Source of the DNA: Desulfopila aestuarii DSM 18488
Lineage (GTDB): Bacteria; Desulfobacterota; Desulfobulbia; Desulfobulbales; Desulfocapsaceae
NCBI GenBank assembly: GCA_945863875.1
Contig: CAMBBS010000029.1
Coordinates: 1-55,958, forward strand
Reading direction: 5' to 3'
DNA: 55,958 nucleotides
Of the stretch, positions 1 to 55,958 are shown piece by piece. The position numbers and the translations under genes were made by a program. Positions within the stretch are counted from its first letter, which is position 1. Every line of letters starts with the position of its first letter. The notes beneath the pieces were generated by a model that was not told where the DNA came from, ran no database searches, and worked only from the letters and a program-made list of their open reading frames with translations.

Positions 1-11
1 AGACGACACCG

Positions 12-412
12 GTGCGATTGGTGTCGGACAATATTGTAGAGATGCGACTCGCCGAGCGAGGTGTTTTTCTTGGCAAGACACTGTGGGTCAGGGAGATCCG
101 CAAGCTGACTGAAAGCGGTCACCAGACAGCCATAATCAGCACCGATTACCAAAGTGGCTGTAGCCCGGAGCCGCAGCAATGTTTGCCAGATGGTCACGGG
201 GAAACTTCTTCAGATATATGTGTAAACACTATAATCATGACGGCCTTGCCGACTATTCTACTGAGGAGATATTTGAGACGACCAAGTTGGTCAACCCGGA
301 GTATCGGGCGATTGATGACAAGGTGCGCAGTCATGTCGCTAAGCTCAATCGCTTGCAGCGAAAGTTTGGAGAAATTATGCTGATTGCCTGGGCACAAAGA
401 GCAAATATCTGA
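12..412 (+). pseudogene. Transposase-like protein, frameshifted remnant
   Basis: Two overlapping frames carry pieces of one protein: the first runs from about base 12, and the second (179-412) reads MFARWSRGNFFRYMCKHYNH, then a stretch with VNPEYR and a VRSHVAKLNRLQRKFGE helix. I recognise this pattern from a large, poorly characterised transposase-like family in which an FARWSQENFF-type motif precedes a charged helical segment. The change of frame near 180 means no intact product is made. The 5' end lies outside the window. The family assignment is from memory of the motif and no catalytic triad is visible, so the call is tentative; that it is broken is clear. Confidence 0.45.
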
Positions 413-440
413 TTGATATGATCAAAATGATCGCCTACAG

Positions 441-596
441 GGGCTTCTCCTGCATCCTTCTGTTGGCGACATGGTCAATGAAACTGTGGAAATCCAGGGT
501 CAAAATATATGCTTTGCAACTGTTGACCTCGGGGCTGAGGCAAAGGAGATAAGAATCCAACTCCTTGAAGTTTTGAATGCTTTTCATGGCAAATAA
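441..596 (+). pseudogene. Coding-like fragment, unidentified
   Basis: An open stretch of about 50 codons ending in TAA at 594-596 has the composition of a real protein tail, containing GDMVNETVEIQGQNICFATV and then a hydrophobic-charged helix (KEIRIQLLEVLNAFHGK). It has no start codon of its own in a convincing position and is closed upstream by a stop at 414-416. It may be the C-terminus of the broken gene just before it or of a different lost gene. I do not recognise the family. Confidence 0.25.
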
Positions 597-801
597 ACAG
601 GCATAAATGGTTTTTTTGATGTGGACAAGACAATATATCTTCATCTTGCAAAACGATAATGGCTGCAAACATAACGACTCAAGCTGTCAACATAAGGAAG
701 CAAACATCAAACAGCATGAAGAAGACACCGTAAAAAGGTCTTTTTGATTTTGGTCTTGATTTTAGACACCAATCAGAAATATTGTTAAAAGTTATTAACA
801 A
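597..801. other. AT-rich gap, no gene seen
   Basis: No open frame with protein-like composition is seen. The tail of the gap is AT-rich and precedes the GTG start of the AbiEi remnant at 802, so it may hold that gene's original promoter, but no clear -35/-10 pair can be pointed to. Confidence 0.3.
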
Positions 802-1423
802 GTGGAGTCGTTTCGTTTGGAGTGTGAGGTGAAAGAGAAACCGGAAGACATTTTCCGCTCGTGTGGTGGTCGGCTACGAATGAGCGAAGCCACCCGGCGC
901 GGAATCACGCGCTATATGCTTTATACACTCAGGGACAGAGGGGTGATTGAGCAGATCAGTAGAGGAATATACCGTCTGGTGGAGTTCCCACCCATCGGTG
1001 GCCCTGATGTGGTGACGGTCGGCCTGCGATTTCCGAACGCCGTTATCTGTCTTGTCTCAGCACTGGCTTTCCACGAGATCACAACCCAGATCCCGCGTAG
1101 TGTTTCGGTGGCGGTTCCCAGGGAGTCACGGATGCCATGTCTTGAATATCCACCTCTGATTGTTCACCGATTCTCCGATCGGGCGTATCGTGCTGGAATA
1201 GAGGAACATCAAATCGACGGCGTGCCCGTTAAAATCTACAATCCCGAAAAAACAATCGTCGACTGTTTCAAGTGTCGCAACAAAATCGGGCATGGACGTA
1301 GTGCTGGAGGCGCTGAAATTCTATAAAGTTCGTAAGAATTTCAACCACGACAGGCTACTCAAATACGCAAGGATCTGCCGGGTCGAAAAGGTGATGCGCC
1401 CCTACCTGGAAGCGAGTGTATGA
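802..1423 (+). pseudogene. AbiEi-type antitoxin (type IV TA), frameshifted
   Basis: The first frame (GTG at 802 to about 1290) gives an N-terminal winged-helix region with SRGIYRLVEFPPIGGPDVVT, then the conserved core VICLVSALAFHEITTQIP and the segment IDGVPVKIYNPEKTIVDCF of AbiEi-like antitoxin/transcriptional regulators. The reading frame then slips after NKIG near 1288; the next frame continues correctly with MDVVLEALKFYKVRKNF and ends in MRPYLEASV at 1423, the usual family C-terminus. Together they make a full-length antitoxin of about 205 residues broken by one frameshift. The following ATG at 1420 overlaps its stop, as expected for the toxin gene. Family membership is secure; function is presumably lost. 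Confidence 0.75.
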
Positions 1424-1497
1424 AAACCACAAGGAATGCACTGACATCTGTTCGGCAACGGCTCCTCAATCGTGCCAAGAATGATGAAGGGTCATGA
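1420..1497 (+). pseudogene. AbiEii toxin, first 25 codons only
   Basis: A 25-codon frame starts with ATG overlapping the antitoxin stop (GTATGA) and reads MKTTRNALTSVRQRLLNRAK, which matches the N-terminus seen in many AbiEii-like nucleotidyltransferase toxins (ASVRQRLLNxAK). It then stops in NDEGS at 1497, and none of the nucleotidyltransferase core (GGT...DxD) follows. This is the stub of the toxin partner of the broken antitoxin at 802-1423, so this whole TA copy is dead. Confidence 0.6.
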
Positions 1498-1595
1498 AGG
1501 ATAATCTCAGGTGTCCGGCGTTTCAAGAGGAGTTTGCCCAGTTAGTACCTGGCTGGTGGGAGTTGAAGTAATCGGTTGAGACTGGAGGACATTTC

Positions 1596-1706
1596 ATGAA
1601 CTCACCAAGTACCAGGGAGAAAAAGAATTTCAAAGCCTTGGACGAGATGATTGAGGATATCATTGTCGATACCTATGGTTATCACGAGCTCGCGGATCAA
1701 TTTTGA
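1596..1706 (+). pseudogene. N-terminal fragment of a small calcium-binding-like protein
   Basis: ATG at 1596 with GGAGG about 10 bases upstream opens a 36-codon frame containing the stretch ALDEMIEDIIVDTYGYHE. This resembles the start of short cytoplasmic proteins annotated as calcium-binding (MIEDIIVDAYG motif). It stops at 1706 right where another gene's sequence begins in a different frame, which suggests a deletion joined the two. Only the N-terminus remains. Confidence 0.35.
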
Positions 1707-3051
1707 GGGCAGTACCGTGACACCCAAAACGAGAAATCAGAACGACCTGTTCGAGCAGGCCATCGAAGCTGTATTGTCTCCCGGAAACTTCATCTCCTAT
1801 GCAGCGGCCTCATCGTTCGTGAACGATGTCCGGGATGTTGCCGTTGACATTGAAAAGATCATAAAAAGAAGGCCTGAACGAGCAGCCCTTCTGCTTGAGA
1901 CCTTCATCGGCGCTTGCCACGAAAAAGCTGAGGAGATCGACGACTCCACCGGCAATTTTGGCATGCTGGTTGAGGACTTGTTCCTTGATTGGATAAAAGC
2001 CCGCCAAGCCGCAACCCACGATCCGGATGAGACCGCAAAGCTTCTGCTTTCCTGGATGGAGGACGATCCCTATGGGTTTTGTCATAACCTTGATCGCCAG
2101 GTTGTCAAAGTGCTCGACAGGAAGGGCTTAGAAGCTTTCGTCGGCCAAATCCGTGTCAAATTCGAATCGGCTCCGAGCCGGGATGAAACACTCTTTCCAG
2201 AATACGCACGTCGCAAGTGGGGCGGTGTGCTGAAGACTATGCTCGCCGGTCAGCGCGATGTCGAAGCCTACATAGCCCTTTGCGAGCGGACTGAGCTCAA
2301 TGTCCAGGACTGCCTGGCAATCGCCAAAATATACCAAAGTCGGAGGCGACTTGAAGATGCACTCACTTGGGTTGAGCGAGGCTTGGCGGTTGCATCCTCA
2401 GACAAACGACGATCATTTGGAGACCACGAACTCCATCAGATGCAGCGAGCCCTGCTGGTCAAAATGGACCGGCCAGGAGATGCGCTCCAATCAGCCTGGG
2501 CCGAATTTGAGGAATATCCCTCCACATTCACATACAAGGAGTTGATTTGCTACGTACCGGCCAAAGAGAAAAAAGCTTGGCACCAAAAAGCCATGCAGGC
2601 ATCGGAGAAAGGGAGTCTGACATCTCAGATCGAACTCTGGTTTAAGAATAAAGAGATCGATCGGCTCGTGTCGTGCTTGCGCAAGGCAACGGGGCAGGAG
2701 TTGGAGGATCTCAGCCATTACACGGCCGAACCGTTGGCAAGAAAGCTGGAGCGTACCCATCCTGATATTTCTGCCAGAGTATATTGCGCGCTGTGCATGC
2801 GCATCATCAATGCGGGCAAGAGCAAGTATTACGACGCGGCTCTCGACAATATCGAGCGTGCAAAGAAATGCTACGATAAAGCCGGGCTCAATGCCGACTG
2901 GCAGTCGGTGGTTGCCGATGTGCGCCAAAGGCATTTTCGCAAGAAGGGATTCATGGCTGGATTCGAGGATATCGTTTCCACCGCACCCAAGCATGTTGAA
3001 CCGCCATTTCTGGAACAGGCAAAAGCTCGTTGGCTGAAAAAAAGAAAGTGA
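1701..3051 (+). pseudogene. TPR-like/SWIM-associated protein, N-terminus lost
   Basis: A long open frame of about 450 codons ends at 3051. From residue TPKTRNQNDLF onward it is protein-like throughout: a helical repeat protein with VDDVRD/EKIIKRRPERAALLLETFIG-type segments, then TPR-like pairs (KIYQSRRRLEDALTWVERGL) and a basic C-terminus. It resembles the C-terminal part of DUF6880/SWIM zinc-finger family proteins, whose N-terminal zinc-finger part (CxCx..CxHC) is absent here. The only start codons are a TTG at 1651 in a region that belongs to another gene fragment, or internal codons, so the N-terminus was probably removed by the deletion at about 1700. It could still be translated as a truncated product. 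Confidence 0.5.
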
Positions 3052-3080
3052 TACCAGATTGAGGGGACAGCAATCGAACT

Positions 3081-3622
3081 ATGGCAAAATGTATCGTCTG
3101 TAATTCCCGGAAGGGGAAACGAAAATGTAAAGCGACCGGGACTGTCATCTGCAGCCTGTGCTGCGGCGAATTCCGCACGGAGGCAAAATGTGCTGGCTGC
3201 TCTTTTTTCACATCGGCCTCCATCTCCAGAAATTATCGGAGTGTCCCCTATTACAGTACCCAGGAAATGGCGGACAATCACGGGTTGGAGAGTATCGCCG
3301 ATGTAATTGAGTTATATCGCGCTGCCGGATATGGGCGAACGACCACCAGCATGTGGATGACAGGACAGCGGCCCGGTTGGCTGAGTTGATGATAGACAGG
3401 TATCACTTCAACGATGAAAAGCCGAGGGCGGACACATCGGTGCTGGAGGAGGGATTTCGCTTCCTTTCACAAAACATCGGTGAAAAGCTTGCTTATATTC
3501 AATCTGAACAACTGGTTAAAGTCCTGGCTGCCGTCTACCGTTCCATTCAGCGCAGGACAATTGGTGGAACCAGCTATCTTCAATTTGTCAGCCAATTCAC
3601 CGGCATTGGTCCGGCAATGTGA
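3081..3622 (+). pseudogene. Cysteine-rich zinc-binding-like protein, frameshifted
   Basis: The first frame starts MAKCIVCNSRKGKRKCKATG and has nine cysteines in its first 40 residues (CIVC, CSLCC, KCAGC), a probable zinc-binding N-terminus. Around 3350 the frame changes: the second frame (3353-3622) continues DDRTAARLAELMIDRYHFND and runs to a TGA at 3622. The two overlap by about 35 bases, consistent with one indel in a gene of about 175 codons. The start at 3081 lies 30 bases after the preceding gene, so the two may have formed an operon. I do not recognise a named family. Confidence 0.5.
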
Positions 3623-3699
3623 GTCTTGCGAAGTATGGCAAAAACTTTGCGACATAAATGGACGTTTACCAGCCGTTTCAGATGGCAGGCATTTGGCTG

Positions 3700-4646
3700 G
3701 CGGGGATCCGGGACGGCAGTTCAGCGAGTGAAGGAAGCTGTTCCTGAAATCAAGGCTGCTGCCCGCAAGGACTCCCTGCTCTGGCGCAAGTAGACAGCTC
3801 TTCAGGGGCCATCGGCACGGTGGTGAACAACGCTGTCGAGGTCTTGCTTCCCAGTGGGCCGATGACCTGATGACGCCGGTGCGGATAATCTGGTTGGAAG
3901 AAAAAAAGGTGGCGGGGGCTATTTCAAGGGCACTTCAGCATGCCTCAGTGCTTTGCTGGCAGCGGGGCGATACCAGGAAATTCTGGAACTGCTGGCTCTT
4001 GCACCATATAAATTCTGGTATGATCGACAATGGGGACTGAAAGCCTTGATGGCCATGGAGAAGAAGGCCGAGGCCTTGCGTTATGCCGAAGACTCCCGTG
4101 GTCCGAATGAACCGGGTTATAGTATTAGTGAAGCTTGTGAAGAAATCCTGCTTTCGAGCGGTATGGTGGAAGAAGCCTATGCCAGATACGCAATCGAAGC
4201 CAATCAAAAGTCGACCTATCTGGCTACCTTCCGGGCAATCGTCAAAAAATACCCAAACAAAGGGCCGGGAGATATCCTCGCCGATCTGGCGGCAAGTTCG
4301 CCAGGAAATGAGGTAAAATGGTTTGCCGCGGTAAAATCGGCAGGTTGTTTTGCGTGAGGCAGTCGATCTTGCCAATCGAAGTCCGCGCGACCCAAGGACA
4401 CTGACCCGTGCGGCACGTGATATGAAAGACAAGGAACCGTATTTTGCCCTTGGGGCAGGAATCGCGGCTCTCCGCTGGCTCATTGCTGATTATGGGTACG
4501 ACATTACCGGACTGGATGTTCTGGACCCGTGCAGGTTTGCTCTGGAAGCGGCAACAAATATCGGCTGCCTGCAGGGTACGAAGGATCGCATCCGGGAAAT
4601 GGTCGCCGCCGACAAATCAATCGACCATTTTGCAAGACCAGAATAA
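3700..4646 (+). pseudogene. Helical repeat protein, multiply frameshifted
   Basis: Pieces of one protein lie in successive frames. Around 3725-3790 is QRVKEAVPEIKAAARKDSLL followed by a stop; around 3815-3900 are pieces reading GTVVNNAVEVLL and WADDLMTPVR; 3950-4357 carries LLAAGRYQEILELLALAPYKFW and further TPR-like helices; after a slip near 4350 the end (4353-4646) reads EAVDLANRSPRDPRTLTRAARDM and ends at TAA. Putting the pieces in order gives a typical uncharacterised alpha-helical repeat protein common in proteobacteria. At least three frame changes or stops are needed, so this is a clear pseudogene. The upstream limit is uncertain. Confidence 0.6.
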
Positions 4647-4729
4647 TGGTCGGTATGGTCCTTGACCTTTTGAGATGACAATGGTACACATGAAGTAACA
4701 AAAACAGTAACTTTGTGTGGACTATAGCG

Positions 4730-5278
4730 ATGCAGCCGATTAAAGAATTAACTCGAATTCTTGAGAGACTGGCTGGTGAAGAGCACTATCTCTTTTCCCT
4801 CGAGGATATGCGAAGCGCCCTGCCGGAGGCAAGTCCGGGTGCCTTCAAGGCCCTGCTGAGTCGGGCGGAGAAGTCTGGACTTTTGCGACGGGTCTGTCGG
4901 GGAATCTATCTCTATCCTCGGGTGGCCTATCCGACAGGGTTGGTTCTGTTTCATACGGCAGCGAAACTGCGGGCGGACGGCTTCAATTACCTGAGTCTTG
5001 AAACGGTGTTGAGTGATGCCGGGGTTATTTCTCAGATTCCCTTGAACTGGATTACGCTGATGTCTTCGGGGCGTAGTCATATCGTGAGTTGCGCCGAATT
5101 CGGTCACATCGAATATATCCACACCAAGCGTCGGCCAATGGATGTTGCCGACCAATTGAGTTATGATCAGGACTGTCATCTCTGGCGGGCTTCGGTAAAA
5201 CTTGCCTTGCAGGATATGAGGTTGACCCGACGGAGCACGGACCTGATCGATTGGGAGGCAGCCAGTGAATATCTTTGA
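4730..5278 (+). CDS. AbiEi antitoxin, type IV toxin-antitoxin system
   Basis: A 182-residue protein with an N-terminal winged-helix (about 1-75), including LLSRAEKSGLLRRVCRGIYL and YPRVAYPTG, followed by the AbiEi C-terminal region. Proteins of this family repress their own promoter and counteract the nucleotidyltransferase toxin encoded next. ATG at 4730 is preferred; a GTG at 4715 would add five residues (MWTIA), and neither has a strong ribosome-binding site. Its end overlaps the toxin start by 14 bases, so the two are translationally coupled. Unlike the copy at 802-1423 this one is intact. Confidence 0.8.
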   Translation: MQPIKELTRILERLAGEEHYLFSLEDMRSALPEASPGAFKALLSRAEKSGLLRRVCRGIYLYPRVAYPTGLVLFHTAAKLRADGFNYLSLETVLSDAGVISQIPLNWITLMSSGRSHIVSCAEFGHIEYIHTKRRPMDVADQLSYDQDCHLWRASVKLALQDMRLTRRSTDLIDWEAASEYL

Positions 5279-6140
5279 ACAACTTGTCGATCAGGCGATG
5301 CGCAGCCAGCCGCAACTTGCACAGCTTCGAGTAGTAGTGGAGAAAGAGCTTCTTCATCATGACATACTGCGTGAAATGAGTCGGGCAGGTTTTTTAAAAG
5401 AGTTGACCTTTATCGGCGGCACCTGTCTGCGCGCCTGTTATGGTTCGCAGCGTTTGAGTGAGGATCTGGATTTTACCGGTGGAGCCGGTTTTACCCGTGA
5501 AGGGTTGGCGGATCTCGGCAGAGTTCTGGTTGAACGTCTTGAAATTAAATATGGTTTACCGGTCGAAGTGAGTGAACCGCAACGTGAAACGGGAAATGTC
5601 GATACCTGGAAGCTGCGGATTATTACGCGACCGGCACGAAAACACTTGCCGGTTCAACGGATCAATATCGATATCTGCGCACTGCCCAGCCACGATCGGC
5701 GACCGATGATGCTACGTAACCATTACGGTGTTGAGATGGGCACCTCGGGTCTTATTCTGCAGGCGCAAAGCCGTGAAGAGATCCTGGCCGATAAGATAGT
5801 TGCCCTGGCTTTGCGGCCGAATCGGCTGAAGAGCCGGGATCTGTGGGATATCGTCTGGTTGAACAGGCAGGGCATTACTTTGCCGGTTCAGCTGGTGCTT
5901 GAGAAGGCGATGGATCGCCGACAGGAGCTCACCCGTTTTCTGGAACAGTTGCAGCAGCGCACAATGCTGTTGCGGTCGGATTCTGCGGTTCGCAAGGATT
6001 TTTTAGCGGAAATGCGCCGCTTCCTCCCTCCGGCAGTGTTTGGAGAGAATCTTGAAACGGACGAATTCTGGTCATATCTTGTCGGTCTTATCACTGATGA
6101 AGGCGAGAAAATACAAAGGGAGGCACTTTGGAAACCATAA
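5265..6140 (+). CDS. AbiEii-type nucleotidyltransferase toxin
   Basis: A 291-residue protein with the polymerase-beta-type nucleotidyltransferase signature near residues 51-70: GGT (51-53), then a conserved RLSEDLDF with metal-binding Asp67 and Asp69. Later segments QSREEILADKIVALALR and KSRDLWDIVWL are the conserved C-terminal helices of the DUF1814/AbiEii family. Family toxins transfer nucleotides to tRNA or other acceptors to stop growth during phage infection. It starts inside the antitoxin gene (14-base overlap), forming a complete two-gene type IV system. Length is normal and no residue of the core motif is missing, so it is probably active. Confidence 0.85.
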   Translation: MNIFEQLVDQAMRSQPQLAQLRVVVEKELLHHDILREMSRAGFLKELTFIGGTCLRACYGSQRLSEDLDFTGGAGFTREGLADLGRVLVERLEIKYGLPVEVSEPQRETGNVDTWKLRIITRPARKHLPVQRINIDICALPSHDRRPMMLRNHYGVEMGTSGLILQAQSREEILADKIVALALRPNRLKSRDLWDIVWLNRQGITLPVQLVLEKAMDRRQELTRFLEQLQQRTMLLRSDSAVRKDFLAEMRRFLPPAVFGENLETDEFWSYLVGLITDEGEKIQREALWKP

Positions 6141-6246
6141 AAGCAACTTCAGAGTTCAGGGAAGATAAAATGTGGCGGTATTTTTCACGATATATTGAAA
6201 TTGTAAATATACATTTAATACAGATCTCGTAAATGGAGGTAGAAAA

Positions 6247-6576
6247 TCAATCATTTTTTTGGACATTTTTTATCGGCTCTTCTCCGACCTCAACTACAAG
6301 CCATTTGCCGGTTGGGGTACGCGCCCCGAGATTTGTCAGCTTACGACAAAGTTGCTCTTGGGCAACTCGACGGCTGGTTTGTTGCAGAGGTTCAAGCCTA
6401 ACCGTGACATCTGTCTTGGTTGACTTGATCCAGCCTTGGCAGCTTGTGATTGCATAAAATAGATCCACCGGCCCATTTCTTCCCTGACGCCACTCTATGT
6501 GCGCGAAGATCCCCCTTAATCTACTACCTATTTTTCTTTTCGTCCTTGAAAAGCACGGTCTGTTGCATGTGATCAC
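6247..6576 (-). pseudogene. C-terminal fragment of a transposase-like protein
   Basis: A 109-codon frame on the minus strand contains ITCNRPCFSRTKRKIGSRLRG, then RQGRNGPVDLFYAI, and ends with LCRKLTNLGARTPTGKWLVV and a short tail. This matches my memory of the C-terminal region of a widespread transposase-like family; the N-terminal two-thirds are missing. It may start at the ATG at 6574-6576, but that lies inside what should be a longer protein. It sits in an AT-rich gap between two toxin-antitoxin systems. Confidence 0.35.
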
Positions 6577-7236
6577 CTTTTCTTCTGGATTGGTACTGGT
6601 AAATTTTCCCCAGAAAAGATGTATTTTACATATAAATTTGACGAATTAATCAATTTTATATGTATTAGTATTGTATTAGATATATCGACGTCTAATTCTT
6701 ATTTTTGTTAAATAAGCGAGACAGACGTCCAATTTTACCGCGAATTGTCGGAATTAAAGGACTGCAAGGCTGCCTTGCATTCTCGAGGTCTGACGTATAA
6801 GTTTAATGTCGTGTTCTATAATGGTCATGACGACAATATACCACCTTAAGGCTATATGTAACGGTTATATTTTAACATCCTTTAACGCCTGTTGCGATTG
6901 GGCAAACTCCGATTGGATTCGGGCTGGCCGGTTGGCAGTGGCGGCAAAGGCAGGCGACAAGCAGGCAGCGGGAGAGCTGGCCAGGCTTTGAGGCAGCGCC
7001 AATGATACAAGAAGTCGAGGGTGGCTGATAGTATACTTTCTCTCTTGAAAACGTGATCAGGGTGGTCTGAGGAAGTTGATCTGAAGTACGATGCGGTTAA
7101 AAAATTCTTTACAGAAGACATGACCAGAATCCTTAGCTGTTAATTCGCCGGATCCTTACCCCAATATTTCACATGGTTGCTAATCCGAAGTGAGATCCAG
7201 GAAGTCTTTGACTTATGTCATCTTGAAACGTAGTAT
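6577..7236. other. AT-rich gene-free stretch
   Basis: About 660 bases with clearly lower G+C than the surrounding coding DNA and many in-frame stops. A short frame ending at 6991 has a protein-like tail (WIRAGRLAVAAKAGDKQAAG) but cannot be assigned. I see no intact gene, RNA gene or clear promoter. The composition fits acquired, degrading DNA. Confidence 0.4.
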
Positions 7237-7356
7237 GTGCATGACAACAATATGCTTTTTGAAAATGGTTCTCATAAAATTATTGACAAGATGGTTGGTG
7301 ACGCATTAGTGTTTGTACCTCCTAATAATTCACATGAGACGTTATATAAGATATGA
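7237..7356 (+). pseudogene. Class III nucleotidyl cyclase domain fragment
   Basis: A short open stretch (GTG 7237 to TGA 7354-7356) reads FENGSHKIIDKMVGDALVFV, which looks like the second metal-binding strand-turn of class III adenylyl/guanylyl cyclases (consensus KxxGDaxmaxF, with the Asp of GDA). Everything upstream of the motif is missing (an in-frame TAG is at 7231). Its stop overlaps the start codon of the next gene as ATGA, so translation of this stub could feed into the Panacea antitoxin gene. The assignment rests on one short motif. Confidence 0.35.
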
Positions 7357-7964
7357 AACCACTTGAGCTTGCAGAATTCATCCTGAGTACATACCAAAAA
7401 AAATGCATCACGCCCATGAAATTACAAAAATTGGCGTACTATGCAAAGGTATGGACTTTGGTCGCAGGAAAAGACTGGATTGACGTCCAGTTTGATAAAT
7501 GGCCATATGGACCTGTAAATTCTCAAATTTATCATAATTATAAGAAATTTGGATCTTGCTTAATTGCGCCAGGAAAAACGCAGACGTTACTTGGTGAGAA
7601 CAAAGTTGCACTGTTAAAGTCTATTCTTGACCACTATGTCGACTATTCAGCATTCACGTTAAGTGCTATGACACATAGTGAAGCTCCATGGCAAAATACA
7701 CCAGACAACACTGTCATATCAGACGACAAAATACTCGATTATTACTGCAAGCAGCCTTTTGCAAAGAATTTTAGCAACAATTCTGGCGAACTTTTCCACG
7801 TTTTACATTCCAATGCATGGCACTCGTTTGTGATGGATATGGACAAGAAGGATGCTGAAAAATACGCAACATACCCATCTGTTGAAGAATTCACTCACCA
7901 AGGGGTCAAGGCAAGTGACGAATTCAAGAAATTGTTGCAGAACATCGACAATTTGTTTAGTTGA
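7353..7964 (+). CDS. Panacea-domain (DUF4065/SocA-like) antitoxin
   Basis: A 203-residue protein beginning MKPLELAEFILSTYQKK and continuing ITPMKLQKLAYYAKVWTL, the hallmark N-terminus of Panacea (DUF4065, also SocA/GepA-like) proteins; the conserved KWPYGPV follows near residue 50. Panacea domains are known as promiscuous antitoxin domains that neutralise many unrelated toxins encoded beside them. The gene immediately precedes a Fic-domain gene and overlaps it by four bases (TTGA), the expected two-gene architecture. Codon use is AT-rich compared with the genes to the right, consistent with horizontal transfer. The antitoxin role is inferred from family and context. Confidence 0.8.
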   Translation: MKPLELAEFILSTYQKKCITPMKLQKLAYYAKVWTLVAGKDWIDVQFDKWPYGPVNSQIYHNYKKFGSCLIAPGKTQTLLGENKVALLKSILDHYVDYSAFTLSAMTHSEAPWQNTPDNTVISDDKILDYYCKQPFAKNFSNNSGELFHVLHSNAWHSFVMDMDKKDAEKYATYPSVEEFTHQGVKASDEFKKLLQNIDNLFS

Positions 7965-8656
7965 ATCATCAAAACGATTCTCATGATACGGAACACTTTC
8001 GCACGCTTATGCGAGATTTTCCTGTTGATGATTCTCCCACCGTCGATCAGTCCCTCAAGATAGTATATTCCCGATTCAATAGACTCAATACCGACGAGTT
8101 CGTTCTAAAACTTATGAGTTTGGACGAAATAGGTTTCTCCAAATTATTCAGTCATCTACCATTATTATTGCACAGCTATCTTTTCGAAGGCATTTTTAGT
8201 AATGCTGGAAATTACCGTTCTCATGATGATCCAGGTAATGGTTATATAGTCTTTGGATTAAGGCAAAAATTCAGAGGAGTGTCTCCAGCTTCAATTGAAG
8301 ATGGAGTGACTCGAGCAATTTCAAATTTAACCAAGAATACAGCGGACGCTGTATCCAATGCCGTAAGATTTTACCAACAATTTGTGATGGTTCATCCATT
8401 TTACGATGCCAACGGAAGAATAGGGCGTTTTATTCTTGAAACTTATTTGAATTACCACGACGTTGGTGTCATGTGGGGAAAGCTTTGTTCGAATGGAAAA
8501 TGGATCAAAAAGATCAATGAATGCCACAAAAGGTTCGATCAGCCAAGCTATGACAAATATTTGGGATTTTTGGTAAAACATTGGGGGCAATTTACTTTTC
8601 AAGAAAGAATTACGCCTGATGAAACTATCGCAGAACCTCACGCATTGTCGATGTAG
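7961..8656 (+). CDS. Fic/DOC-family protein, probable toxin of the Panacea pair
   Basis: A 231-residue protein with the Fic catalytic motif HPFYDANGRIGR at residues 145-156. The family consensus is HPFx(D/E)GNGRxxR; His145, Asp149, Asn151 and both arginines are present, and the first Gly is Ala. Fic enzymes transfer AMP or other phosphate-containing groups onto protein hydroxyls. I see no inhibitory (S/T)xxxE(G/N) helix motif that would make it self-inhibited, which fits a need for a separate antitoxin. The start is taken as TTG at 7961, overlapping the upstream stop; an ATG about 16 codons in (MRDFPVDD) is an alternative. Enzyme family is sure; toxin role is inferred from context. Confidence 0.8.
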   Translation: MNHQNDSHDTEHFRTLMRDFPVDDSPTVDQSLKIVYSRFNRLNTDEFVLKLMSLDEIGFSKLFSHLPLLLHSYLFEGIFSNAGNYRSHDDPGNGYIVFGLRQKFRGVSPASIEDGVTRAISNLTKNTADAVSNAVRFYQQFVMVHPFYDANGRIGRFILETYLNYHDVGVMWGKLCSNGKWIKKINECHKRFDQPSYDKYLGFLVKHWGQFTFQERITPDETIAEPHALSM

Positions 8657-8677
8657 TCCAACATTCTTTAGTTGGAC
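8656..8677 (+). terminator. Hairpin after the fic gene
   Basis: A perfect 7-bp stem (GTCCAAC / GTTGGAC) with an 8-base loop lies immediately after the fic stop. It is not followed by a T-run, so it may be an RNA-stabilising hairpin rather than an intrinsic terminator. Confidence 0.3.
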
Positions 8678-8904
8678 AATCTCTGATAGACCAATGTTTA
8701 TTCCGGAAAGCTATGTATTAAAAGTATTGCCAGAAGCACTGCGCTTTATTAAAATATGTGGTCGTGTAAGGTCAACCTGGTTAGTACAAAGAATAAGAAC
8801 AATAATATTGTACAAATTAGCAGTCCACCCGGCCTGCGCCGGGGTTTATCAGAAGTTACTTGGAAGATGGCAAGAATTATTTCTGACGCCGTTTAATTGA
8901 CATT

Positions 8905-9598
8905 CTCCCCGGCCTGAAGACCGAGGATTCCACCAGCACCTGCGCATGAGCATACGCTTCTGAGAGCTGCTTTGGTGGATTCCTGCTGCTGGCGGCATGA
9001 CGGCACCACTCACTTGACAGTCGAGCCGGGCATGTCCTGCTGGTATTCTGCGGCACCACGGAGATGAGCCAACCGCCATTCCAGGCCAGCTTGTACTCAA
9101 GTCTCCTGCGAAACTCGGACTATCCCTGGCCGAGGAGGGAGCTGTTCAATCGGGGATTGACCCGGAGCTTCTTACCTGGTGCCTCGCTTGTTCCCGATGC
9201 CGATCTGGCCATATCCCTCATCTTGAAATCCTCGATACACCCTACCGAGGGGGGCGAACCTGGCAGTGCCCAGGTCGATTCCCACGGAAGAGGCGGATGG
9301 ATGCACTGGTTCGACTGCTTGCCGCTCGGTCTGAATCGGGACATGCCAATGATCCCCCCCGCCTGGACATGGTGACATCTCTTGGTGTTGCCTCGATCTC
9401 CCGGCTGTTGATAAACCGAACCCATCCTCTCTAGGGCAGGAAAACCCGAGCCCCATCAAGCCTGAAACCTTGCGGGTATCACAAGGAATCGATGCCCCGG
9501 CCTTTTTTCTTGAACCGGGGAAGCCACTGCGGATTCTTTTTATCGAATGCCGCCTTGAGAGCCTTGTCGAGAAACCTCAGGAGGTAAATTATAGTCTG
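8905..9598 (-). pseudogene. tnpB: tnpB (IS605-type accessory RNA-guided nuclease), decayed
   Basis: Reading leftward from about 9598, broken frames give LDKALKAAFDKKNPQWLPRF then KKKGRGIDS, FINSREIE, HWHVPIQTE, VGIDLGTARFAPL (the RuvC-I region with its Asp), FKMRDMARSASGTSEAPGK, LNSSLLGQG, VPPQNTSRTCP and AGHARLDCQVSGAV. These occur in the right order for an IS605-type TnpB. Several frameshifts and stops separate them. The segment between TSRTCP and AGHARL, which normally holds the rest of the four-cysteine zinc ribbon, is missing, so part of the gene has been deleted. Family identity is confident. Confidence 0.7.
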
Positions 9599-9602
9599 GT
9601 CT

Positions 9603-9773
9603 ATGGAGAGAAAAAACGAGATTCGAACAGGATGAAACTGCGTTTTCAATATGCACGTCCATCTGGTTTTTGTGACCAGATACCGGAGAAAAGTGTTGGA
9701 TGGAAAAGATATTGAAATACTCCGGAAATCATTTGCCAGGATCTGCCGGAAGTTTGCAGCTTACCCCTTGTAG
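9603..9773 (+). pseudogene. tnpA: tnpA (Y1 transposase of IS200/IS605), 5' fragment
   Basis: From ATG 9603 the frame reads MERKNEIRTG, meets a TGA at 9633, then continues NCVFNMHVHLVFVTRYRRKV and the helix GKDIEILRKSFARICRKF before stopping at 9771-9773. This is the N-terminal third of a Y1 HUH transposase. The TGA stands where the family has Arg (a CGA to TGA change would explain it). The HUH histidines and catalytic tyrosine, which lie further on, have been deleted, and the terminal hairpin follows at once. It diverges from tnpB, as in IS605 itself. Confidence 0.7.
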
Positions 9774-9800
9774 CCCCGACCTGAAAGACCGGGTTTTACA

Positions 9801-10225
9801 GCGCTTTTTTGGTAAGAGACCCAGGGGCAGTGCTGAGCCTGTCAGATAAACAAATGTTCCTCAGCACATTTATTTTTTCTGAAGTTGTGCCATAGGATGG
9901 GTCAATATTCCTCACGGAAACGCTGCCAGTCAGTTCAAAAAAAGACTGTCGGAACGGACTGCATTAACCGGCCTGGGGGTTGCCGTCATCCTGCCTTATG
10001 CTTGCTGTGCCTTGCCATTTCAACAAGGAACCGGCATCCCTGTTGAAATGGCAAGGCATCGTCAATGATCCACTGGGCGTTTTGCTTCCGGTGCGGCCTT
10101 TGACCAGCCGACGGTTGGACGCTGCTCTAGTTTGCGCAGGACAAAGAAAACGACGATCGTGTCGACTCCTTTCATGTTTCCGATAGGGTCTAACAAATAT
10201 GTGACCTGAACGATCCCTGGAAGCA
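9801..10225. other. Gene-free stretch downstream of the mrp operon
   Basis: About 425 bases between the IS605 remnant and the end of mrpG. I see no gene with convincing composition; a short plus-strand frame near 9955-10000 has a hydrophobic run (LTGLGVAVILPY) but no family match. It contains the perfect inverted repeat at 10008-10058. Confidence 0.35.
10008..10058. repeat. Perfect 18-bp inverted repeat with 15-base loop
   Basis: TGCCTTGCCATTTCAACA (10008-10025) is repeated as its exact reverse complement at 10041-10058, with 15 bases between. It sits about 170 bases beyond the end of mrpG. There is no T-run on either side, so it is not a standard intrinsic terminator; it could act as an mRNA 3'-end stabiliser, a recombination site or one member of a dispersed palindrome family. 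Confidence 0.75.
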
Positions 10226-10564
10226 CTATGTTTCTTTTTGCTCCGCTTGCTCGCCGGATTTTTTGCGGATCTGGTCAATGCCGCCGCGCAGGTGGATCAT
10301 GCTGCGGGCGATGAGGTGAGCGCTGACCGGCGCGGTGATCATGAGAAACATGGCGATCAGCAGTTCATGCAGGCTGAGACCGGCTTCCCGTGAGCTGAAA
10401 TGGAGCATGGAGGCGATGAGGATGCCTCCGACCCCGAGGGTGGTGGCCTTGGTCGGGCCGTGCAGGCGCATGAACAGCTCGGGGAAACGGGCCATGCCGA
10501 TGGAGCCGATCAGGGCAAAAAGACCGCCGACGATCAGAAAAAAAGAAGTGAGTAATTCCAGCAT
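10226..10564 (-). CDS. mrpG: Na+/H+ antiporter subunit G (MrpG/MnhG)
   Basis: A 112-residue membrane protein with three hydrophobic segments (about 5-25, 38-58, 65-87) and the family's conserved GMARFPELFMRLHGPTKATT motif near residue 23. MrpG is a small subunit of the multi-subunit Mrp complex that exports Na+ in exchange for H+. It is the last gene of the mrp operon and begins 11 bases after mrpF ends. The C-terminal 25 residues are polar and charged and may face the cytoplasm. Confidence 0.9.
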   Translation of the reverse strand: MLELLTSFFLIVGGLFALIGSIGMARFPELFMRLHGPTKATTLGVGGILIASMLHFSSREAGLSLHELLIAMFLMITAPVSAHLIARSMIHLRGGIDQIRKKSGEQAEQKET

Positions 10565-10575
10565 AGCATTTCTCC

Positions 10576-10845
10576 TTATTCAATTATATCGCCGCGCAGC
10601 AGATACTTACATAAGGCAACCGTGCCGACGAAGCCCATCAGCGCAATCAGCAGGGCTGCTTCGAAGAATACTGTGAGGTTTAAGTAAACCCCAAAGAGTA
10701 CCAGCAGTGCGGTGGTGTTGATATACATGGTATCCAGTGCCAGGATCCGGTCCGGCATGCTGGGACCGCGCACCAACCTGAAAAAATTAAGGAGGAGGGC
10801 GACAGCGATGCAGATAAAAGCGAAGGTCACGGCGGTTTTCAACAT
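10576..10845 (-). CDS. mrpF: Na+/H+ antiporter subunit F (MrpF/MnhF)
   Basis: An 89-residue protein with three membrane spans and the MrpF hallmark RLVRGPSMPDRILALDTMYI near residue 24, where the conserved Asp lies in or near the membrane. It overlaps the end of mrpE by seven bases and precedes mrpG by 11. Length is normal for the family. Confidence 0.9.
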   Translation of the reverse strand: MLKTAVTFAFICIAVALLLNFFRLVRGPSMPDRILALDTMYINTTALLVLFGVYLNLTVFFEAALLIALMGFVGTVALCKYLLRGDIIE

Positions 10846-11327
10846 TCGAAAATCTCCTGCAAAGGTCGTTCATAGCGGTATTTGATATGGGCGATGAGCT
10901 GTGCTTCGTCGTCAACGTCGAGCACGTGAAGCAGCAGCGACCGTCGATCGATGCTTAAATCGGCCGAGACGGTCCCCGGCGTCAGGGAAATGGTGTTGGT
11001 CAGCACGACTATCGCGGAATCGTTGCACAGATCAAGAGGAAGTGTGATAAATCCCGGGCGAAGCCTGTGCATCGGGCCGAGGATCAACCGCGCGACCACC
11101 AGATTGGCGATGGTGATATCCCAGAGCAGTACGGCGAGATAGCTTGCCAGCCGCCAAGGCCGCCGCAGACGTGGGCGATTGGGCCAGAAACGCACGGTGA
11201 AGAGTGGTATGGTCACGGCAAGCAGTATGCCCAGCAGCGCCTGGCCCGGGGCGGCACTATTGTTCAGCAGCAGCCAGATCAGCCACAGGCAGAGACTGAA
11301 TAAGGGCTGGGGAAACAGGCGTTTCAT
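10839..11327 (-). CDS. mrpE: Na+/H+ antiporter subunit E (MrpE/MnhE)
   Basis: A 162-residue protein starting MKRLFPQPLFSLCLWLIWLL, with two N-terminal membrane spans and the conserved SLTPGTVSADLS motif near residue 113, typical of MrpE. The frame is open far upstream of this ATG, but that stretch is the antisense-like shadow of mrpD; the ATG at 11327 overlaps the mrpD stop by four bases, as for the other gene junctions of this operon. It is part of the Mrp membrane complex. Confidence 0.9.
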   Translation of the reverse strand: MKRLFPQPLFSLCLWLIWLLLNNSAAPGQALLGILLAVTIPLFTVRFWPNRPRLRRPWRLASYLAVLLWDITIANLVVARLILGPMHRLRPGFITLPLDLCNDSAIVVLTNTISLTPGTVSADLSIDRRSLLLHVLDVDDEAQLIAHIKYRYERPLQEIFEC

Positions 11328-12853
11328 GGTTTTTTCTCCTTGGGCAGCACGGCGTCGATATAGTTGCCCGGCGTCAGCAGCTGGCCGGCGGTAGCCTCTG
11401 CATAGCGGCAGATCGGCGCGGCGAGGATGGTCATAACCACACTCATCGCAAGCAGCAGGATGACCGGCGCGATAAGGCGCGGGTGGAGCCTTTGTCTCTC
11501 GGTGGCAATCATGTCCCCTTCCGTTGTCCAGAACAGGAGGCTGCCGGCCCTGCTGAGAGCAATCAGTGCGGCCAGGCCGCCAAGCAGAACGATGGTCCAC
11601 AGCCATATCAGCAGCCATATGCCCTCCTCCGGCGGCACGGCCTGGAGCAGCAGCAGTTTGCCGATAAACCCGGACAGCGGTGGCATTCCGGCAGATGCCA
11701 CCGCACCGACAAAAAACAGCACCCCCAGCAGGGGCAGAACCCGAGGTGCCATCGGCGGCCCTGGGGAAAACCAATCTGCCACGGCGCCGCGCTGCCGGGC
11801 GATGAGATCGGCCAGCAGAAACATGCCGGCGGTGATCAGGGTGGTATGGGGCAGGTAGTAAAGCGTGGCGGTGATACCGGCAACAGTGAACAGGCCGATA
11901 CCGGCGAGCAGTGTGCCCACCGACACCACTACCAGATAGGCGACGAGCGAGGTCAGCCGGCGGCTGCCGAGCACCCCGAGGGTGCCGGCGACCAGGGTGA
12001 GGAGGGCCAGGGGCGGCAACCAGCCAGCGACATCAGATGCTACGGCATCAACATTCAGGGGGAAGATCAGGGTAAAGGTGCGCAGAATGGCATAGACGCC
12101 GACCTTGGTCATGATGGCAAAAAGCGCGGCCACCGGGGCGGTGATGCTGCTGTACAGCGCCGGCAGCCAGAGATGCAGGGGGAGGATGGCAGCCTTTAGG
12201 GCAAAGACCACCAGGAGCAGCAGGGCACTGATGCGCAGCAGGGTTGCCTGCTCCGGGGCTGCCGTGGCGATTTTCACCGCCAGATCGGCCATGCTCAGGG
12301 TGCCGGTGACGGCATACAGCGTACCGATCGCCACCAGAAACAGGCTGGAGCCAAGCAGGTTCAGCACCACATAGTGCAGGCCGGCGCGGATACGCTCCGG
12401 ACCTCCGCCATGCACGGCCAGGCTATAGGAGGCGATCAGCAGGATTTCGAAAAAGACGAACAGATTGAACAGGTCGCCGGCCAGGAAGGCACCGTTGATG
12501 CCGAACACCTGCAGGGGAAAGAGCACATGGAAATTATGGCCGCGCCGGTCATCACCGCCTGTGGCATAGAGCAGCACCGGCCAGGACATCACTGCGGTCA
12601 GCAGCAGAAGAAGAGCGCTCAGTCGATCGACAACCAGTGCGATACCGAACGGGGATGGCCAGTTGCCCAGCTGATAAACGCTGGTTGTACCGCTGTCAGC
12701 CAGATGAAGCAGCAGCATCGCCACTGGCAGCAGACCGGCCACGGCGACGAGAGATACCAGGCGCTGCGGACCGGGGCCGCTTTTGACCAGCAGCAGGTTC
12801 AGTATGCCCGCCGCCAGCGGCAGGAGCAGGGGCAGAATAATCCAGTGGTTCAT
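11324..12853 (-). CDS. mrpD: Na+/H+ antiporter subunit D (MrpD/MnhD)
   Basis: A 509-residue polytopic protein homologous to proton-pumping subunits of complex I (NuoM/N-like). Visible features are about 14 hydrophobic segments, FNLFVFFEILLIASYSLAVH (containing the conserved membrane Glu) near residue 130, and the lysine region ALKAAILPLHLWLP near 222. MrpA and MrpD are thought to form the ion-translocating channels. Four-base overlaps with mrpC upstream and mrpE downstream suggest coupled translation. Confidence 0.92.
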   Translation of the reverse strand: MNHWIILPLLLPLAAGILNLLLVKSGPGPQRLVSLVAVAGLLPVAMLLLHLADSGTTSVYQLGNWPSPFGIALVVDRLSALLLLLTAVMSWPVLLYATGGDDRRGHNFHVLFPLQVFGINGAFLAGDLFNLFVFFEILLIASYSLAVHGGGPERIRAGLHYVVLNLLGSSLFLVAIGTLYAVTGTLSMADLAVKIATAAPEQATLLRISALLLLVVFALKAAILPLHLWLPALYSSITAPVAALFAIMTKVGVYAILRTFTLIFPLNVDAVASDVAGWLPPLALLTLVAGTLGVLGSRRLTSLVAYLVVVSVGTLLAGIGLFTVAGITATLYYLPHTTLITAGMFLLADLIARQRGAVADWFSPGPPMAPRVLPLLGVLFFVGAVASAGMPPLSGFIGKLLLLQAVPPEEGIWLLIWLWTIVLLGGLAALIALSRAGSLLFWTTEGDMIATERQRLHPRLIAPVILLLAMSVVMTILAAPICRYAEATAGQLLTPGNYIDAVLPKEKKP

Positions 12854-13182
12854 CGCCTGGCTCCCTGACCGTCGACATGGTCATTGCCGAGCTCACCGCG
12901 GGCGCGCAGGGCCAGAGCGACAACAAAAGCGGTCATGCCAAAGCCGATAACGATGGCGGTGAGCACCAGGGCCTGGGGCAAGGGATCGGCGGTGGCTGCC
13001 GTTCCAGGGGCCAGAGGCGGGGCACCGGTTATCAGGCGGCCGGTGAAAAAGAGAAAAAGATTGACCCCGTAGGATAGCAAAGACAGGCCAAGCGCCACCT
13101 GAAAGGTACGCGCCCGCAGCACCAGATAAATGCCGCAACTAAACAGCACGGCGATGACCAGGGAGGCAAGGATTTCCATCAA
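12850..13182 (-). CDS. mrpC: Na+/H+ antiporter subunit C (MrpC/MnhC)
   Basis: A 110-residue protein with three membrane spans, similar to NuoK. The segment ALGLSLLSYGVNLFLFFTGR near residue 31 and PLPQALVLTAIVIGFGMTAF near residue 66 are the typical conserved parts of MrpC. It overlaps both neighbours (mrpAB and mrpD) by four bases. Confidence 0.92.
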   Translation of the reverse strand: MMEILASLVIAVLFSCGIYLVLRARTFQVALGLSLLSYGVNLFLFFTGRLITGAPPLAPGTAATADPLPQALVLTAIVIGFGMTAFVVALALRARGELGNDHVDGQGARR

Positions 13183-15980
13183 CTGACCTCCCTGGTTTCC
13201 AGACAGCGTTCGCTCAGTTTCCCCAGGGTGGCCAGAATCAGCATGATCACCCCGACGACGGTGAAATAGACGCCGAGGTCAAACAGCATGGCCGTGGCCA
13301 GCTCAAACTCGCCGATCAACGGCAGCTCAAAGTGGTCGAAGGTGGAGGTGAGAAAGGGGTGACGAAACAGCCAGCTGCCGATGCCGGTGGTGGTGGCGAT
13401 AAACAGTCCCAGGGCAATGGCCTTGTGGTATTTTTGCCGCCATTGCCGGTGCGTCCAGGCAATGCCGCTGGCCATATACTGCAGGATCAGGGCAATGGCC
13501 GTGGTCAGGCCGGCGATAAAGCCGCCCCCCGGCGCGTTGTGGCCGCGCAAAAACAGATAGATTGACACGAGCAGGGCCATCGGCAGGAGAAAGCGGGTGA
13601 TCTGGGTCAGTATCAGGGACTCTCGCTCCGGCGCCCAGCGTCTGCCGATGCCGTGCAGGGTGCCGGGGGCCAGACAAAGATTGTCGAGCAGGGCGTAAAT
13701 ACCGACGGCGGCAATGGCCAGCACGGTAATTTCCCCCATGGTGTCAAAGCCGCGGAAATCGACGAGGATGACATTCACCACATTGGCGCCCCCGCCGCCG
13801 GGCAGGCTGTTTTCCATGAAATAGTTGGAAATGCTCGTATACGGCCGGGTGAGTACGGCCCAGGTGAGCAGCCCCATGCCGGAGCCGATCGTCAGGGACA
13901 ACAGCAGATCCTGGCCACGGCGCAGAGGCGAAGACTCGGCCTGATCCTGCTGCGGCAAAAAATGCAGGGCGAGCAGCAGCAGGATGATCGTCGCCATTTC
14001 CACCGCCAGCTGGGTCAGGGCCAGATCGGGGGCGGAAAACCTTGCAAAGGTGAGGACCGCCACCAGGCCCACTACGCTCAGAGCGATGAGGGCCATAAGC
14101 CGCTGCCGCCGCCACAATACGGTGGCCAAAGCTGCGGCCATGATCAGCACCCCGCCAAGCAGGGTGACCGGACCGATGGCGGACAGCGGCAGTTCTCCGA
14201 TGAGAGCCGCCTTGCCGGTGATAACCGGCAGGGCAAAAGCGGCGCCTGCGCTTAGCAGCAGCAGTGCGGCATAGCGCTGCAGAGAGCCGTTCTCCAAGGT
14301 CATGGTGATGGCGCGGGCGGCACCGGTGATGCGATCAATGCTTTTCTGGAAGATAAAATCGGCGTCGATCTCGAAAAACAGCTTTGCAGACACGTTAAAA
14401 AGACGCTGCCGCAGACTGTAGACGGCAATGCCGCCGACAAGAGCGATCAGGCTCATGAGGAATGGCGCATTGAAACCGTGCCAGATAGCCAGGTTATAGG
14501 CAGGCAGCGGTCCCCCCAGTACATCGGCCGAGGCGAGCGCCAGAAAGGGCGCCACGGTCAAGGTGGGGAAAACCCCCACCACCAGGCATTGGCCGACCAG
14601 TACCGCCACCGGCAGAATCATGTAGCGCGGTGCTTCGTGCGGCGGATATATGGGCAGGTTGACCGGTTCCCCGTTGAAAAAGACATCGTGGATAAAGCGG
14701 GCCGAATAGGCCACCGCCAAAATTCCGGCCAGGGTTGCTGCCACCGGCAGCAGCCAGGCCGCAGATCCCAGAGCCGTCAAATGCAGGGTTTCGGCAAAAA
14801 ACATCTCTTTGGACATGAAACCGTTGAGCAGAGGCACGCCGGCCATTGCCGCGGCGGCGACCATGGCCAGGGTTCCGGTAACCGGCATGTACTTCCATAA
14901 ACCGTTGATGCGGCGCATGTCCCGGGTGCCGGTTTCATGGTCGATAATACCGGCGGCCATGAACAGCGAGGCCTTGAAGGTGGCATGATTGATGATATGA
15001 AAGACGCCGGCCACGGCGGCAAGAGGCGTATCGATGCCGAACAGCAGCACGATAAGACCAAGATGGCTGATAGTTGAATAGGCGAGCAGCCCCTTGATAT
15101 CATGTTTAAAGAGGGCGATATAGGCACCAAAGAGCAGGGTGATCAGCCCGGTGCCGCCGACGACGAAGAACCATAAATCGGTGCCGGAGAGGGCGGGAAA
15201 CAATCGCGCCAGCAGGAAGACCCCGGCCTTGACCATGGTGGCGGAATGCAGATAGGCGCTGACCGGAGTCGGAGCGGCCATGGCCCGAGGCAGCCAGAAA
15301 TGAAAGGGAAACTGCGCCGATTTGGTAAAAGCGCCAAGCAGGATGAGCAGCAGGGTCGGGGGGTACAGGGCGTGGGTGCGAATACTGTCACCGGCGGCGA
15401 TGATAACCGAGATCTGGTAGCTGTCGGCAATATGACCGAGCAGGAGGAAGCCGGCGAGCATCGCCAGCCCGCCGCCACCGGTTACCGTCAGGGCGATTTT
15501 CGCGCCCCGACGGGCTTCCGAGCTGCGATGACGAAAACCTATGAGCAGAAACGAACTGAGGGAGGTTAATTCCCAGAATATCAGCAGCTGCAGCAAATGA
15601 TCGGAGAGAACTATACCTACCATGGACCCCATGAACAACAGCAGTATGCCGTAAAATCGGCCGCGGGGATCATCTTTTGCCAGGTAGTAGTTGGCATAGA
15701 GAATGATCAGCAGGCCAATGCCGAGGATGAGCAGGATGAACAGGCCAGCCAGGCCGTCCATACGCAGGATGAGATCAAAACCGGCCTGCGGCAGCCACGA
15801 CCAGCTGCCTGTCATCGGCTCCCCGCGAAAAGCCGCCCCCAGCGGCTCGACTGCCAGTAGCAGGGCCGCCGCCGGCACAGCGGCCGCCGTCCAGGCCGCC
15901 GCCCCCCGGCCGAGCCGCATGGCGAGTGGCGGCAACAAGGCGCCGATAAAGGGAAGCAGAACAATGAGCAGCAGATTCAT
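13179..15980 (-). CDS. mrpA: Na+/H+ antiporter subunit A fused to B (MrpAB)
   Basis: A 933-residue polytopic protein. The first 500 or so residues are NuoL-like (FWELTSLSSFLLIGFRHRSS with its membrane Glu, AFTKSAQFPFHFWLP with the conserved Lys, LHSATMVKAGVFLLARLFP). Residues of about 650-780 form the MrpA-specific C-terminal domain (APDLALTQLAVEMATIILLL, FRGFDTMGEITVLAIAAVGI). The last 140 residues (FLRGHNAPGGGFIAGL onward) are an MrpB domain, so A and B are one polypeptide; no separate mrpB exists in the operon. It is the first gene and has only a weak GGG before its ATG. It diverges from the Mrr-like gene, with 270 bases between. Confidence 0.93.
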   Translation of the reverse strand: MNLLLIVLLPFIGALLPPLAMRLGRGAAAWTAAAVPAAALLLAVEPLGAAFRGEPMTGSWSWLPQAGFDLILRMDGLAGLFILLILGIGLLIILYANYYLAKDDPRGRFYGILLLFMGSMVGIVLSDHLLQLLIFWELTSLSSFLLIGFRHRSSEARRGAKIALTVTGGGGLAMLAGFLLLGHIADSYQISVIIAAGDSIRTHALYPPTLLLILLGAFTKSAQFPFHFWLPRAMAAPTPVSAYLHSATMVKAGVFLLARLFPALSGTDLWFFVVGGTGLITLLFGAYIALFKHDIKGLLAYSTISHLGLIVLLFGIDTPLAAVAGVFHIINHATFKASLFMAAGIIDHETGTRDMRRINGLWKYMPVTGTLAMVAAAAMAGVPLLNGFMSKEMFFAETLHLTALGSAAWLLPVAATLAGILAVAYSARFIHDVFFNGEPVNLPIYPPHEAPRYMILPVAVLVGQCLVVGVFPTLTVAPFLALASADVLGGPLPAYNLAIWHGFNAPFLMSLIALVGGIAVYSLRQRLFNVSAKLFFEIDADFIFQKSIDRITGAARAITMTLENGSLQRYAALLLLSAGAAFALPVITGKAALIGELPLSAIGPVTLLGGVLIMAAALATVLWRRQRLMALIALSVVGLVAVLTFARFSAPDLALTQLAVEMATIILLLLALHFLPQQDQAESSPLRRGQDLLLSLTIGSGMGLLTWAVLTRPYTSISNYFMENSLPGGGGANVVNVILVDFRGFDTMGEITVLAIAAVGIYALLDNLCLAPGTLHGIGRRWAPERESLILTQITRFLLPMALLVSIYLFLRGHNAPGGGFIAGLTTAIALILQYMASGIAWTHRQWRQKYHKAIALGLFIATTTGIGSWLFRHPFLTSTFDHFELPLIGEFELATAMLFDLGVYFTVVGVIMLILATLGKLSERCLETREVS

Positions 15981-16250
15981 ACCCTGGTTAATTCATCACG
16001 AAAAGTTATGAGTGTTCGGTATTGGGTCTCTTCTCACCGGGGAGAAGAAAAACTGCATAGACCTGTATAGGAATACTCATTTCACTTGAAGAATTCAAGA
16101 ATCGTCTTGTCCTCTCCTGCTTTAAAAGAAGGACATGTCTTATATAAAAATTGCATTTGCCAGTCTCCTCTTCTATCCTTCCTTTATGCCAAGAATTGCT
16201 CATATCATAGCACCCGATCGTCACCATCATTTGTTCAAGGAGAGGATATC

Positions 16251-17372
16251 ATGGCTCGCAGATCAGGAAGTGTCTTTGAAGATATCGCTGATATAACATC
16301 CAAATTTCCCTGGTGGGCCGGTGTGTCTTGTGCCTTGGTTTCCTTCTTTTTTTTACACTGGTATGCAGGAAAAACACTGCCGGCAGTTACCGGGACGGGT
16401 GCGCTCCTCGAGAATGCAGTACCCGGCAGGCTGCGCTCGCTTGCTTTTATGGGTCAGTTTGTCGTACCCGTTGCTTTTTTGTTAGGATCTTTTGTTTCGG
16501 CAATGCATAAATATAGAAGGACAAGGCTGTATGACAAAACGTCTCGGAGCGCTGTGCCGCATCCTTTAAATGACATGTCCTGGCGGGATTTTGAATTTTT
16601 GGTGGGAGAATATTTCCGACGGCGGCAGTTTACGATTGCAGAAACCAAAACAGGGGCCGATGGGGGCATTGATCTCATTGCCGGGAAAGGCAGCGAAAAA
16701 TATCTCGTGCAATGTAAGCAATGGAGAACACACAAGGTCGGGGTGCAGATTGTTCGGGAGTTGCTTGGAGTTATGGTTGGGGCAGAGGCCACCGGCGGAA
16801 TTGTCGTCACCTCAGGTGAATTCACCAAAGAGGCGGTAGCCTTTGCGCGGGCCAATAAGATTTTGCTGTTGGACGGCAGAGAGCTGCACAATAATATGAA
16901 GTCGAATATACACGATGAATATCAACGGAAGAAGAAAACAGGCGGGAAGCCGTTGGCGGTGAAATGGGTTTTTGCCGGTCTTCTGGTAATTGCGGGAGGC
17001 TCTCTACTGTTGCACTCCGATAAAACCGGGACAACCTTTTATTCGATGTGGTCGACCCGGATAAAAGCACTTCTTCCTGCCGGCCAGGCGGAACGAGGAA
17101 AAAAAATCCGTCAAATTGCTCAACCGATCACACCAAAAGAGGCGAGCAGGCAAAATGGGGAAAAGAAGTATTCTTATGAAATAGAATTTGTTTCCGGGGG
17201 GAGGGTGTACACCGACAATGTAATAATAACCGACAAGATAATCAGCTACACAACCGATAAAGGCCTTGTTGTTTCTCTCAGTAAAAATGAAGTGCAAACC
17301 CTGAGGAAAACCACAGCTGTTCAGAGGGACATAGGCGCTTTACAGGAAGCCCACAAGCTTGGCAGCCGTTAG
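16251..17372 (+). CDS. Membrane-anchored Mrr-like restriction endonuclease
   Basis: A 373-residue protein with two N-terminal hydrophobic segments (about 23-42 and 67-87), then a Mrr-type PD-(D/E)xK nuclease domain: MSWRDFEFLVGEYFRRRQF, GADGGIDLIAG with the metal-binding Asp, and KYLVQCKQW giving the QxK variant of the catalytic motif, followed by GGIVVTSGEFTKEAVAFA. A third hydrophobic segment comes after the domain (about 228-246). The start at 16251 follows AAGGAGAGG at ideal spacing; an upstream ATG at 16086 would add 55 residues of poor composition. Mrr-like enzymes cut foreign or methylated DNA, but membrane-anchored versions are little studied and no partner methylase is nearby. Confidence 0.75.
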   Translation: MARRSGSVFEDIADITSKFPWWAGVSCALVSFFFLHWYAGKTLPAVTGTGALLENAVPGRLRSLAFMGQFVVPVAFLLGSFVSAMHKYRRTRLYDKTSRSAVPHPLNDMSWRDFEFLVGEYFRRRQFTIAETKTGADGGIDLIAGKGSEKYLVQCKQWRTHKVGVQIVRELLGVMVGAEATGGIVVTSGEFTKEAVAFARANKILLLDGRELHNNMKSNIHDEYQRKKKTGGKPLAVKWVFAGLLVIAGGSLLLHSDKTGTTFYSMWSTRIKALLPAGQAERGKKIRQIAQPITPKEASRQNGEKKYSYEIEFVSGGRVYTDNVIITDKIISYTTDKGLVVSLSKNEVQTLRKTTAVQRDIGALQEAHKLGSR

Positions 17373-17548
17373 GAAATTCTCTGACCATTTTCAGCTACTT
17401 CGTTACGGCTTCTTATGCCGTTCCGGGTTTTCCTTTGGCCATGTTATTTATGACAACCGCTTAACATTGCCAGAAGGCGATCGATCCGCAGCCATCCCGG
17501 GGTGAAATCTGTCGAATAAATCCCATGTATTGCAGACACCAAGTATGC

Positions 17549-17554
17549 TATACT
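17549..17554 (+). promoter_or_regulatory. Possible extended -10 element (TGCTATACT)
   Basis: TATACT preceded by TGC lies about 70 bases before the beta-phosphoglucomutase start. The -35 match upstream is poor, so this would be an extended -10 promoter for the sugar phosphorylase pair. This rests on similarity to the consensus only. Confidence 0.3.
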
Positions 17555-17623
17555 GCCTCTATAGTCCAGGAACAGGAAAGCGTAAGGTGAGACAAGCGAA
17601 ATCCTTCAACCCGAGAGGATGCC

Positions 17624-18373
17624 ATGCCCCCGACTGCCATCATCAGGAGCCGTTTTGATGCGGTGCTGTTCGATCTGGACGGTGTCGTCACCGAGACCGC
17701 GAAAGTCCATGCTGCCTGCTGGAAGAAGATGTTCGATGAATTCCTGCGCGAGCACGCCCGCCGCAGCGGAAAGCCTTTTGTCCCCTTTGACATCGTTGCT
17801 GATTACAATCAATATGTCGACGGCAAACTCCGCCAGGAGGGAGTGAGCAGTTTTCTCAAGTCGCGGCAGATTCGCCTGCCCTATGGCGATGGTCCGGAGG
17901 CCTCCGGCGACCAGGTGACCATCCGGGACCTGGGCAAGCGGAAAGATACCCTGTTCACCGCTGTGTTACGGGAAAAAGGCGTTGATATTCTGGAGGATGG
18001 TATGACCCTGGTCCGTCATGTTCGCGCCGCAGGTTTAAAAACCGCCGTGGTTTCCTCCAGCAAAAACTGTCAAGCCGTATTGCAGGCGGCTAAAATTGAA
18101 CAACATTTCGACGTGCGGGTGGACGCCCGAACGGTCGAAGAATACCAGCTCAAAGGTAAACCGGCCCCCGACCCCTTTTTGAAAGCAGCGGAACTGCTCG
18201 GTGTCTCCCCGGATCGAGCGGTGGTGGTGGAAGACGCCATTTCCGGAGTTCAGGCCGGACGGCGTGGTAATTTTGGCCTGGTGGTCGGCGTGGCCCGCAA
18301 AGGGGATGCGGAGATTCTTTGGAAAAATGGCGCCGATATCGTCGTTACCGACCTGAGAGACCTCATGGAATAA
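17624..18373 (+). CDS. pgmB: Beta-phosphoglucomutase-family HAD hydrolase
   Basis: A 249-residue HAD-superfamily protein. The nucleophile motif DLDGVVTET is near residue 17; KTAVVSSSKNCQAVL is motif II; KPAPDPFLKAAELLGV is motif III with Lys; VVVEDAISGVQAGRRG is motif IV. The cap region and the DGV sequence fit beta-phosphoglucomutase-like enzymes, which convert beta-glucose 1-phosphate to glucose 6-phosphate. Family members also include trehalose-6-phosphate phosphatase-like proteins, so the exact substrate is not certain. The next gene is a GH65 phosphorylase that would supply beta-glucose 1-phosphate, which supports the mutase role. Confidence 0.8.
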   Translation: MPPTAIIRSRFDAVLFDLDGVVTETAKVHAACWKKMFDEFLREHARRSGKPFVPFDIVADYNQYVDGKLRQEGVSSFLKSRQIRLPYGDGPEASGDQVTIRDLGKRKDTLFTAVLREKGVDILEDGMTLVRHVRAAGLKTAVVSSSKNCQAVLQAAKIEQHFDVRVDARTVEEYQLKGKPAPDPFLKAAELLGVSPDRAVVVEDAISGVQAGRRGNFGLVVGVARKGDAEILWKNGADIVVTDLRDLME

Positions 18374-18448
18374 TGCGTGCTCGGTAGCAATGCTCACCCT
18401 CTCCTGCTGGCTGAAAGAGGGAGGGAAGGGGAATATGGAGAGATTATT

Positions 18449-20848
18449 ATGCTGCATCGAGAAAGACTCAACCCGCCTCGCTATATCTATCCGGGCAATG
18501 AATGGAAAATCATCGAGAAACAGTTCTACCCCGAGTTTCTCGGCCAGATGGAGACGATCTTTGCCCTGAGCAATGGCTATCTCGGCATGCGCGGCACCTT
18601 TGAGGAAGGCCGCCCCTTTTATAACCACGGCAACCTGATCAATGGTTTTTATGAAAGCTGGCCTATCGTCTATGGTGAAAAGGCCTACGGCTTTGCCAAA
18701 ACAGGGCAGACCATTGTTAACCTTCATGACCTGAAAATCATACGACTTTTTGTCGATGATGAACCCTTTTTCCTGCCGACCGCCAATCTGAAGCACTTCA
18801 CCCGCACGCTTGACATGAAAGAAGGTACCCTGTCGCGGGATATTCTCTGGGAAATGCCCTCGGGCAAGCTGGTGTCGATCAAATCGACACGGCTGGTCTC
18901 CTTTGAACATCGACATCTGGCGGTTATACAATATGAAGTGACCGTGCTGAACAGCCATGCACCGGTGGTGATCTTGTCGGAAATTGCCCCCCATCGGACG
19001 ATCCGGGGCACCGATGGCGACCCGCGGGACGCTCGGGTTTTCAGGGAAAAAGTACTGAATCCGCAGGCGAAGATAGCTGAGGATCTGCAGATTATCCTCG
19101 GCTTTACCACCCAGAACAGTCGGATGACCCTCGGCTGCGGCTTCGATCATACCTTTACTACCGAGAACCCGGTCAGCTGGGAGAGCAAAGCCTCGGACGA
19201 TGACGGGAGAATTACCTTCTCCGTGCAGGCGCAGCAGGATATTCCCGTCTGCATCACCAAATGGATGAGTTTCCACACCTCGCGGGGGACCTCGCCCGAG
19301 GATCTGTGCCGGCGGGCGGGACGGACTCTGGCCCGCGCAAAAAAGAACGGTTTCGAAGCGATTCTCGACTCTCAGAAGCATTTTCTCAATAATTACTGGC
19401 GGGTCTGCGATGTTCGGATGGCGGTCATTGAAAGACGAAAAGGACGCGGCCGTTCCACCGAAGAATGGCAGCAGGCGATCCGCTGGAATCTGTTTCAGCT
19501 GTGTCAGGCGTCAAGCCGGGCCGAGGGAGGGGGAATCCCGGCCAAGGGTCTGACCGGGGGGGGATACGAGGGGCATTATTTCTGGGACATCGAAATATAT
19601 GTACTGCCCTTTCTCATCTACACCAATCCGCGGATTGCCAAAAACCTGCTCAAGTTCCGGCACAGCATGCTCGACCAGGCGCGACAGCGCGCCAGGGACG
19701 TCAATCAGAAAGGCGCCCTGTTTCCCTGGCGGACCATCAATGGCGATGAGGCTTCTTCGTATTATGCCGCCGGTACCGCCCAATACCATATCAACGCCGA
19801 CATTATGTTCGGCCTGAAAAAGTATGTAGAGATTACCGGAGACATCGAATTCCTCCACCGTGAAGGTGCGGAAATGCTTGTCGAGACTGCCAGGTTGTGG
19901 CGGGATCTCGGGTTTTTTTCGCAACGAAAAAATGGGCAGTTCTGTATCCACGGTGTGACCGGCCCGGATGAGTATAATGCCGTCGTCGACAACAATGCCT
20001 ATACCAATCTGATGGCCCGGGAAAACCTCTGGTTTGCCGCCGATACCGTTGATGACCTCTGCCTCGGAGATGCGGAAATCTACCAGAGTCTGGTGGACAA
20101 AACCGGTCTGGAATATAGCGAGGTCGAGGAGTGGCGGCGGGCGGCCGACAGTATGTATATTCCCTACGACAAGACCCTTGACATTCACCCGCAGGATGAC
20201 AGTTTTCTCGATAAAAAAGAGTGGGATATCAATGGAACGCCGCCGGAAAACTTTCCCCTTCTGCTGCATTACCATCCACTGGTAATCTACCGTCACCGGG
20301 TGATCAAGCAGGCCGATCTGGTCCTGGCCATGTTTCTCCTGGGTGATAAATTTTCCAAGGAAGAAAAAGAGCGGAACTTTGTCTATTACGATCGCCTCAC
20401 CACCGGGGATTCGTCACTTTCCGTCGGTATCCAGAGCATTATGGCCTCAGAGATCGGCGACCTCAAAAAGGCGGCGGAGTATGGCCGCTTTGCGGTGTTG
20501 ATGGATTTGGCCGATATCGGCGGCAATATCGGCCATGGCTGTCATGTCGCATCCATCGGTGCGGCATGGATGGTGCTGGTGTACGGTTCCGCCGGCATGC
20601 GTGATTACAACGGCAAGATCTCCTTTAATCCGCGCCTGCCCAGTCGTTGCAGGCTGTTTCGCTTTAGCTTGACGATCCGGAAGAGTATGCTGGAGGTCGA
20701 ACTTGTGCCGGAAGGCGCGATCTACCGGCTTGTGCAGGGGCCGGATCTGACCTTTCACCATGCTGAAAAAAAGGTTACCCTGACCCAGGAAAGATCGGAG
20801 ATGATGTGCAGCTATACCGGCACACCGTCGAACGGTGCACGCGGGTAA
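18449..20848 (+). CDS. Glycoside hydrolase family 65 disaccharide phosphorylase
   Basis: A 799-residue protein of the GH65 family, which phosphorolyses alpha-linked glucobioses (maltose, trehalose, kojibiose, nigerose) with inversion to beta-glucose 1-phosphate. The N-terminal beta-sandwich has SNGYLGMRGTFEEGRPF; the (alpha/alpha)6 barrel has GYEGHYFWDIEIYVLPFL and the acid motif GVTGPDEYNAV with catalytic Glu508. HGCHVASIGAAWM near the end fits the phosphate-binding region. The start at 18449 follows a GGAGAG; a frame-open start at 18377 would add 24 residues of poor quality. Which disaccharide is used cannot be told from the sequence. It is directly downstream of pgmB. Confidence 0.88.
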   Translation: MLHRERLNPPRYIYPGNEWKIIEKQFYPEFLGQMETIFALSNGYLGMRGTFEEGRPFYNHGNLINGFYESWPIVYGEKAYGFAKTGQTIVNLHDLKIIRLFVDDEPFFLPTANLKHFTRTLDMKEGTLSRDILWEMPSGKLVSIKSTRLVSFEHRHLAVIQYEVTVLNSHAPVVILSEIAPHRTIRGTDGDPRDARVFREKVLNPQAKIAEDLQIILGFTTQNSRMTLGCGFDHTFTTENPVSWESKASDDDGRITFSVQAQQDIPVCITKWMSFHTSRGTSPEDLCRRAGRTLARAKKNGFEAILDSQKHFLNNYWRVCDVRMAVIERRKGRGRSTEEWQQAIRWNLFQLCQASSRAEGGGIPAKGLTGGGYEGHYFWDIEIYVLPFLIYTNPRIAKNLLKFRHSMLDQARQRARDVNQKGALFPWRTINGDEASSYYAAGTAQYHINADIMFGLKKYVEITGDIEFLHREGAEMLVETARLWRDLGFFSQRKNGQFCIHGVTGPDEYNAVVDNNAYTNLMARENLWFAADTVDDLCLGDAEIYQSLVDKTGLEYSEVEEWRRAADSMYIPYDKTLDIHPQDDSFLDKKEWDINGTPPENFPLLLHYHPLVIYRHRVIKQADLVLAMFLLGDKFSKEEKERNFVYYDRLTTGDSSLSVGIQSIMASEIGDLKKAAEYGRFAVLMDLADIGGNIGHGCHVASIGAAWMVLVYGSAGMRDYNGKISFNPRLPSRCRLFRFSLTIRKSMLEVELVPEGAIYRLVQGPDLTFHHAEKKVTLTQERSEMMCSYTGTPSNGARG

Positions 20849-20944
20849 GCGACAAAAGAAAAAATTCTTGTTCTTTCAGGCTCCATGTATATAAGTTTAC
20901 CAGGCAGCAATTTTCTGGAGATGCTCCTTTTGCACGGTAATTTC

Positions 20945-21215
20945 AATCTGGCAAGACGTCAGCTACCCCGCCCTGAAGGACGGAGCTTGTGCAAGCAAGT
21001 TCCTCTGTTGACCAGCCACAGCCAGGGCCGCAAGGCTAACGGGCTACGTTAAGAAAGAACAGAGAGGCACTCTGGAATGCTCCACCAGTTCCAGGCTCTG
21101 CGACAAGTGGTTCAACAGGTTGAAGGGGTTAAGCCGGTGGTGCTGGTACAAAACCTTTCATTACCATTGCCGGGGTGGTTTTTACTCGCGAAAGTGAAGA
21201 ATTTTAAAGGTAACT
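20945..21215 (+). ncRNA. Omega-RNA (HEARO) of an IscB element
   Basis: This structured region matches the HEARO RNA that guides IscB: GTCAGCTACCCCGCCCTGAA with its complement GGACGGAGCTTGTGCAAG, then CCACAGCCAGGGCCGCAAGG, CTAACGGGCTACGTTAAG and long imperfect stems up to the iscB start. In IscB elements this RNA lies directly upstream of the protein gene and its 5' end carries the guide. By analogy the guide would be the last 15-20 bases before about 20,950, but that is inferred. The nuclease gene is broken, so the RNA is probably an orphan. Confidence 0.7.
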
Positions 21216-21219
21216 TTCA

Positions 21220-21866
21220 ATGCAGCATCTGTTGGTCATAGACAAAAACAAAATGTTTTTGATGCCTTGTCATCCGGCATTGTCGTTGATCTTTGTAAAC
21301 GGTTCATCAACATTCTTGCCCGGGCCAAAGCACCGTTAAAGGATGGTGGTGCAAGCAACTCGATTCGCCATGCCACCGGCGGCAGGTTGCAGGCATTCGG
21401 CCTGCAGGTTTCCTCCTGGTCCGGAGGAAGAACCACGTATAACCGGACGAACCACAGCGACGGAAAATCCCATTGGCTTGATGCCGTTTGTGTCGGTGCA
21501 ACAGGCGGGCGTGTCCATATTCCGCCGGGACGGCAACCTCTCCATGTTTCTGCTGCTGGTAGAGGATCACGGCGGATGTGCCGGGTGGATAACTACGGTT
21601 TTCCTCGAACGTCAGCGAAATCAATACGAGTTGTCAATGGATGTACAACCGGGGATCTGGTCAAGGCACTGGTCAACAAAGGCAAAAAGCCCGGGACGCA
21701 TGTTGGCAGGGTGTCTGTGCGAAAGTCCGGCAGTTTCAATATCAAGGCAGGAGCGGGTACAATACAGGGGATTGCATGGAAACATTGCTCTCTTTTGCAG
21801 CGTGCCGATGGTTACAACTACTACAGAGGGGACGGCGTTTCCTCCTCCACCTGGAGGAAGAGGTAG
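21220..21866 (+). pseudogene. iscB: iscB with the nuclease core deleted
   Basis: The gene opens at ATG 21220 with VIDKNKMFLMPCHPA, the PLMP domain of IscB, but that frame stops at about 21338. A second frame (21267-21866) resumes with FINILARAKAPLKDGGA, then GGRTTYNRT, SHWLDAVCVGATG (the RuvC-III Asp), MCRVDNYGFPRTSAKS, TGDLVKALVNKGKKPGTHVG and the C-terminal GSFNIKAGAGTIQGIAWKHC. Between the PLMP domain and ILARAKAPLKD an intact IscB has RuvC-I, bridge helix, RuvC-II and HNH; all are missing. About 210 codons remain of an expected 400-450. The protein cannot be a nuclease. Confidence 0.8.
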
Positions 21867-21887
21867 CCACGCTGTAATTTTAGATGA
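21752..21887 (+). repeat. IscB element right end, copy 1 (136 bp)
   Basis: These 136 bases cover the last IscB codons, a GC-rich hairpin (CCTCCACCTGGAGG) and the tail CCACGCTGTAATTTTAGATGA. They recur without gaps on the minus strand at 46787-46922, with about eight mismatches counted by eye. The copy ends exactly at the ATG of the PilZ gene (21884). Confidence 0.85.
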
Positions 21888-22321
21888 CAAAAGAAAAAGG
21901 AAAGTGGGACGATATTCCTTCACTGGAGGGGCTCGAGGTGGACTGGCAGTTTGAGCCGGAAAACCCTCTCGGCAAGAGAGCATTGGTACGAATTTCCAGG
22001 AGTGATCTGTATCCGCTCCTGGAGGTAAAAAGCATACCGATTAAGGTAGTCGCAAAAAATTTCGATGAAAAAGGCTATGTGGTTGATCTTGCGCAGAGTG
22101 GTCTGGCGGTTCTTTTGCACAGTCCTCTGGCGGAAAGCCAGCCGGTCAAGGTCGGTTTTTTTCTTGGTCAGCAGAAGATAGTGTCGAGGGCAGTCGTTAG
22201 AAATGTTCGTGCTGAACAGGGCGGGTACAGAATCGGCATTGAGTTCGTCGATCTCAACAAGGACAATGCCTCCTTTATCGTCGGGCTTATTTCCTCGAAG
22301 AGCTATAAACCTATCGCATAA
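21884..22321 (+). CDS. PilZ-domain protein
   Basis: A 145-residue protein with a probable PilZ domain: GKRALVRISRSDLYPLLEV gives an arginine-rich N-terminal strand, VVDLAQSGLAVLLHSPL a variant of the D/NxSxxG turn, and GGYRIGIEFVDLNKDNASFI the conserved last strand. PilZ domains bind cyclic di-GMP and control motility, polysaccharide or other outputs. The first Arg pair is spaced less regularly than in classic binders, so c-di-GMP binding is not certain. The ATG sits at the very end of the IscB relic and has no good ribosome-binding site. It is 58 bases before the DUF362 gene. Confidence 0.65.
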   Translation: MTKEKGKWDDIPSLEGLEVDWQFEPENPLGKRALVRISRSDLYPLLEVKSIPIKVVAKNFDEKGYVVDLAQSGLAVLLHSPLAESQPVKVGFFLGQQKIVSRAVVRNVRAEQGGYRIGIEFVDLNKDNASFIVGLISSKSYKPIA

Positions 22322-22379
22322 CCTGCTGCAACCAGGCGAAAAAAGAAGTCCGGGCATTCTGCGACAGAGGAGAAAAGAC

Positions 22380-23297
22380 ATGGATAGAAGGCAGTTTGTC
22401 AAAGATGTGTTGCTCTGGACCGCCGGGGTAGGTCTCGGCGTTCCCTGTTGGAAGATCGCTCCGGTGCGGGCGGCCCCTTTTCCTCCGCTGCTTGGCGTGG
22501 TCAAAGGCAAGGACTATCGCTTGCTTGTCGAAAAAGCGGTCACCCTCGTCGGGGGCATGGCGGCTTTTGTCAAAACCGGGGACACGGTGGTGATAAAGCC
22601 GAATATAGGCTGGGACAGATCGCCCGAGCAAGCCGCCAATACCCATCCTGTGGTGGTGCGGGCCTTGGCTGAGCTGGCTCTTGATGCCGGTGCCGCCCGG
22701 GTGCAGGTTTTTGATCACACCTGCAATGAAAAGAGGCGATGCTACACCAACAGCGGTATTATCGACGAGCTGAAAAAGATTGGAGATCCGCGCATACGCT
22801 GGGAGCATATCGATGAGCGAAAATTTGTCCCCGTCGATATCGATCGAGGCAAGTCTCTGAAAAGGTGGGAGATATATAAAGACGCCCTGGCCGCCGACTG
22901 CTATATCAATGTGCCGGTCGCCAAGCACCACGGTCTCAGCCGTCTGTCCCTTGGCCTGAAAAATTCCATGGGGGTTATCGGCGGCAATCGCGGCCGCCTG
23001 CACCACAATCTCGGCCAGGAACTGGCCGATCTGGCAACGGTGGTACAGCCGAGGCTGACCCTGATCGATGCCACGAGAATACTCCTGCGCAACGGCCCAC
23101 AGGGCGGGCGGCTCGACGATGTGCAGGTGCTTGATACGGTGATTGCCTCTGCCGATCCTGTCGCTGCCGATGCGTACGGGACAACTCTTTTCGGCATGCA
23201 GCCGCGGGAAATAGCGAGTACCGTTGCCGCCTATGAAATGGGTCTGGGCGAGATGGATATAGACAGGATGGAGATCAAAACCGTGCAGGTAGGATGA
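22380..23297 (+). CDS. DUF362 protein with twin-arginine-like leader
   Basis: A 305-residue DUF362 protein. It begins MDRRQFVKDVLLW, a twin-arginine-type signal followed by a hydrophobic stretch to about residue 31, so it may be exported folded. Conserved DUF362 parts include GDTVVIKPNIGWDRSPEQAA, NVPVAKHHGLSRLSLGLKN and ADPVAADAYGTTLFGM. DUF362 proteins are often fused or linked to ferredoxin domains and act in poorly defined redox or Fe-S tasks. The start follows AGAGGAG, and the stop overlaps the start of the polyferredoxin gene by four bases. Confidence 0.8.
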   Translation: MDRRQFVKDVLLWTAGVGLGVPCWKIAPVRAAPFPPLLGVVKGKDYRLLVEKAVTLVGGMAAFVKTGDTVVIKPNIGWDRSPEQAANTHPVVVRALAELALDAGAARVQVFDHTCNEKRRCYTNSGIIDELKKIGDPRIRWEHIDERKFVPVDIDRGKSLKRWEIYKDALAADCYINVPVAKHHGLSRLSLGLKNSMGVIGGNRGRLHHNLGQELADLATVVQPRLTLIDATRILLRNGPQGGRLDDVQVLDTVIASADPVAADAYGTTLFGMQPREIASTVAAYEMGLGEMDIDRMEIKTVQVG

Positions 23298-24901
23298 TCG
23301 ATACACGACAAAAACCACAGGATGCCCGGGGCCGCCTGCTCCTTCTCCGGCGCATCGTGCAGCATGTTTTTCTGGCAATTTTCCTGGTTCTGTTTATAAA
23401 AACTGACTACAGCGGTTCAGATCGTCTGGACGCAGCGGTCAATATCCTTTTTCGCCTCGATCCCTTTCTTGCCGCTGCTGTTGTGCTCGGCGTAAAGACT
23501 TTTGTCGCCCTGGTGCTGCCCTCTCTTGTGGTCATTCTGCTGACCCTTGTCCTCGGCCGGGTGTTTTGCGGCTGGTTCTGTCCCATGGGCACCCTGCTTG
23601 ATCTGTCGCAGAAACTTCTTCCTGCACGGGATAAAAAAAACCGCACGTATTTTCCGGGCCTGCCGCTTTTTCTCCTGGTCTTTGCCCTTGTTGCTGCCAC
23701 CTGCGGTTTTGCCGTTGCCGGATATCTCGATCCGTTTTCCATCCTGGTACGCGGTCTGGCCCAGGCACTCTATCCCATGCTAAACAGTGTGACGGTAGGA
23801 TTCTTCACCTTCACCTATCAGCAGCTGCCGGATTTTGTCAACGCCTTCACCGAACCGGTATACGGGGTTTTGCAAGACTTTGTCCTGCCTTCCGGGCAAA
23901 AATTTTTCCAGCTGGCCTCTTTCTCGCTCTTCATGCTGCTCGGTGTTCTTCTCCTGGAAGCGGTGCAGCGGCGGTTTTTCTGCCGCAACCTTTGTCCTCT
24001 CGGTGCCATGCTTGGTCTTGTCGGCCGCAAAGGAATGTTTGCCGGCCATGGTGGAAATGAGGATTGCGGCGCCTGTCGCGTCTGCAGTAAGAACTGCCGC
24101 ATGGGCGCCATTGATGAGGACAGGAAGATTGATATGGCGAGCTGCACCTTCTGCTCCGAGTGCGTGGCGAAATGCCCCCGGCAGATAATCAGTTTTGGCT
24201 TTTCTTTGGCCGGCGGCAACGAACTTTCTCAGGGCAGCGGCGTATCGCTGTCCCGGAGAAAGTTCGTTGCCGCCGGTCTGGCCGGTTTTCTGCTGCCCAC
24301 GGTCAAGGGGGTGGAAGTGCTGGCGAAAAATCCCGACCCTCTGCTCATCAGACCTCCCGGGGCGCTGGCCGAAAGTGATTTTCTGCGGCGCTGTGTCCGC
24401 TGCGCCGAATGTATCCAGGTCTGTCTTGGCAACGCCTTGCAGCCGGCGCTTTTTCAGGCGGGACTCGACGGTATGTTCAGCCCAATGCTGGTGGCGAGGA
24501 CCGGCTACTGCGAATTCAACTGCACCCTCTGCGGCCAGGTTTGTCCGACCGGCGCCATCCGGCAGCTGACCATGCCGGAAAAACATCTGTTGAAAATCGG
24601 CCATGCCTGGTTTGATAAAGATATATGCCTGCCCTTTGCCAAAGGCATTTCCTGCATGGTCTGTGAAGAACACTGCCCGACACCAGACAAGGCTATCCGT
24701 TTCAAGGACGTGACAATACAAAGGGACAACGGGCAATCGATAACCATTCGCCAGCCTTACGTCGTTGATGAATTGTGCATCGGCTGTGGTATCTGCGAGG
24801 CCAAATGTCCTCTGCCGGGCAGAAGTGCCATTTATGTCACCAATGCCGGAGAGCACCGGCATCCTGAAAAATCCCTTACCACCTATGCCGGATATAACTG
24901 A
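23294..24901 (+). CDS. Membrane polyferredoxin, NapH-like with extra Fe-S domain
   Basis: A 535-residue protein. Its N-terminal 240 residues are NapH/YccM-like, with several membrane spans and the CGWFCPMGTL motif (about 92) and CRNLCPLGAM pair. Four-Fe-4S motifs follow (CGACRVCSKNC, CTFCSECVAKCP). Near residue 318 an internal twin-arginine-like motif SRRKFVAAGLAGFLLP appears, and then a NapG-like half with CVRCAECIQVC, CTLCGQVCPTGA, CMVCEEHCP and CIGCGICEAKCP. So a membrane quinol/Fe-S module and a periplasmic-type ferredoxin are fused. It probably passes electrons across or along the membrane with the DUF362 protein. It overlaps recD2 by 17 bases. Confidence 0.8.
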   Translation: MIDTRQKPQDARGRLLLLRRIVQHVFLAIFLVLFIKTDYSGSDRLDAAVNILFRLDPFLAAAVVLGVKTFVALVLPSLVVILLTLVLGRVFCGWFCPMGTLLDLSQKLLPARDKKNRTYFPGLPLFLLVFALVAATCGFAVAGYLDPFSILVRGLAQALYPMLNSVTVGFFTFTYQQLPDFVNAFTEPVYGVLQDFVLPSGQKFFQLASFSLFMLLGVLLLEAVQRRFFCRNLCPLGAMLGLVGRKGMFAGHGGNEDCGACRVCSKNCRMGAIDEDRKIDMASCTFCSECVAKCPRQIISFGFSLAGGNELSQGSGVSLSRRKFVAAGLAGFLLPTVKGVEVLAKNPDPLLIRPPGALAESDFLRRCVRCAECIQVCLGNALQPALFQAGLDGMFSPMLVARTGYCEFNCTLCGQVCPTGAIRQLTMPEKHLLKIGHAWFDKDICLPFAKGISCMVCEEHCPTPDKAIRFKDVTIQRDNGQSITIRQPYVVDELCIGCGICEAKCPLPGRSAIYVTNAGEHRHPEKSLTTYAGYN

Positions 24902-27365
24902 ACATCTGCGCGGCATCGTCCAGCGGGTCACCTATCACAACCCGGAGAGCGGTTGGTCGGTGTTGCGCGTTACCCCCTTGAACAGCCCGAGTTCTCTGGA
25001 GACGGTGACCGTGCACCAGACCCAGGTCTTTGCCGGCGCGACCATGGAATTTCATGGCGCCTGGACCGTGCATCCGCAGTTTGGTCGACAGTTCAAGGCA
25101 GATCGGGCGATTGAGAAAAAACCGGCGACCACCGCCGCGCTGGAAAAATATCTCGGCTCCGGCCTGATCCACGGCGTTGGGCCAAAAACCGCTGGAAGGA
25201 TTGTCCGGAACTTTAGGGAAAATACCCTGGATATCTTTGAAAATGATATCGGCCGGCTGCTCGAGGTCCCTGGCATAGCTCAAAAAAAGCTGCGCATGAT
25301 TGAGGAGGCATGGCGGGAGCACCGGGTTGTGCGCGAGGTGATGATGTTTCTCCAGGGGCATGGCATCTCGACCCTCTTTGCGGTGCGCATCTATAAGAAA
25401 TACGGCGACCAGGCCATACGCATAGTCAGTGACGATCCCTATCGCCTGGCCGGCGACTTTTACGGCATCGGCTTTTTTTCCGCCGATAAGGTCGCCCTCA
25501 GCCTGGGGCTGGCGGCCGACAGTGAGCAGCGGATAACCGCCGCCGTCCGGCATGTGCTGGCCGCCGGTCGCGAGCAGGGGCACTGTTACCTGCTTTCGAC
25601 GCAGATCAGCAGCGAAGTGGGCAGCCTGCTCGGCTTTAGTGCGGACAACCGGCTGGTCGATATTCTGCACAACATGGAGGCGGACCAGCAGCTGAAGGTG
25701 CGCCGGTGGCCTCTGGCCGATGGTCCGGAACAGATCTGTTACTACTCGAAATCACTCTATTATGACGAGGCGTATGTGGCGGTCAAAATCGCTGCTATGG
25801 CCCGGCCTCTGCCGATTGATGGCCCGGCTGTCGGTGGGTGGATCGATTCGTATTGCACACAACAGCGCATTTCACTCAGCGAGGAACAGGCGGTTGCCGT
25901 CCAGGCGGTTGTCGCAGAGCAATTTTCCGTCCTCACCGGCGGGCCCGGCTGCGGCAAGACCACCACCACGCTGGTCATCGTCAGACTGCTCGAACATCTC
26001 GGTAAACGGGTCCTGCTCGCCGCGCCAACGGGACGTGCCGCCCAGCGGATGGCCGAGGTCATCGGCCGGGAGGCAAAAACCCTGCACCGCCTGCTCGAGT
26101 GGCAGAACGGCATGTTCAAGAAAAACGAGGAGCAGCCGTTGGCGGCCGATTTTCTCATTGTCGATGAATGCTCCATGCTCGACATCTCGCTGACCGCCTC
26201 TCTCCTCAAAGCGGTGCCCCCCGGTTGCCAGGTACTGTTTATCGGCGATGCCGATCAGCTGCCGTCGGTTGGCGCCGGCAATGTTCTGCGCGATATCATC
26301 GAGTCCGGTTCGGTCGCTGCGTTTACCCTGACCCAAATATTCAGGCAGGCACGGCAGTCAAAGATCATCGAGTATGCCCACATGATCAACAGGGGCATTA
26401 CCCCGCCTATCGATTCGCCCTTTAAAAAGCCGGAAATATGGCCGGAGAAGATCGACTGTCTGTTTATTGATTCCGATGAGGCAACCAAGGAGCAACTGAG
26501 TTTTGTCGCCCGGGTGAAAAAAATGTACGCGCTGCAGACGCCGCAGCTGGAAGGACTGGCGACCAATGAAGATCTCTATCAATTTCGCACCGGCGAGCCT
26601 ATCCGCTCCTCCTACGAAGCCGATTTTGTCATTCCGCCGAAGTTTTTGCACGTCGATCTGCACAAGGTGCAACAGGCGGAAGGGGCTGTCGATGAATTGA
26701 AAGCGGTCCTGGCCAGGGTGCATCCCTGGTCAACCCTGCACTATGGACTGTCCGCAGTCGATGCGGTGGTTCGCCTCTATCTCGAGTGGATCCCGAAATA
26801 TCATGGCCGGGACTGTGAGATCCAGATCCTCTCGCCGATGACCCGCGGCAGTCTGGGTACGGCGAATGTAAACCGGCTTATCCAGGAAGCGGCCAACCCT
26901 CCGGCCGAGGGTAAGGCGCAGCTGCTGGTGGGCGAGAGGATTTTTCGCGTGGGCGACCGGGTGATCCACCGGCGAAATAACTATGATCTCGGGGTCTTTA
27001 ACGGGGATATCGGCACGATATTGTCTCTTGATACTCTTGGTCTTCGTTGTGTGGTGGCCTTTTTTCCTGATAAACGACAGGTCGTCTATGAAAAAGATGA
27101 TATCCTCGAGCTCGATCTTGCCTATGCCATTACCATTCATAAGTCGCAGGGCAGTGAGTTCGGTGCGGTTATCATCCCGGTATTGACGCAGCATTTTAAA
27201 ATGCTCTTTCGCAATCTCATCTATACCGGTTTGACCCGGGCGAGGAACCTTGCCGTGGTGGTCGGCACGCGCAAAGCCCTGGCCATGGCCGTGCATCAAC
27301 AGGATACCAGCAAGCGCCAGACGGCATTGCGCCTGCTGCTCGCCGAAAAGCAGGGCGGCACTTAA
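24885..27365 (+). CDS. recD2: RecD2-type ATP-dependent DNA helicase
   Basis: An 826-residue superfamily 1B helicase. The N-terminal OB-like region (ITEHLRGIVQRVTYHNPESG) and helix-hairpin-helix part (GSGLIHGVGPKTAGRIV) are those of RecD2 rather than RecBCD RecD. The Walker A motif GGPGCGKTTTT has Lys358; Walker B is FLIVDECSMLD; GDADQLPSVGAGNVLRDII is motif III; and the end has AYAITIHKSQGSEFGAV, LIYTGLTRAR as motifs V-VI. The start at ATG 24885 overlaps the polyferredoxin gene by 17 bases; longer frames upstream are only the shadow of that gene. Role: 5'-3' unwinding in DNA repair without RecBC. Confidence 0.9.
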   Translation: MPDITEHLRGIVQRVTYHNPESGWSVLRVTPLNSPSSLETVTVHQTQVFAGATMEFHGAWTVHPQFGRQFKADRAIEKKPATTAALEKYLGSGLIHGVGPKTAGRIVRNFRENTLDIFENDIGRLLEVPGIAQKKLRMIEEAWREHRVVREVMMFLQGHGISTLFAVRIYKKYGDQAIRIVSDDPYRLAGDFYGIGFFSADKVALSLGLAADSEQRITAAVRHVLAAGREQGHCYLLSTQISSEVGSLLGFSADNRLVDILHNMEADQQLKVRRWPLADGPEQICYYSKSLYYDEAYVAVKIAAMARPLPIDGPAVGGWIDSYCTQQRISLSEEQAVAVQAVVAEQFSVLTGGPGCGKTTTTLVIVRLLEHLGKRVLLAAPTGRAAQRMAEVIGREAKTLHRLLEWQNGMFKKNEEQPLAADFLIVDECSMLDISLTASLLKAVPPGCQVLFIGDADQLPSVGAGNVLRDIIESGSVAAFTLTQIFRQARQSKIIEYAHMINRGITPPIDSPFKKPEIWPEKIDCLFIDSDEATKEQLSFVARVKKMYALQTPQLEGLATNEDLYQFRTGEPIRSSYEADFVIPPKFLHVDLHKVQQAEGAVDELKAVLARVHPWSTLHYGLSAVDAVVRLYLEWIPKYHGRDCEIQILSPMTRGSLGTANVNRLIQEAANPPAEGKAQLLVGERIFRVGDRVIHRRNNYDLGVFNGDIGTILSLDTLGLRCVVAFFPDKRQVVYEKDDILELDLAYAITIHKSQGSEFGAVIIPVLTQHFKMLFRNLIYTGLTRARNLAVVVGTRKALAMAVHQQDTSKRQTALRLLLAEKQGGT

Positions 27366-27488
27366 AAAGAGTGGTGATAATAGCCGTTAACTCGCCTCAT
27401 CGGGCGGCAAAACTGCGTTGCAATGTCCACCAGGTGTATTAAAATATGCCGCAAAGAGACCAGAAAACCCTTTTAGAGGAAGTGATTG

Positions 27489-27884
27489 ATGTACATATGT
27501 GTTGATTTTGATGGAACGGTGGTTGATCACCGCTATCCCGATATCGGCGAGCCGGTGCCTGGGGCGGTTACCTGGCTGCAAAGGCTGCAGCGGCATGGAG
27601 CAAAGATCATTTTGTTTACAATGCGCTCGAACAGATCGGAAGATATGGCTTTATTGCAAGATGCCGTGCAGTATATGGAGGAAAACAGCATTCAATTATT
27701 TGGTGTCAACAGAAACCCGGACCAGGATGCCTGGACCAGCAGCCCCAAGGCCTACGCGGACGTCTATATCGATGATGCCGCCTTTGGGTGTCCGCTCATT
27801 CAGCCGAAAGGATTCGCCAGACCCTGTGTCGACTGGAAAAAAGTAGGTCCCCATCTCGAGCATATGCTCCTCAGCAGGCGGTAG
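27489..27884 (+). CDS. Small HAD-like hydrolase (BT0820-type)
   Basis: A 131-residue protein beginning MYICVDFDGTVVDHRYPD, with the DFDGT nucleophile motif at residues 6-10, then AKIILFTMRSN (motif II) and ADVYIDDAAFGCPL (motif IV with two Asp). There is no cap domain, matching short phosphatase-like proteins of the BT0820 type with unknown substrate. Start ATG 27489 follows AGAGGAAG. It is convergent with the hybrid histidine kinase gene, with 15 bases between the ends. Confidence 0.7.
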   Translation: MYICVDFDGTVVDHRYPDIGEPVPGAVTWLQRLQRHGAKIILFTMRSNRSEDMALLQDAVQYMEENSIQLFGVNRNPDQDAWTSSPKAYADVYIDDAAFGCPLIQPKGFARPCVDWKKVGPHLEHMLLSRR

Positions 27885-27899
27885 GTTGTTTGCTCCGGC

Positions 27900-29576
27900 T
27901 CAGGTAAATTGTGTCTGCAACTGGACGACGTACATGTCCAGAACGGCAAACAGTTCCTCAGCGACAATTGCGTCGCCCGCTTTGATCGTCTGGGCAAGAT
28001 CGGTGATCAGCGATGCCAGTTTTTCAAAGCCGAACATCCCGGCAACCCCCTTCAGAGAATGGGCCGTGGCGTAGATATTCTCGTACTTGCCATCCTGCAG
28101 GAACGACTTTATCAAGGTTAAATCCGAAGAGATGGTCTGAAGCAGGTCAGGAACCATCTTCTTGAGGGATTCGGGAATCTTTTCCGGCGTATCGTTTTCC
28201 AGACAATAGCCGATGGCTTTGTTGCCCATTTTTTCCGGTGCGGGCAGGGTCCGATCTTTGCTGGTGAATTTGAACAGGGTCTGTATCAATTCCCTTTTGA
28301 AATACGGCTTGGTCAGCACGCCGTCGAACCCGGCGCGGAGAAATTTGTTTTTTTGTTCCTGAAAGGCGTGGGCGGTAACAGCGAGGATGATCTGCGCCGG
28401 ACTGGCGTCCTCTTTTTCTCTCTGGCGAATTTCCTTGGTGGCGGTAATGCCATCCATAACCGGCATTCTGACATCCATCAGGATTAGATCAAAGGTATTG
28501 CCGGTAAAACAGTCCAGGGCCTCTTCACCGTTTTCCGCCGCCTGGATCTGCACCGGATAATCTTTCAGATACATTCTGATTACCTCAATGTTTTCCATGA
28601 CATCGTCGACAACGAGAATCTTCAGGTCGGGAAAATTTTCCGGCAGGATGAGCGATGCGTCGAGGCGAAGCCGCCTTCTATCCGAGGGAGGCGCCGGCGG
28701 CAGGGGCAGGTGGCAGCTGAAAATAGAGCCTTTGCCGAGGACACTTTTCACCCGCAGCTTGCCGCCCATGGCGTTGGTCAATTTCTCGCTGATCGCCAGT
28801 CCCAGGCCGGCACCGCCCTGCTGCTGACTGAGAGAGTCGTTGGCCTGGGTAAAACGGTCAAAGATATTTTCCTGCTGGTCCTCGGATATGCCGATGCCCG
28901 TGTCGATAACCGCGAAGACAAGATCGTTTCCCGCTGTGTAATCCTCCTTTATGGCAAAGGTGATGGTCCCCGCGCGGGTGAATTTGACAGCATTGTTAAT
29001 GAGGTTAAGCAGGATCTGGAAAATTTTCAGCGCATCGCCGATCCGTTCCATGACAAGCAGAGGATCGTGGTCGACATGAAACTTGAGCTTTTTCTGCAGA
29101 CAGAGCGGCAGGGCAGAGGCCTCGATCTGCTGAATGATTTTGTGCAGGCTGAAGGGTTCCGGCTCAACGGTAATCTTGCCGGCATCGATACGGGAAAATT
29201 CGAGGATATTGTTGAGAATCTCCATGAGCTGCCGGCCGGTTACCCGCAGACTGCTCAGATACTGCATCTGCACAGTGTCCAGTTCGGTCTCCGCCAGAAG
29301 ATTGGCCATGCCGAGGATGATATTCAGCGGCGTCCTGATTTCATGGCTCATATTGGCCAGAAAGTCTGATTTTGAAAGATTCTCCTGTTGCGACAGGGCG
29401 TTGCATTGCAGCAGCTGTTCGTTCGTTTGTCTCAGGAGCTTTTTGTTGATGTTGTCAATTCTTTCCTGCTCTATCTGCTGTGCCACCAGTCTGGTTAATT
29501 TTCTGCGCAGATAGGTGCATTCTTTTTCTAAGGCAGCTATTTTTTGCTGTTGATATGGCTGGCGGTCGTTTGTCAT
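27900..29576 (-). CDS. Hybrid sensor histidine kinase with receiver and HPt domains
   Basis: A 558-residue cytoplasmic protein: N-terminal coiled-coil (1-65), HisKA with phospho-accepting His78 (SHEIRTPLN), HATPase_c with NNAVKFT, DTGIGIS and GGAGLGLAI, a receiver domain with LMDVRMPVMDG where Asp368 is the phosphate site, and a C-terminal HPt domain with His506 (AHSLKG). There is no membrane span or obvious sensor domain. Start ATG 29576 is chosen because the open frame before it (to 29747) has poor composition. No output regulator lies nearby, so the target is unknown. It diverges from purL. Confidence 0.85.
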   Translation of the reverse strand: MTNDRQPYQQQKIAALEKECTYLRRKLTRLVAQQIEQERIDNINKKLLRQTNEQLLQCNALSQQENLSKSDFLANMSHEIRTPLNIILGMANLLAETELDTVQMQYLSSLRVTGRQLMEILNNILEFSRIDAGKITVEPEPFSLHKIIQQIEASALPLCLQKKLKFHVDHDPLLVMERIGDALKIFQILLNLINNAVKFTRAGTITFAIKEDYTAGNDLVFAVIDTGIGISEDQQENIFDRFTQANDSLSQQQGGAGLGLAISEKLTNAMGGKLRVKSVLGKGSIFSCHLPLPPAPPSDRRRLRLDASLILPENFPDLKILVVDDVMENIEVIRMYLKDYPVQIQAAENGEEALDCFTGNTFDLILMDVRMPVMDGITATKEIRQREKEDASPAQIILAVTAHAFQEQKNKFLRAGFDGVLTKPYFKRELIQTLFKFTSKDRTLPAPEKMGNKAIGYCLENDTPEKIPESLKKMVPDLLQTISSDLTLIKSFLQDGKYENIYATAHSLKGVAGMFGFEKLASLITDLAQTIKAGDAIVAEELFAVLDMYVVQLQTQFT

Positions 29577-29843
29577 GGGTTCAATCCGAGGGGCGGTGTT
29601 ATACCGCAGTATTGGCAAAAGCTGCAGACGTTCGGTAAATTCATCGGGAAATTTCTCCCGAATAATGCTAGTGTTTGGCCACCTTGTCCGCATGGTCAAC
29701 ATTGTTTTTTGTACGCTATATGTGCCAGGAAGTGTGCAAAGTGTCAAATTTTTTGTGGTTTCCTCTGGCCACTGCTCAGAGAGAATATCGTTGTTCCCCT
29801 AATCGGATGAAAATCGAATATACATATTATAAAGGAAAAGATC

Positions 29844-32800
29844 ATGGGTGTGACCGTCACACAGCTTTATCGCAGAATTGATGAAGATCGAGCCTACTGC
29901 TTTAATATCGAGTCGAAGCGACAAGTAACGCAAGAAGAAATGACCTGTCTTCGCCTTATTCTGGCCGACGGTTTTCTGCTTGACACCGTTAGCGAGACGC
30001 CGGTTCTGCAGGGGGACAGAGTTGTCGAGGTCGGGCCGCGGCTGAATTTTGCCACCGCCTGGTCGTCAAACATGGTCTCTATCTGCCAGGCGACAGGTCT
30101 GGAGATGATCACCCGGGTCGAGCGGTCCAGGCGCTATCTCGTGCCGGCAACGGAAGACCTGCAGCAGTTCATCGACCGGCACCATGACCGGATGACCGAG
30201 TGTTGTTACCCGGCGTCGCTGTCCACCTTCGCCACCGGCGCCGTGCCGGAAGCGGTCTATGCAGTGGATCTGCAAAGCACAGGCCCCGACGGCCTGACCG
30301 AGTTGCCGGGGATTTCCATGGACGAATGGGACCGCAATCTCTATTACGACTACTTTGTCAACCAGCGGCATCGCAATCCGACCATTGTCGAGATCATGGA
30401 TCTGAACAATGCCAATTCCGAGCACTCCAGACATGGTTTTTTCAAAGGAAAACAGGTCATTGACGGCGAGGAGATGGACGGGACGCTCTTTGATCTGGTC
30501 ACCGCCACCCTGCAGGCCCATCCCAAGGGATCGTTGATTGCCTTTAAGGACAACTCCAGCGTAGTTAGGGGCTATCAAATCGACACCCTGGTGCCGGCGC
30601 ATCCCGGCGAGCCGTGCCCGCTCGTGCCGGTGCAGGTCACCTATCACCCTCTTCTTACCGCGGAAACCCATAACTTTCCCACCGGTGTGGCGCCTTTTCC
30701 GGGGGCGGAAACGGGCACCGGCGGGCGGATTCGCGACGTGCAGGGGACCGGAAAAGGCGGCTTTGTTATCGCCGGAACAGCAGGCTATTGCGTGGGCAAC
30801 CTGCACATTCCCGGGTACGACCTGCCCTGGGAGAAGCACTACCCCTGTCCCGACAACCTGGCCTCGGCCCTCGAGATAGAAATTGACGCCAGTAACGGCG
30901 CCTCCGATTACGGCAATAAATTCGGCGAGCCGTTGATCCAGGGGTTTACCCGATCCTTTGACATGCGCCTTGACAATGGCGAACGCTGGGGGTTCTTGAA
31001 ACCGATCATGTTCACCGCCGGTGTTGGTCAGATTGATGGCCGACATACCGAGAAAGCGTCGGCGGAAAAAGGCATGCTCATCGTTCAGGTTGGTGGTCCG
31101 GCCTATCGTGTCGGTTTTGGCGGCGGCGCGGCCTCGAGCATGTTGCAGGGAGAAAACGAGTCGAGTCTCGATTTCAACGCGGTGCAGCGCGGCGATGCGG
31201 AGATGGAACAGAAGATGAACCGGGTGATCCGCGCCTGCAATGAGATGGGCGATAAAACGCTGATCGATGTCATCCATGATCAGGGGGCGGGTGGTCCGGC
31301 CAATGTCTTGAAAGAGCTGGTGGAGAAGTCAGGTGGTCGCGTCGAGGTGCGAAACATCCGGGTCGGCGACCCGACCATGTCGGTGCTGGAAATCTATGTC
31401 GCCGAATATCAGGAGCGGTGCGGCTTTCTCATCCGTCCGGAAAACATCGAGAAATTCCGGGCGATCTGCCTCCGGGAAAAGGTCAATTGCGAGGTGTTGG
31501 GCGAGGTGACCGGTGATCTGCGCTTTGTCCTGCATGATGCCGTCGACGATACGACCCCGGTGGATATCGATCTGCCGGTCCTGCTCGGTGAAATTCCCCA
31601 GAAGACCTTTACCGACACCAGGAAACCCCTGGCTGCGCATCCTCTGCAGCTTTCGGCAGACCTGACGGTTGCCCAGGCGCTGCATGATGTGCTGCGCCTG
31701 GTGTCCGTCGGTTCCAAGCGATTTCTCACCAACAAGGTGGACCGGGCGGTGACCGGCCTTATTGCCCGGCAGCAGTGCTGCGGTCCCCTGCAGTTGACCA
31801 TCAGCAATGTGGCCGTGGTTGCGCAGAGCCATTTTGGCCGGACGGGCATTGCCTCGGCCATCGGCGAACAGTCAATCAAGATGCTCGTTAATCCGGCGGC
31901 CGGGGCGAGAATGGCCGTCGGCGAGGCCCTGACTAACCTGGTCTGGGCGAAAATTGAGGACCTGGAACAGGTCAAATGCAGCGCCAACTGGATGTGGGCA
32001 CCAAAGCTGCCGGGCGAGGGTGCGGCCCTCTATGATGCCGCCCGGGCGATGCGCGATGTGATGATCGAGGTCGGCATGGCGGTGGATGGCGGCAAGGACA
32101 GTCTGTCCATGGCCACCATGGTGGCAGGTGAAACCGTCAAGTCGCCGCGCGAACTGGTTATCTCCGCCTATGCGGCGGTGCCGGATATCACCAGGGTTAT
32201 CACGCCGGATATCAAAAAGATTGGTTCGCCGCTGCTCTATGTCGATCTTGCCGGCGGGAAAACCAGGATGGGCGGCAGCGCACTGGCCCAGGTCATGGGC
32301 CGGCTTGGCGACGTGAGTCCCGATATCGAAGACGGCACGGCCTTAAAAAACAGTTTTCTGGCCGTGCAGGAGCTGATCGCCCAGGATCTGATCTCCGCCG
32401 GCCATGATCGCAGCGACGGCGGCTTGGTTACCACGCTGCTGGAAATGGCCTTTAGCGGCAACTGTGGGCTTCAGGTGAGCCTGCACGGCGACAGCTCCGT
32501 CCTTGAAGCATTGTTTGCCGAGGAACTTGGCCTGGTGGTCGAATGTCGACCGGAGAAAATTTCCCAGGTCGAAAATATCCTGGCAGCAGCCGGTGTGCCC
32601 TTTGCGGAGATTGGCAAAACCACAGCCGACAAGCAGATCAGGCTGAGCTATAACAATGGGAAGGTCCTAAATGAACAGATGATCGTTCTGCGTGGCTGGT
32701 GGGAGGAAACCAGTTACCAGCTGGAGCGGCTGCAGATGAATCCGGCCTGCGCGGATGCGGAAAAAAATCATATCCATGACCGCAAAGGGCCGAGCTATCA

Positions 32801-33650
32801 GCTGAGTTTTAGTCCCGAACCAGGGGATGTCGACCTGCTCCACCGCACCGACAAACCGAAGCTGGCAATTTTGCGCGACGAGGGGTCCAACTCCGATCGT
32901 GAAATGAGCTCGGCATTTTACCTGGCCGGTTTTGAACCCTGGGATATCTGCATGAGCGATTTGCTCGCCGGAACAGTTACCCTCGATGGTTTCCGGGGGC
33001 TTGCCGCGGTCGGCGGTTTTTCCTACGCCGATGTCCCCGAGTCTGCAAAAGGCTGGGCGGCCACCATCCTGTTCAATCCCCGGTTAAAGAAGATGTTTGA
33101 GGATTTCTACCGGCGGGCCGATACCTTTACCCTCGGCATCTGCAACGGCTGTCAGCTGTTCGGCCTGCTCGGCTGGGTGCCGGAACTGGGCCTGGCCGCC
33201 GAACGTCAGCCCCGTTTTGTGCGCAATGTTTCAGGAAGGTTCGAGTCCCGCTGGACCACCGTCAAGGTGCAGAAAAGTCAGGCGATGATGCTTGCCGGCA
33301 TGGAAGGACTGGTCTTTGGCATCCACGTCGACCATGGCGAAGGGCGGCTGCTCTTTCCGGACAAAGCCATTCTCGACCAGGTCAAAGCCGGCGGCATGAC
33401 GCCTCTGGTCTATGTCGACGATGACGGCGGGCCGACGGAGCATTATCCGTTTAATCCCAACGGCTCCATTGAAGGGCTGGCCGGGCTGTGCTCGGCCGAC
33501 GGCAGGCACCTGGCCCTAATGCCGCATCCGGAAAGGGTGTTTCTGCCCTGGCAGGCCCACTATCTGCCCGAGGAGATGAAGGGCCTGCAGGTTTCACCAT
33601 GGATGCGGATGTTCCAAAACGCCTACGCCTGGTGCCGGACTGTCAAGTAA
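29844..33650 (+). CDS. purL: Phosphoribosylformylglycinamidine synthase (PurL, long form)
   Basis: A 1268-residue single-chain FGAM synthase: ATP-dependent conversion of FGAR and glutamine to FGAM in purine synthesis. Conserved pieces include NANSEHSRHGFFKG, TAETHNFPTGVAPFPGAETG with the TGGRIRD motif, DVIHDQGAGGPANVLKEL, and VDGGKDSLSM. The C-terminal glutaminase has the nucleophile in TLGICNGCQLFGLL and the HPERVF motif. This long type fuses PurS-, PurL- and PurQ-like parts. The start ATG follows AAAGGAAAAG. It is a stand-alone housekeeping gene convergent with the O-antigen ligase gene. Confidence 0.93.
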   Translation: MGVTVTQLYRRIDEDRAYCFNIESKRQVTQEEMTCLRLILADGFLLDTVSETPVLQGDRVVEVGPRLNFATAWSSNMVSICQATGLEMITRVERSRRYLVPATEDLQQFIDRHHDRMTECCYPASLSTFATGAVPEAVYAVDLQSTGPDGLTELPGISMDEWDRNLYYDYFVNQRHRNPTIVEIMDLNNANSEHSRHGFFKGKQVIDGEEMDGTLFDLVTATLQAHPKGSLIAFKDNSSVVRGYQIDTLVPAHPGEPCPLVPVQVTYHPLLTAETHNFPTGVAPFPGAETGTGGRIRDVQGTGKGGFVIAGTAGYCVGNLHIPGYDLPWEKHYPCPDNLASALEIEIDASNGASDYGNKFGEPLIQGFTRSFDMRLDNGERWGFLKPIMFTAGVGQIDGRHTEKASAEKGMLIVQVGGPAYRVGFGGGAASSMLQGENESSLDFNAVQRGDAEMEQKMNRVIRACNEMGDKTLIDVIHDQGAGGPANVLKELVEKSGGRVEVRNIRVGDPTMSVLEIYVAEYQERCGFLIRPENIEKFRAICLREKVNCEVLGEVTGDLRFVLHDAVDDTTPVDIDLPVLLGEIPQKTFTDTRKPLAAHPLQLSADLTVAQALHDVLRLVSVGSKRFLTNKVDRAVTGLIARQQCCGPLQLTISNVAVVAQSHFGRTGIASAIGEQSIKMLVNPAAGARMAVGEALTNLVWAKIEDLEQVKCSANWMWAPKLPGEGAALYDAARAMRDVMIEVGMAVDGGKDSLSMATMVAGETVKSPRELVISAYAAVPDITRVITPDIKKIGSPLLYVDLAGGKTRMGGSALAQVMGRLGDVSPDIEDGTALKNSFLAVQELIAQDLISAGHDRSDGGLVTTLLEMAFSGNCGLQVSLHGDSSVLEALFAEELGLVVECRPEKISQVENILAAAGVPFAEIGKTTADKQIRLSYNNGKVLNEQMIVLRGWWEETSYQLERLQMNPACADAEKNHIHDRKGPSYQLSFSPEPGDVDLLHRTDKPKLAILRDEGSNSDREMSSAFYLAGFEPWDICMSDLLAGTVTLDGFRGLAAVGGFSYADVPESAKGWAATILFNPRLKKMFEDFYRRADTFTLGICNGCQLFGLLGWVPELGLAAERQPRFVRNVSGRFESRWTTVKVQKSQAMMLAGMEGLVFGIHVDHGEGRLLFPDKAILDQVKAGGMTPLVYVDDDGGPTEHYPFNPNGSIEGLAGLCSADGRHLALMPHPERVFLPWQAHYLPEEMKGLQVSPWMRMFQNAYAWCRTVK

Positions 33651-33715
33651 TAGTGCTGCAAAAACCTTGCGAGAAGGTGCCCAGGCCGGTTGATGTGCCG
33701 GCCGGGGCGCTGCTC

Positions 33716-35020
33716 TTATGTTGCCCGCGTTGTCGCCGTTGCTGCATCCGGCAATGGCTCTTGCACAGCTCCCGCGGCAAAATAAAGAGGCACAAACCAG
33801 TAGATGACCTGCGCCCACGCCGAGGAATACAAGGCATAGTGGGTATTTAGCGGAAAGAAAAGAGCGGCAAGGCCGAGAGCGTAGGGCAGCATCTGCAATT
33901 TTTGATATTCGGAGCGTGAGCGCCAGTACCAGATGAGACCAGCCATGGCAGCGAGAAAGAAAAATCCACCAACTGCCCCGGTTTCACTCAATACCTCTAA
34001 TTGCATCTGATGGGAATGGTAGGCGCCTTGTGTTTTATCTTCTTTGACAAAACCTTGCGTCAACCACATGTCTCCCTCTTCTGCGTACTCCGAGTAGGCA
34101 TAGCGAAAAGCCCTGGCGCCGACGCCATTCACCGGGTGGGCGTCGATCATGGCGACAGCTGTTTTCCAGATAGGCAGGCGCATTGAAATTGCTCGATCAA
34201 TCGATTGTTCATCCCCTTTAAAAATTTCCAGCGTTTTATCCATCCTGGCGGCAAAGCCATCGGAACTGTAATACAAAGCAGTGCCAATACTCATGAGGCA
34301 GACGATGAGCACTCCGATACTTACGGCAAGCATCCTTAGATCGTTGCGCCATTTGTAGGCAAAAAATCCGAGCAGAACAACGCCATACATGATCCATCCT
34401 CCACGACTGCCGGCCAGCAGGAGAACGATGACGCACAGAACATGCAATAATGCGCTCAGAAGGAGATGTCTTTTCTCATAAAGCACTAAAAAAATAAAGG
34501 AAGAATAAACAGAAAGAAACAAGCCTAGTTTAATTTTGTCGCCAAATACGCCATTCAACCGCTGTGGGATATACACATAGCCAAAGAGATCCTTGCCGAA
34601 AAAGTATTGAACGAGTGCATCAAAAATCCAAAAAGACACTATAACCAGGGCGCATGTGTTGATGAGCTTGAAACTTTTACTCGTAACGCAATATTTCAAG
34701 ACGGTCAGGCCGGATAAAAAAAACCGTACATATTCAATCGCCAGGCTGGCGGTCTTGCTGATTTTGTAGCTGTCCGGGGCAGAAATAACTATTGGAAGCC
34801 ACAGACAGAGGAAAAATAACGAAAAAAACAGGCTCGCTCTTCCCCAGGTGCCATCTTTGATCTTCTCAAAGAATACCTTCAGGCCGATTAGGGTCAGGAG
34901 GGCTAAAGGCAGTTCGGCCAATCTGCCGACCGGCAAAAGTGCCAGGCAAAAAATGACCAACCATGGAACGATCTGCCCAAGGGTGTCATCTTTTACAATG
35001 GATTCTTTACTCAATTGCAT
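33716..35020 (-). CDS. O-antigen ligase (WaaL/Wzy-like) membrane protein
   Basis: A 434-residue protein with about 11 hydrophobic segments and one large periplasmic loop (residues of about 230-330) containing RLPIWKTAVAMIDAHPVNGV and GAYHSHQMQLEVLSETGAVG, typical of Wzy_C/WaaL enzymes that join polysaccharide chains to lipid A-core or polymerise them. Start ATG 35020 follows AGGAGT; the frame is open for another 35 codons upstream (to 35125). No other polysaccharide gene lies next to it. Confidence 0.8.
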   Translation of the reverse strand: MQLSKESIVKDDTLGQIVPWLVIFCLALLPVGRLAELPLALLTLIGLKVFFEKIKDGTWGRASLFFSLFFLCLWLPIVISAPDSYKISKTASLAIEYVRFFLSGLTVLKYCVTSKSFKLINTCALVIVSFWIFDALVQYFFGKDLFGYVYIPQRLNGVFGDKIKLGLFLSVYSSFIFLVLYEKRHLLLSALLHVLCVIVLLLAGSRGGWIMYGVVLLGFFAYKWRNDLRMLAVSIGVLIVCLMSIGTALYYSSDGFAARMDKTLEIFKGDEQSIDRAISMRLPIWKTAVAMIDAHPVNGVGARAFRYAYSEYAEEGDMWLTQGFVKEDKTQGAYHSHQMQLEVLSETGAVGGFFFLAAMAGLIWYWRSRSEYQKLQMLPYALGLAALFFPLNTHYALYSSAWAQVIYWFVPLYFAAGAVQEPLPDAATATTRAT

Positions 35021-35178
35021 GCTCACTCCTGATGAAAAATATAGAATCATAAAAATGGCGAAAACATATTCTTTTCGTGAGGATATGGCAAGAAATTTTC
35101 CGCTCCGGCAGGATCGGCGAGCCACCTCCCTGTGTTCTTCCTGAAAAGCAGAGAGGTGGTGACGAGATGGAATGGTGG

Positions 35179-36516
35179 TTACTTTGACGACAACAGCGCT
35201 TTCTTTTTCGCCAGCTGTTTTTCCAGCATGATCTTCAAAATGGTCTTGTCGGCCTGGACCATGCCGTCATGGCTGAGGGCGCCCATGTTCTGAATGGTTT
35301 TTTGCGTGGAGTTGCCGATAATGCCGTCGGTGTCCTTGACATTCACGCCATGCAGGGAAAAAAGTGCCGCCTGAACGGCCGCGCCGGCGGCGGTGTTCAG
35401 TTTGATGGCACATCCGGCTTTGGCGCCATCACAAATGACTCCGGCCAGATCTTCCAGGATGTTCTTGATTGCCCCCTCCATGTGGTGCACATCGCCGCCG
35501 ACCAGGTAGGTGATACCGGCCGTGGCCCCGGCCCCGGCAGCAACGGAGCAGCCGCAGACGGCGGAGAGTCTTCCGGTGTGTGCCTTGACATAGGCGGTGA
35601 CGATATGGCTGAGGCCGATGGCTCTGAGCAGGGTATCACGGTCATGGTCAATGAAGTCCTTCATCGCCCAGATCGGCAGGATGGCGGTAAGACCATGATT
35701 GCCGCTGCCCCCCGAACTCATGGCCGGAAGGTTTGCGCCGCCCATGCGCGCATCGGCCGCCGCCGAGGTGAGCCTGCGCGCCGCGGTCGACATGTCGTTT
35801 ACCATCAATTTCTGTTTAATCAGCCTGTCGATGGCCTTGCCGATGCCCAGGCCACTGCCGTGCTTCAGGCCATATTCGGCCAGGGCCAGGTTGTGGTTTA
35901 CCCCGACCTCAAGAAAGTTCAGGTCGTCCTCGTCGAGTTCGGCGGTGAGCTCGAGGATATCGACCAAGGTCAATTCGCGCAGCCAGGATTCCAGTTCCGC
36001 CAGGGTACGTTTTCCACCTTTCTCTAAGGATTTGGCGAGCAGGGGAGAATCGGTGATCTCTTTACCGTTCAACTTGAGGCTGACGATGTTATTGTGCAGG
36101 TCGATAATAAGCGATTCGGCGATGTTGCTCCCCGAGGTAAGCTTTGTTCGGACATAGAGGCCGACTTCTTCTCTGAGATGAACGATCACTTTATTCTCGT
36201 CGAGCAGTGCCTGGGCCTTGCCTATGGTTGTCGCATCGAGGCTTTCCAATACCTCAAGGCCCCTGCCGGGGTTACCGCCATAGGCGCCGAGGGCCGCTGC
36301 GGTATCGAGGCCCTGCATGCCGCCAGTCCCGGGAATGGTTACCGCCATGGCATTTTTATAAATATTCGGATCAATCCAGACTTCGATAGCATCGAATTCC
36401 TTGGCCGGCAGCAGTGTTGCCGCCGCGGCCGCACCCAGGGCGATAGCCACCGGCTCGGTGCAGCCGAGAGCCAGAATGACTTCCATTTCGAGAATGTCTT
36501 TGACGGTAAATTTCAT
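35179..36516 (-). CDS. L-cysteine desulfidase family protein (CyuA/YhaM-like)
   Basis: A 445-residue protein of the UPF0597/serine dehydratase-alpha-like family. Such enzymes break cysteine into pyruvate, ammonia and sulfide using a [4Fe-4S] cluster. LALGCTEPVAIALGAAAAAT near residue 15 contains the first conserved Cys; SAVCGCSVAAGAGATAG and ICDGAKAGCAIKLNTAAGAA supply others. It is the last gene of a three-gene operon with a YheO-type regulator and RidA. The 2-aminoacrylate formed in the reaction is the known substrate of RidA, which supports the assignment. Serine or another beta-substituted amino acid are possible alternatives. Confidence 0.8.
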   Translation of the reverse strand: MKFTVKDILEMEVILALGCTEPVAIALGAAAAATLLPAKEFDAIEVWIDPNIYKNAMAVTIPGTGGMQGLDTAAALGAYGGNPGRGLEVLESLDATTIGKAQALLDENKVIVHLREEVGLYVRTKLTSGSNIAESLIIDLHNNIVSLKLNGKEITDSPLLAKSLEKGGKRTLAELESWLRELTLVDILELTAELDEDDLNFLEVGVNHNLALAEYGLKHGSGLGIGKAIDRLIKQKLMVNDMSTAARRLTSAAADARMGGANLPAMSSGGSGNHGLTAILPIWAMKDFIDHDRDTLLRAIGLSHIVTAYVKAHTGRLSAVCGCSVAAGAGATAGITYLVGGDVHHMEGAIKNILEDLAGVICDGAKAGCAIKLNTAAGAAVQAALFSLHGVNVKDTDGIIGNSTQKTIQNMGALSHDGMVQADKTILKIMLEKQLAKKKALLSSK

Positions 36517-36545
36517 AGGCTATTCCTTTCGATCCACCTTTCCTG

Positions 36546-36926
36546 TTAGAGAGCGAGGACGAATTCAATTTCAATGTTTGAGCCAAGGGGCAGGGCGGCC
36601 ACCTGCACTGTTGATCGCGCGGGCGGTGCCTCGGTGAAAAAGGATCCGTAGGCGGTGTTGACCTCCTGGAAATCGGCCAGATCGGTGAGGAAAATGGTTG
36701 TTTTGACCACCTGGTGCAAATCGGCACCCGCTTCTTTGGCAACGGCCTGGGCATTTTTCATGATCTGCCGGGTTCTGCTGCCGATATCCCCGTCTATTAT
36801 CTTGCCGATTGCCGGGTCTATCGGCAACTGGCCGGAAATAAACAGCAGGTTGTTTGCTGCGATAGCTTGAGAATAGGGCCCGATAGCGGCCGGTGCGTTC
36901 TGGGTGGAGATGGCTTTTCTGGTCAT
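36546..36926 (-). CDS. ridA: RidA-family enamine/imine deaminase
   Basis: A 126-residue protein with AIGPYSQAIAANNLLFISGQ and an Arg in the conserved PARSTVQVAALP region (the Arg that contacts the carboxylate). RidA hydrolyses reactive 2-aminoacrylate and other enamines. It lies 29 bases upstream of the desulfidase gene and one base downstream of the regulator gene, so all three are probably co-transcribed. Confidence 0.9.
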   Translation of the reverse strand: MTRKAISTQNAPAAIGPYSQAIAANNLLFISGQLPIDPAIGKIIDGDIGSRTRQIMKNAQAVAKEAGADLHQVVKTTIFLTDLADFQEVNTAYGSFFTEAPPARSTVQVAALPLGSNIEIEFVLAL

Positions 36927-36927
36927 T

Positions 36928-37593
36928 TTATTCCTCTGGTCCCACGGTTGATGTGCTATTGCGCACTTTTTTCAGATAATTATAGACGGTAAATTTAGTG
37001 ACCCCCATCATCTGGGCCACCTGTTCCACCGCCCCTTTGAGTATAAAGGTGCTGTTTTCTTCCAAGTGGCCGATGAGTAGTGTTTTTTCATCAACGTTCA
37101 TCGTTGCCGGATGTTTGCCGATTTTTTCCACCGCATGCATAAAAAGTGCTTCGACGGTTTCGCCCGACGAATTGGCAAAGGTTTCGGCAGGCGACAGGGT
37201 ATCGTTTTCCTGCATATTGATAAATGGCATCAGGGCCTGGCCGGCATTGTAAAAATCGGTCGTGTCGAAATTGATGCAAAAGGCGGCAAGCGGCCTGCCT
37301 GCACTATCCCGGACAAAAGTCGTTGTTGATTTGAGGGAGCGGCCATCGGTTGTTGTCGTCTTGTAGTTATGCTTGTCCTGCCCTTTTTCGGAGTTCTGCT
37401 TGAGCATTTTCATCAACAGATCAGTGGCGGGTGCACCAGGTTTTCTGTGCGTTACATCCCCCTGGATATACACCAGCGAGTTCTGCAGGGAGGTCAAGTC
37501 ATGCACACATGCCTCGCAGTTTTTGCCGAACAGGGCGACTACTGCATCGGCCACGCGCTGTAAATTTAGGAAGATGCTTTCTTTTTCAGTCAT
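36928..37593 (-). CDS. YheO/DauR-like transcriptional regulator
   Basis: A 221-residue protein with an N-terminal PAS-like domain (ADAVVALFGKNCEACVHDLT, then SLKSTTTFVRDSAGRPLAAF) and a C-terminal helix-turn-helix (ILKGAVEQVAQMMGVTKFTV, then YNYLKKVR) of the HTH_22 type. Proteins of this family control amino acid degradation genes (DauR regulates D-arginine use). Being first in the operon, it probably senses cysteine or a related compound and controls ridA and the desulfidase. The ligand is a guess. Confidence 0.8.
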   Translation of the reverse strand: MTEKESIFLNLQRVADAVVALFGKNCEACVHDLTSLQNSLVYIQGDVTHRKPGAPATDLLMKMLKQNSEKGQDKHNYKTTTTDGRSLKSTTTFVRDSAGRPLAAFCINFDTTDFYNAGQALMPFINMQENDTLSPAETFANSSGETVEALFMHAVEKIGKHPATMNVDEKTLLIGHLEENSTFILKGAVEQVAQMMGVTKFTVYNYLKKVRNSTSTVGPEE

Positions 37594-37864
37594 TGCCGGA
37601 TTGTGTCAGTTGTTCGTTTGTTTTGTGAATATGCACCAATCTATTGTGGCAGTTGGCGGGGATTGTGTCAATAAAAAAGTTGAACTCTTCAAAAAAAGTT
37701 GAAGCGTTGCCGCCGAGTTTGTCGATATTATTGTAAATGTGTAATAATTTTTCGTTGAAGATGGCAATTATTTGCCGCTGTTCCTTGAAAAAATCTCTGT
37801 ATATGCCGATAATATAAAATCAGTGAAACGAAAAAATCTATCTCAACCCATCAGGAGGGGAACG

Positions 37865-39925
37865 ATGGCAGAGCAAAGGAAAAATTCACTCCATAACCAT
37901 TTTACCTCGGTGAAAAAGGGCGAACGTGTTTTTGAAAATGCCTTCCAGGGGGTTTCCCGTATGGTGCTGGAGGGGGATATCGACAAGGTCATGGTCAACG
38001 GTAAAACCACCTTTGATTTCAGGATATTCCGGGCGGGGAAAAAGCATATTATCGGCATGTACGACGAAATCAATTCGTTCGTTTCCTTTGTCAAGGATGC
38101 TTCCCAGGGCGGGTCGTCAAAGGAAATGGCCTTTGTGCTGGTCGGGGAGCCCGGCAACGGAAAAACCTTTCTTGTTGAGTATCTCTGTAAAATGTATCGC
38201 GATTTCCTGTCCATTCCGAAAAACAAGAAATACACCTTCCGCTTTGTCGGCCTGGATAAGCTCGGCTCCTATGGCAATATTTCCATCATAGAATCACAGA
38301 CCTATGAGGATCCGATGATCCTGGCCATGAATCTCTATGACTCCACTACGGAAACTGAGAAATATCTGGCAAGAAGATATCGTATTGACGACGAGATGCT
38401 TGAGACCTGGTATGAAAATTATCGGCCGCTTGGTGCTTGCTCGGCCTATATCTGGAACGATATCCGCAATTTTACCGACGGTAATCTTGATGATATGCTC
38501 GAATTTATTGAAATAGTTCCCGTGCCGCTGATTGAGAGTCTCGGCACGGTGACCGGTAAATATCCGGCGAAGGATAAAATCACCTCTTCGGCGGTCGATC
38601 TTCTCGGCGAGGAATCCATCCAGCGACTGCTGCATATCACCGACACCAATAATCCCTACCGTTTTGATCTGAGAAGGGGGGCGCTGGCCAGGGTTGCCGG
38701 CGGCGGGATTCACTTCAGCGATGAGATCTACAAAAATAAAAAAGATCTCGTGCAGGTTTATCTCGGCATCATCCAGAACCGAAGCATTGAGATCGACGGC
38801 TACAAATGGCCCATCGATACCCTGATCATCGCCACCAGCAATAATTCGGAATTCAACCGCTTTCTCGCCGAAAAAGAGGAGGCGCCGATAGTTGACCGAT
38901 GCCGTATCTGCTACGTTTCCCATAACACCAATTACGTTTTGCAGAAAGACCTGACCAACTATGCCATCGGCAACGAATCGAAGACGACCCTGACCGGCGA
39001 TGTCATGCATCAGGATCCCAATCTCAATTACGCGGCTTCGGTCGGCGTGGTGCTGACCCGCCTGCCGCGCTCGGAGAAACTCACGCCCATCGAGACAATG
39101 AAACTTGCCGCCGGAGAGGTGGCCGGAGAGAAAAGTCTGAAGACCCTTTCCGAGGTGATCGACACCCTCAGCCAGGAACACGATATCACCAAGCGCTTCG
39201 GTCAGAAGGGGCTTGGCCAGCGAAATCTTGGCCGTTCTATCCAGTTGATGCTTGAGAGTTCCGAGACCAACGAAGGCAAGTGCCTCTTCGCCTATGATGT
39301 CTTCCGTGCCATCGAGCGGGCAATCCTCGACTATGTCTCCGAGGCAAAGGATCGGGCCAAGTTTCTCGATGATCTGAAGATTGCCAAGGGGCTCTACCGG
39401 GAGCGGGTCATGACTGAGATGTTCAATGCCTACATGGATGAACCGCTGGCCATTCGAAAGGATGTCATGAGCTATGTCAACATGATCATCGGTATAGATG
39501 CCGAGAACCTCGGGGCGGACAAGATGTGGAAATACAAGAACCCCCAGACCGGCGAGCTGCAGGCGCTGAAGATCGACGAACGGTATATCAATTCGGTCGA
39601 GGACGGGCTCGGCCTGAAAACACGGGAGCAGAAAGATTCCTTCCGCACGTCGATCCGCAAAATTTATGGCCAGAAAATATCAGTTAGGCCTGACTATGAT
39701 TTTATGGACAACCTGGAACTGGTCAAGGCGGTCACCGATGTGCGGCTGAAATCGGATATCGCCGGGTCAGGCAGCCTCATTGGCGCACTGGCCAATCGCA
39801 CCAATGAAGAAAACCAGAAGTTATACGATCGGATGATTGAAACGATGCTCAACAAGCTCGGGTACTGTACGACCTGCGCCCAGAAAACCATTGAATACTT
39901 CTGTACCCAGGTCGATGAAAACTAA
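37865..39925 (+). CDS. prkA: PrkA-type serine protein kinase
   Basis: A 686-residue AAA+ family protein of the PrkA/YeaG type. Walker A is GEPGNGKT at 94-101; HFSDEIYKNKKDLVQVYLG around the middle of the domain is Walker B-like, and YPIATSNNSEF follows. The C-terminal part is the PrkA-specific domain. In Bacillus PrkA is involved in sporulation; in E. coli YeaG acts in stress and nitrogen starvation together with YeaH (DUF444). Start at ATG 37865 follows AGGAGGGG. It overlaps the DUF444 gene by 11 bases. It is the first gene of a four-gene operon. Confidence 0.88.
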   Translation: MAEQRKNSLHNHFTSVKKGERVFENAFQGVSRMVLEGDIDKVMVNGKTTFDFRIFRAGKKHIIGMYDEINSFVSFVKDASQGGSSKEMAFVLVGEPGNGKTFLVEYLCKMYRDFLSIPKNKKYTFRFVGLDKLGSYGNISIIESQTYEDPMILAMNLYDSTTETEKYLARRYRIDDEMLETWYENYRPLGACSAYIWNDIRNFTDGNLDDMLEFIEIVPVPLIESLGTVTGKYPAKDKITSSAVDLLGEESIQRLLHITDTNNPYRFDLRRGALARVAGGGIHFSDEIYKNKKDLVQVYLGIIQNRSIEIDGYKWPIDTLIIATSNNSEFNRFLAEKEEAPIVDRCRICYVSHNTNYVLQKDLTNYAIGNESKTTLTGDVMHQDPNLNYAASVGVVLTRLPRSEKLTPIETMKLAAGEVAGEKSLKTLSEVIDTLSQEHDITKRFGQKGLGQRNLGRSIQLMLESSETNEGKCLFAYDVFRAIERAILDYVSEAKDRAKFLDDLKIAKGLYRERVMTEMFNAYMDEPLAIRKDVMSYVNMIIGIDAENLGADKMWKYKNPQTGELQALKIDERYINSVEDGLGLKTREQKDSFRTSIRKIYGQKISVRPDYDFMDNLELVKAVTDVRLKSDIAGSGSLIGALANRTNEENQKLYDRMIETMLNKLGYCTTCAQKTIEYFCTQVDEN

Positions 39926-41297
39926 ACTCCAGACACTCTATCATAGCCTGAAGGAACAAGGGCTGACGCCGGAGCAGGACCGCAAGATCCGCTACGAGCT
40001 GGATTTGCTCGAGCTTGATGGCGATCATCGTTACATCCCGGAGCCGGCGGTGCGGGATATCTACAGCTACCGGGATATGGAGATGCTGCATGACGCCTCG
40101 CCGCCAAAATTGATGGCGCTGACCACCGTGCAGTCTCTGGATTATCTGCTGGAAAAGGATAAGCAGCGGGAAAAAGATGGCTTTCCCCGGAAAATCAGAG
40201 TCGGCAAGATGGTCAAACCAAGCCTGACCGGCGATGACAAGGTGGTTATCGTGCCGACCACGGTTGAAGAAAAACTGCTGCATGATAGGGTTCGTTTTAA
40301 TGAAGAAGGGGAAGGTGAAGGTGAGGGGCAGGGGGCCGAAGAAGGCGGCTCCGGTGAAGGGGAGGAAGGTGAGGTTATCGGCGAACAGCCGGTTAGACCG
40401 GAACAGGGGGGGCAGGGGGGCGCCGGTCAGGGTGAAGGCGGCGGTCACGACGTTGAATCAAATGCCTATGACCTCGGGCGCATTCTCACCGAGCAGTTTG
40501 AGCTGCCCAACCTGAAAGATAAGGGGAAAAAGAAATCTCTCACCAAATATACCTATGATTTAACCGATAAAAATCGAGGTTTTGGCCAGATCCTCGATAA
40601 AAAATCCACCCTGAGAAGAATTATCCAGACCAATATTGCCCTCGGACGGGTACAGGCCCGGGGCACTATTGACAGCAAAAAGTTGTTGATAGCGCCGCGG
40701 GACCGGGTCTACAGGATCCTTTCCAAGGAAAAAGACTATGAATCCCAGGCGGTGGTCTTTTTCGTGCGCGACTATTCCGGCTCCATGGGTGGCAAGCCAA
40801 CGGAGCTGGTGGTCAACCAGCATGTGCTCATCTATTCCTGGCTCATTTACCAGTATAAGAACCAGGTGGAGACCCGCTTTGTCCTGCATGATACCGAGGC
40901 AAAAGAGGTGAAAAACTTTCAGACCTACTACAACTCGACCGTGGCCGGGGGGACGCAGGTGGCCAGCGCCTACAGTCTGGTCAATAAAATTGTCGAAGAC
41001 GAATCGCTTGAACGGGACAACAACATCTACGTGTTCCATGGCACCGATGGCGATGACTGGGACAGCAAGGGTGATAAGGCCCTGCCGCAGCTGGAGAAGA
41101 TGTTGACCTACGCCAGTCGTGTCGGCATAACCATTGCCGAAAACGGCTACGGCATTTCCGGGCAGACCGAGGTGGAAAGATATATCCGTAAGTCAGGCTT
41201 GCTCGAGGAGAAAAAAAATCTGCTGCGCCTTGATGTCATCGCCCCGGACACCAATGAAACGAGGCTGATCAAGGGTATCAGGGAACTCATTTCCTAG
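39915..41297 (+). CDS. DUF444 (YeaH-like) von Willebrand A protein
   Basis: A 460-residue protein of the DUF444 family. A Glu/Gly-rich low-complexity stretch occupies about 130-168 (GEGEGEGQGAEEGGSGEGEE). The VWA-like domain has the MIDAS motif DYSGS at 286-290, followed by VHDTEAKEV and GGTQVASA. Start at ATG 39915 lies within the end of prkA. Its role with PrkA is likely as partner or substrate. Codon use is the same as its neighbours. Confidence 0.85.
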   Translation: MKTKLQTLYHSLKEQGLTPEQDRKIRYELDLLELDGDHRYIPEPAVRDIYSYRDMEMLHDASPPKLMALTTVQSLDYLLEKDKQREKDGFPRKIRVGKMVKPSLTGDDKVVIVPTTVEEKLLHDRVRFNEEGEGEGEGQGAEEGGSGEGEEGEVIGEQPVRPEQGGQGGAGQGEGGGHDVESNAYDLGRILTEQFELPNLKDKGKKKSLTKYTYDLTDKNRGFGQILDKKSTLRRIIQTNIALGRVQARGTIDSKKLLIAPRDRVYRILSKEKDYESQAVVFFVRDYSGSMGGKPTELVVNQHVLIYSWLIYQYKNQVETRFVLHDTEAKEVKNFQTYYNSTVAGGTQVASAYSLVNKIVEDESLERDNNIYVFHGTDGDDWDSKGDKALPQLEKMLTYASRVGITIAENGYGISGQTEVERYIRKSGLLEEKKNLLRLDVIAPDTNETRLIKGIRELIS

Positions 41298-41325
41298 GCA
41301 GGATGGAGAGGTGAGGTGAAATAAT

Positions 41326-42960
41326 ATGGAACTGGTAAGTCAACATGCAAAGAAAATCATGGAAGGCTGCAAGGAGCGGGCCCGGGATATGGGACTCAGC
41401 TTTCAGGATGAGAGCCTTGAATATATTGTCACCAACCGAGATTTTCTGCAGTTGTCACCGAAAAACATGATCCCGACCCTGTACGACTACTGGGTGCAGG
41501 ATGTCGAGGTGTTGAAGGAGCAGGGGCAGTATGAGCTCTACCCCAACAACCCCTACGAGACGGTTATCAATACCCGGCCGCCGATCTCCTACTATAACGA
41601 CAACAACCCCGACTGGTTGAACGTGATGATATTCTATCATGTCATCGGCCATATCGATTTTTTTCAGAATAACCTCTATTTTCGCCATACCTGGGACTAC
41701 GATTTTGCCGGCAAGGCCCTTGCCGATAAACGGCTGCTCGCCAAGCTTCGTTCGGAGAAAGGCCGCTGGGTTGACTATATTATTGAATTTTCCCGGGCGA
41801 TTGACAATCTGGTCGGCTATTTCGATCTGCTGGCCTCTTTTACCACGGAAAAGAAAAAACTATCCAGATTGGATTACTATTTCGACGTTTTCCTCCAGCA
41901 AAAACAAGACCGGACCATTGCCGGGTACGTGGCTGAGATAGAAAGATACAACAAATTCACGCGCGATTTCCCCAAAGAAGGGGAGAAGCGATTTCTCGAG
42001 ACGGTGCAGCTCAAACACGCCGAGTTTACATCACTGTACAGCAAGGCGGTGCGCGAACGGGCGAAGGGCAACCGGCTGGATATCCTCCAGTTCCTCATGG
42101 AACATTCACCGTTTCTCAACCGGGAAGAGAATAAGTGGATGCTCATGGTCATCGAGGTGATCCGCAGCACCTCGCTCTACTTTCAACCACAAATCCGCAC
42201 GAAGATTCTTAATGAAGGTTGGGCAAGTTACTGGCATGAAAACCTTTTTCTCAATGATGACCGGATCAGCGGCCATGAGGTCGATTTCGCGGTGATCAAT
42301 GCCAAGGTAACGTCCATGCCCCGCGTCGGGTTGAACCCCTACGCCCTTGGCATGCGCCTGTTCTATTATCTCGAGTCTCAGGCGGAAAATGGAAAAATAT
42401 CATACGATTACCAAAGGATAGCTGATCAAGAGGCGCGAAGGCATTATCGTGCGGCAAGCGGTACAGGGTCCGGCTCCGGCAGGGATTTTATCTTTTTCGT
42501 ACGGGAAAACTTCTGTGATTCGATGTTTATCAATACTTTTATTGATCAGGAATTTGTCGATCTGCACAGGCTCTTTGTCACTGATAAACGGTTGAACAAG
42601 GAGCGCATGACCTGGGAGTATTATGTCAAATCGAAAAAAGCGAAACACTACAAGCAGATGATCGCTGATTCTCTCTATCATCCTCCGGCGGTCACCGTCA
42701 CCGTCGATGACGACAATGCCCTGATTCTCAATCACCTCTTTGAAGGGAAGCCCCTCTACCGGGATTACATCGAGGGAACGCTGCTGGGCTTGGAATTTCT
42801 CTGGGGGGCAAAGGTGAGTCTATATACCCACGAAGCGGAATTGAAGAAAAGAGAACCACCGCAGCCTCCCAGGGCGGAAGGACTTGAGGGAAAGATTACC
42901 TGGAAGCGGATGCGGTACACCATGAAAAACAGGAAAATGTCGCGGGTCGTGATTGACTGA
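41326..42960 (+). CDS. SpoVR-family protein (YcgB-like)
   Basis: A 544-residue SpoVR family protein. Conserved parts include YPNNPYETVINTRPP, VMIFYHVIGHIDFFQNNLYF with its His cluster near 110-125, NEGWASYWHENLF, and the C-terminal YRDYIEGTLLGLEFLWG. SpoVR is involved in spore cortex formation in Bacillus, but many non-spore-formers carry it beside PrkA and DUF444. The molecular function is unknown; the His residues suggest metal binding. It starts 28 bases after DUF444 and is followed with 19 bases by the second kinase gene. Confidence 0.85.
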   Translation: MELVSQHAKKIMEGCKERARDMGLSFQDESLEYIVTNRDFLQLSPKNMIPTLYDYWVQDVEVLKEQGQYELYPNNPYETVINTRPPISYYNDNNPDWLNVMIFYHVIGHIDFFQNNLYFRHTWDYDFAGKALADKRLLAKLRSEKGRWVDYIIEFSRAIDNLVGYFDLLASFTTEKKKLSRLDYYFDVFLQQKQDRTIAGYVAEIERYNKFTRDFPKEGEKRFLETVQLKHAEFTSLYSKAVRERAKGNRLDILQFLMEHSPFLNREENKWMLMVIEVIRSTSLYFQPQIRTKILNEGWASYWHENLFLNDDRISGHEVDFAVINAKVTSMPRVGLNPYALGMRLFYYLESQAENGKISYDYQRIADQEARRHYRAASGTGSGSGRDFIFFVRENFCDSMFINTFIDQEFVDLHRLFVTDKRLNKERMTWEYYVKSKKAKHYKQMIADSLYHPPAVTVTVDDDNALILNHLFEGKPLYRDYIEGTLLGLEFLWGAKVSLYTHEAELKKREPPQPPRAEGLEGKITWKRMRYTMKNRKMSRVVID

Positions 42961-42979
42961 TGGCTGGAGGGGTGAGGGC

Positions 42980-45280
42980 ATGCGTGATGTAAGCAAGGCC
43001 ATGGGCAATATTCAGCAGGATCGGGAACAGTGGCGCCAGTCCCCGATCCTGTCGTTTACCGATTTTCTGCAGGAAGTCGTTAAATATCCCGACCGGATGA
43101 TTCGCAATATATATCAGCTCTATTCAGATATGATTGATAGCCTGGTGGCAAAAGGCATTGATGAATATGGCGGAGATCCGGAGTCCATTCAATTTTTGCA
43201 ATATGACTGCAGTAAACTTTTTGTCGAAGGTTCCGACCGGCCTTTTTTCGCCGACCGCCTCTTTGCCAACCGCCTGATGCGCCATGTCGAAAGTTTCAAG
43301 GTGGGGGCAAAGCAGAACAAAATATATATCTTCGATGGTCCCCACGGCAGCGGTAAATCGACTTTTTTGAATAATATGCTGCGCTCGTTCGAGCAATATG
43401 CCAATTCGCCCGAGGGTTCCCGCTACGAGGTGGTCTGGCGGCTAAAGAACGATCATCTGGTCGGCGGGGTACACAGCTTTAATTCTCTGACCGACAAGCT
43501 GGCCTGGGTGCTGGAAAATAACGGCAAGAAAGATCTGGCCGAGGAGATGAAGTGCTTGCGCCAGGAGAATGCCGACCTAGGCGGTTATTTCGACGTGCCC
43601 TGTCCGAGCCATGACAACCCGCTGCTGCTTATTCCCAAGGATGTGCGGCGTAAATTCTTTGATGATCTTTTCGAAAACGATAAGTTCAAATGGCAGCTGT
43701 TTACCGGCAAGAAATATGAATGGATCTTCCATGAGGAGCCGTGCACCATCTGCGTTTCCCTGTATGAGGAGTTATTGAGAAAATTTCAGGATCCCCAGAA
43801 GGTTATGGAATGCATCTGCGCCCGTCCCTATATATTTAACCGACGTCTGGGGGAAGGGATATCGGTCTTCAATCCCGGGGACAAACCGCTACGGCAGGGC
43901 ATCATCAGCAACGAGATTATTCAGCGAAAACTCGATACCCTGCTGGAGGGAAAGCGGGTCAGTTATCTCTATTCCCGCTATGCCAAGACCAATAACGGCA
44001 TTTATGCCTTGATGGATATTAAATCACATAATACCGAAAGGTTAATGGAGCTGCACAATATTATCAGCGACGGCGTGCACAAGGTGGAGGACATCGAGGA
44101 GACGGTGAATTCCCTGCTCTATGCTTTGATGAACCCCGAGGACAAAAAATTACTCGAAGACCTGCACGCCTTCTCCGATCGTGTTGAATATATTAATATC
44201 CCCTATGTCCTCGATTTGAAAACAGAAGTGGATATTTATCGGGAAAATTTCGGCAAACATATCGACGAAAGTTTTCTGCCGCGGGTGCTGCATAATTTTG
44301 CCCGGGTCATTATTGCCACCAGGTTGCGGACGAAATCGGAGGCGATGGAAGAGTGGATCGGCCGGCCAGATAAGTATGAGACCTATTGTGACACCAATCT
44401 TCAATTGCTGAAGATGGAGATTTATACCGGTTACATTCCCGAATGGCTGGGGGAAGAGGATGTGACGAATTTTACCGCCAAGAGAAGGCACAGAATCGTT
44501 GCCGAATCGGAAAAAGATGGGTGGAAGGGACTTTCCGGTCGCGATTCGATTAAACTTTTCAATGATTTTTATTCGACCTATGCCCGGCCGGATAAATTGA
44601 TCGACATGTCGATGCTCGGCAAGTTTTTCAGGAAATTTTGTAAGAATGACCGGGAGATCTTGCCCATGGGCTTTCTTGATTCTTTGCTGCGCATGTATAA
44701 TTACACGGTATTGCAGGAGGTGAAGGAGTCGCTGTACTATTATAACGAGGAGCAGATCTCCCGGGAGATAATGAACTACATTTTTGCGGTGAATTTTGAG
44801 ATCGGTGCGGTCGAGACCTGCAATTTCACGGGTGAGAAACTAGAAATCACCGAAGAATTTTTTCGACGCATGGAGGACCGCCTGCAGATTGTGCCGGCCG
44901 GCCGGATGTCGTTTAGAAACAGCGTCCAGAAAACATATACCACCATTGCCCTGCCCCAGGAGATGCTGCGCGACGGCCTGCCCATCACCGAAACCGCGCT
45001 CTATCAGCATCTCTATGAAAAATGTACCTATAATCTCAAGGAAAAGGTCCTCGAACCGTTTCTGAAAAATGAAAATTTCCGGCGGGCGGTGAAGGATTAT
45101 AACCGGGAAGATTTCAAGACCTACGATAAAAAAATACAGAGCGACGTCACCTTTATGATAGAAAACCTGCAGCAGAAATTTCGCTATTCCCGACAGGGGG
45201 CAAAAGAAATCTGCATTTATGTTATCGACAATAATCTTGCCCGACAGTTTTCCGGAGAAAAACAGTTGCCCGGTAGCTGA
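42980..45280 (+). CDS. Second PrkA-like P-loop protein
   Basis: A 766-residue protein with Walker A GPHGSGKS near residue 125 and weak similarity of overall plan to PrkA (an AAA+ core then a C-terminal kinase-like part), but clearly divergent from the first gene of the operon. It has a long insertion with CTIC and CICARP cysteines. The start at ATG 42980 follows GGAGGGGTGAG; an ATG at 42953 is inside spoVR. It is the last gene of the four-gene operon. I infer that it is a second serine-kinase-like ATPase of the same system; the exact role is unknown. Confidence 0.7.
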   Translation: MRDVSKAMGNIQQDREQWRQSPILSFTDFLQEVVKYPDRMIRNIYQLYSDMIDSLVAKGIDEYGGDPESIQFLQYDCSKLFVEGSDRPFFADRLFANRLMRHVESFKVGAKQNKIYIFDGPHGSGKSTFLNNMLRSFEQYANSPEGSRYEVVWRLKNDHLVGGVHSFNSLTDKLAWVLENNGKKDLAEEMKCLRQENADLGGYFDVPCPSHDNPLLLIPKDVRRKFFDDLFENDKFKWQLFTGKKYEWIFHEEPCTICVSLYEELLRKFQDPQKVMECICARPYIFNRRLGEGISVFNPGDKPLRQGIISNEIIQRKLDTLLEGKRVSYLYSRYAKTNNGIYALMDIKSHNTERLMELHNIISDGVHKVEDIEETVNSLLYALMNPEDKKLLEDLHAFSDRVEYINIPYVLDLKTEVDIYRENFGKHIDESFLPRVLHNFARVIIATRLRTKSEAMEEWIGRPDKYETYCDTNLQLLKMEIYTGYIPEWLGEEDVTNFTAKRRHRIVAESEKDGWKGLSGRDSIKLFNDFYSTYARPDKLIDMSMLGKFFRKFCKNDREILPMGFLDSLLRMYNYTVLQEVKESLYYYNEEQISREIMNYIFAVNFEIGAVETCNFTGEKLEITEEFFRRMEDRLQIVPAGRMSFRNSVQKTYTTIALPQEMLRDGLPITETALYQHLYEKCTYNLKEKVLEPFLKNENFRRAVKDYNREDFKTYDKKIQSDVTFMIENLQQKFRYSRQGAKEICIYVIDNNLARQFSGEKQLPGS

Positions 45281-45317
45281 ACTGTATAGTTATTGGTAAA
45301 AAACTGGAAATACGGCT

Positions 45318-46034
45318 ATTCTTACTCACGCACACCCCTATGAAATATTTATTCCCCCAGGTACCGAAAAGATAATCGTCGGCACCCTACCGCCGCCGAG
45401 GTTTTCCCAGGGCCGGCTCAAGGAGCGAGATGTCGACTTCTGCTACGGCAGTTGTGATGGCACGCTCTGGCCGGTTCTCGATGAAATCTTTCGTCTTGGC
45501 CTCCGCTATGACAATTCCCGGGAGGCGGTAATCGAACGACAGGAATTTCTCATCCGGCAAAAGATCGGCATCTGCGATATTGTCGAGTCATGCCGGCGGA
45601 GCAAGATGGAGTCCTCGGACCTGGGCATGATGGCCATCCGCCAACGCAATATACTGCGGCAGCTTGGGCTGCATCCGACCATTACAACCCTGATATTTAC
45701 CGGCGGCAACAGCAAAAACGGCCCGGAATATCTGTTTCGCCGGCAATTAAAGGAACAGTTTGACACCGGCGAGACGTCAGTTGCAAAGGCTTATGGTCCC
45801 TCTGATTTGCAGCTGCACTGTGTCGACAGCGATGTCCCGAGAAAACATCAGTTTACTCTTTGCCACAGGACGTACACCACCGTTTCTCTCACCTCTCCCT
45901 CCAATGCCGCCAACCGGGCCATCGGCAGCAGCGTTTTCTACAAAAGACGTAAAGAAGCCCATCCTTCCTACACGACCTTTGACTTTCGCGTCGACCAGTA
46001 CCGGCAGGTTTTTCTGTCATCTGCCGTTGATTGA
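45318..46034 (+). CDS. Uracil-DNA-glycosylase-like protein without an ATG start
   Basis: An open frame of 238 codons carries IFIPPGTEKIIVGTLPPPRF, KIGICDIVESCRRSKM, TLIFTGGNSKNGPEYLF and TVSLTSPSNAANRA, which I recognise as the uracil-DNA-glycosylase-like fold of short DNA glycosylase relatives. The conserved N-terminus (THAHPYEIFIPPG) begins at about 45324. In that frame the only candidates before an in-frame stop at 45297 are ATT (45318) and ACG (45312); the nearby ATG at 45340 is out of frame, and the first in-frame ATG (45606) would delete the fold. So it uses a rare start codon or is a mild pseudogene. It is convergent with cbiK and overlaps its end by 18 bases. Confidence 0.6.
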   Translation: MLTHAHPYEIFIPPGTEKIIVGTLPPPRFSQGRLKERDVDFCYGSCDGTLWPVLDEIFRLGLRYDNSREAVIERQEFLIRQKIGICDIVESCRRSKMESSDLGMMAIRQRNILRQLGLHPTITTLIFTGGNSKNGPEYLFRRQLKEQFDTGETSVAKAYGPSDLQLHCVDSDVPRKHQFTLCHRTYTTVSLTSPSNAANRAIGSSVFYKRRKEAHPSYTTFDFRVDQYRQVFLSSAVD

Positions 46035-46790
46035 TTCCCCGGCTTCCATGATGTGTCGGATGATAAGTTTTTCGAGCCCCGGATGGAGACCCAGGCCGTA
46101 ATCAAGGGATTCCACCGTAATCTTTCTGCTCTGCAGCCGGGTTTGCCAGGAGGATGGGCTGTCACTGACAATGTCTCGGCGATAGTGCATGCCGGCCACG
46201 AGGAAAAGTGGCAGGATGCACACTTCGGTAAAACCACGGTCGGCGATCTCATCGGCAAGGAGGGATGAATCCGGAGATTTTTCCACCACCCCGACAAAAA
46301 TTCTCTCACCGAATTTTTTACGCAGAATTTTTTCCAGCGAGTAGTAGGCGGTCCAGATCGGATGATCGGTACCATGGCCGAGGACCAAAATGGCCTTTTG
46401 CGGCCGCTCGGCAATGACCGGCCGCAAAATTTCCCCCACCTGATGGTAGTCTTCCGGACTGGTCAGCAGCGGCCTGCCGACAGCGCACTTGAGCGGCGAT
46501 GTAGCGGCGATGCGCAGCAGACCGTGGAATTCGGTACCGGGGAATAAATGCAGGGATTGCATGATAACCGTCGGTATCCCTTGGGAGGCAAGCTGACGGA
46601 GAACTTGTGCGGGATGGTCGACGGTTGATTCCTGCCGCCCGTGCAGCTCCCGGGTGATTATTCGCGACGAATATGCCCAGATGATCTCCCTGCGGGGGAA
46701 ATGGCCGCGCAGAGCGGCGTCAATCCGGGAATAGGTGGTAACGGCCTTCGAGGTTGTGCCGAAAGCGGATATAATAATGGGAGTTTTCAT
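46017..46790 (-). CDS. cbiK: Sirohydrochlorin cobaltochelatase CbiK
   Basis: A 257-residue class II chelatase. It opens MKTPIIISAFGTTSKAVTTY; the metal-site motif VLGHGTDHP gives His139, and LVAGMHYRRDI gives His202; HLFPGTEFHG supplies a Glu (87) close to the position used in Salmonella CbiK. There is no signal peptide, so it is the cytoplasmic form that inserts cobalt into sirohydrochlorin on the anaerobic B12 route. The ATG lies exactly at the edge of the second IscB right-end relic, so its ribosome-binding region comes from that sequence. Confidence 0.88.
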   Translation of the reverse strand: MKTPIIISAFGTTSKAVTTYSRIDAALRGHFPRREIIWAYSSRIITRELHGRQESTVDHPAQVLRQLASQGIPTVIMQSLHLFPGTEFHGLLRIAATSPLKCAVGRPLLTSPEDYHQVGEILRPVIAERPQKAILVLGHGTDHPIWTAYYSLEKILRKKFGERIFVGVVEKSPDSSLLADEIADRGFTEVCILPLFLVAGMHYRRDIVSDSPSSWQTRLQSRKITVESLDYGLGLHPGLEKLIIRHIMEAGESINGR

Positions 46791-46922
46791 CTAAAATTAC
46801 AGCGTGGATACCTCTTCCTTCAGGTGGAGGAGGAAACGCTGTCTCCTCTGTAGTAGTTGTAACCATCGGCACGCTGCAAAAGAGAGCAATCTTTCCATGA
46901 AATCCCCAGGATTGTACCCGCT
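46787..46922 (-). repeat. IscB element right end, copy 2 (136 bp)
   Basis: Ungapped counterpart of 21752-21887 on the opposite strand. Read on the minus strand it encodes GTILGISWKDCSLLQRADGY, the last part of IscB, then the element's terminal hairpin and the tail CCACGCTGTAATTTTAGATGA, which ends at the cbiK start codon. No omega-RNA or other part of iscB is seen around it. Confidence 0.85.
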
Positions 46923-47248
46923 TCTGTCTTGACGGGGCATACACGATATCGTTGTCTTCCTGGCGTGGGGGGCGGATAGGTTCCTGGCGAAAATATACCC
47001 GCCCGCTGTCCACTCTGTCAAAAAAAATAATAATGACAAAATAGTATTTAAAATAAATAAGTAAAAATGATACAATATTTTGTACGGCATTACAGTTATT
47101 TTGCTTAAGCCCCTTGACAGCAGCCAGACGTCTGTAGTATTCAGAAGTTTACCTATTCAATTAAATGCTTTTATTCTTAAGCTTTGATGCCGGAAAGGAA
47201 TGGTGCAAAGAATCGGAAAGTAGAAAAAATTACCCTGGGAGAAAAACA
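46923..47248. other. Intergenic stretch between IscB relic and porin gene
   Basis: About 325 bases with no gene I can support; the part before 47,160 is AT-rich. It holds a plausible sigma-70 promoter for the porin (47114-47140). The part between 46,923 and 47,020 is less AT-rich and could be more of the original insertion, but it does not match the other copy. Confidence 0.35.
47114..47140 (+). promoter_or_regulatory. Possible sigma-70 promoter of the porin gene
   Basis: TTGACA (47114-47119, perfect -35) and TAGTAT (47135-47140) are separated by 15 bases, a little short of ideal. It is about 108 bases upstream of the porin start, leaving a long leader. Confidence 0.4.
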
Positions 47249-48787
47249 ATGGTGAAAAAAATTTCAGTCATGGCACTGGCCGGAATGCTCGCTCTGCCGA
47301 CGTTGGGCTTGGCCAGCGGCAATGCGAATGTAGCCGACCTGGAGAAAAAAATCGACGAACTGAGCAGACAACTCGATGAGCTGCGTGGCGCGATGGCCGC
47401 CCAGTCGGAACAGAACAAGGCGCTGGCGGAAAATGTCGAAGATCTTGGCACGGATATGGAGAGCATGGATGAACGGTCTGAAAAGTGGGACCTTATCTCT
47501 CGGTTTGATCTCAGTGGAGATTTTCGCAGCCGACTGGATTTTTACAACGCCGAAACCGTCTTTGGCCGCGATGTCGACAACGACACCCTGTGGACCAACC
47601 GCTTCCGCCTGAACATGCGCGTCAACGCGACGGAAAACGTCGAGTTTAAAGGCCGTCTGGCCATGTACAAGACCTGGGGCAACCAGTCCGCTTTTACTGA
47701 CGACAGTGGTGCGATGTGGCCGGTTTTTGACGGCAATGTTACCCGGTCGCCCGTCGGCAGCAGTGCTCTCTATGTTGACCGTGCCTTTGTCAACTGGAAT
47801 AATATCGGCGGCTTGCCGGTATGGTTCTCGATCGGCCGCCGGCCGACCACCGATGGTCCGCCCGCCCAGGTGAGAATGAACACCGACGAGCGTTTGGCCA
47901 CGCCGATGGCCTTTATGGACTGGCCCTTCGATGGGATATCCACGGGCTACGCCTGGAACTGGGGTATGGAAGATCTTGGCTCCAGCCGTGTCCGCTTCTG
48001 CTATGGACGAGGCTTCGAGGCCGGTTTACAGGATGGCGATGATCGAGGAGGGGTTCGAGACGGAGACGTTGAGGATATGGATTTTGCCGGGCTGAGCTGG
48101 GATATCATGAAAAAAGGTGATCGTTTTGCCTATATCCAGAGCTTTCTGGCCTTTGATCTCATCAATTATCCCAATTTCCAGGATCCGATCATCGAAGCCA
48201 ATTTCGGTGCTATGTCCGGCATGGGCCCCCGTACAAACCTTGGCGATGTCTGGCATACCGCCGCTGTCTATCAGAATAAGGTTGTCGGCTTGAATTATTT
48301 CGTTTCCGGCGGCTGGTCGCAGACCCAGCCGGACAGTGGTCTGTTTAACGACCCGTTCAGCCCGACAGGCAACACCGACAATGAAAACGGTTATTCGGCT
48401 TATGTAGGGGTGCGTTATGATCTCGATAACGCCGGTTTAAAGTTCGGCGCCGAGTTTAACTACGGTTCGGAATACTGGCTGGCAATGGCCCCGGGCCATG
48501 ATGATATTTACCAGTCCAAGCTGGCCACCAGAGGTCAGGTCTATGAGATCTACACCATCTGGGATCTGCCGACCGGCGAGGCCATCTCCAAATATGCCAA
48601 GACCTTTATGCGGCTCGGTTATCAGCACTACGAATATGATTATTCCGGATCGGGCGACTGGAATATGGCCCCCATTGATCTCGATGATAGTGCGACAATT
48701 GGGATGTTAAATTCCGTGATGCCGAATGGTTTCGATCCGGTGGAAAGTGCCGATCAGATCTATGTCACCTTCGAGGCGTTTTTCTAA
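47249..48787 (+). CDS. DUF3373-like outer-membrane porin
   Basis: A 512-residue protein with an N-terminal signal peptide (MVKKISVMALAGMLALPT, cleavage near residue 23-26), a short coiled-coil (about 28-72, VADLEKKIDELSRQLDELRG), and a long barrel part rich in alternating aromatic and polar residues (FDLSGDFRSRLDFYNAE, YVDRAFVNWNNIGGLP, ending VTFEAFF with the terminal Phe needed for outer membrane insertion). This resembles DUF3373 porins of Desulfobacterota and Campylobacterota. The start at ATG 47249 follows GGGAGAAA. The upstream in-frame ATG at 47165 would put 28 residues before the signal. Substrate unknown. Confidence 0.75.
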   Translation: MVKKISVMALAGMLALPTLGLASGNANVADLEKKIDELSRQLDELRGAMAAQSEQNKALAENVEDLGTDMESMDERSEKWDLISRFDLSGDFRSRLDFYNAETVFGRDVDNDTLWTNRFRLNMRVNATENVEFKGRLAMYKTWGNQSAFTDDSGAMWPVFDGNVTRSPVGSSALYVDRAFVNWNNIGGLPVWFSIGRRPTTDGPPAQVRMNTDERLATPMAFMDWPFDGISTGYAWNWGMEDLGSSRVRFCYGRGFEAGLQDGDDRGGVRDGDVEDMDFAGLSWDIMKKGDRFAYIQSFLAFDLINYPNFQDPIIEANFGAMSGMGPRTNLGDVWHTAAVYQNKVVGLNYFVSGGWSQTQPDSGLFNDPFSPTGNTDNENGYSAYVGVRYDLDNAGLKFGAEFNYGSEYWLAMAPGHDDIYQSKLATRGQVYEIYTIWDLPTGEAISKYAKTFMRLGYQHYEYDYSGSGDWNMAPIDLDDSATIGMLNSVMPNGFDPVESADQIYVTFEAFF

Positions 48788-48815
48788 ACAGTAAAGATAC
48801 AAGTTGAAATCCCAG

Positions 48816-48851
48816 GGGCCATGTTCATAGCAATGAACATGGCCCTTTTTT
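48816..48851 (+). terminator. Intrinsic terminator after the porin gene
   Basis: A perfect 13-bp stem GGGCCATGTTCAT / ATGAACATGGCCC with a four-base loop is followed by six T residues. Confidence 0.9.
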
Positions 48852-48902
48852 ATTGCCACCGGGCGGCGGCTGCTATACCATGATGAGGAGTGTCGTCATA
48901 AA

Positions 48903-49691
48903 ATGGTTTGCCAAAAAGAAAGGTTGTCGAGAATGGTTGTACAATACCCAATTGTTAAACAGTTTACCGAACAAGTTACCAAGCGCTGCAGCTATGCCAT
49001 GTTCGATCGCCATGGCGGCGTGAGCCGGGGCGTCTATGGTTCGCTCAATGTCGGTGAGCACGTCGGCGATCTGGTCCAGGCCGTACAGGAAAACCGCGAA
49101 AGGGTGCGGGCGAATCTGGATGTTGCCCATATCCTGTCGGCCCGGCAAGTGCATGACACCGGCATCTACTGCCTGACCGAGCCCTTGACCGGCAGCAGAG
49201 AGGTGGATGGTTTTGACGCCCTGATCACCGATCGCCCGGATGTCGGCCTGATGATCCAGCAGGCCGACTGCCAGGCGGTCCTGCTCTTTGACCCGGTGCG
49301 GCAGGTGATCGCCGCCGTGCATTGTGGCTGGCGGGGCAGTGTGCAGGGCATTCTTCCCCAGGTGCTTCAGGTCATGGGGGCAAACTATGCCACCGTACCG
49401 GCGGATGTGCAGGCCGTCATCAGTCCTTCCCTGGGTCCCTGCTGCGCCGAATTTGTCAATTACCGCCGGGAACTGCCGCCCGAGTTTGAGCAATTCATGG
49501 TCCGAAAAAATTATTTCGATTTCTGGCGGATCAGCAGGCATCAGCTGATCAATGCGGGCATGTCTGATGAGCGTATCGAGTCGGCGAACATGTGTACCTG
49601 CTGCAGTGATGATTATTTTTCCTATCGGCGGGCAACCCGTCTGCATAATGGACTGACCGGAAGAAACTGTTCGGTCATTGCTCTCAAATAA
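48903..49691 (+). CDS. pgeF: Purine nucleoside/polyphenol oxidase-family protein (YfiH/PgeF)
   Basis: A protein of up to 262 residues of the YfiH/DUF152 family, first called laccase-like, later shown to have purine nucleoside phosphorylase or cell-wall (PgeF) roles. The conserved metal site is visible: ARQVHDT, QQADCQAVLL and VHCGWRGSVQG. CTCCSDDYFSYRR near the end is also typical. Start could be the ATG at 48903 (no ribosome-binding site) or at 48933 (AAAGG upstream), which would shorten it by ten residues. Confidence 0.85.
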   Translation: MVCQKERLSRMVVQYPIVKQFTEQVTKRCSYAMFDRHGGVSRGVYGSLNVGEHVGDLVQAVQENRERVRANLDVAHILSARQVHDTGIYCLTEPLTGSREVDGFDALITDRPDVGLMIQQADCQAVLLFDPVRQVIAAVHCGWRGSVQGILPQVLQVMGANYATVPADVQAVISPSLGPCCAEFVNYRRELPPEFEQFMVRKNYFDFWRISRHQLINAGMSDERIESANMCTCCSDDYFSYRRATRLHNGLTGRNCSVIALK

Positions 49692-49721
49692 ATATCAGTT
49701 TGAAGTATTTCCCTAAAAACC

Positions 49722-50396
49722 ATGCGTATTTTACTGATTGAAGACGATGTTAAAATTGCCTCTTTTATCGAGAAGGGTTTAAAGGAAGCAGGTTTTAGTG
49801 TCGACAGATGCGGTGATGGCCAGTCAGGCCTGGAATGTGCCTTGACCGCCAGCCACGATGCCGCGGTCATCGATCTGATGCTGCCGCATCGGGACGGCCT
49901 GAGCGTCATCGAAACTATGCGCGCCGAAGAGGTCAATACCCCGGTGCTTATCCTCAGCGCCAGGCAATCCGTCGATGACCGCATCCATGGCCTGCAGCGG
50001 GGCGGCGATGACTATATGGTCAAGCCCTTTTCCTTCAGTGAGCTTCTCGCCCGGGTCCAGGCCCTTATCAGGCGGGACAAGAAAAATATCAAGCCGATGT
50101 TCCTCACCGTGGGCAAGCTGGAGATGGATCTGCTCAAACACGAGGTGGTCAGAGACGGTGAAAAAATCGAGCTGCCCGCCAAGGAATACGCTCTTCTTGA
50201 ATATATGATGCACAATCCGGGCATTGTTCTGTCCAAAACATCGATCCTTGAACGGGTCTATGACTACGCCTTTGATCCGCAGACCAACGTGGTCGATGTG
50301 CTGGTCTGCCGTCTGCGCAATAAGGTCGACAAGGACTTTCAGAACAAGATGATCCATACCGTCAGGGGCGTGGGCTATGTTCTTAAAGCTCACTAG
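49722..50396 (+). CDS. OmpR-family response regulator
   Basis: A 224-residue regulator: receiver domain with IEDD near 7-9, phospho-acceptor Asp51 (VIDLMLPHRDG), Lys101 (MVKPFS), then a winged-helix DNA-binding domain (VVDVLVCRLRNKVDKDF, VRGVGYVLK). It resembles CusR/CopR-type regulators, but metal sensing is not certain. It overlaps the kinase gene by 20 bases. Confidence 0.9.
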   Translation: MRILLIEDDVKIASFIEKGLKEAGFSVDRCGDGQSGLECALTASHDAAVIDLMLPHRDGLSVIETMRAEEVNTPVLILSARQSVDDRIHGLQRGGDDYMVKPFSFSELLARVQALIRRDKKNIKPMFLTVGKLEMDLLKHEVVRDGEKIELPAKEYALLEYMMHNPGIVLSKTSILERVYDYAFDPQTNVVDVLVCRLRNKVDKDFQNKMIHTVRGVGYVLKAH

Positions 50397-51840
50397 AGAA
50401 GATTTCACCTGGTCCCGCGCGAGAAAAGCGCTGCCGCTGTTTCTTCTTCTTTGGGTCGGAGGAATCTTGCTGGGACTGGTGTATCTTCTCAGTGTGCGCA
50501 GCCACCTGCAGACCAATGAGCGGGGACAGGTCGAGAAGATGCTCGATAGCTATCTTGCCTCGAACCGTTCGGCCAGTCGCCTGTTTGGTGCTGTTTTCCC
50601 GCAGCCGGAGCCTCTGCCGCAGGGGCTGGTTTTCCTGCGCATCCTCCAGGGCGGCGACCAGATGGTCGTGGTTGGCGAGCAGGCGGGGGCGCTCAGTTTC
50701 AAAGGACTCATCAACCTGCCGCCGGAGCGCAGCGGCGTGTGGTTGCCGCTAACAACGGGGAAAGAACAGCATATCCTGACCATAGTCGTCCGGCGCTATG
50801 ATGACGGTGTCGTCATTCAGGCGGGCATGAATGGCCGTGCCGGATATAGTCTTTTTCAGCAGCTGCTGCGCGTAACGCTGGGCATCCTTGCCGGCAGCGC
50901 GTTCCTGCTCTGGCCGCTGGCCCTCCTCTTCATCAAACGCAGCCTTGCGCCGCTGATTGTCACCAGAGCGAAAATTGCCGAACTTATCCAGCGGCCAAAG
51001 GCCGGACTCCTGCCGGAACAGGGCAACGGGCCGGAGCTGGACAGCCTGTACGGCCAGATTAATCAGCTCATCCGGCAGAATCGCCAGCTGGTGTCGGAAA
51101 TGCAGCAGTCCCTGGATAACGTTGCCCACGATCTGCGCACGCCGATGACCAGGCTGCGCTCCGTTGCCGAATATGGCTTGCAGGCGGAAAATGATACCTG
51201 GCGGCTGCGTGAGGCGCTGTCCGACTGCCTGGAAGAGTCCGACCGGGTTCTGGCCATGCTGAAGATCATGATGAGCGTCGCCGAGGCGGAGTCAGGCACC
51301 ATGCGGCTCGAATTGCAGGCCTGTGATCTCACCTCGTCCCTGCGGCAGGTGGTGACGCTGTATGAATACGTCGCCGAAGAGCAGCAGGTGGCGGTCTATC
51401 TGGAGGTAGCCCAGTCGCTGCCGGCACAGGTTGACCGTACCCGCATCTCCCAGGTATGGGCCAATCTTCTCGACAACGCCATTAAATACGGCAAGGAAGG
51501 AGGCGGCTGGGTGAAAATAGCCGGGCAGGTGGTCGGCCGGGAGGTGGTCGTCACCTTTGCCGACAACGGCATTGGTATTTCCGACAATGAACAGGGCCGG
51601 ATCTGGGAGCGACTTTATCGGGGCGATCGCAGCAGATCGCGGAAAGGCCTCGGTCTCGGCCTCAGCTATGTGCATGCGGTGGTTGCCGCGCATCAGGGCA
51701 TCGTTTCGGTGTCGAGCCGGCTGCACCAGGGTAGCTGCTTTGAAGTCCGCCTGCCTGTCGGCCAGGTAATTGGTCAATCTGCCAACCAAGCCGTTGGTCA
51801 GCTCAGCACGCAGGAAAAATCACAGACCAGCGGCGAGTGA
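50377..51840 (+). CDS. Sensor histidine kinase, two-component partner
   Basis: A 487-residue membrane kinase: two hydrophobic segments (about 20-40 and 164-187) flank a periplasmic domain of about 120 residues; then HAMP-like linker, HisKA with His251 (AHDLRTPMTR) and HATPase_c (LLDNAIKYG, ADNGIGISD, GLGLGLSYVHAVVAAH). The last 25 residues (VIGQSANQAVGQLSTQ) are low-complexity. Its end overlaps the convergent gene at 51798 by 43 bases. It is the partner of the upstream OmpR-type regulator. Confidence 0.9.
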   Translation: MFLKLTREDFTWSRARKALPLFLLLWVGGILLGLVYLLSVRSHLQTNERGQVEKMLDSYLASNRSASRLFGAVFPQPEPLPQGLVFLRILQGGDQMVVVGEQAGALSFKGLINLPPERSGVWLPLTTGKEQHILTIVVRRYDDGVVIQAGMNGRAGYSLFQQLLRVTLGILAGSAFLLWPLALLFIKRSLAPLIVTRAKIAELIQRPKAGLLPEQGNGPELDSLYGQINQLIRQNRQLVSEMQQSLDNVAHDLRTPMTRLRSVAEYGLQAENDTWRLREALSDCLEESDRVLAMLKIMMSVAEAESGTMRLELQACDLTSSLRQVVTLYEYVAEEQQVAVYLEVAQSLPAQVDRTRISQVWANLLDNAIKYGKEGGGWVKIAGQVVGREVVVTFADNGIGISDNEQGRIWERLYRGDRSRSRKGLGLGLSYVHAVVAAHQGIVSVSSRLHQGSCFEVRLPVGQVIGQSANQAVGQLSTQEKSQTSGE

Positions 51841-52538
51841 TCCGACAACCGTATGTCGGGAATATAAAAATTATCGATGCGGATGCCGGAGCTGTGCAGG
51901 ATGAAGTCAATCTGCCGCAGTGGCGCATGGCTTGGGTGGGACGGCATATTGGTCAGGTTGGCGTTTTTCAGAGCAGTCGCGGCGAGGAAAAGATTCAATT
52001 CCCGGCTGCCCCAGAAGGTGTTGAAGTCGCCGGCAATGATCACTTCCTTGTCGGTCTCCTGGATGAGGTCGTGCAGTTTTTCAAGCTGGTTCTGCCGGTG
52101 GCGGTATTTCAGCGACAGATGGACGATGAAAACGGCGACCGCCCGCAGGTCAGTCTGAAGGACCAGTCGCTTGACGCCCTGCTCGAAATAGTGGAAATGA
52201 AAATTCTCAATACTTTGTTTGGTCAGCAGAGCATTGGACTGCTGGCGCAGCACCGGGACTTTTTGCGCCAGGGAGTGGAGGTTATACTTGCTTTCGACGA
52301 TATAATTATAGCCCAGGGTGTCGGCGATGGTCTGTGCCTGGCAGAGGTAGCCGCTGCGATAGGAGCCGGAGTCGACTTCCACCAGCGCGACGATATCCGG
52401 ATTAACGGCCGCGATAAAGCTGATGATCCGCTCGAGGTTGACGCTGGTCCGTTTGAAAAAACCAGCAAAAGGCACCGGCAGGTGGTAGCCGGCTTTATGA
52501 CCGGTACCGTAACGTATGTTGTAAAGAAGTAATCGCAT
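51798..52538 (-). CDS. Endonuclease/exonuclease/phosphatase-family protein
   Basis: A 246-residue EEP-superfamily protein: MRLLLYNIRYGTG (Asn), IVALVEVDSGSYRSG (Glu metal ligand), VHLSLKYRHRQNQL, IIAGDFNTFWG (DFN motif), QIDFILHSSGI and SDHSPLVC (final His). All catalytic positions are present. Substrates in this family range from DNA to phosphoinositides and cannot be told here. There is no signal peptide. It is convergent with, and overlaps, the histidine kinase gene by 43 bases. Confidence 0.8.
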   Translation of the reverse strand: MRLLLYNIRYGTGHKAGYHLPVPFAGFFKRTSVNLERIISFIAAVNPDIVALVEVDSGSYRSGYLCQAQTIADTLGYNYIVESKYNLHSLAQKVPVLRQQSNALLTKQSIENFHFHYFEQGVKRLVLQTDLRAVAVFIVHLSLKYRHRQNQLEKLHDLIQETDKEVIIAGDFNTFWGSRELNLFLAATALKNANLTNMPSHPSHAPLRQIDFILHSSGIRIDNFYIPDIRLSDHSPLVCDFSCVLS

Positions 52539-52745
52539 GATAATATCATACTGATTTGCACCATATCAGGCAATGGTTGACCGAAAGAAATGGGCGCAAA
52601 ATTGTCATTTCGGCAACGCCGGTTTTGTAGTAGTCTGCTGGGTTTAAGTTTTCTTCGAAAAACACGGAACGAAAGTCAATAACAGGCCGGGACCACAAGA
52701 CAAGAACTGATATCAGTATATCAGATATGTATTTGGAATAATAAT

Positions 52746-53678
52746 ATGATTAGAATTGGAACACGGAAAAGTAAGCTTGCCATGTGGCAGACCGAGACGG
52801 TGGCCAGCTCTCTCAATGGTGCCGGAATGGAGACAGAGATCAGCTCCATGGAGACCATCGGTGACAAAATACTCGACACCTCCATTGCCAAGATCGGCAG
52901 TAAAGGGGTGTTTACCGTTGAGCTCGAGGATCAGCTGGCAAGCGGCACGACCGATATCGCCGTGCATAGCGCCAAGGACATGCAGTCGCAGTTGCCCGAA
53001 CAATTTCGTCTTATTGCCTTTACCGAGCGGGAAAAGGTCAATGATGTGCTGGTCAGCCTGGACGGCTCTATCGATATAACCGACAACACGCGCTCCCTGG
53101 TGGTCGGCACCTCGTCGGTGCGCCGAAGGGCCTTTCTCAAGCACTATTATCCCCATGTCGCCATCGTGGAAATGCGCGGCAACCTGCAGACGCGGATCGG
53201 AAAGATGCAGGGTGGTCACTGCGATGCGCTGATGCTCGCCTATGCCGGAGTCAAGCGGATGGGCTACGGCGACATGGTCGTCATGGAGTTTGACGTGCAG
53301 CAGTTTGTTCCGCCGGTGGGCCAGGGATGCATCGCCATTGAAGCGGCCACCTCGCTTGAGGCCGGGAAAATGGAGCAGATCCGGGCCTGTCTGAACAACC
53401 CGGTGAGCGAGGTTTGTCTGCTCGCCGAACGGGCCTTCTTGAAAAAACTCGAGGGCGGCTGCAGTATTCCGGCCTTTGGCTACGCCGTTCTTGACGGCGG
53501 CGAACTGACTCTTACCGCCGGGCTAGCCGGGCTTGACGGTGGCAGAATCCTGCGGCGAACGGCAAAAGGCTCTGCGCGCGAGCCGGAAATCCTCGGCAAG
53601 GCCGTCGGGGAATATATTCTCAATAACGGTGGGCGGGAGATGCTTGCTGAAATCAGGCGCTTGCAGAGTGAATCGTAG
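52746..53678 (+). CDS. hemC: Porphobilinogen deaminase (hydroxymethylbilane synthase)
   Basis: A 310-residue HemC. It begins MIRIGTRKSKLAMWQTE, has DIAVHSAKDMQSQLP and GTSSVRRRAF, with the substrate-binding arginines, and the dipyrromethane-attaching Cys239 in LEGGCSIPAFGYA. It makes hydroxymethylbilane for heme, siroheme and B12. With cbiK and the B12 riboswitch nearby, it fits a tetrapyrrole theme. The ATG is 207 bases from the divergent gene. Confidence 0.95.
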   Translation: MIRIGTRKSKLAMWQTETVASSLNGAGMETEISSMETIGDKILDTSIAKIGSKGVFTVELEDQLASGTTDIAVHSAKDMQSQLPEQFRLIAFTEREKVNDVLVSLDGSIDITDNTRSLVVGTSSVRRRAFLKHYYPHVAIVEMRGNLQTRIGKMQGGHCDALMLAYAGVKRMGYGDMVVMEFDVQQFVPPVGQGCIAIEAATSLEAGKMEQIRACLNNPVSEVCLLAERAFLKKLEGGCSIPAFGYAVLDGGELTLTAGLAGLDGGRILRRTAKGSAREPEILGKAVGEYILNNGGREMLAEIRRLQSES

Positions 53679-53744
53679 GAATCTCTCCCACCGTGTCTTC
53701 ACTCTCCTCTTGACGTGAAGGTGGTTTCACGATAAAAAAAGAGA

Positions 53745-53905
53745 TGTCAGGGTGTCGCAAGACCAGAAGCATGATCAGAGGGAACCCGGTGTAAATCTGG
53801 GACGGGCCCGCCGCTGTGACCGGGGACGAAAATCGCTGAAGCCACTGAACGTAGTTCGGGAAGGCGCGATGAGTAGGTTGAGCCGGAAGTCAGAATACCT
53901 GCCTT
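53745..53905 (+). ncRNA. Cobalamin (adenosylcobalamin-type) riboswitch
   Basis: Contains all landmark parts of the B12 aptamer in order: GTGTCGCAAGACCAGAAG, AGGGAACCCGGTGTAAATC, CCCGCCGCTGTGACCGGGG, AAGCCACTG, GTTCGGGAAGGCG, and the 3' B12 box AAGTCAGAATACCTGCC. B12 binding normally lowers expression of a downstream gene. Here a hairpin and a strong terminator follow within about 90 bases, so control is most likely by transcription termination. The next ORF is a 48-codon gene. Confidence 0.92.
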
Positions 53906-53944
53906 GACAATTGATGCTGTTCTCCCCGCGGATCAGGGAGAAAG

Positions 53945-53965
53945 AGCGCTCAACTCTTGAGCGCT
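53945..53965 (+). promoter_or_regulatory. 9-bp hairpin between riboswitch and terminator
   Basis: AGCGCTCAA pairs perfectly with TTGAGCGCT across a three-base loop (CTC). It lies between the aptamer and the terminator and could be part of an antiterminator switch, although no alternative pairing with the terminator stem was seen. Confidence 0.4.
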
Positions 53966-53991
53966 ACAGCGTATGTCTGTGGTGAAATCAG

Positions 53992-54031
53992 GGCCCCCGG
54001 ACCAAACTATTTGGTCCGGGGGCCTTTTTTT
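53992..54031 (+). terminator. Intrinsic terminator downstream of the B12 riboswitch
   Basis: A perfect 15-bp stem (GGCCCCCGGACCAAA / TTTGGTCCGGGGGCC) with a CTA loop is followed by seven T residues. Such a stable stem would stop most transcripts unless it is prevented by an alternative fold set by the aptamer. Confidence 0.9.
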
Positions 54032-54072
54032 GTCGCCGGATCAAAACTGTGCATAACATGGAGGATGCGTAC

Positions 54073-54219
54073 ATGGACAAAAGAGAACTGGTGTACACGA
54101 AACAGACAATGCTGGCCGTAAAAGACTGGGATGCTTTTCAGGATGTGCTGAGATTCTGGGCAAAATTGCTGAAACCCGCAACCCTTGCCGCCTGCGCGAG
54201 TGCAGTGAAAAAGAGCTGA
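54073..54219 (+). CDS. 48-residue ORF under the B12 riboswitch
   Basis: ATG at 54073 has a strong GGAGG eight bases upstream (54060-54064) and opens 48 codons up to TGA at 54217: MDKRELVYTKQTMLAV, then a Trp-rich amphipathic helix (WDAFQDVLRFWAKLLKP) and a short tail ending AVKKS. A GC-rich hairpin with T-run follows directly. It lies between two terminators, so it is the only product that the riboswitch could control here. I do not recognise the family. The basic, Trp-containing helix could associate with membranes or bind a partner. It could also be the remnant of a longer gene; there is no sign of further coding in the frame. Confidence 0.5.
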   Translation: MDKRELVYTKQTMLAVKDWDAFQDVLRFWAKLLKPATLAACASAVKKS

Positions 54220-54229
54220 CAAGAAAGGG

Positions 54230-54275
54230 GAGTCCGGCGGTTACGGTTGACCGGCGGGCTCTTTTCCGTTTTACT
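54230..54275 (+). terminator. Intrinsic terminator after the 48-codon ORF
   Basis: GAGTCCGGCGGT pairs with ACCGGCGGGCTC (one mismatch, one G-T pair) with an eight-base loop, then TTTTCCGTTTT. It starts 10 bases after the ORF stop and closes the riboswitch transcription unit. Confidence 0.75.
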
Positions 54276-54342
54276 GTGCAAGAAAAGTTGGCGGGGAGCG
54301 TGGCATTCCTGATAACATTTTATCTCAGCCGGGAGAAAATCA

Positions 54343-55323
54343 ATGATCAATGGGATAATCCGCGTCGGCATTATCGGCACGGGCAGGCACGGCAGCCGGT
54401 ATGCCCAACATATCGTCAATGATCTCGGCCACCGTTTTCGTCTTACGGCCATCAGCAGGCGATCGTTTGAGGCCGAGGCGCAGGCGGTAGCCTGGAACAC
54501 GACGCTGTACAACGATTGGCACGATCTGGTCAGCTCGGAGCAGGTCGATGCGGTTATCTCTGTCACCACGCCGAATCTCAATCCGGACATTGGTCGGTTC
54601 TGCGCCGCACAGAAAAAACCGCTGCTGCTCGAGAAACCCCTGACCACCGATCTTTATGCAGCCCGGGAGCTGGTCGAACTCTTTGACCGTGCATCCCTGC
54701 CGCTGACCATCGCCCAGACGCTGCGCTATAACAGCGTCATTCTCGCGCTGCGCGACAATCTGCCGGCGATGGGTAAGCTTTTTTCCCTGTGTGCCAGCCA
54801 TCGCCTGGAGCCGTCGACCATGTCCTGGCTGGAGGAGCCGGAGATCGCCGGCGGGGGCGTGATCTTCCATACGGCGGTGCATCTTTTCGATGCCCTGCGT
54901 TTTATCACCGGCCACGAGGTGGTGAGAATTCGTGCGGTTGCCCGGAATATTCATAATCCTCGGCTGGAAGACCTGGTCATTGCCGAGGCCGAACTGTCAA
55001 ACGGCGCTCTGGCAATTGTCGATAGCAGCAAAATCAGCCCTTCCCGGGCGTGCCGCTATGAATTTGTCTGTGAAAAAGGGCAGCTTCAGGGGGATCAGGT
55101 GCACGGTATGTTGCAGAAGATAGTCGGATCGAAGATCAGCAACTTGCCGGTGCCGCCGCCGGGACCGACGCTTCTGCCGCTCCTGGAGGACTGGTGCACC
55201 TATCTTCATGGCAAGGGCAAAAACCCCATTCCGGGGAAGGAAGGGATTGCCGCAGTAAAAATTAGTCATGCCTGCCGCCAGGCAGCCGGCGAAGGCCGGT
55301 GGGTGGACATTGAAAGCTTGTAA
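54343..55323 (+). CDS. Gfo/Idh/MocA-family oxidoreductase
   Basis: A 326-residue NAD(P)-dependent oxidoreductase: IRVGIIGTGRHGSRYAQHIV is the Rossmann dinucleotide-binding start (GxGxxG with GTGRHG), LLLEKPLTT contains the conserved EKP lysine, and GGGVIFHTAVHLFDALRFI has the second-domain catalytic His. Typical substrates are sugars, sugar acids or inositols; which is not clear. It stands alone after the riboswitch unit, outside the terminator, and before tRNA-Pro. Confidence 0.85.
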   Translation: MINGIIRVGIIGTGRHGSRYAQHIVNDLGHRFRLTAISRRSFEAEAQAVAWNTTLYNDWHDLVSSEQVDAVISVTTPNLNPDIGRFCAAQKKPLLLEKPLTTDLYAARELVELFDRASLPLTIAQTLRYNSVILALRDNLPAMGKLFSLCASHRLEPSTMSWLEEPEIAGGGVIFHTAVHLFDALRFITGHEVVRIRAVARNIHNPRLEDLVIAEAELSNGALAIVDSSKISPSRACRYEFVCEKGQLQGDQVHGMLQKIVGSKISNLPVPPPGPTLLPLLEDWCTYLHGKGKNPIPGKEGIAAVKISHACRQAAGEGRWVDIESL

Positions 55324-55469
55324 GTAAGGGTGATTACGGCTACAGTATAACACTGTTGTGGATTATTTTGGTTCCGCCGAACGTTTACCAAAGAAATGGC
55401 TGGACATGTCACGCGGACTGTGATAATTGACAAAACACATTCTAAAAGGAAGAAAAAAAAACAATATGT

Positions 55470-55546
55470 CGGGGAGTGGCTCAGTCTGGTAGAGCACAGC
55501 GTTCGGGACGCTGGGGTCGGAGGTTCAAATCCTCTCTTCCCGACCA
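55470..55546 (+). tRNA. tRNA-Pro (anticodon CGG)
   Basis: A 77-base cloverleaf with a 7-bp acceptor stem CGGGGAG / CTTCCCG, D arm GCTC...GAGC, anticodon stem CAGCG / CGCTG with loop TTCGGGA giving anticodon CGG (reads CCG), T arm GGAGG-TTCAAAT-CCTCT, and an encoded 3' CCA. C1-G72 is typical of bacterial tRNA-Pro. Confidence 0.95.
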
Positions 55547-55556
55547 CTTACGTACT

Positions 55557-55600
55557 AAAGGTTTGGGGCATGTCGTAAAATGTGCACCAAACCTTTTTTT
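55557..55600 (+). terminator. Intrinsic terminator after tRNA-Pro
   Basis: AAAGGTTTGG (55557-55566) pairs with CCAAACCTTT (55587-55596), and the T-run continues to 55600. The 20-base loop is long, but the stem and T-run are clear. Confidence 0.7.
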
Positions 55601-55822
55601 ATTGCCTGTTTTGTACAGTTTTTATTTCTGTTAATCAGTAACTAATCCCATTATTTCCCACGCGTCTGTTAGTGATGCCGGTGGGAAGAATGGTATGTTA
55701 AACCAAATAAAAGTACCAGGTCAACAGACACGTCCCTGGTCGATAGTCCCATACCGACTTTTACCAAGAAACCATAGAAACTCGTGAGATATTACCAGGC
55801 CCCTTGCCCCATAGCCGTCAAG
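55601..55822. other. No gene seen downstream of tRNA-Pro
   Basis: About 220 bases with stops in all frames and no RNA fold I can name. The region lies between a tRNA gene 3' end and a partial gene pointing toward it, a place where islands often insert, but no direct repeat of the tRNA end is visible in this window. Confidence 0.3.
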
Positions 55823-55957
55823 CTAAGGCATTTGGTCGCCTAACATTGCAGCCAATATTTCATTCTCTTCAAAAGTTAACGAAGCTGCAAACACCTCTGG
55901 CGAATAACTCTTCCCCTTTTTCTTTTCCAACACATGTTTCTTGCTGCTAAGCTGTAG
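55823..55957 (-). CDS. C-terminal 44 codons of a gene running off the right edge
   Basis: On the minus strand a frame enters at the window edge and ends at 55823 with LSSKKHVLEKKKGKSYSPEV, then a helix (SLTFEENEILAAMLGDQMP). The basic Lys-rich stretch and the tail could be the end of a transposase or another DNA-binding protein, but I cannot assign it. Confidence 0.35.
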   Translation of the reverse strand, partial: LQLSSKKHVLEKKKGKSYSPEVFAASLTFEENEILAAMLGDQMP

Positions 55958-55958
55958 A

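Follow-up and report, generated by a model that had tools for sequence, protein, structure and literature searches.

B12 riboswitches occur widely and have been the subject of much study; CbtB and CbiN, both of them membrane proteins, are small subunits of cobalt transporters. The known targets of B12 riboswitches are mostly enzymes or transporters according to PMC11260477, which also describes, at metE and ppe2 of Mycobacterium tuberculosis, short ORFs that lie behind B12 riboswitches and act in cis. In PMC545781, B12 elements are placed before the B12-independent NrdDG genes of D. vulgaris and Desulfuromonas.

The locus considered here lies near the end of a stretch of 55,958 nucleotides (the window; contig CAMBBS010000029.1 of assembly GCA_945863875.1) from Desulfopila aestuarii DSM 18488. 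It is like the known RF00174 regulons in having the same aptamer, a terminator-type platform and, in relatives, a B12/cobalt uptake neighbourhood; unlike them, it appears to regulate a single product, a protein of 48 residues that belongs to no known family. The preferred explanation, to which as a whole a probability of roughly 0.6 is given, is that the locus forms a transcription unit of its own and that its product is a trans-acting accessory or regulator of corrinoid/cobalt acquisition under the control of a B12 riboswitch. Confidence is higher for the gene and its control, and lower for the partner of the protein.

Layout of the locus and its expression platform

The riboswitch-microprotein unit, all the features of which are on the forward strand, is flanked upstream by hemC (PF01379) and downstream by a gene for a Gfo/Idh/MocA oxidoreductase (PF01408), both recognized with Pfam, the latter starting 123 nt past the microprotein stop. 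The complete cobalamin aptamer claimed in the initial annotation is borne out by a match to the full-length RF00174 model (1–189) at 53733–53920, which scores 109.8 bits where the gathering score is 31.5. At 53920–53942 there is a hairpin with the loop CGCGGATCA, assigned, by analogy with the overall architecture of such riboswitches, as the probable P13/L13, the kissing-loop partner of L5. The intrinsic terminator of the riboswitch occupies 53990–54031; its stem, described earlier as 15 bp long, has 17 pairs in the terminator scan (53990–54026), and the T run extends to 54031. The well-placed Shine-Dalgarno sequence GGAGG (54060–54064) and the 48-codon microprotein gene (54073–54219) were also correctly described, the gene being backed by the ORF list, by selection and by the profile search of the order. 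Elsewhere in the window, a short CbiK with no evident signal peptide is encoded at 46017–46790, on the strand opposite to the microprotein gene. A HEARO (omega) RNA (RF02033, 117.3 bits) is found at 20958–21185; it is followed by a 199-aa ORF (21267–21866) which by eye resembles only the C-terminal part of an IscB-like protein, and in which Pfam found nothing.

Concerning the expression platform, folding of a transcript ending at 54008 predicts pairing of the terminator 5′ arm (53989–54003) with the L5 region of the aptamer (53799–53816), most pairs having probabilities of 0.93–0.97; the two segments would be, respectively, the 3′ and 5′ strands of an antiterminator. This pairing takes in L5 bases that should kiss L13, and with L5 shared by the kissing loop and the antiterminator, antitermination would be incompatible with the binding of B12. 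The predicted pairing fits a B12-OFF switch. With little adenosylcobalamin, the L5 region would pair with the terminator 5′ arm, the antiterminator would be formed, the polymerase would read through and the 48-residue protein would be made, while with ample B12 the terminator would form and the microprotein would not be made. The antiterminator, a search for which had been proposed earlier, is thus predicted in the window, but it stands out weakly when members are compared: the AGGG-plus-arm motif occurs in 76/90 places with a median pairing energy of −14.4, versus −11.1 for shuffled arms, with 17% of the shuffles equalling the observed median. So, it can be said that the comparison lends the antiterminator mild support.

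The 75-nt stretch past the stop folds at −30.3 kcal/mol and contains a hairpin at about 54226–54265, similar in 5/6 genus relatives. As to the claim of a second terminator after the stop, the fold is there, but the terminator scan did not list it. The hairpin overlaps a promoter-like sequence, TTGACC-17-TTTACT (54247–54275), probably belonging to the oxidoreductase gene, and the promoter and terminator scans of the window listed neither of the two elements. In the alignment of the seven oxidoreductase-bearing members of the genus, TTGAC[CG] is followed 17–18 nt on by a TATAAT-like hexamer in 7/7, with 6, 6, 6, 5, 5 and 5 of 6 matches to TATAAT in the relatives and 4 of 6 in the window; a strong hairpin overlaps the promoter-like sequence in 6/7, while L109 folds differently. 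The promoter-hairpin region corresponds to 54220–54300 of the window, and its counterparts are in L080, L082, L084, L085, L093 and L109. Judging from the alignment, a separate promoter seems to serve the oxidoreductase gene, and the hairpin may be a terminator, an operator or both.

Distribution, selection and riboswitch linkage

A first search with the 48 residues against 57 relatives, for which a permissive limit of E 10 was set, gave matches in 35/57, some of them unconvincing. With a profile made from 30 members, 116 of the 257 genomes of the order matched at E ≤ 0.01, and a profile of the core returned the identical 116 genomes, all of them with E values of 5.3e-7 or below; the next match had 0.023, which leaves a clean gap between the carriers and the rest. 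Three genomes contain two strong places and every other carrier contains one, to a total of 119; the window's own genome has one significant copy. Contig names place Desulfopila, Desulforhopalus, Desulfofustis and Desulfosediminicola among the carriers, and the named strains include Desulfopila sp. IMCC35006, Desulforhopalus sp. IMCC35007 and Desulfosediminicola flagellatus IMCC35005. No match was obtained in 141/257 genomes of the order (73/148 among good assemblies), although 249/257 carry B12 riboswitches, so the microprotein is not essential to B12 use.

Outside the order, a first profile weakly matched 11 genomes in a draw of 395 from the phylum, at E values from 6.9e-4 to 0.049, the best of these matches being located inside a 216-residue frame. 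They were taken as chance, and so was a 20-residue match in Streptacidiphilus (L197), with an E value of 6e-5 versus candidate stretches only. When the better profile was run on 198 genomes from the phylum, nothing outside the order matched at E ≤ 0.01. To judge from these searches, the microprotein family occurs in one order only.

The test for selection covered a 26-codon core from 99 places, considering the pairs with 0.15 ≤ pS < 0.7. In the gene frame, pN was lower than pS in 1172/1181 pairs, with a median dN/dS of 0.34. Non-overlapping pairs gave pN < pS in 47/47, with a median pN/pS of 0.18 that is flattering, as the pairs with the lowest pN were picked first; seven of the 47 are pairs of free-standing copies, and all seven have pN < pS. 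In the shifted frames, the stop-free pairs showed pN < pS in 40/157 and 111/234, with medians of 1.30 and 1.02. Purifying selection acts on a 30-residue core that comprises E5, K10, DWDxFQ and R27. Conservation over the 99 places is 97 for E5, 99 for K/R10, 90 for D18, 98 for W19, 97 for D20, 99 for F/Y22, 99 for Q23 and 93 for R27; in the fused member L097, G replaces the conserved W19. The residues past position 30 are variable; among the non-fused peptides, the 101 that reach 30 residues have lengths of 30–69. The presence of the ORF in 116/257 genomes of the order, together with pN < pS in nearly every pair, excludes an ORF by chance.

The linkage to the riboswitch was analyzed in two ways. 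Scanning with Rfam found RF00174 upstream and on the same strand in 64/66 places (the window itself, 28/29 relatives, and 17/18 and 18/18 further places), the two misses (L013 and L203) being located at contig ends, where the region is truncated. L177 has a weak Rfam match (37.1 bits) at least 466 nt upstream, with a B12-box motif nearer the ORF. In a motif check of 100 places, both aptamer motifs were found in 93, one motif in six and none in a single place, the sequence of which starts 71 bases before the ORF, whereas among the control windows both motifs were seen in 1/714 and either of them in 4/714. The checks suggested with the initial annotation, i.e., a homologue search in relatives and the adjacency of the homologues to a B12 riboswitch, therefore gave positive answers, and homologues with a synonymous-site bias, the lack of which had been regarded as the mark of a spurious ORF, do exist.

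Some places have a different riboswitch arrangement. In genus g14 (L134, L151, L159 and L167) the riboswitch looks, in our own reading, to be of another type, possibly translational. In three of these places (L151, L159 and L167) the aptamer ends 305–446 nt upstream of the DWDxFQ peptide, which is nevertheless kept, and the first ORF after the riboswitch is a different short one, preceded by a ribosome-binding site recognized by eye. Three cobalamin riboswitches occur within about 2 kb in L206 (G248:C2), where the genes behind them are those of the peptide, of a CbtX-like protein (by eye) and of CbiK. In L112 there is a second cobalamin riboswitch at 6602–6797, on the opposite strand and pointing away from the first.

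The predicted protein and its genomic neighbours

The microprotein is predicted to be a cytoplasmic alpha-hairpin. The AlphaFold2 model, obtained with 70 sequences, has helices at residues 3–15 and 19–44, a mean pLDDT of 75, which is about 87 over residues 11–30, and a pTM of 0.43. The second helix is amphipathic, with a moment over 12 residues of 0.73 in the window and a family median of 0.55. A transmembrane segment, sought as a value above 1.6 on a 19-residue hydropathy window, was found in 0/101 peptides. The core lacks Cys in 53/101 peptides and His in 78/101, so the binding of a metal or a corrinoid through conserved Cys/His is unlikely. Docking on a protein is the most plausible activity. 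The working part would be the first 30 residues or so, with the two helices joined at a K-D-W-D turn, and the second helix, with F22, Q23 and R27, would be the one that most likely docks on a protein partner.

Pfam contained no family above its cut-off for the window peptide or for 30 members, and NCBIfam yielded 0 families for the 30 members. A PDB sequence search gave no significant match (best E 0.06), Foldseek versus PDB gave 0 matches up to E 10, and the open-licence literature searched contained no report of the microprotein. Weak matches to ARM_SRB8 (0.016) and Actin-like 6A (0.06) were taken as chance.

Concerning the genes downstream of the microprotein gene, the count of contexts, made with tblastn, covers 108 of the 119 strong places (100 places plus eight from a further nine); it does not include L208, nor L206, which repeats the place L154. 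The count is of places, not of genomes, G214 and G054 being each represented twice. A TonB-dependent receptor gene is next in 25/108 places and, with its start extrapolated from tblastn, it begins within 12 nt of the peptide stop in 18 of the 25. The next gene codes for a CbtX-like membrane protein in 2/108 places (our own identification, the match to 'Gate' being below cut-off), CbtX being a predicted cobalt transporter in PMC545781, and it is a DUF2162 gene in 1/108. In 6/108 the peptide is fused in frame ahead of CbiK, as established with Pfam for three and by similarity to the clade for the other three, with a signal-peptide-like stretch (by eye) between the peptide and the CbiK domain. 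Altogether, the peptide is coupled or fused to uptake/chelation genes in 34/108 places.

At 18/108 places there is a convergent gene about 46–118 nt downstream, coding for a Fer4 protein in nine and for FeoB in the other nine, and the riboswitch transcript contains no other gene than that of the microprotein. A terminator was detected after the ORF in 9/9 of the Fer4 places, in 1/9 of the FeoB places and in 54/465 control windows. With nothing else to control in these 18 places, the protein most likely acts in trans. An oxidoreductase of the window type, the gene for which the initial annotation considered read-through, is next in only 7/108 places, other or unclassified genes in 44/108, and the contig ends in 5/108.

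The fusions to CbiK are informative about the peptide itself, which should stay cytoplasmic as it precedes a signal-peptide-like stretch, and which evidently does not need a free C terminus. On the other hand, the presence of CbiK in general is uninformative, since it was seen in 132/159 genomes with a completeness of 90% or more. The fusion-type CbiK clade of family f6 was found, at 60% identity or higher, in 10 of these 159 genomes, with the peptide fused in five, located 1.1–2.1 kb upstream in three and not found in two. The fusion in L086 (family f1), on a short contig, was not among the places listed with the f6 CbiK as query, and it may therefore, tentatively, have arisen independently of the f6 fusions. 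In a B12-riboswitch operon of L209 and L210, the TonB receptor gene is separated from an ExbB-like gene by a gene of 221 codons, which in L209 is Diphthami_syn_2 (PF01902).

The genome of the window has five B12 riboswitches. Besides the one described, one precedes a signal-peptide CbiK (Pfam) accompanied by a CbiL-like gene (by reading), and another stands before an operon for a BtuB-like receptor with ExbB/ExbD-like genes (by reading). The others precede a ThiC-family gene (PF01964; L200, G000:C52), possibly a benzimidazole synthase, and a Glycos_transf_3 gene (Pfam; L201, G000:C17). The DWDxFQ motif is absent from these four riboswitch regions. The peptide thus keeps a separate riboswitch, although the uptake and chelation genes have theirs. 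Since in other families of the order the peptide heads uptake operons, we infer that it started out in an operon and lost this linkage in the family of the window; its retention after unlinking argues for an action in trans.

Proposed function and comparison with known systems

From the sequence analysis, the microprotein probably helps cells to cope when B12 is short, and gene context points to a role in corrinoid or cobalt acquisition. It would work in trans, and its likeliest partner would be a part of the acquisition machinery (BtuB-TonB-ExbBD/BtuFCD, CbtX, CbiK), the genes of which it heads in other families of the order. Of the two alternatives left by the initial annotation, this is the one of a new cobalamin-related small protein, favoured by the riboswitch linkage, the purifying selection and the adjacency or fusion to B12/cobalt uptake genes.

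A peptide made in B12 shortage could also adjust the B12 economy rather than serve uptake, by binding an enzyme that depends on B12, a factor of transcription or translation, or an RNA. Repression by B12 and action in trans would fit such a B12-sparing regulator, as would the absence of transmembrane segments from the peptides and of any single fixed neighbour, and the B12 elements before NrdDG (PMC545781) are an example of B12-sparing control in related bacteria. However, the neighbours identified in tight operons are uptake/chelation genes and not B12-dependent enzymes, and no candidate target was found. We regard this explanation as unlikely.

Less likely still is a role of the ORF in cis, in which translation of the peptide would couple the riboswitch to the next gene by termination-reinitiation, the free-standing copies being orphans. 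The 25 places where the peptide overlaps or closely precedes the TonB receptor gene, 18 of them with the tight spacing indicated above, would agree with this, ppe2 of M. tuberculosis being a precedent (PMC11260477), but the convergent gene directly behind the peptide in 18/108 places leaves nothing to couple, the pairs of free-standing copies show pN < pS in 7/7, and coupling would need no conserved protein sequence of 30 residues. As for a spurious ORF or a gene remnant behind an orphaned riboswitch, the other alternative of the initial annotation, it agrees with the shortness of the ORF and the lack of a Pfam or NCBIfam family above cut-off, but it is very unlikely, being contradicted by the selection, frame and distribution results.

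Coming back to a microprotein that acts in trans, it is tempting, although doubtful, to consider it the prototype of a B12-starvation microprotein, i.e., a riboswitch-made alpha-hairpin that would retune B12 uptake or B12-dependent metabolism. If this is true, the B12 riboswitch regulon of the order has its own protein effector besides the genes switched in cis. In the boldest version, the microprotein could feed back on the very RNAs of the riboswitches. A microprotein that is conserved across one order, and that in part of the order is the only target of the riboswitch, would be an undescribed component of B12 homeostasis, and it illustrates that riboswitch linkage can reveal small proteins missed by family libraries. 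The proposal is directly testable, as B12 can be supplied or withheld and the gene is small and usually single-copy.

Among the known systems, CbtB and CbiN resemble the microprotein in being small proteins linked to cobalt uptake, the linkage being here by gene context, and differ from it in that the microprotein family is without a transmembrane segment and without a Pfam match above cut-off. The likeness to CbiK (PF06180) is that six relatives carry the peptide as an N-terminal extension before the CbiK domain, but the peptide does not resemble CbiK: PF06180 gave no match in the window peptide or in 30 members, and the three fusions scanned match it only downstream of the peptide. With ppe2 of M. 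tuberculosis, as described in PMC11260477, the locus shares a short ORF behind a B12 riboswitch. The tight stop/start overlap of ppe2 is not present in the window, where there is a gap of 123 nt with promoter-like sequence in between, while coupling of that type occurs in other members. The M. tuberculosis uORFs act in cis, whereas here the free-standing copies keep a conserved protein sequence and, in 18/108 places, have no gene to be coupled to.
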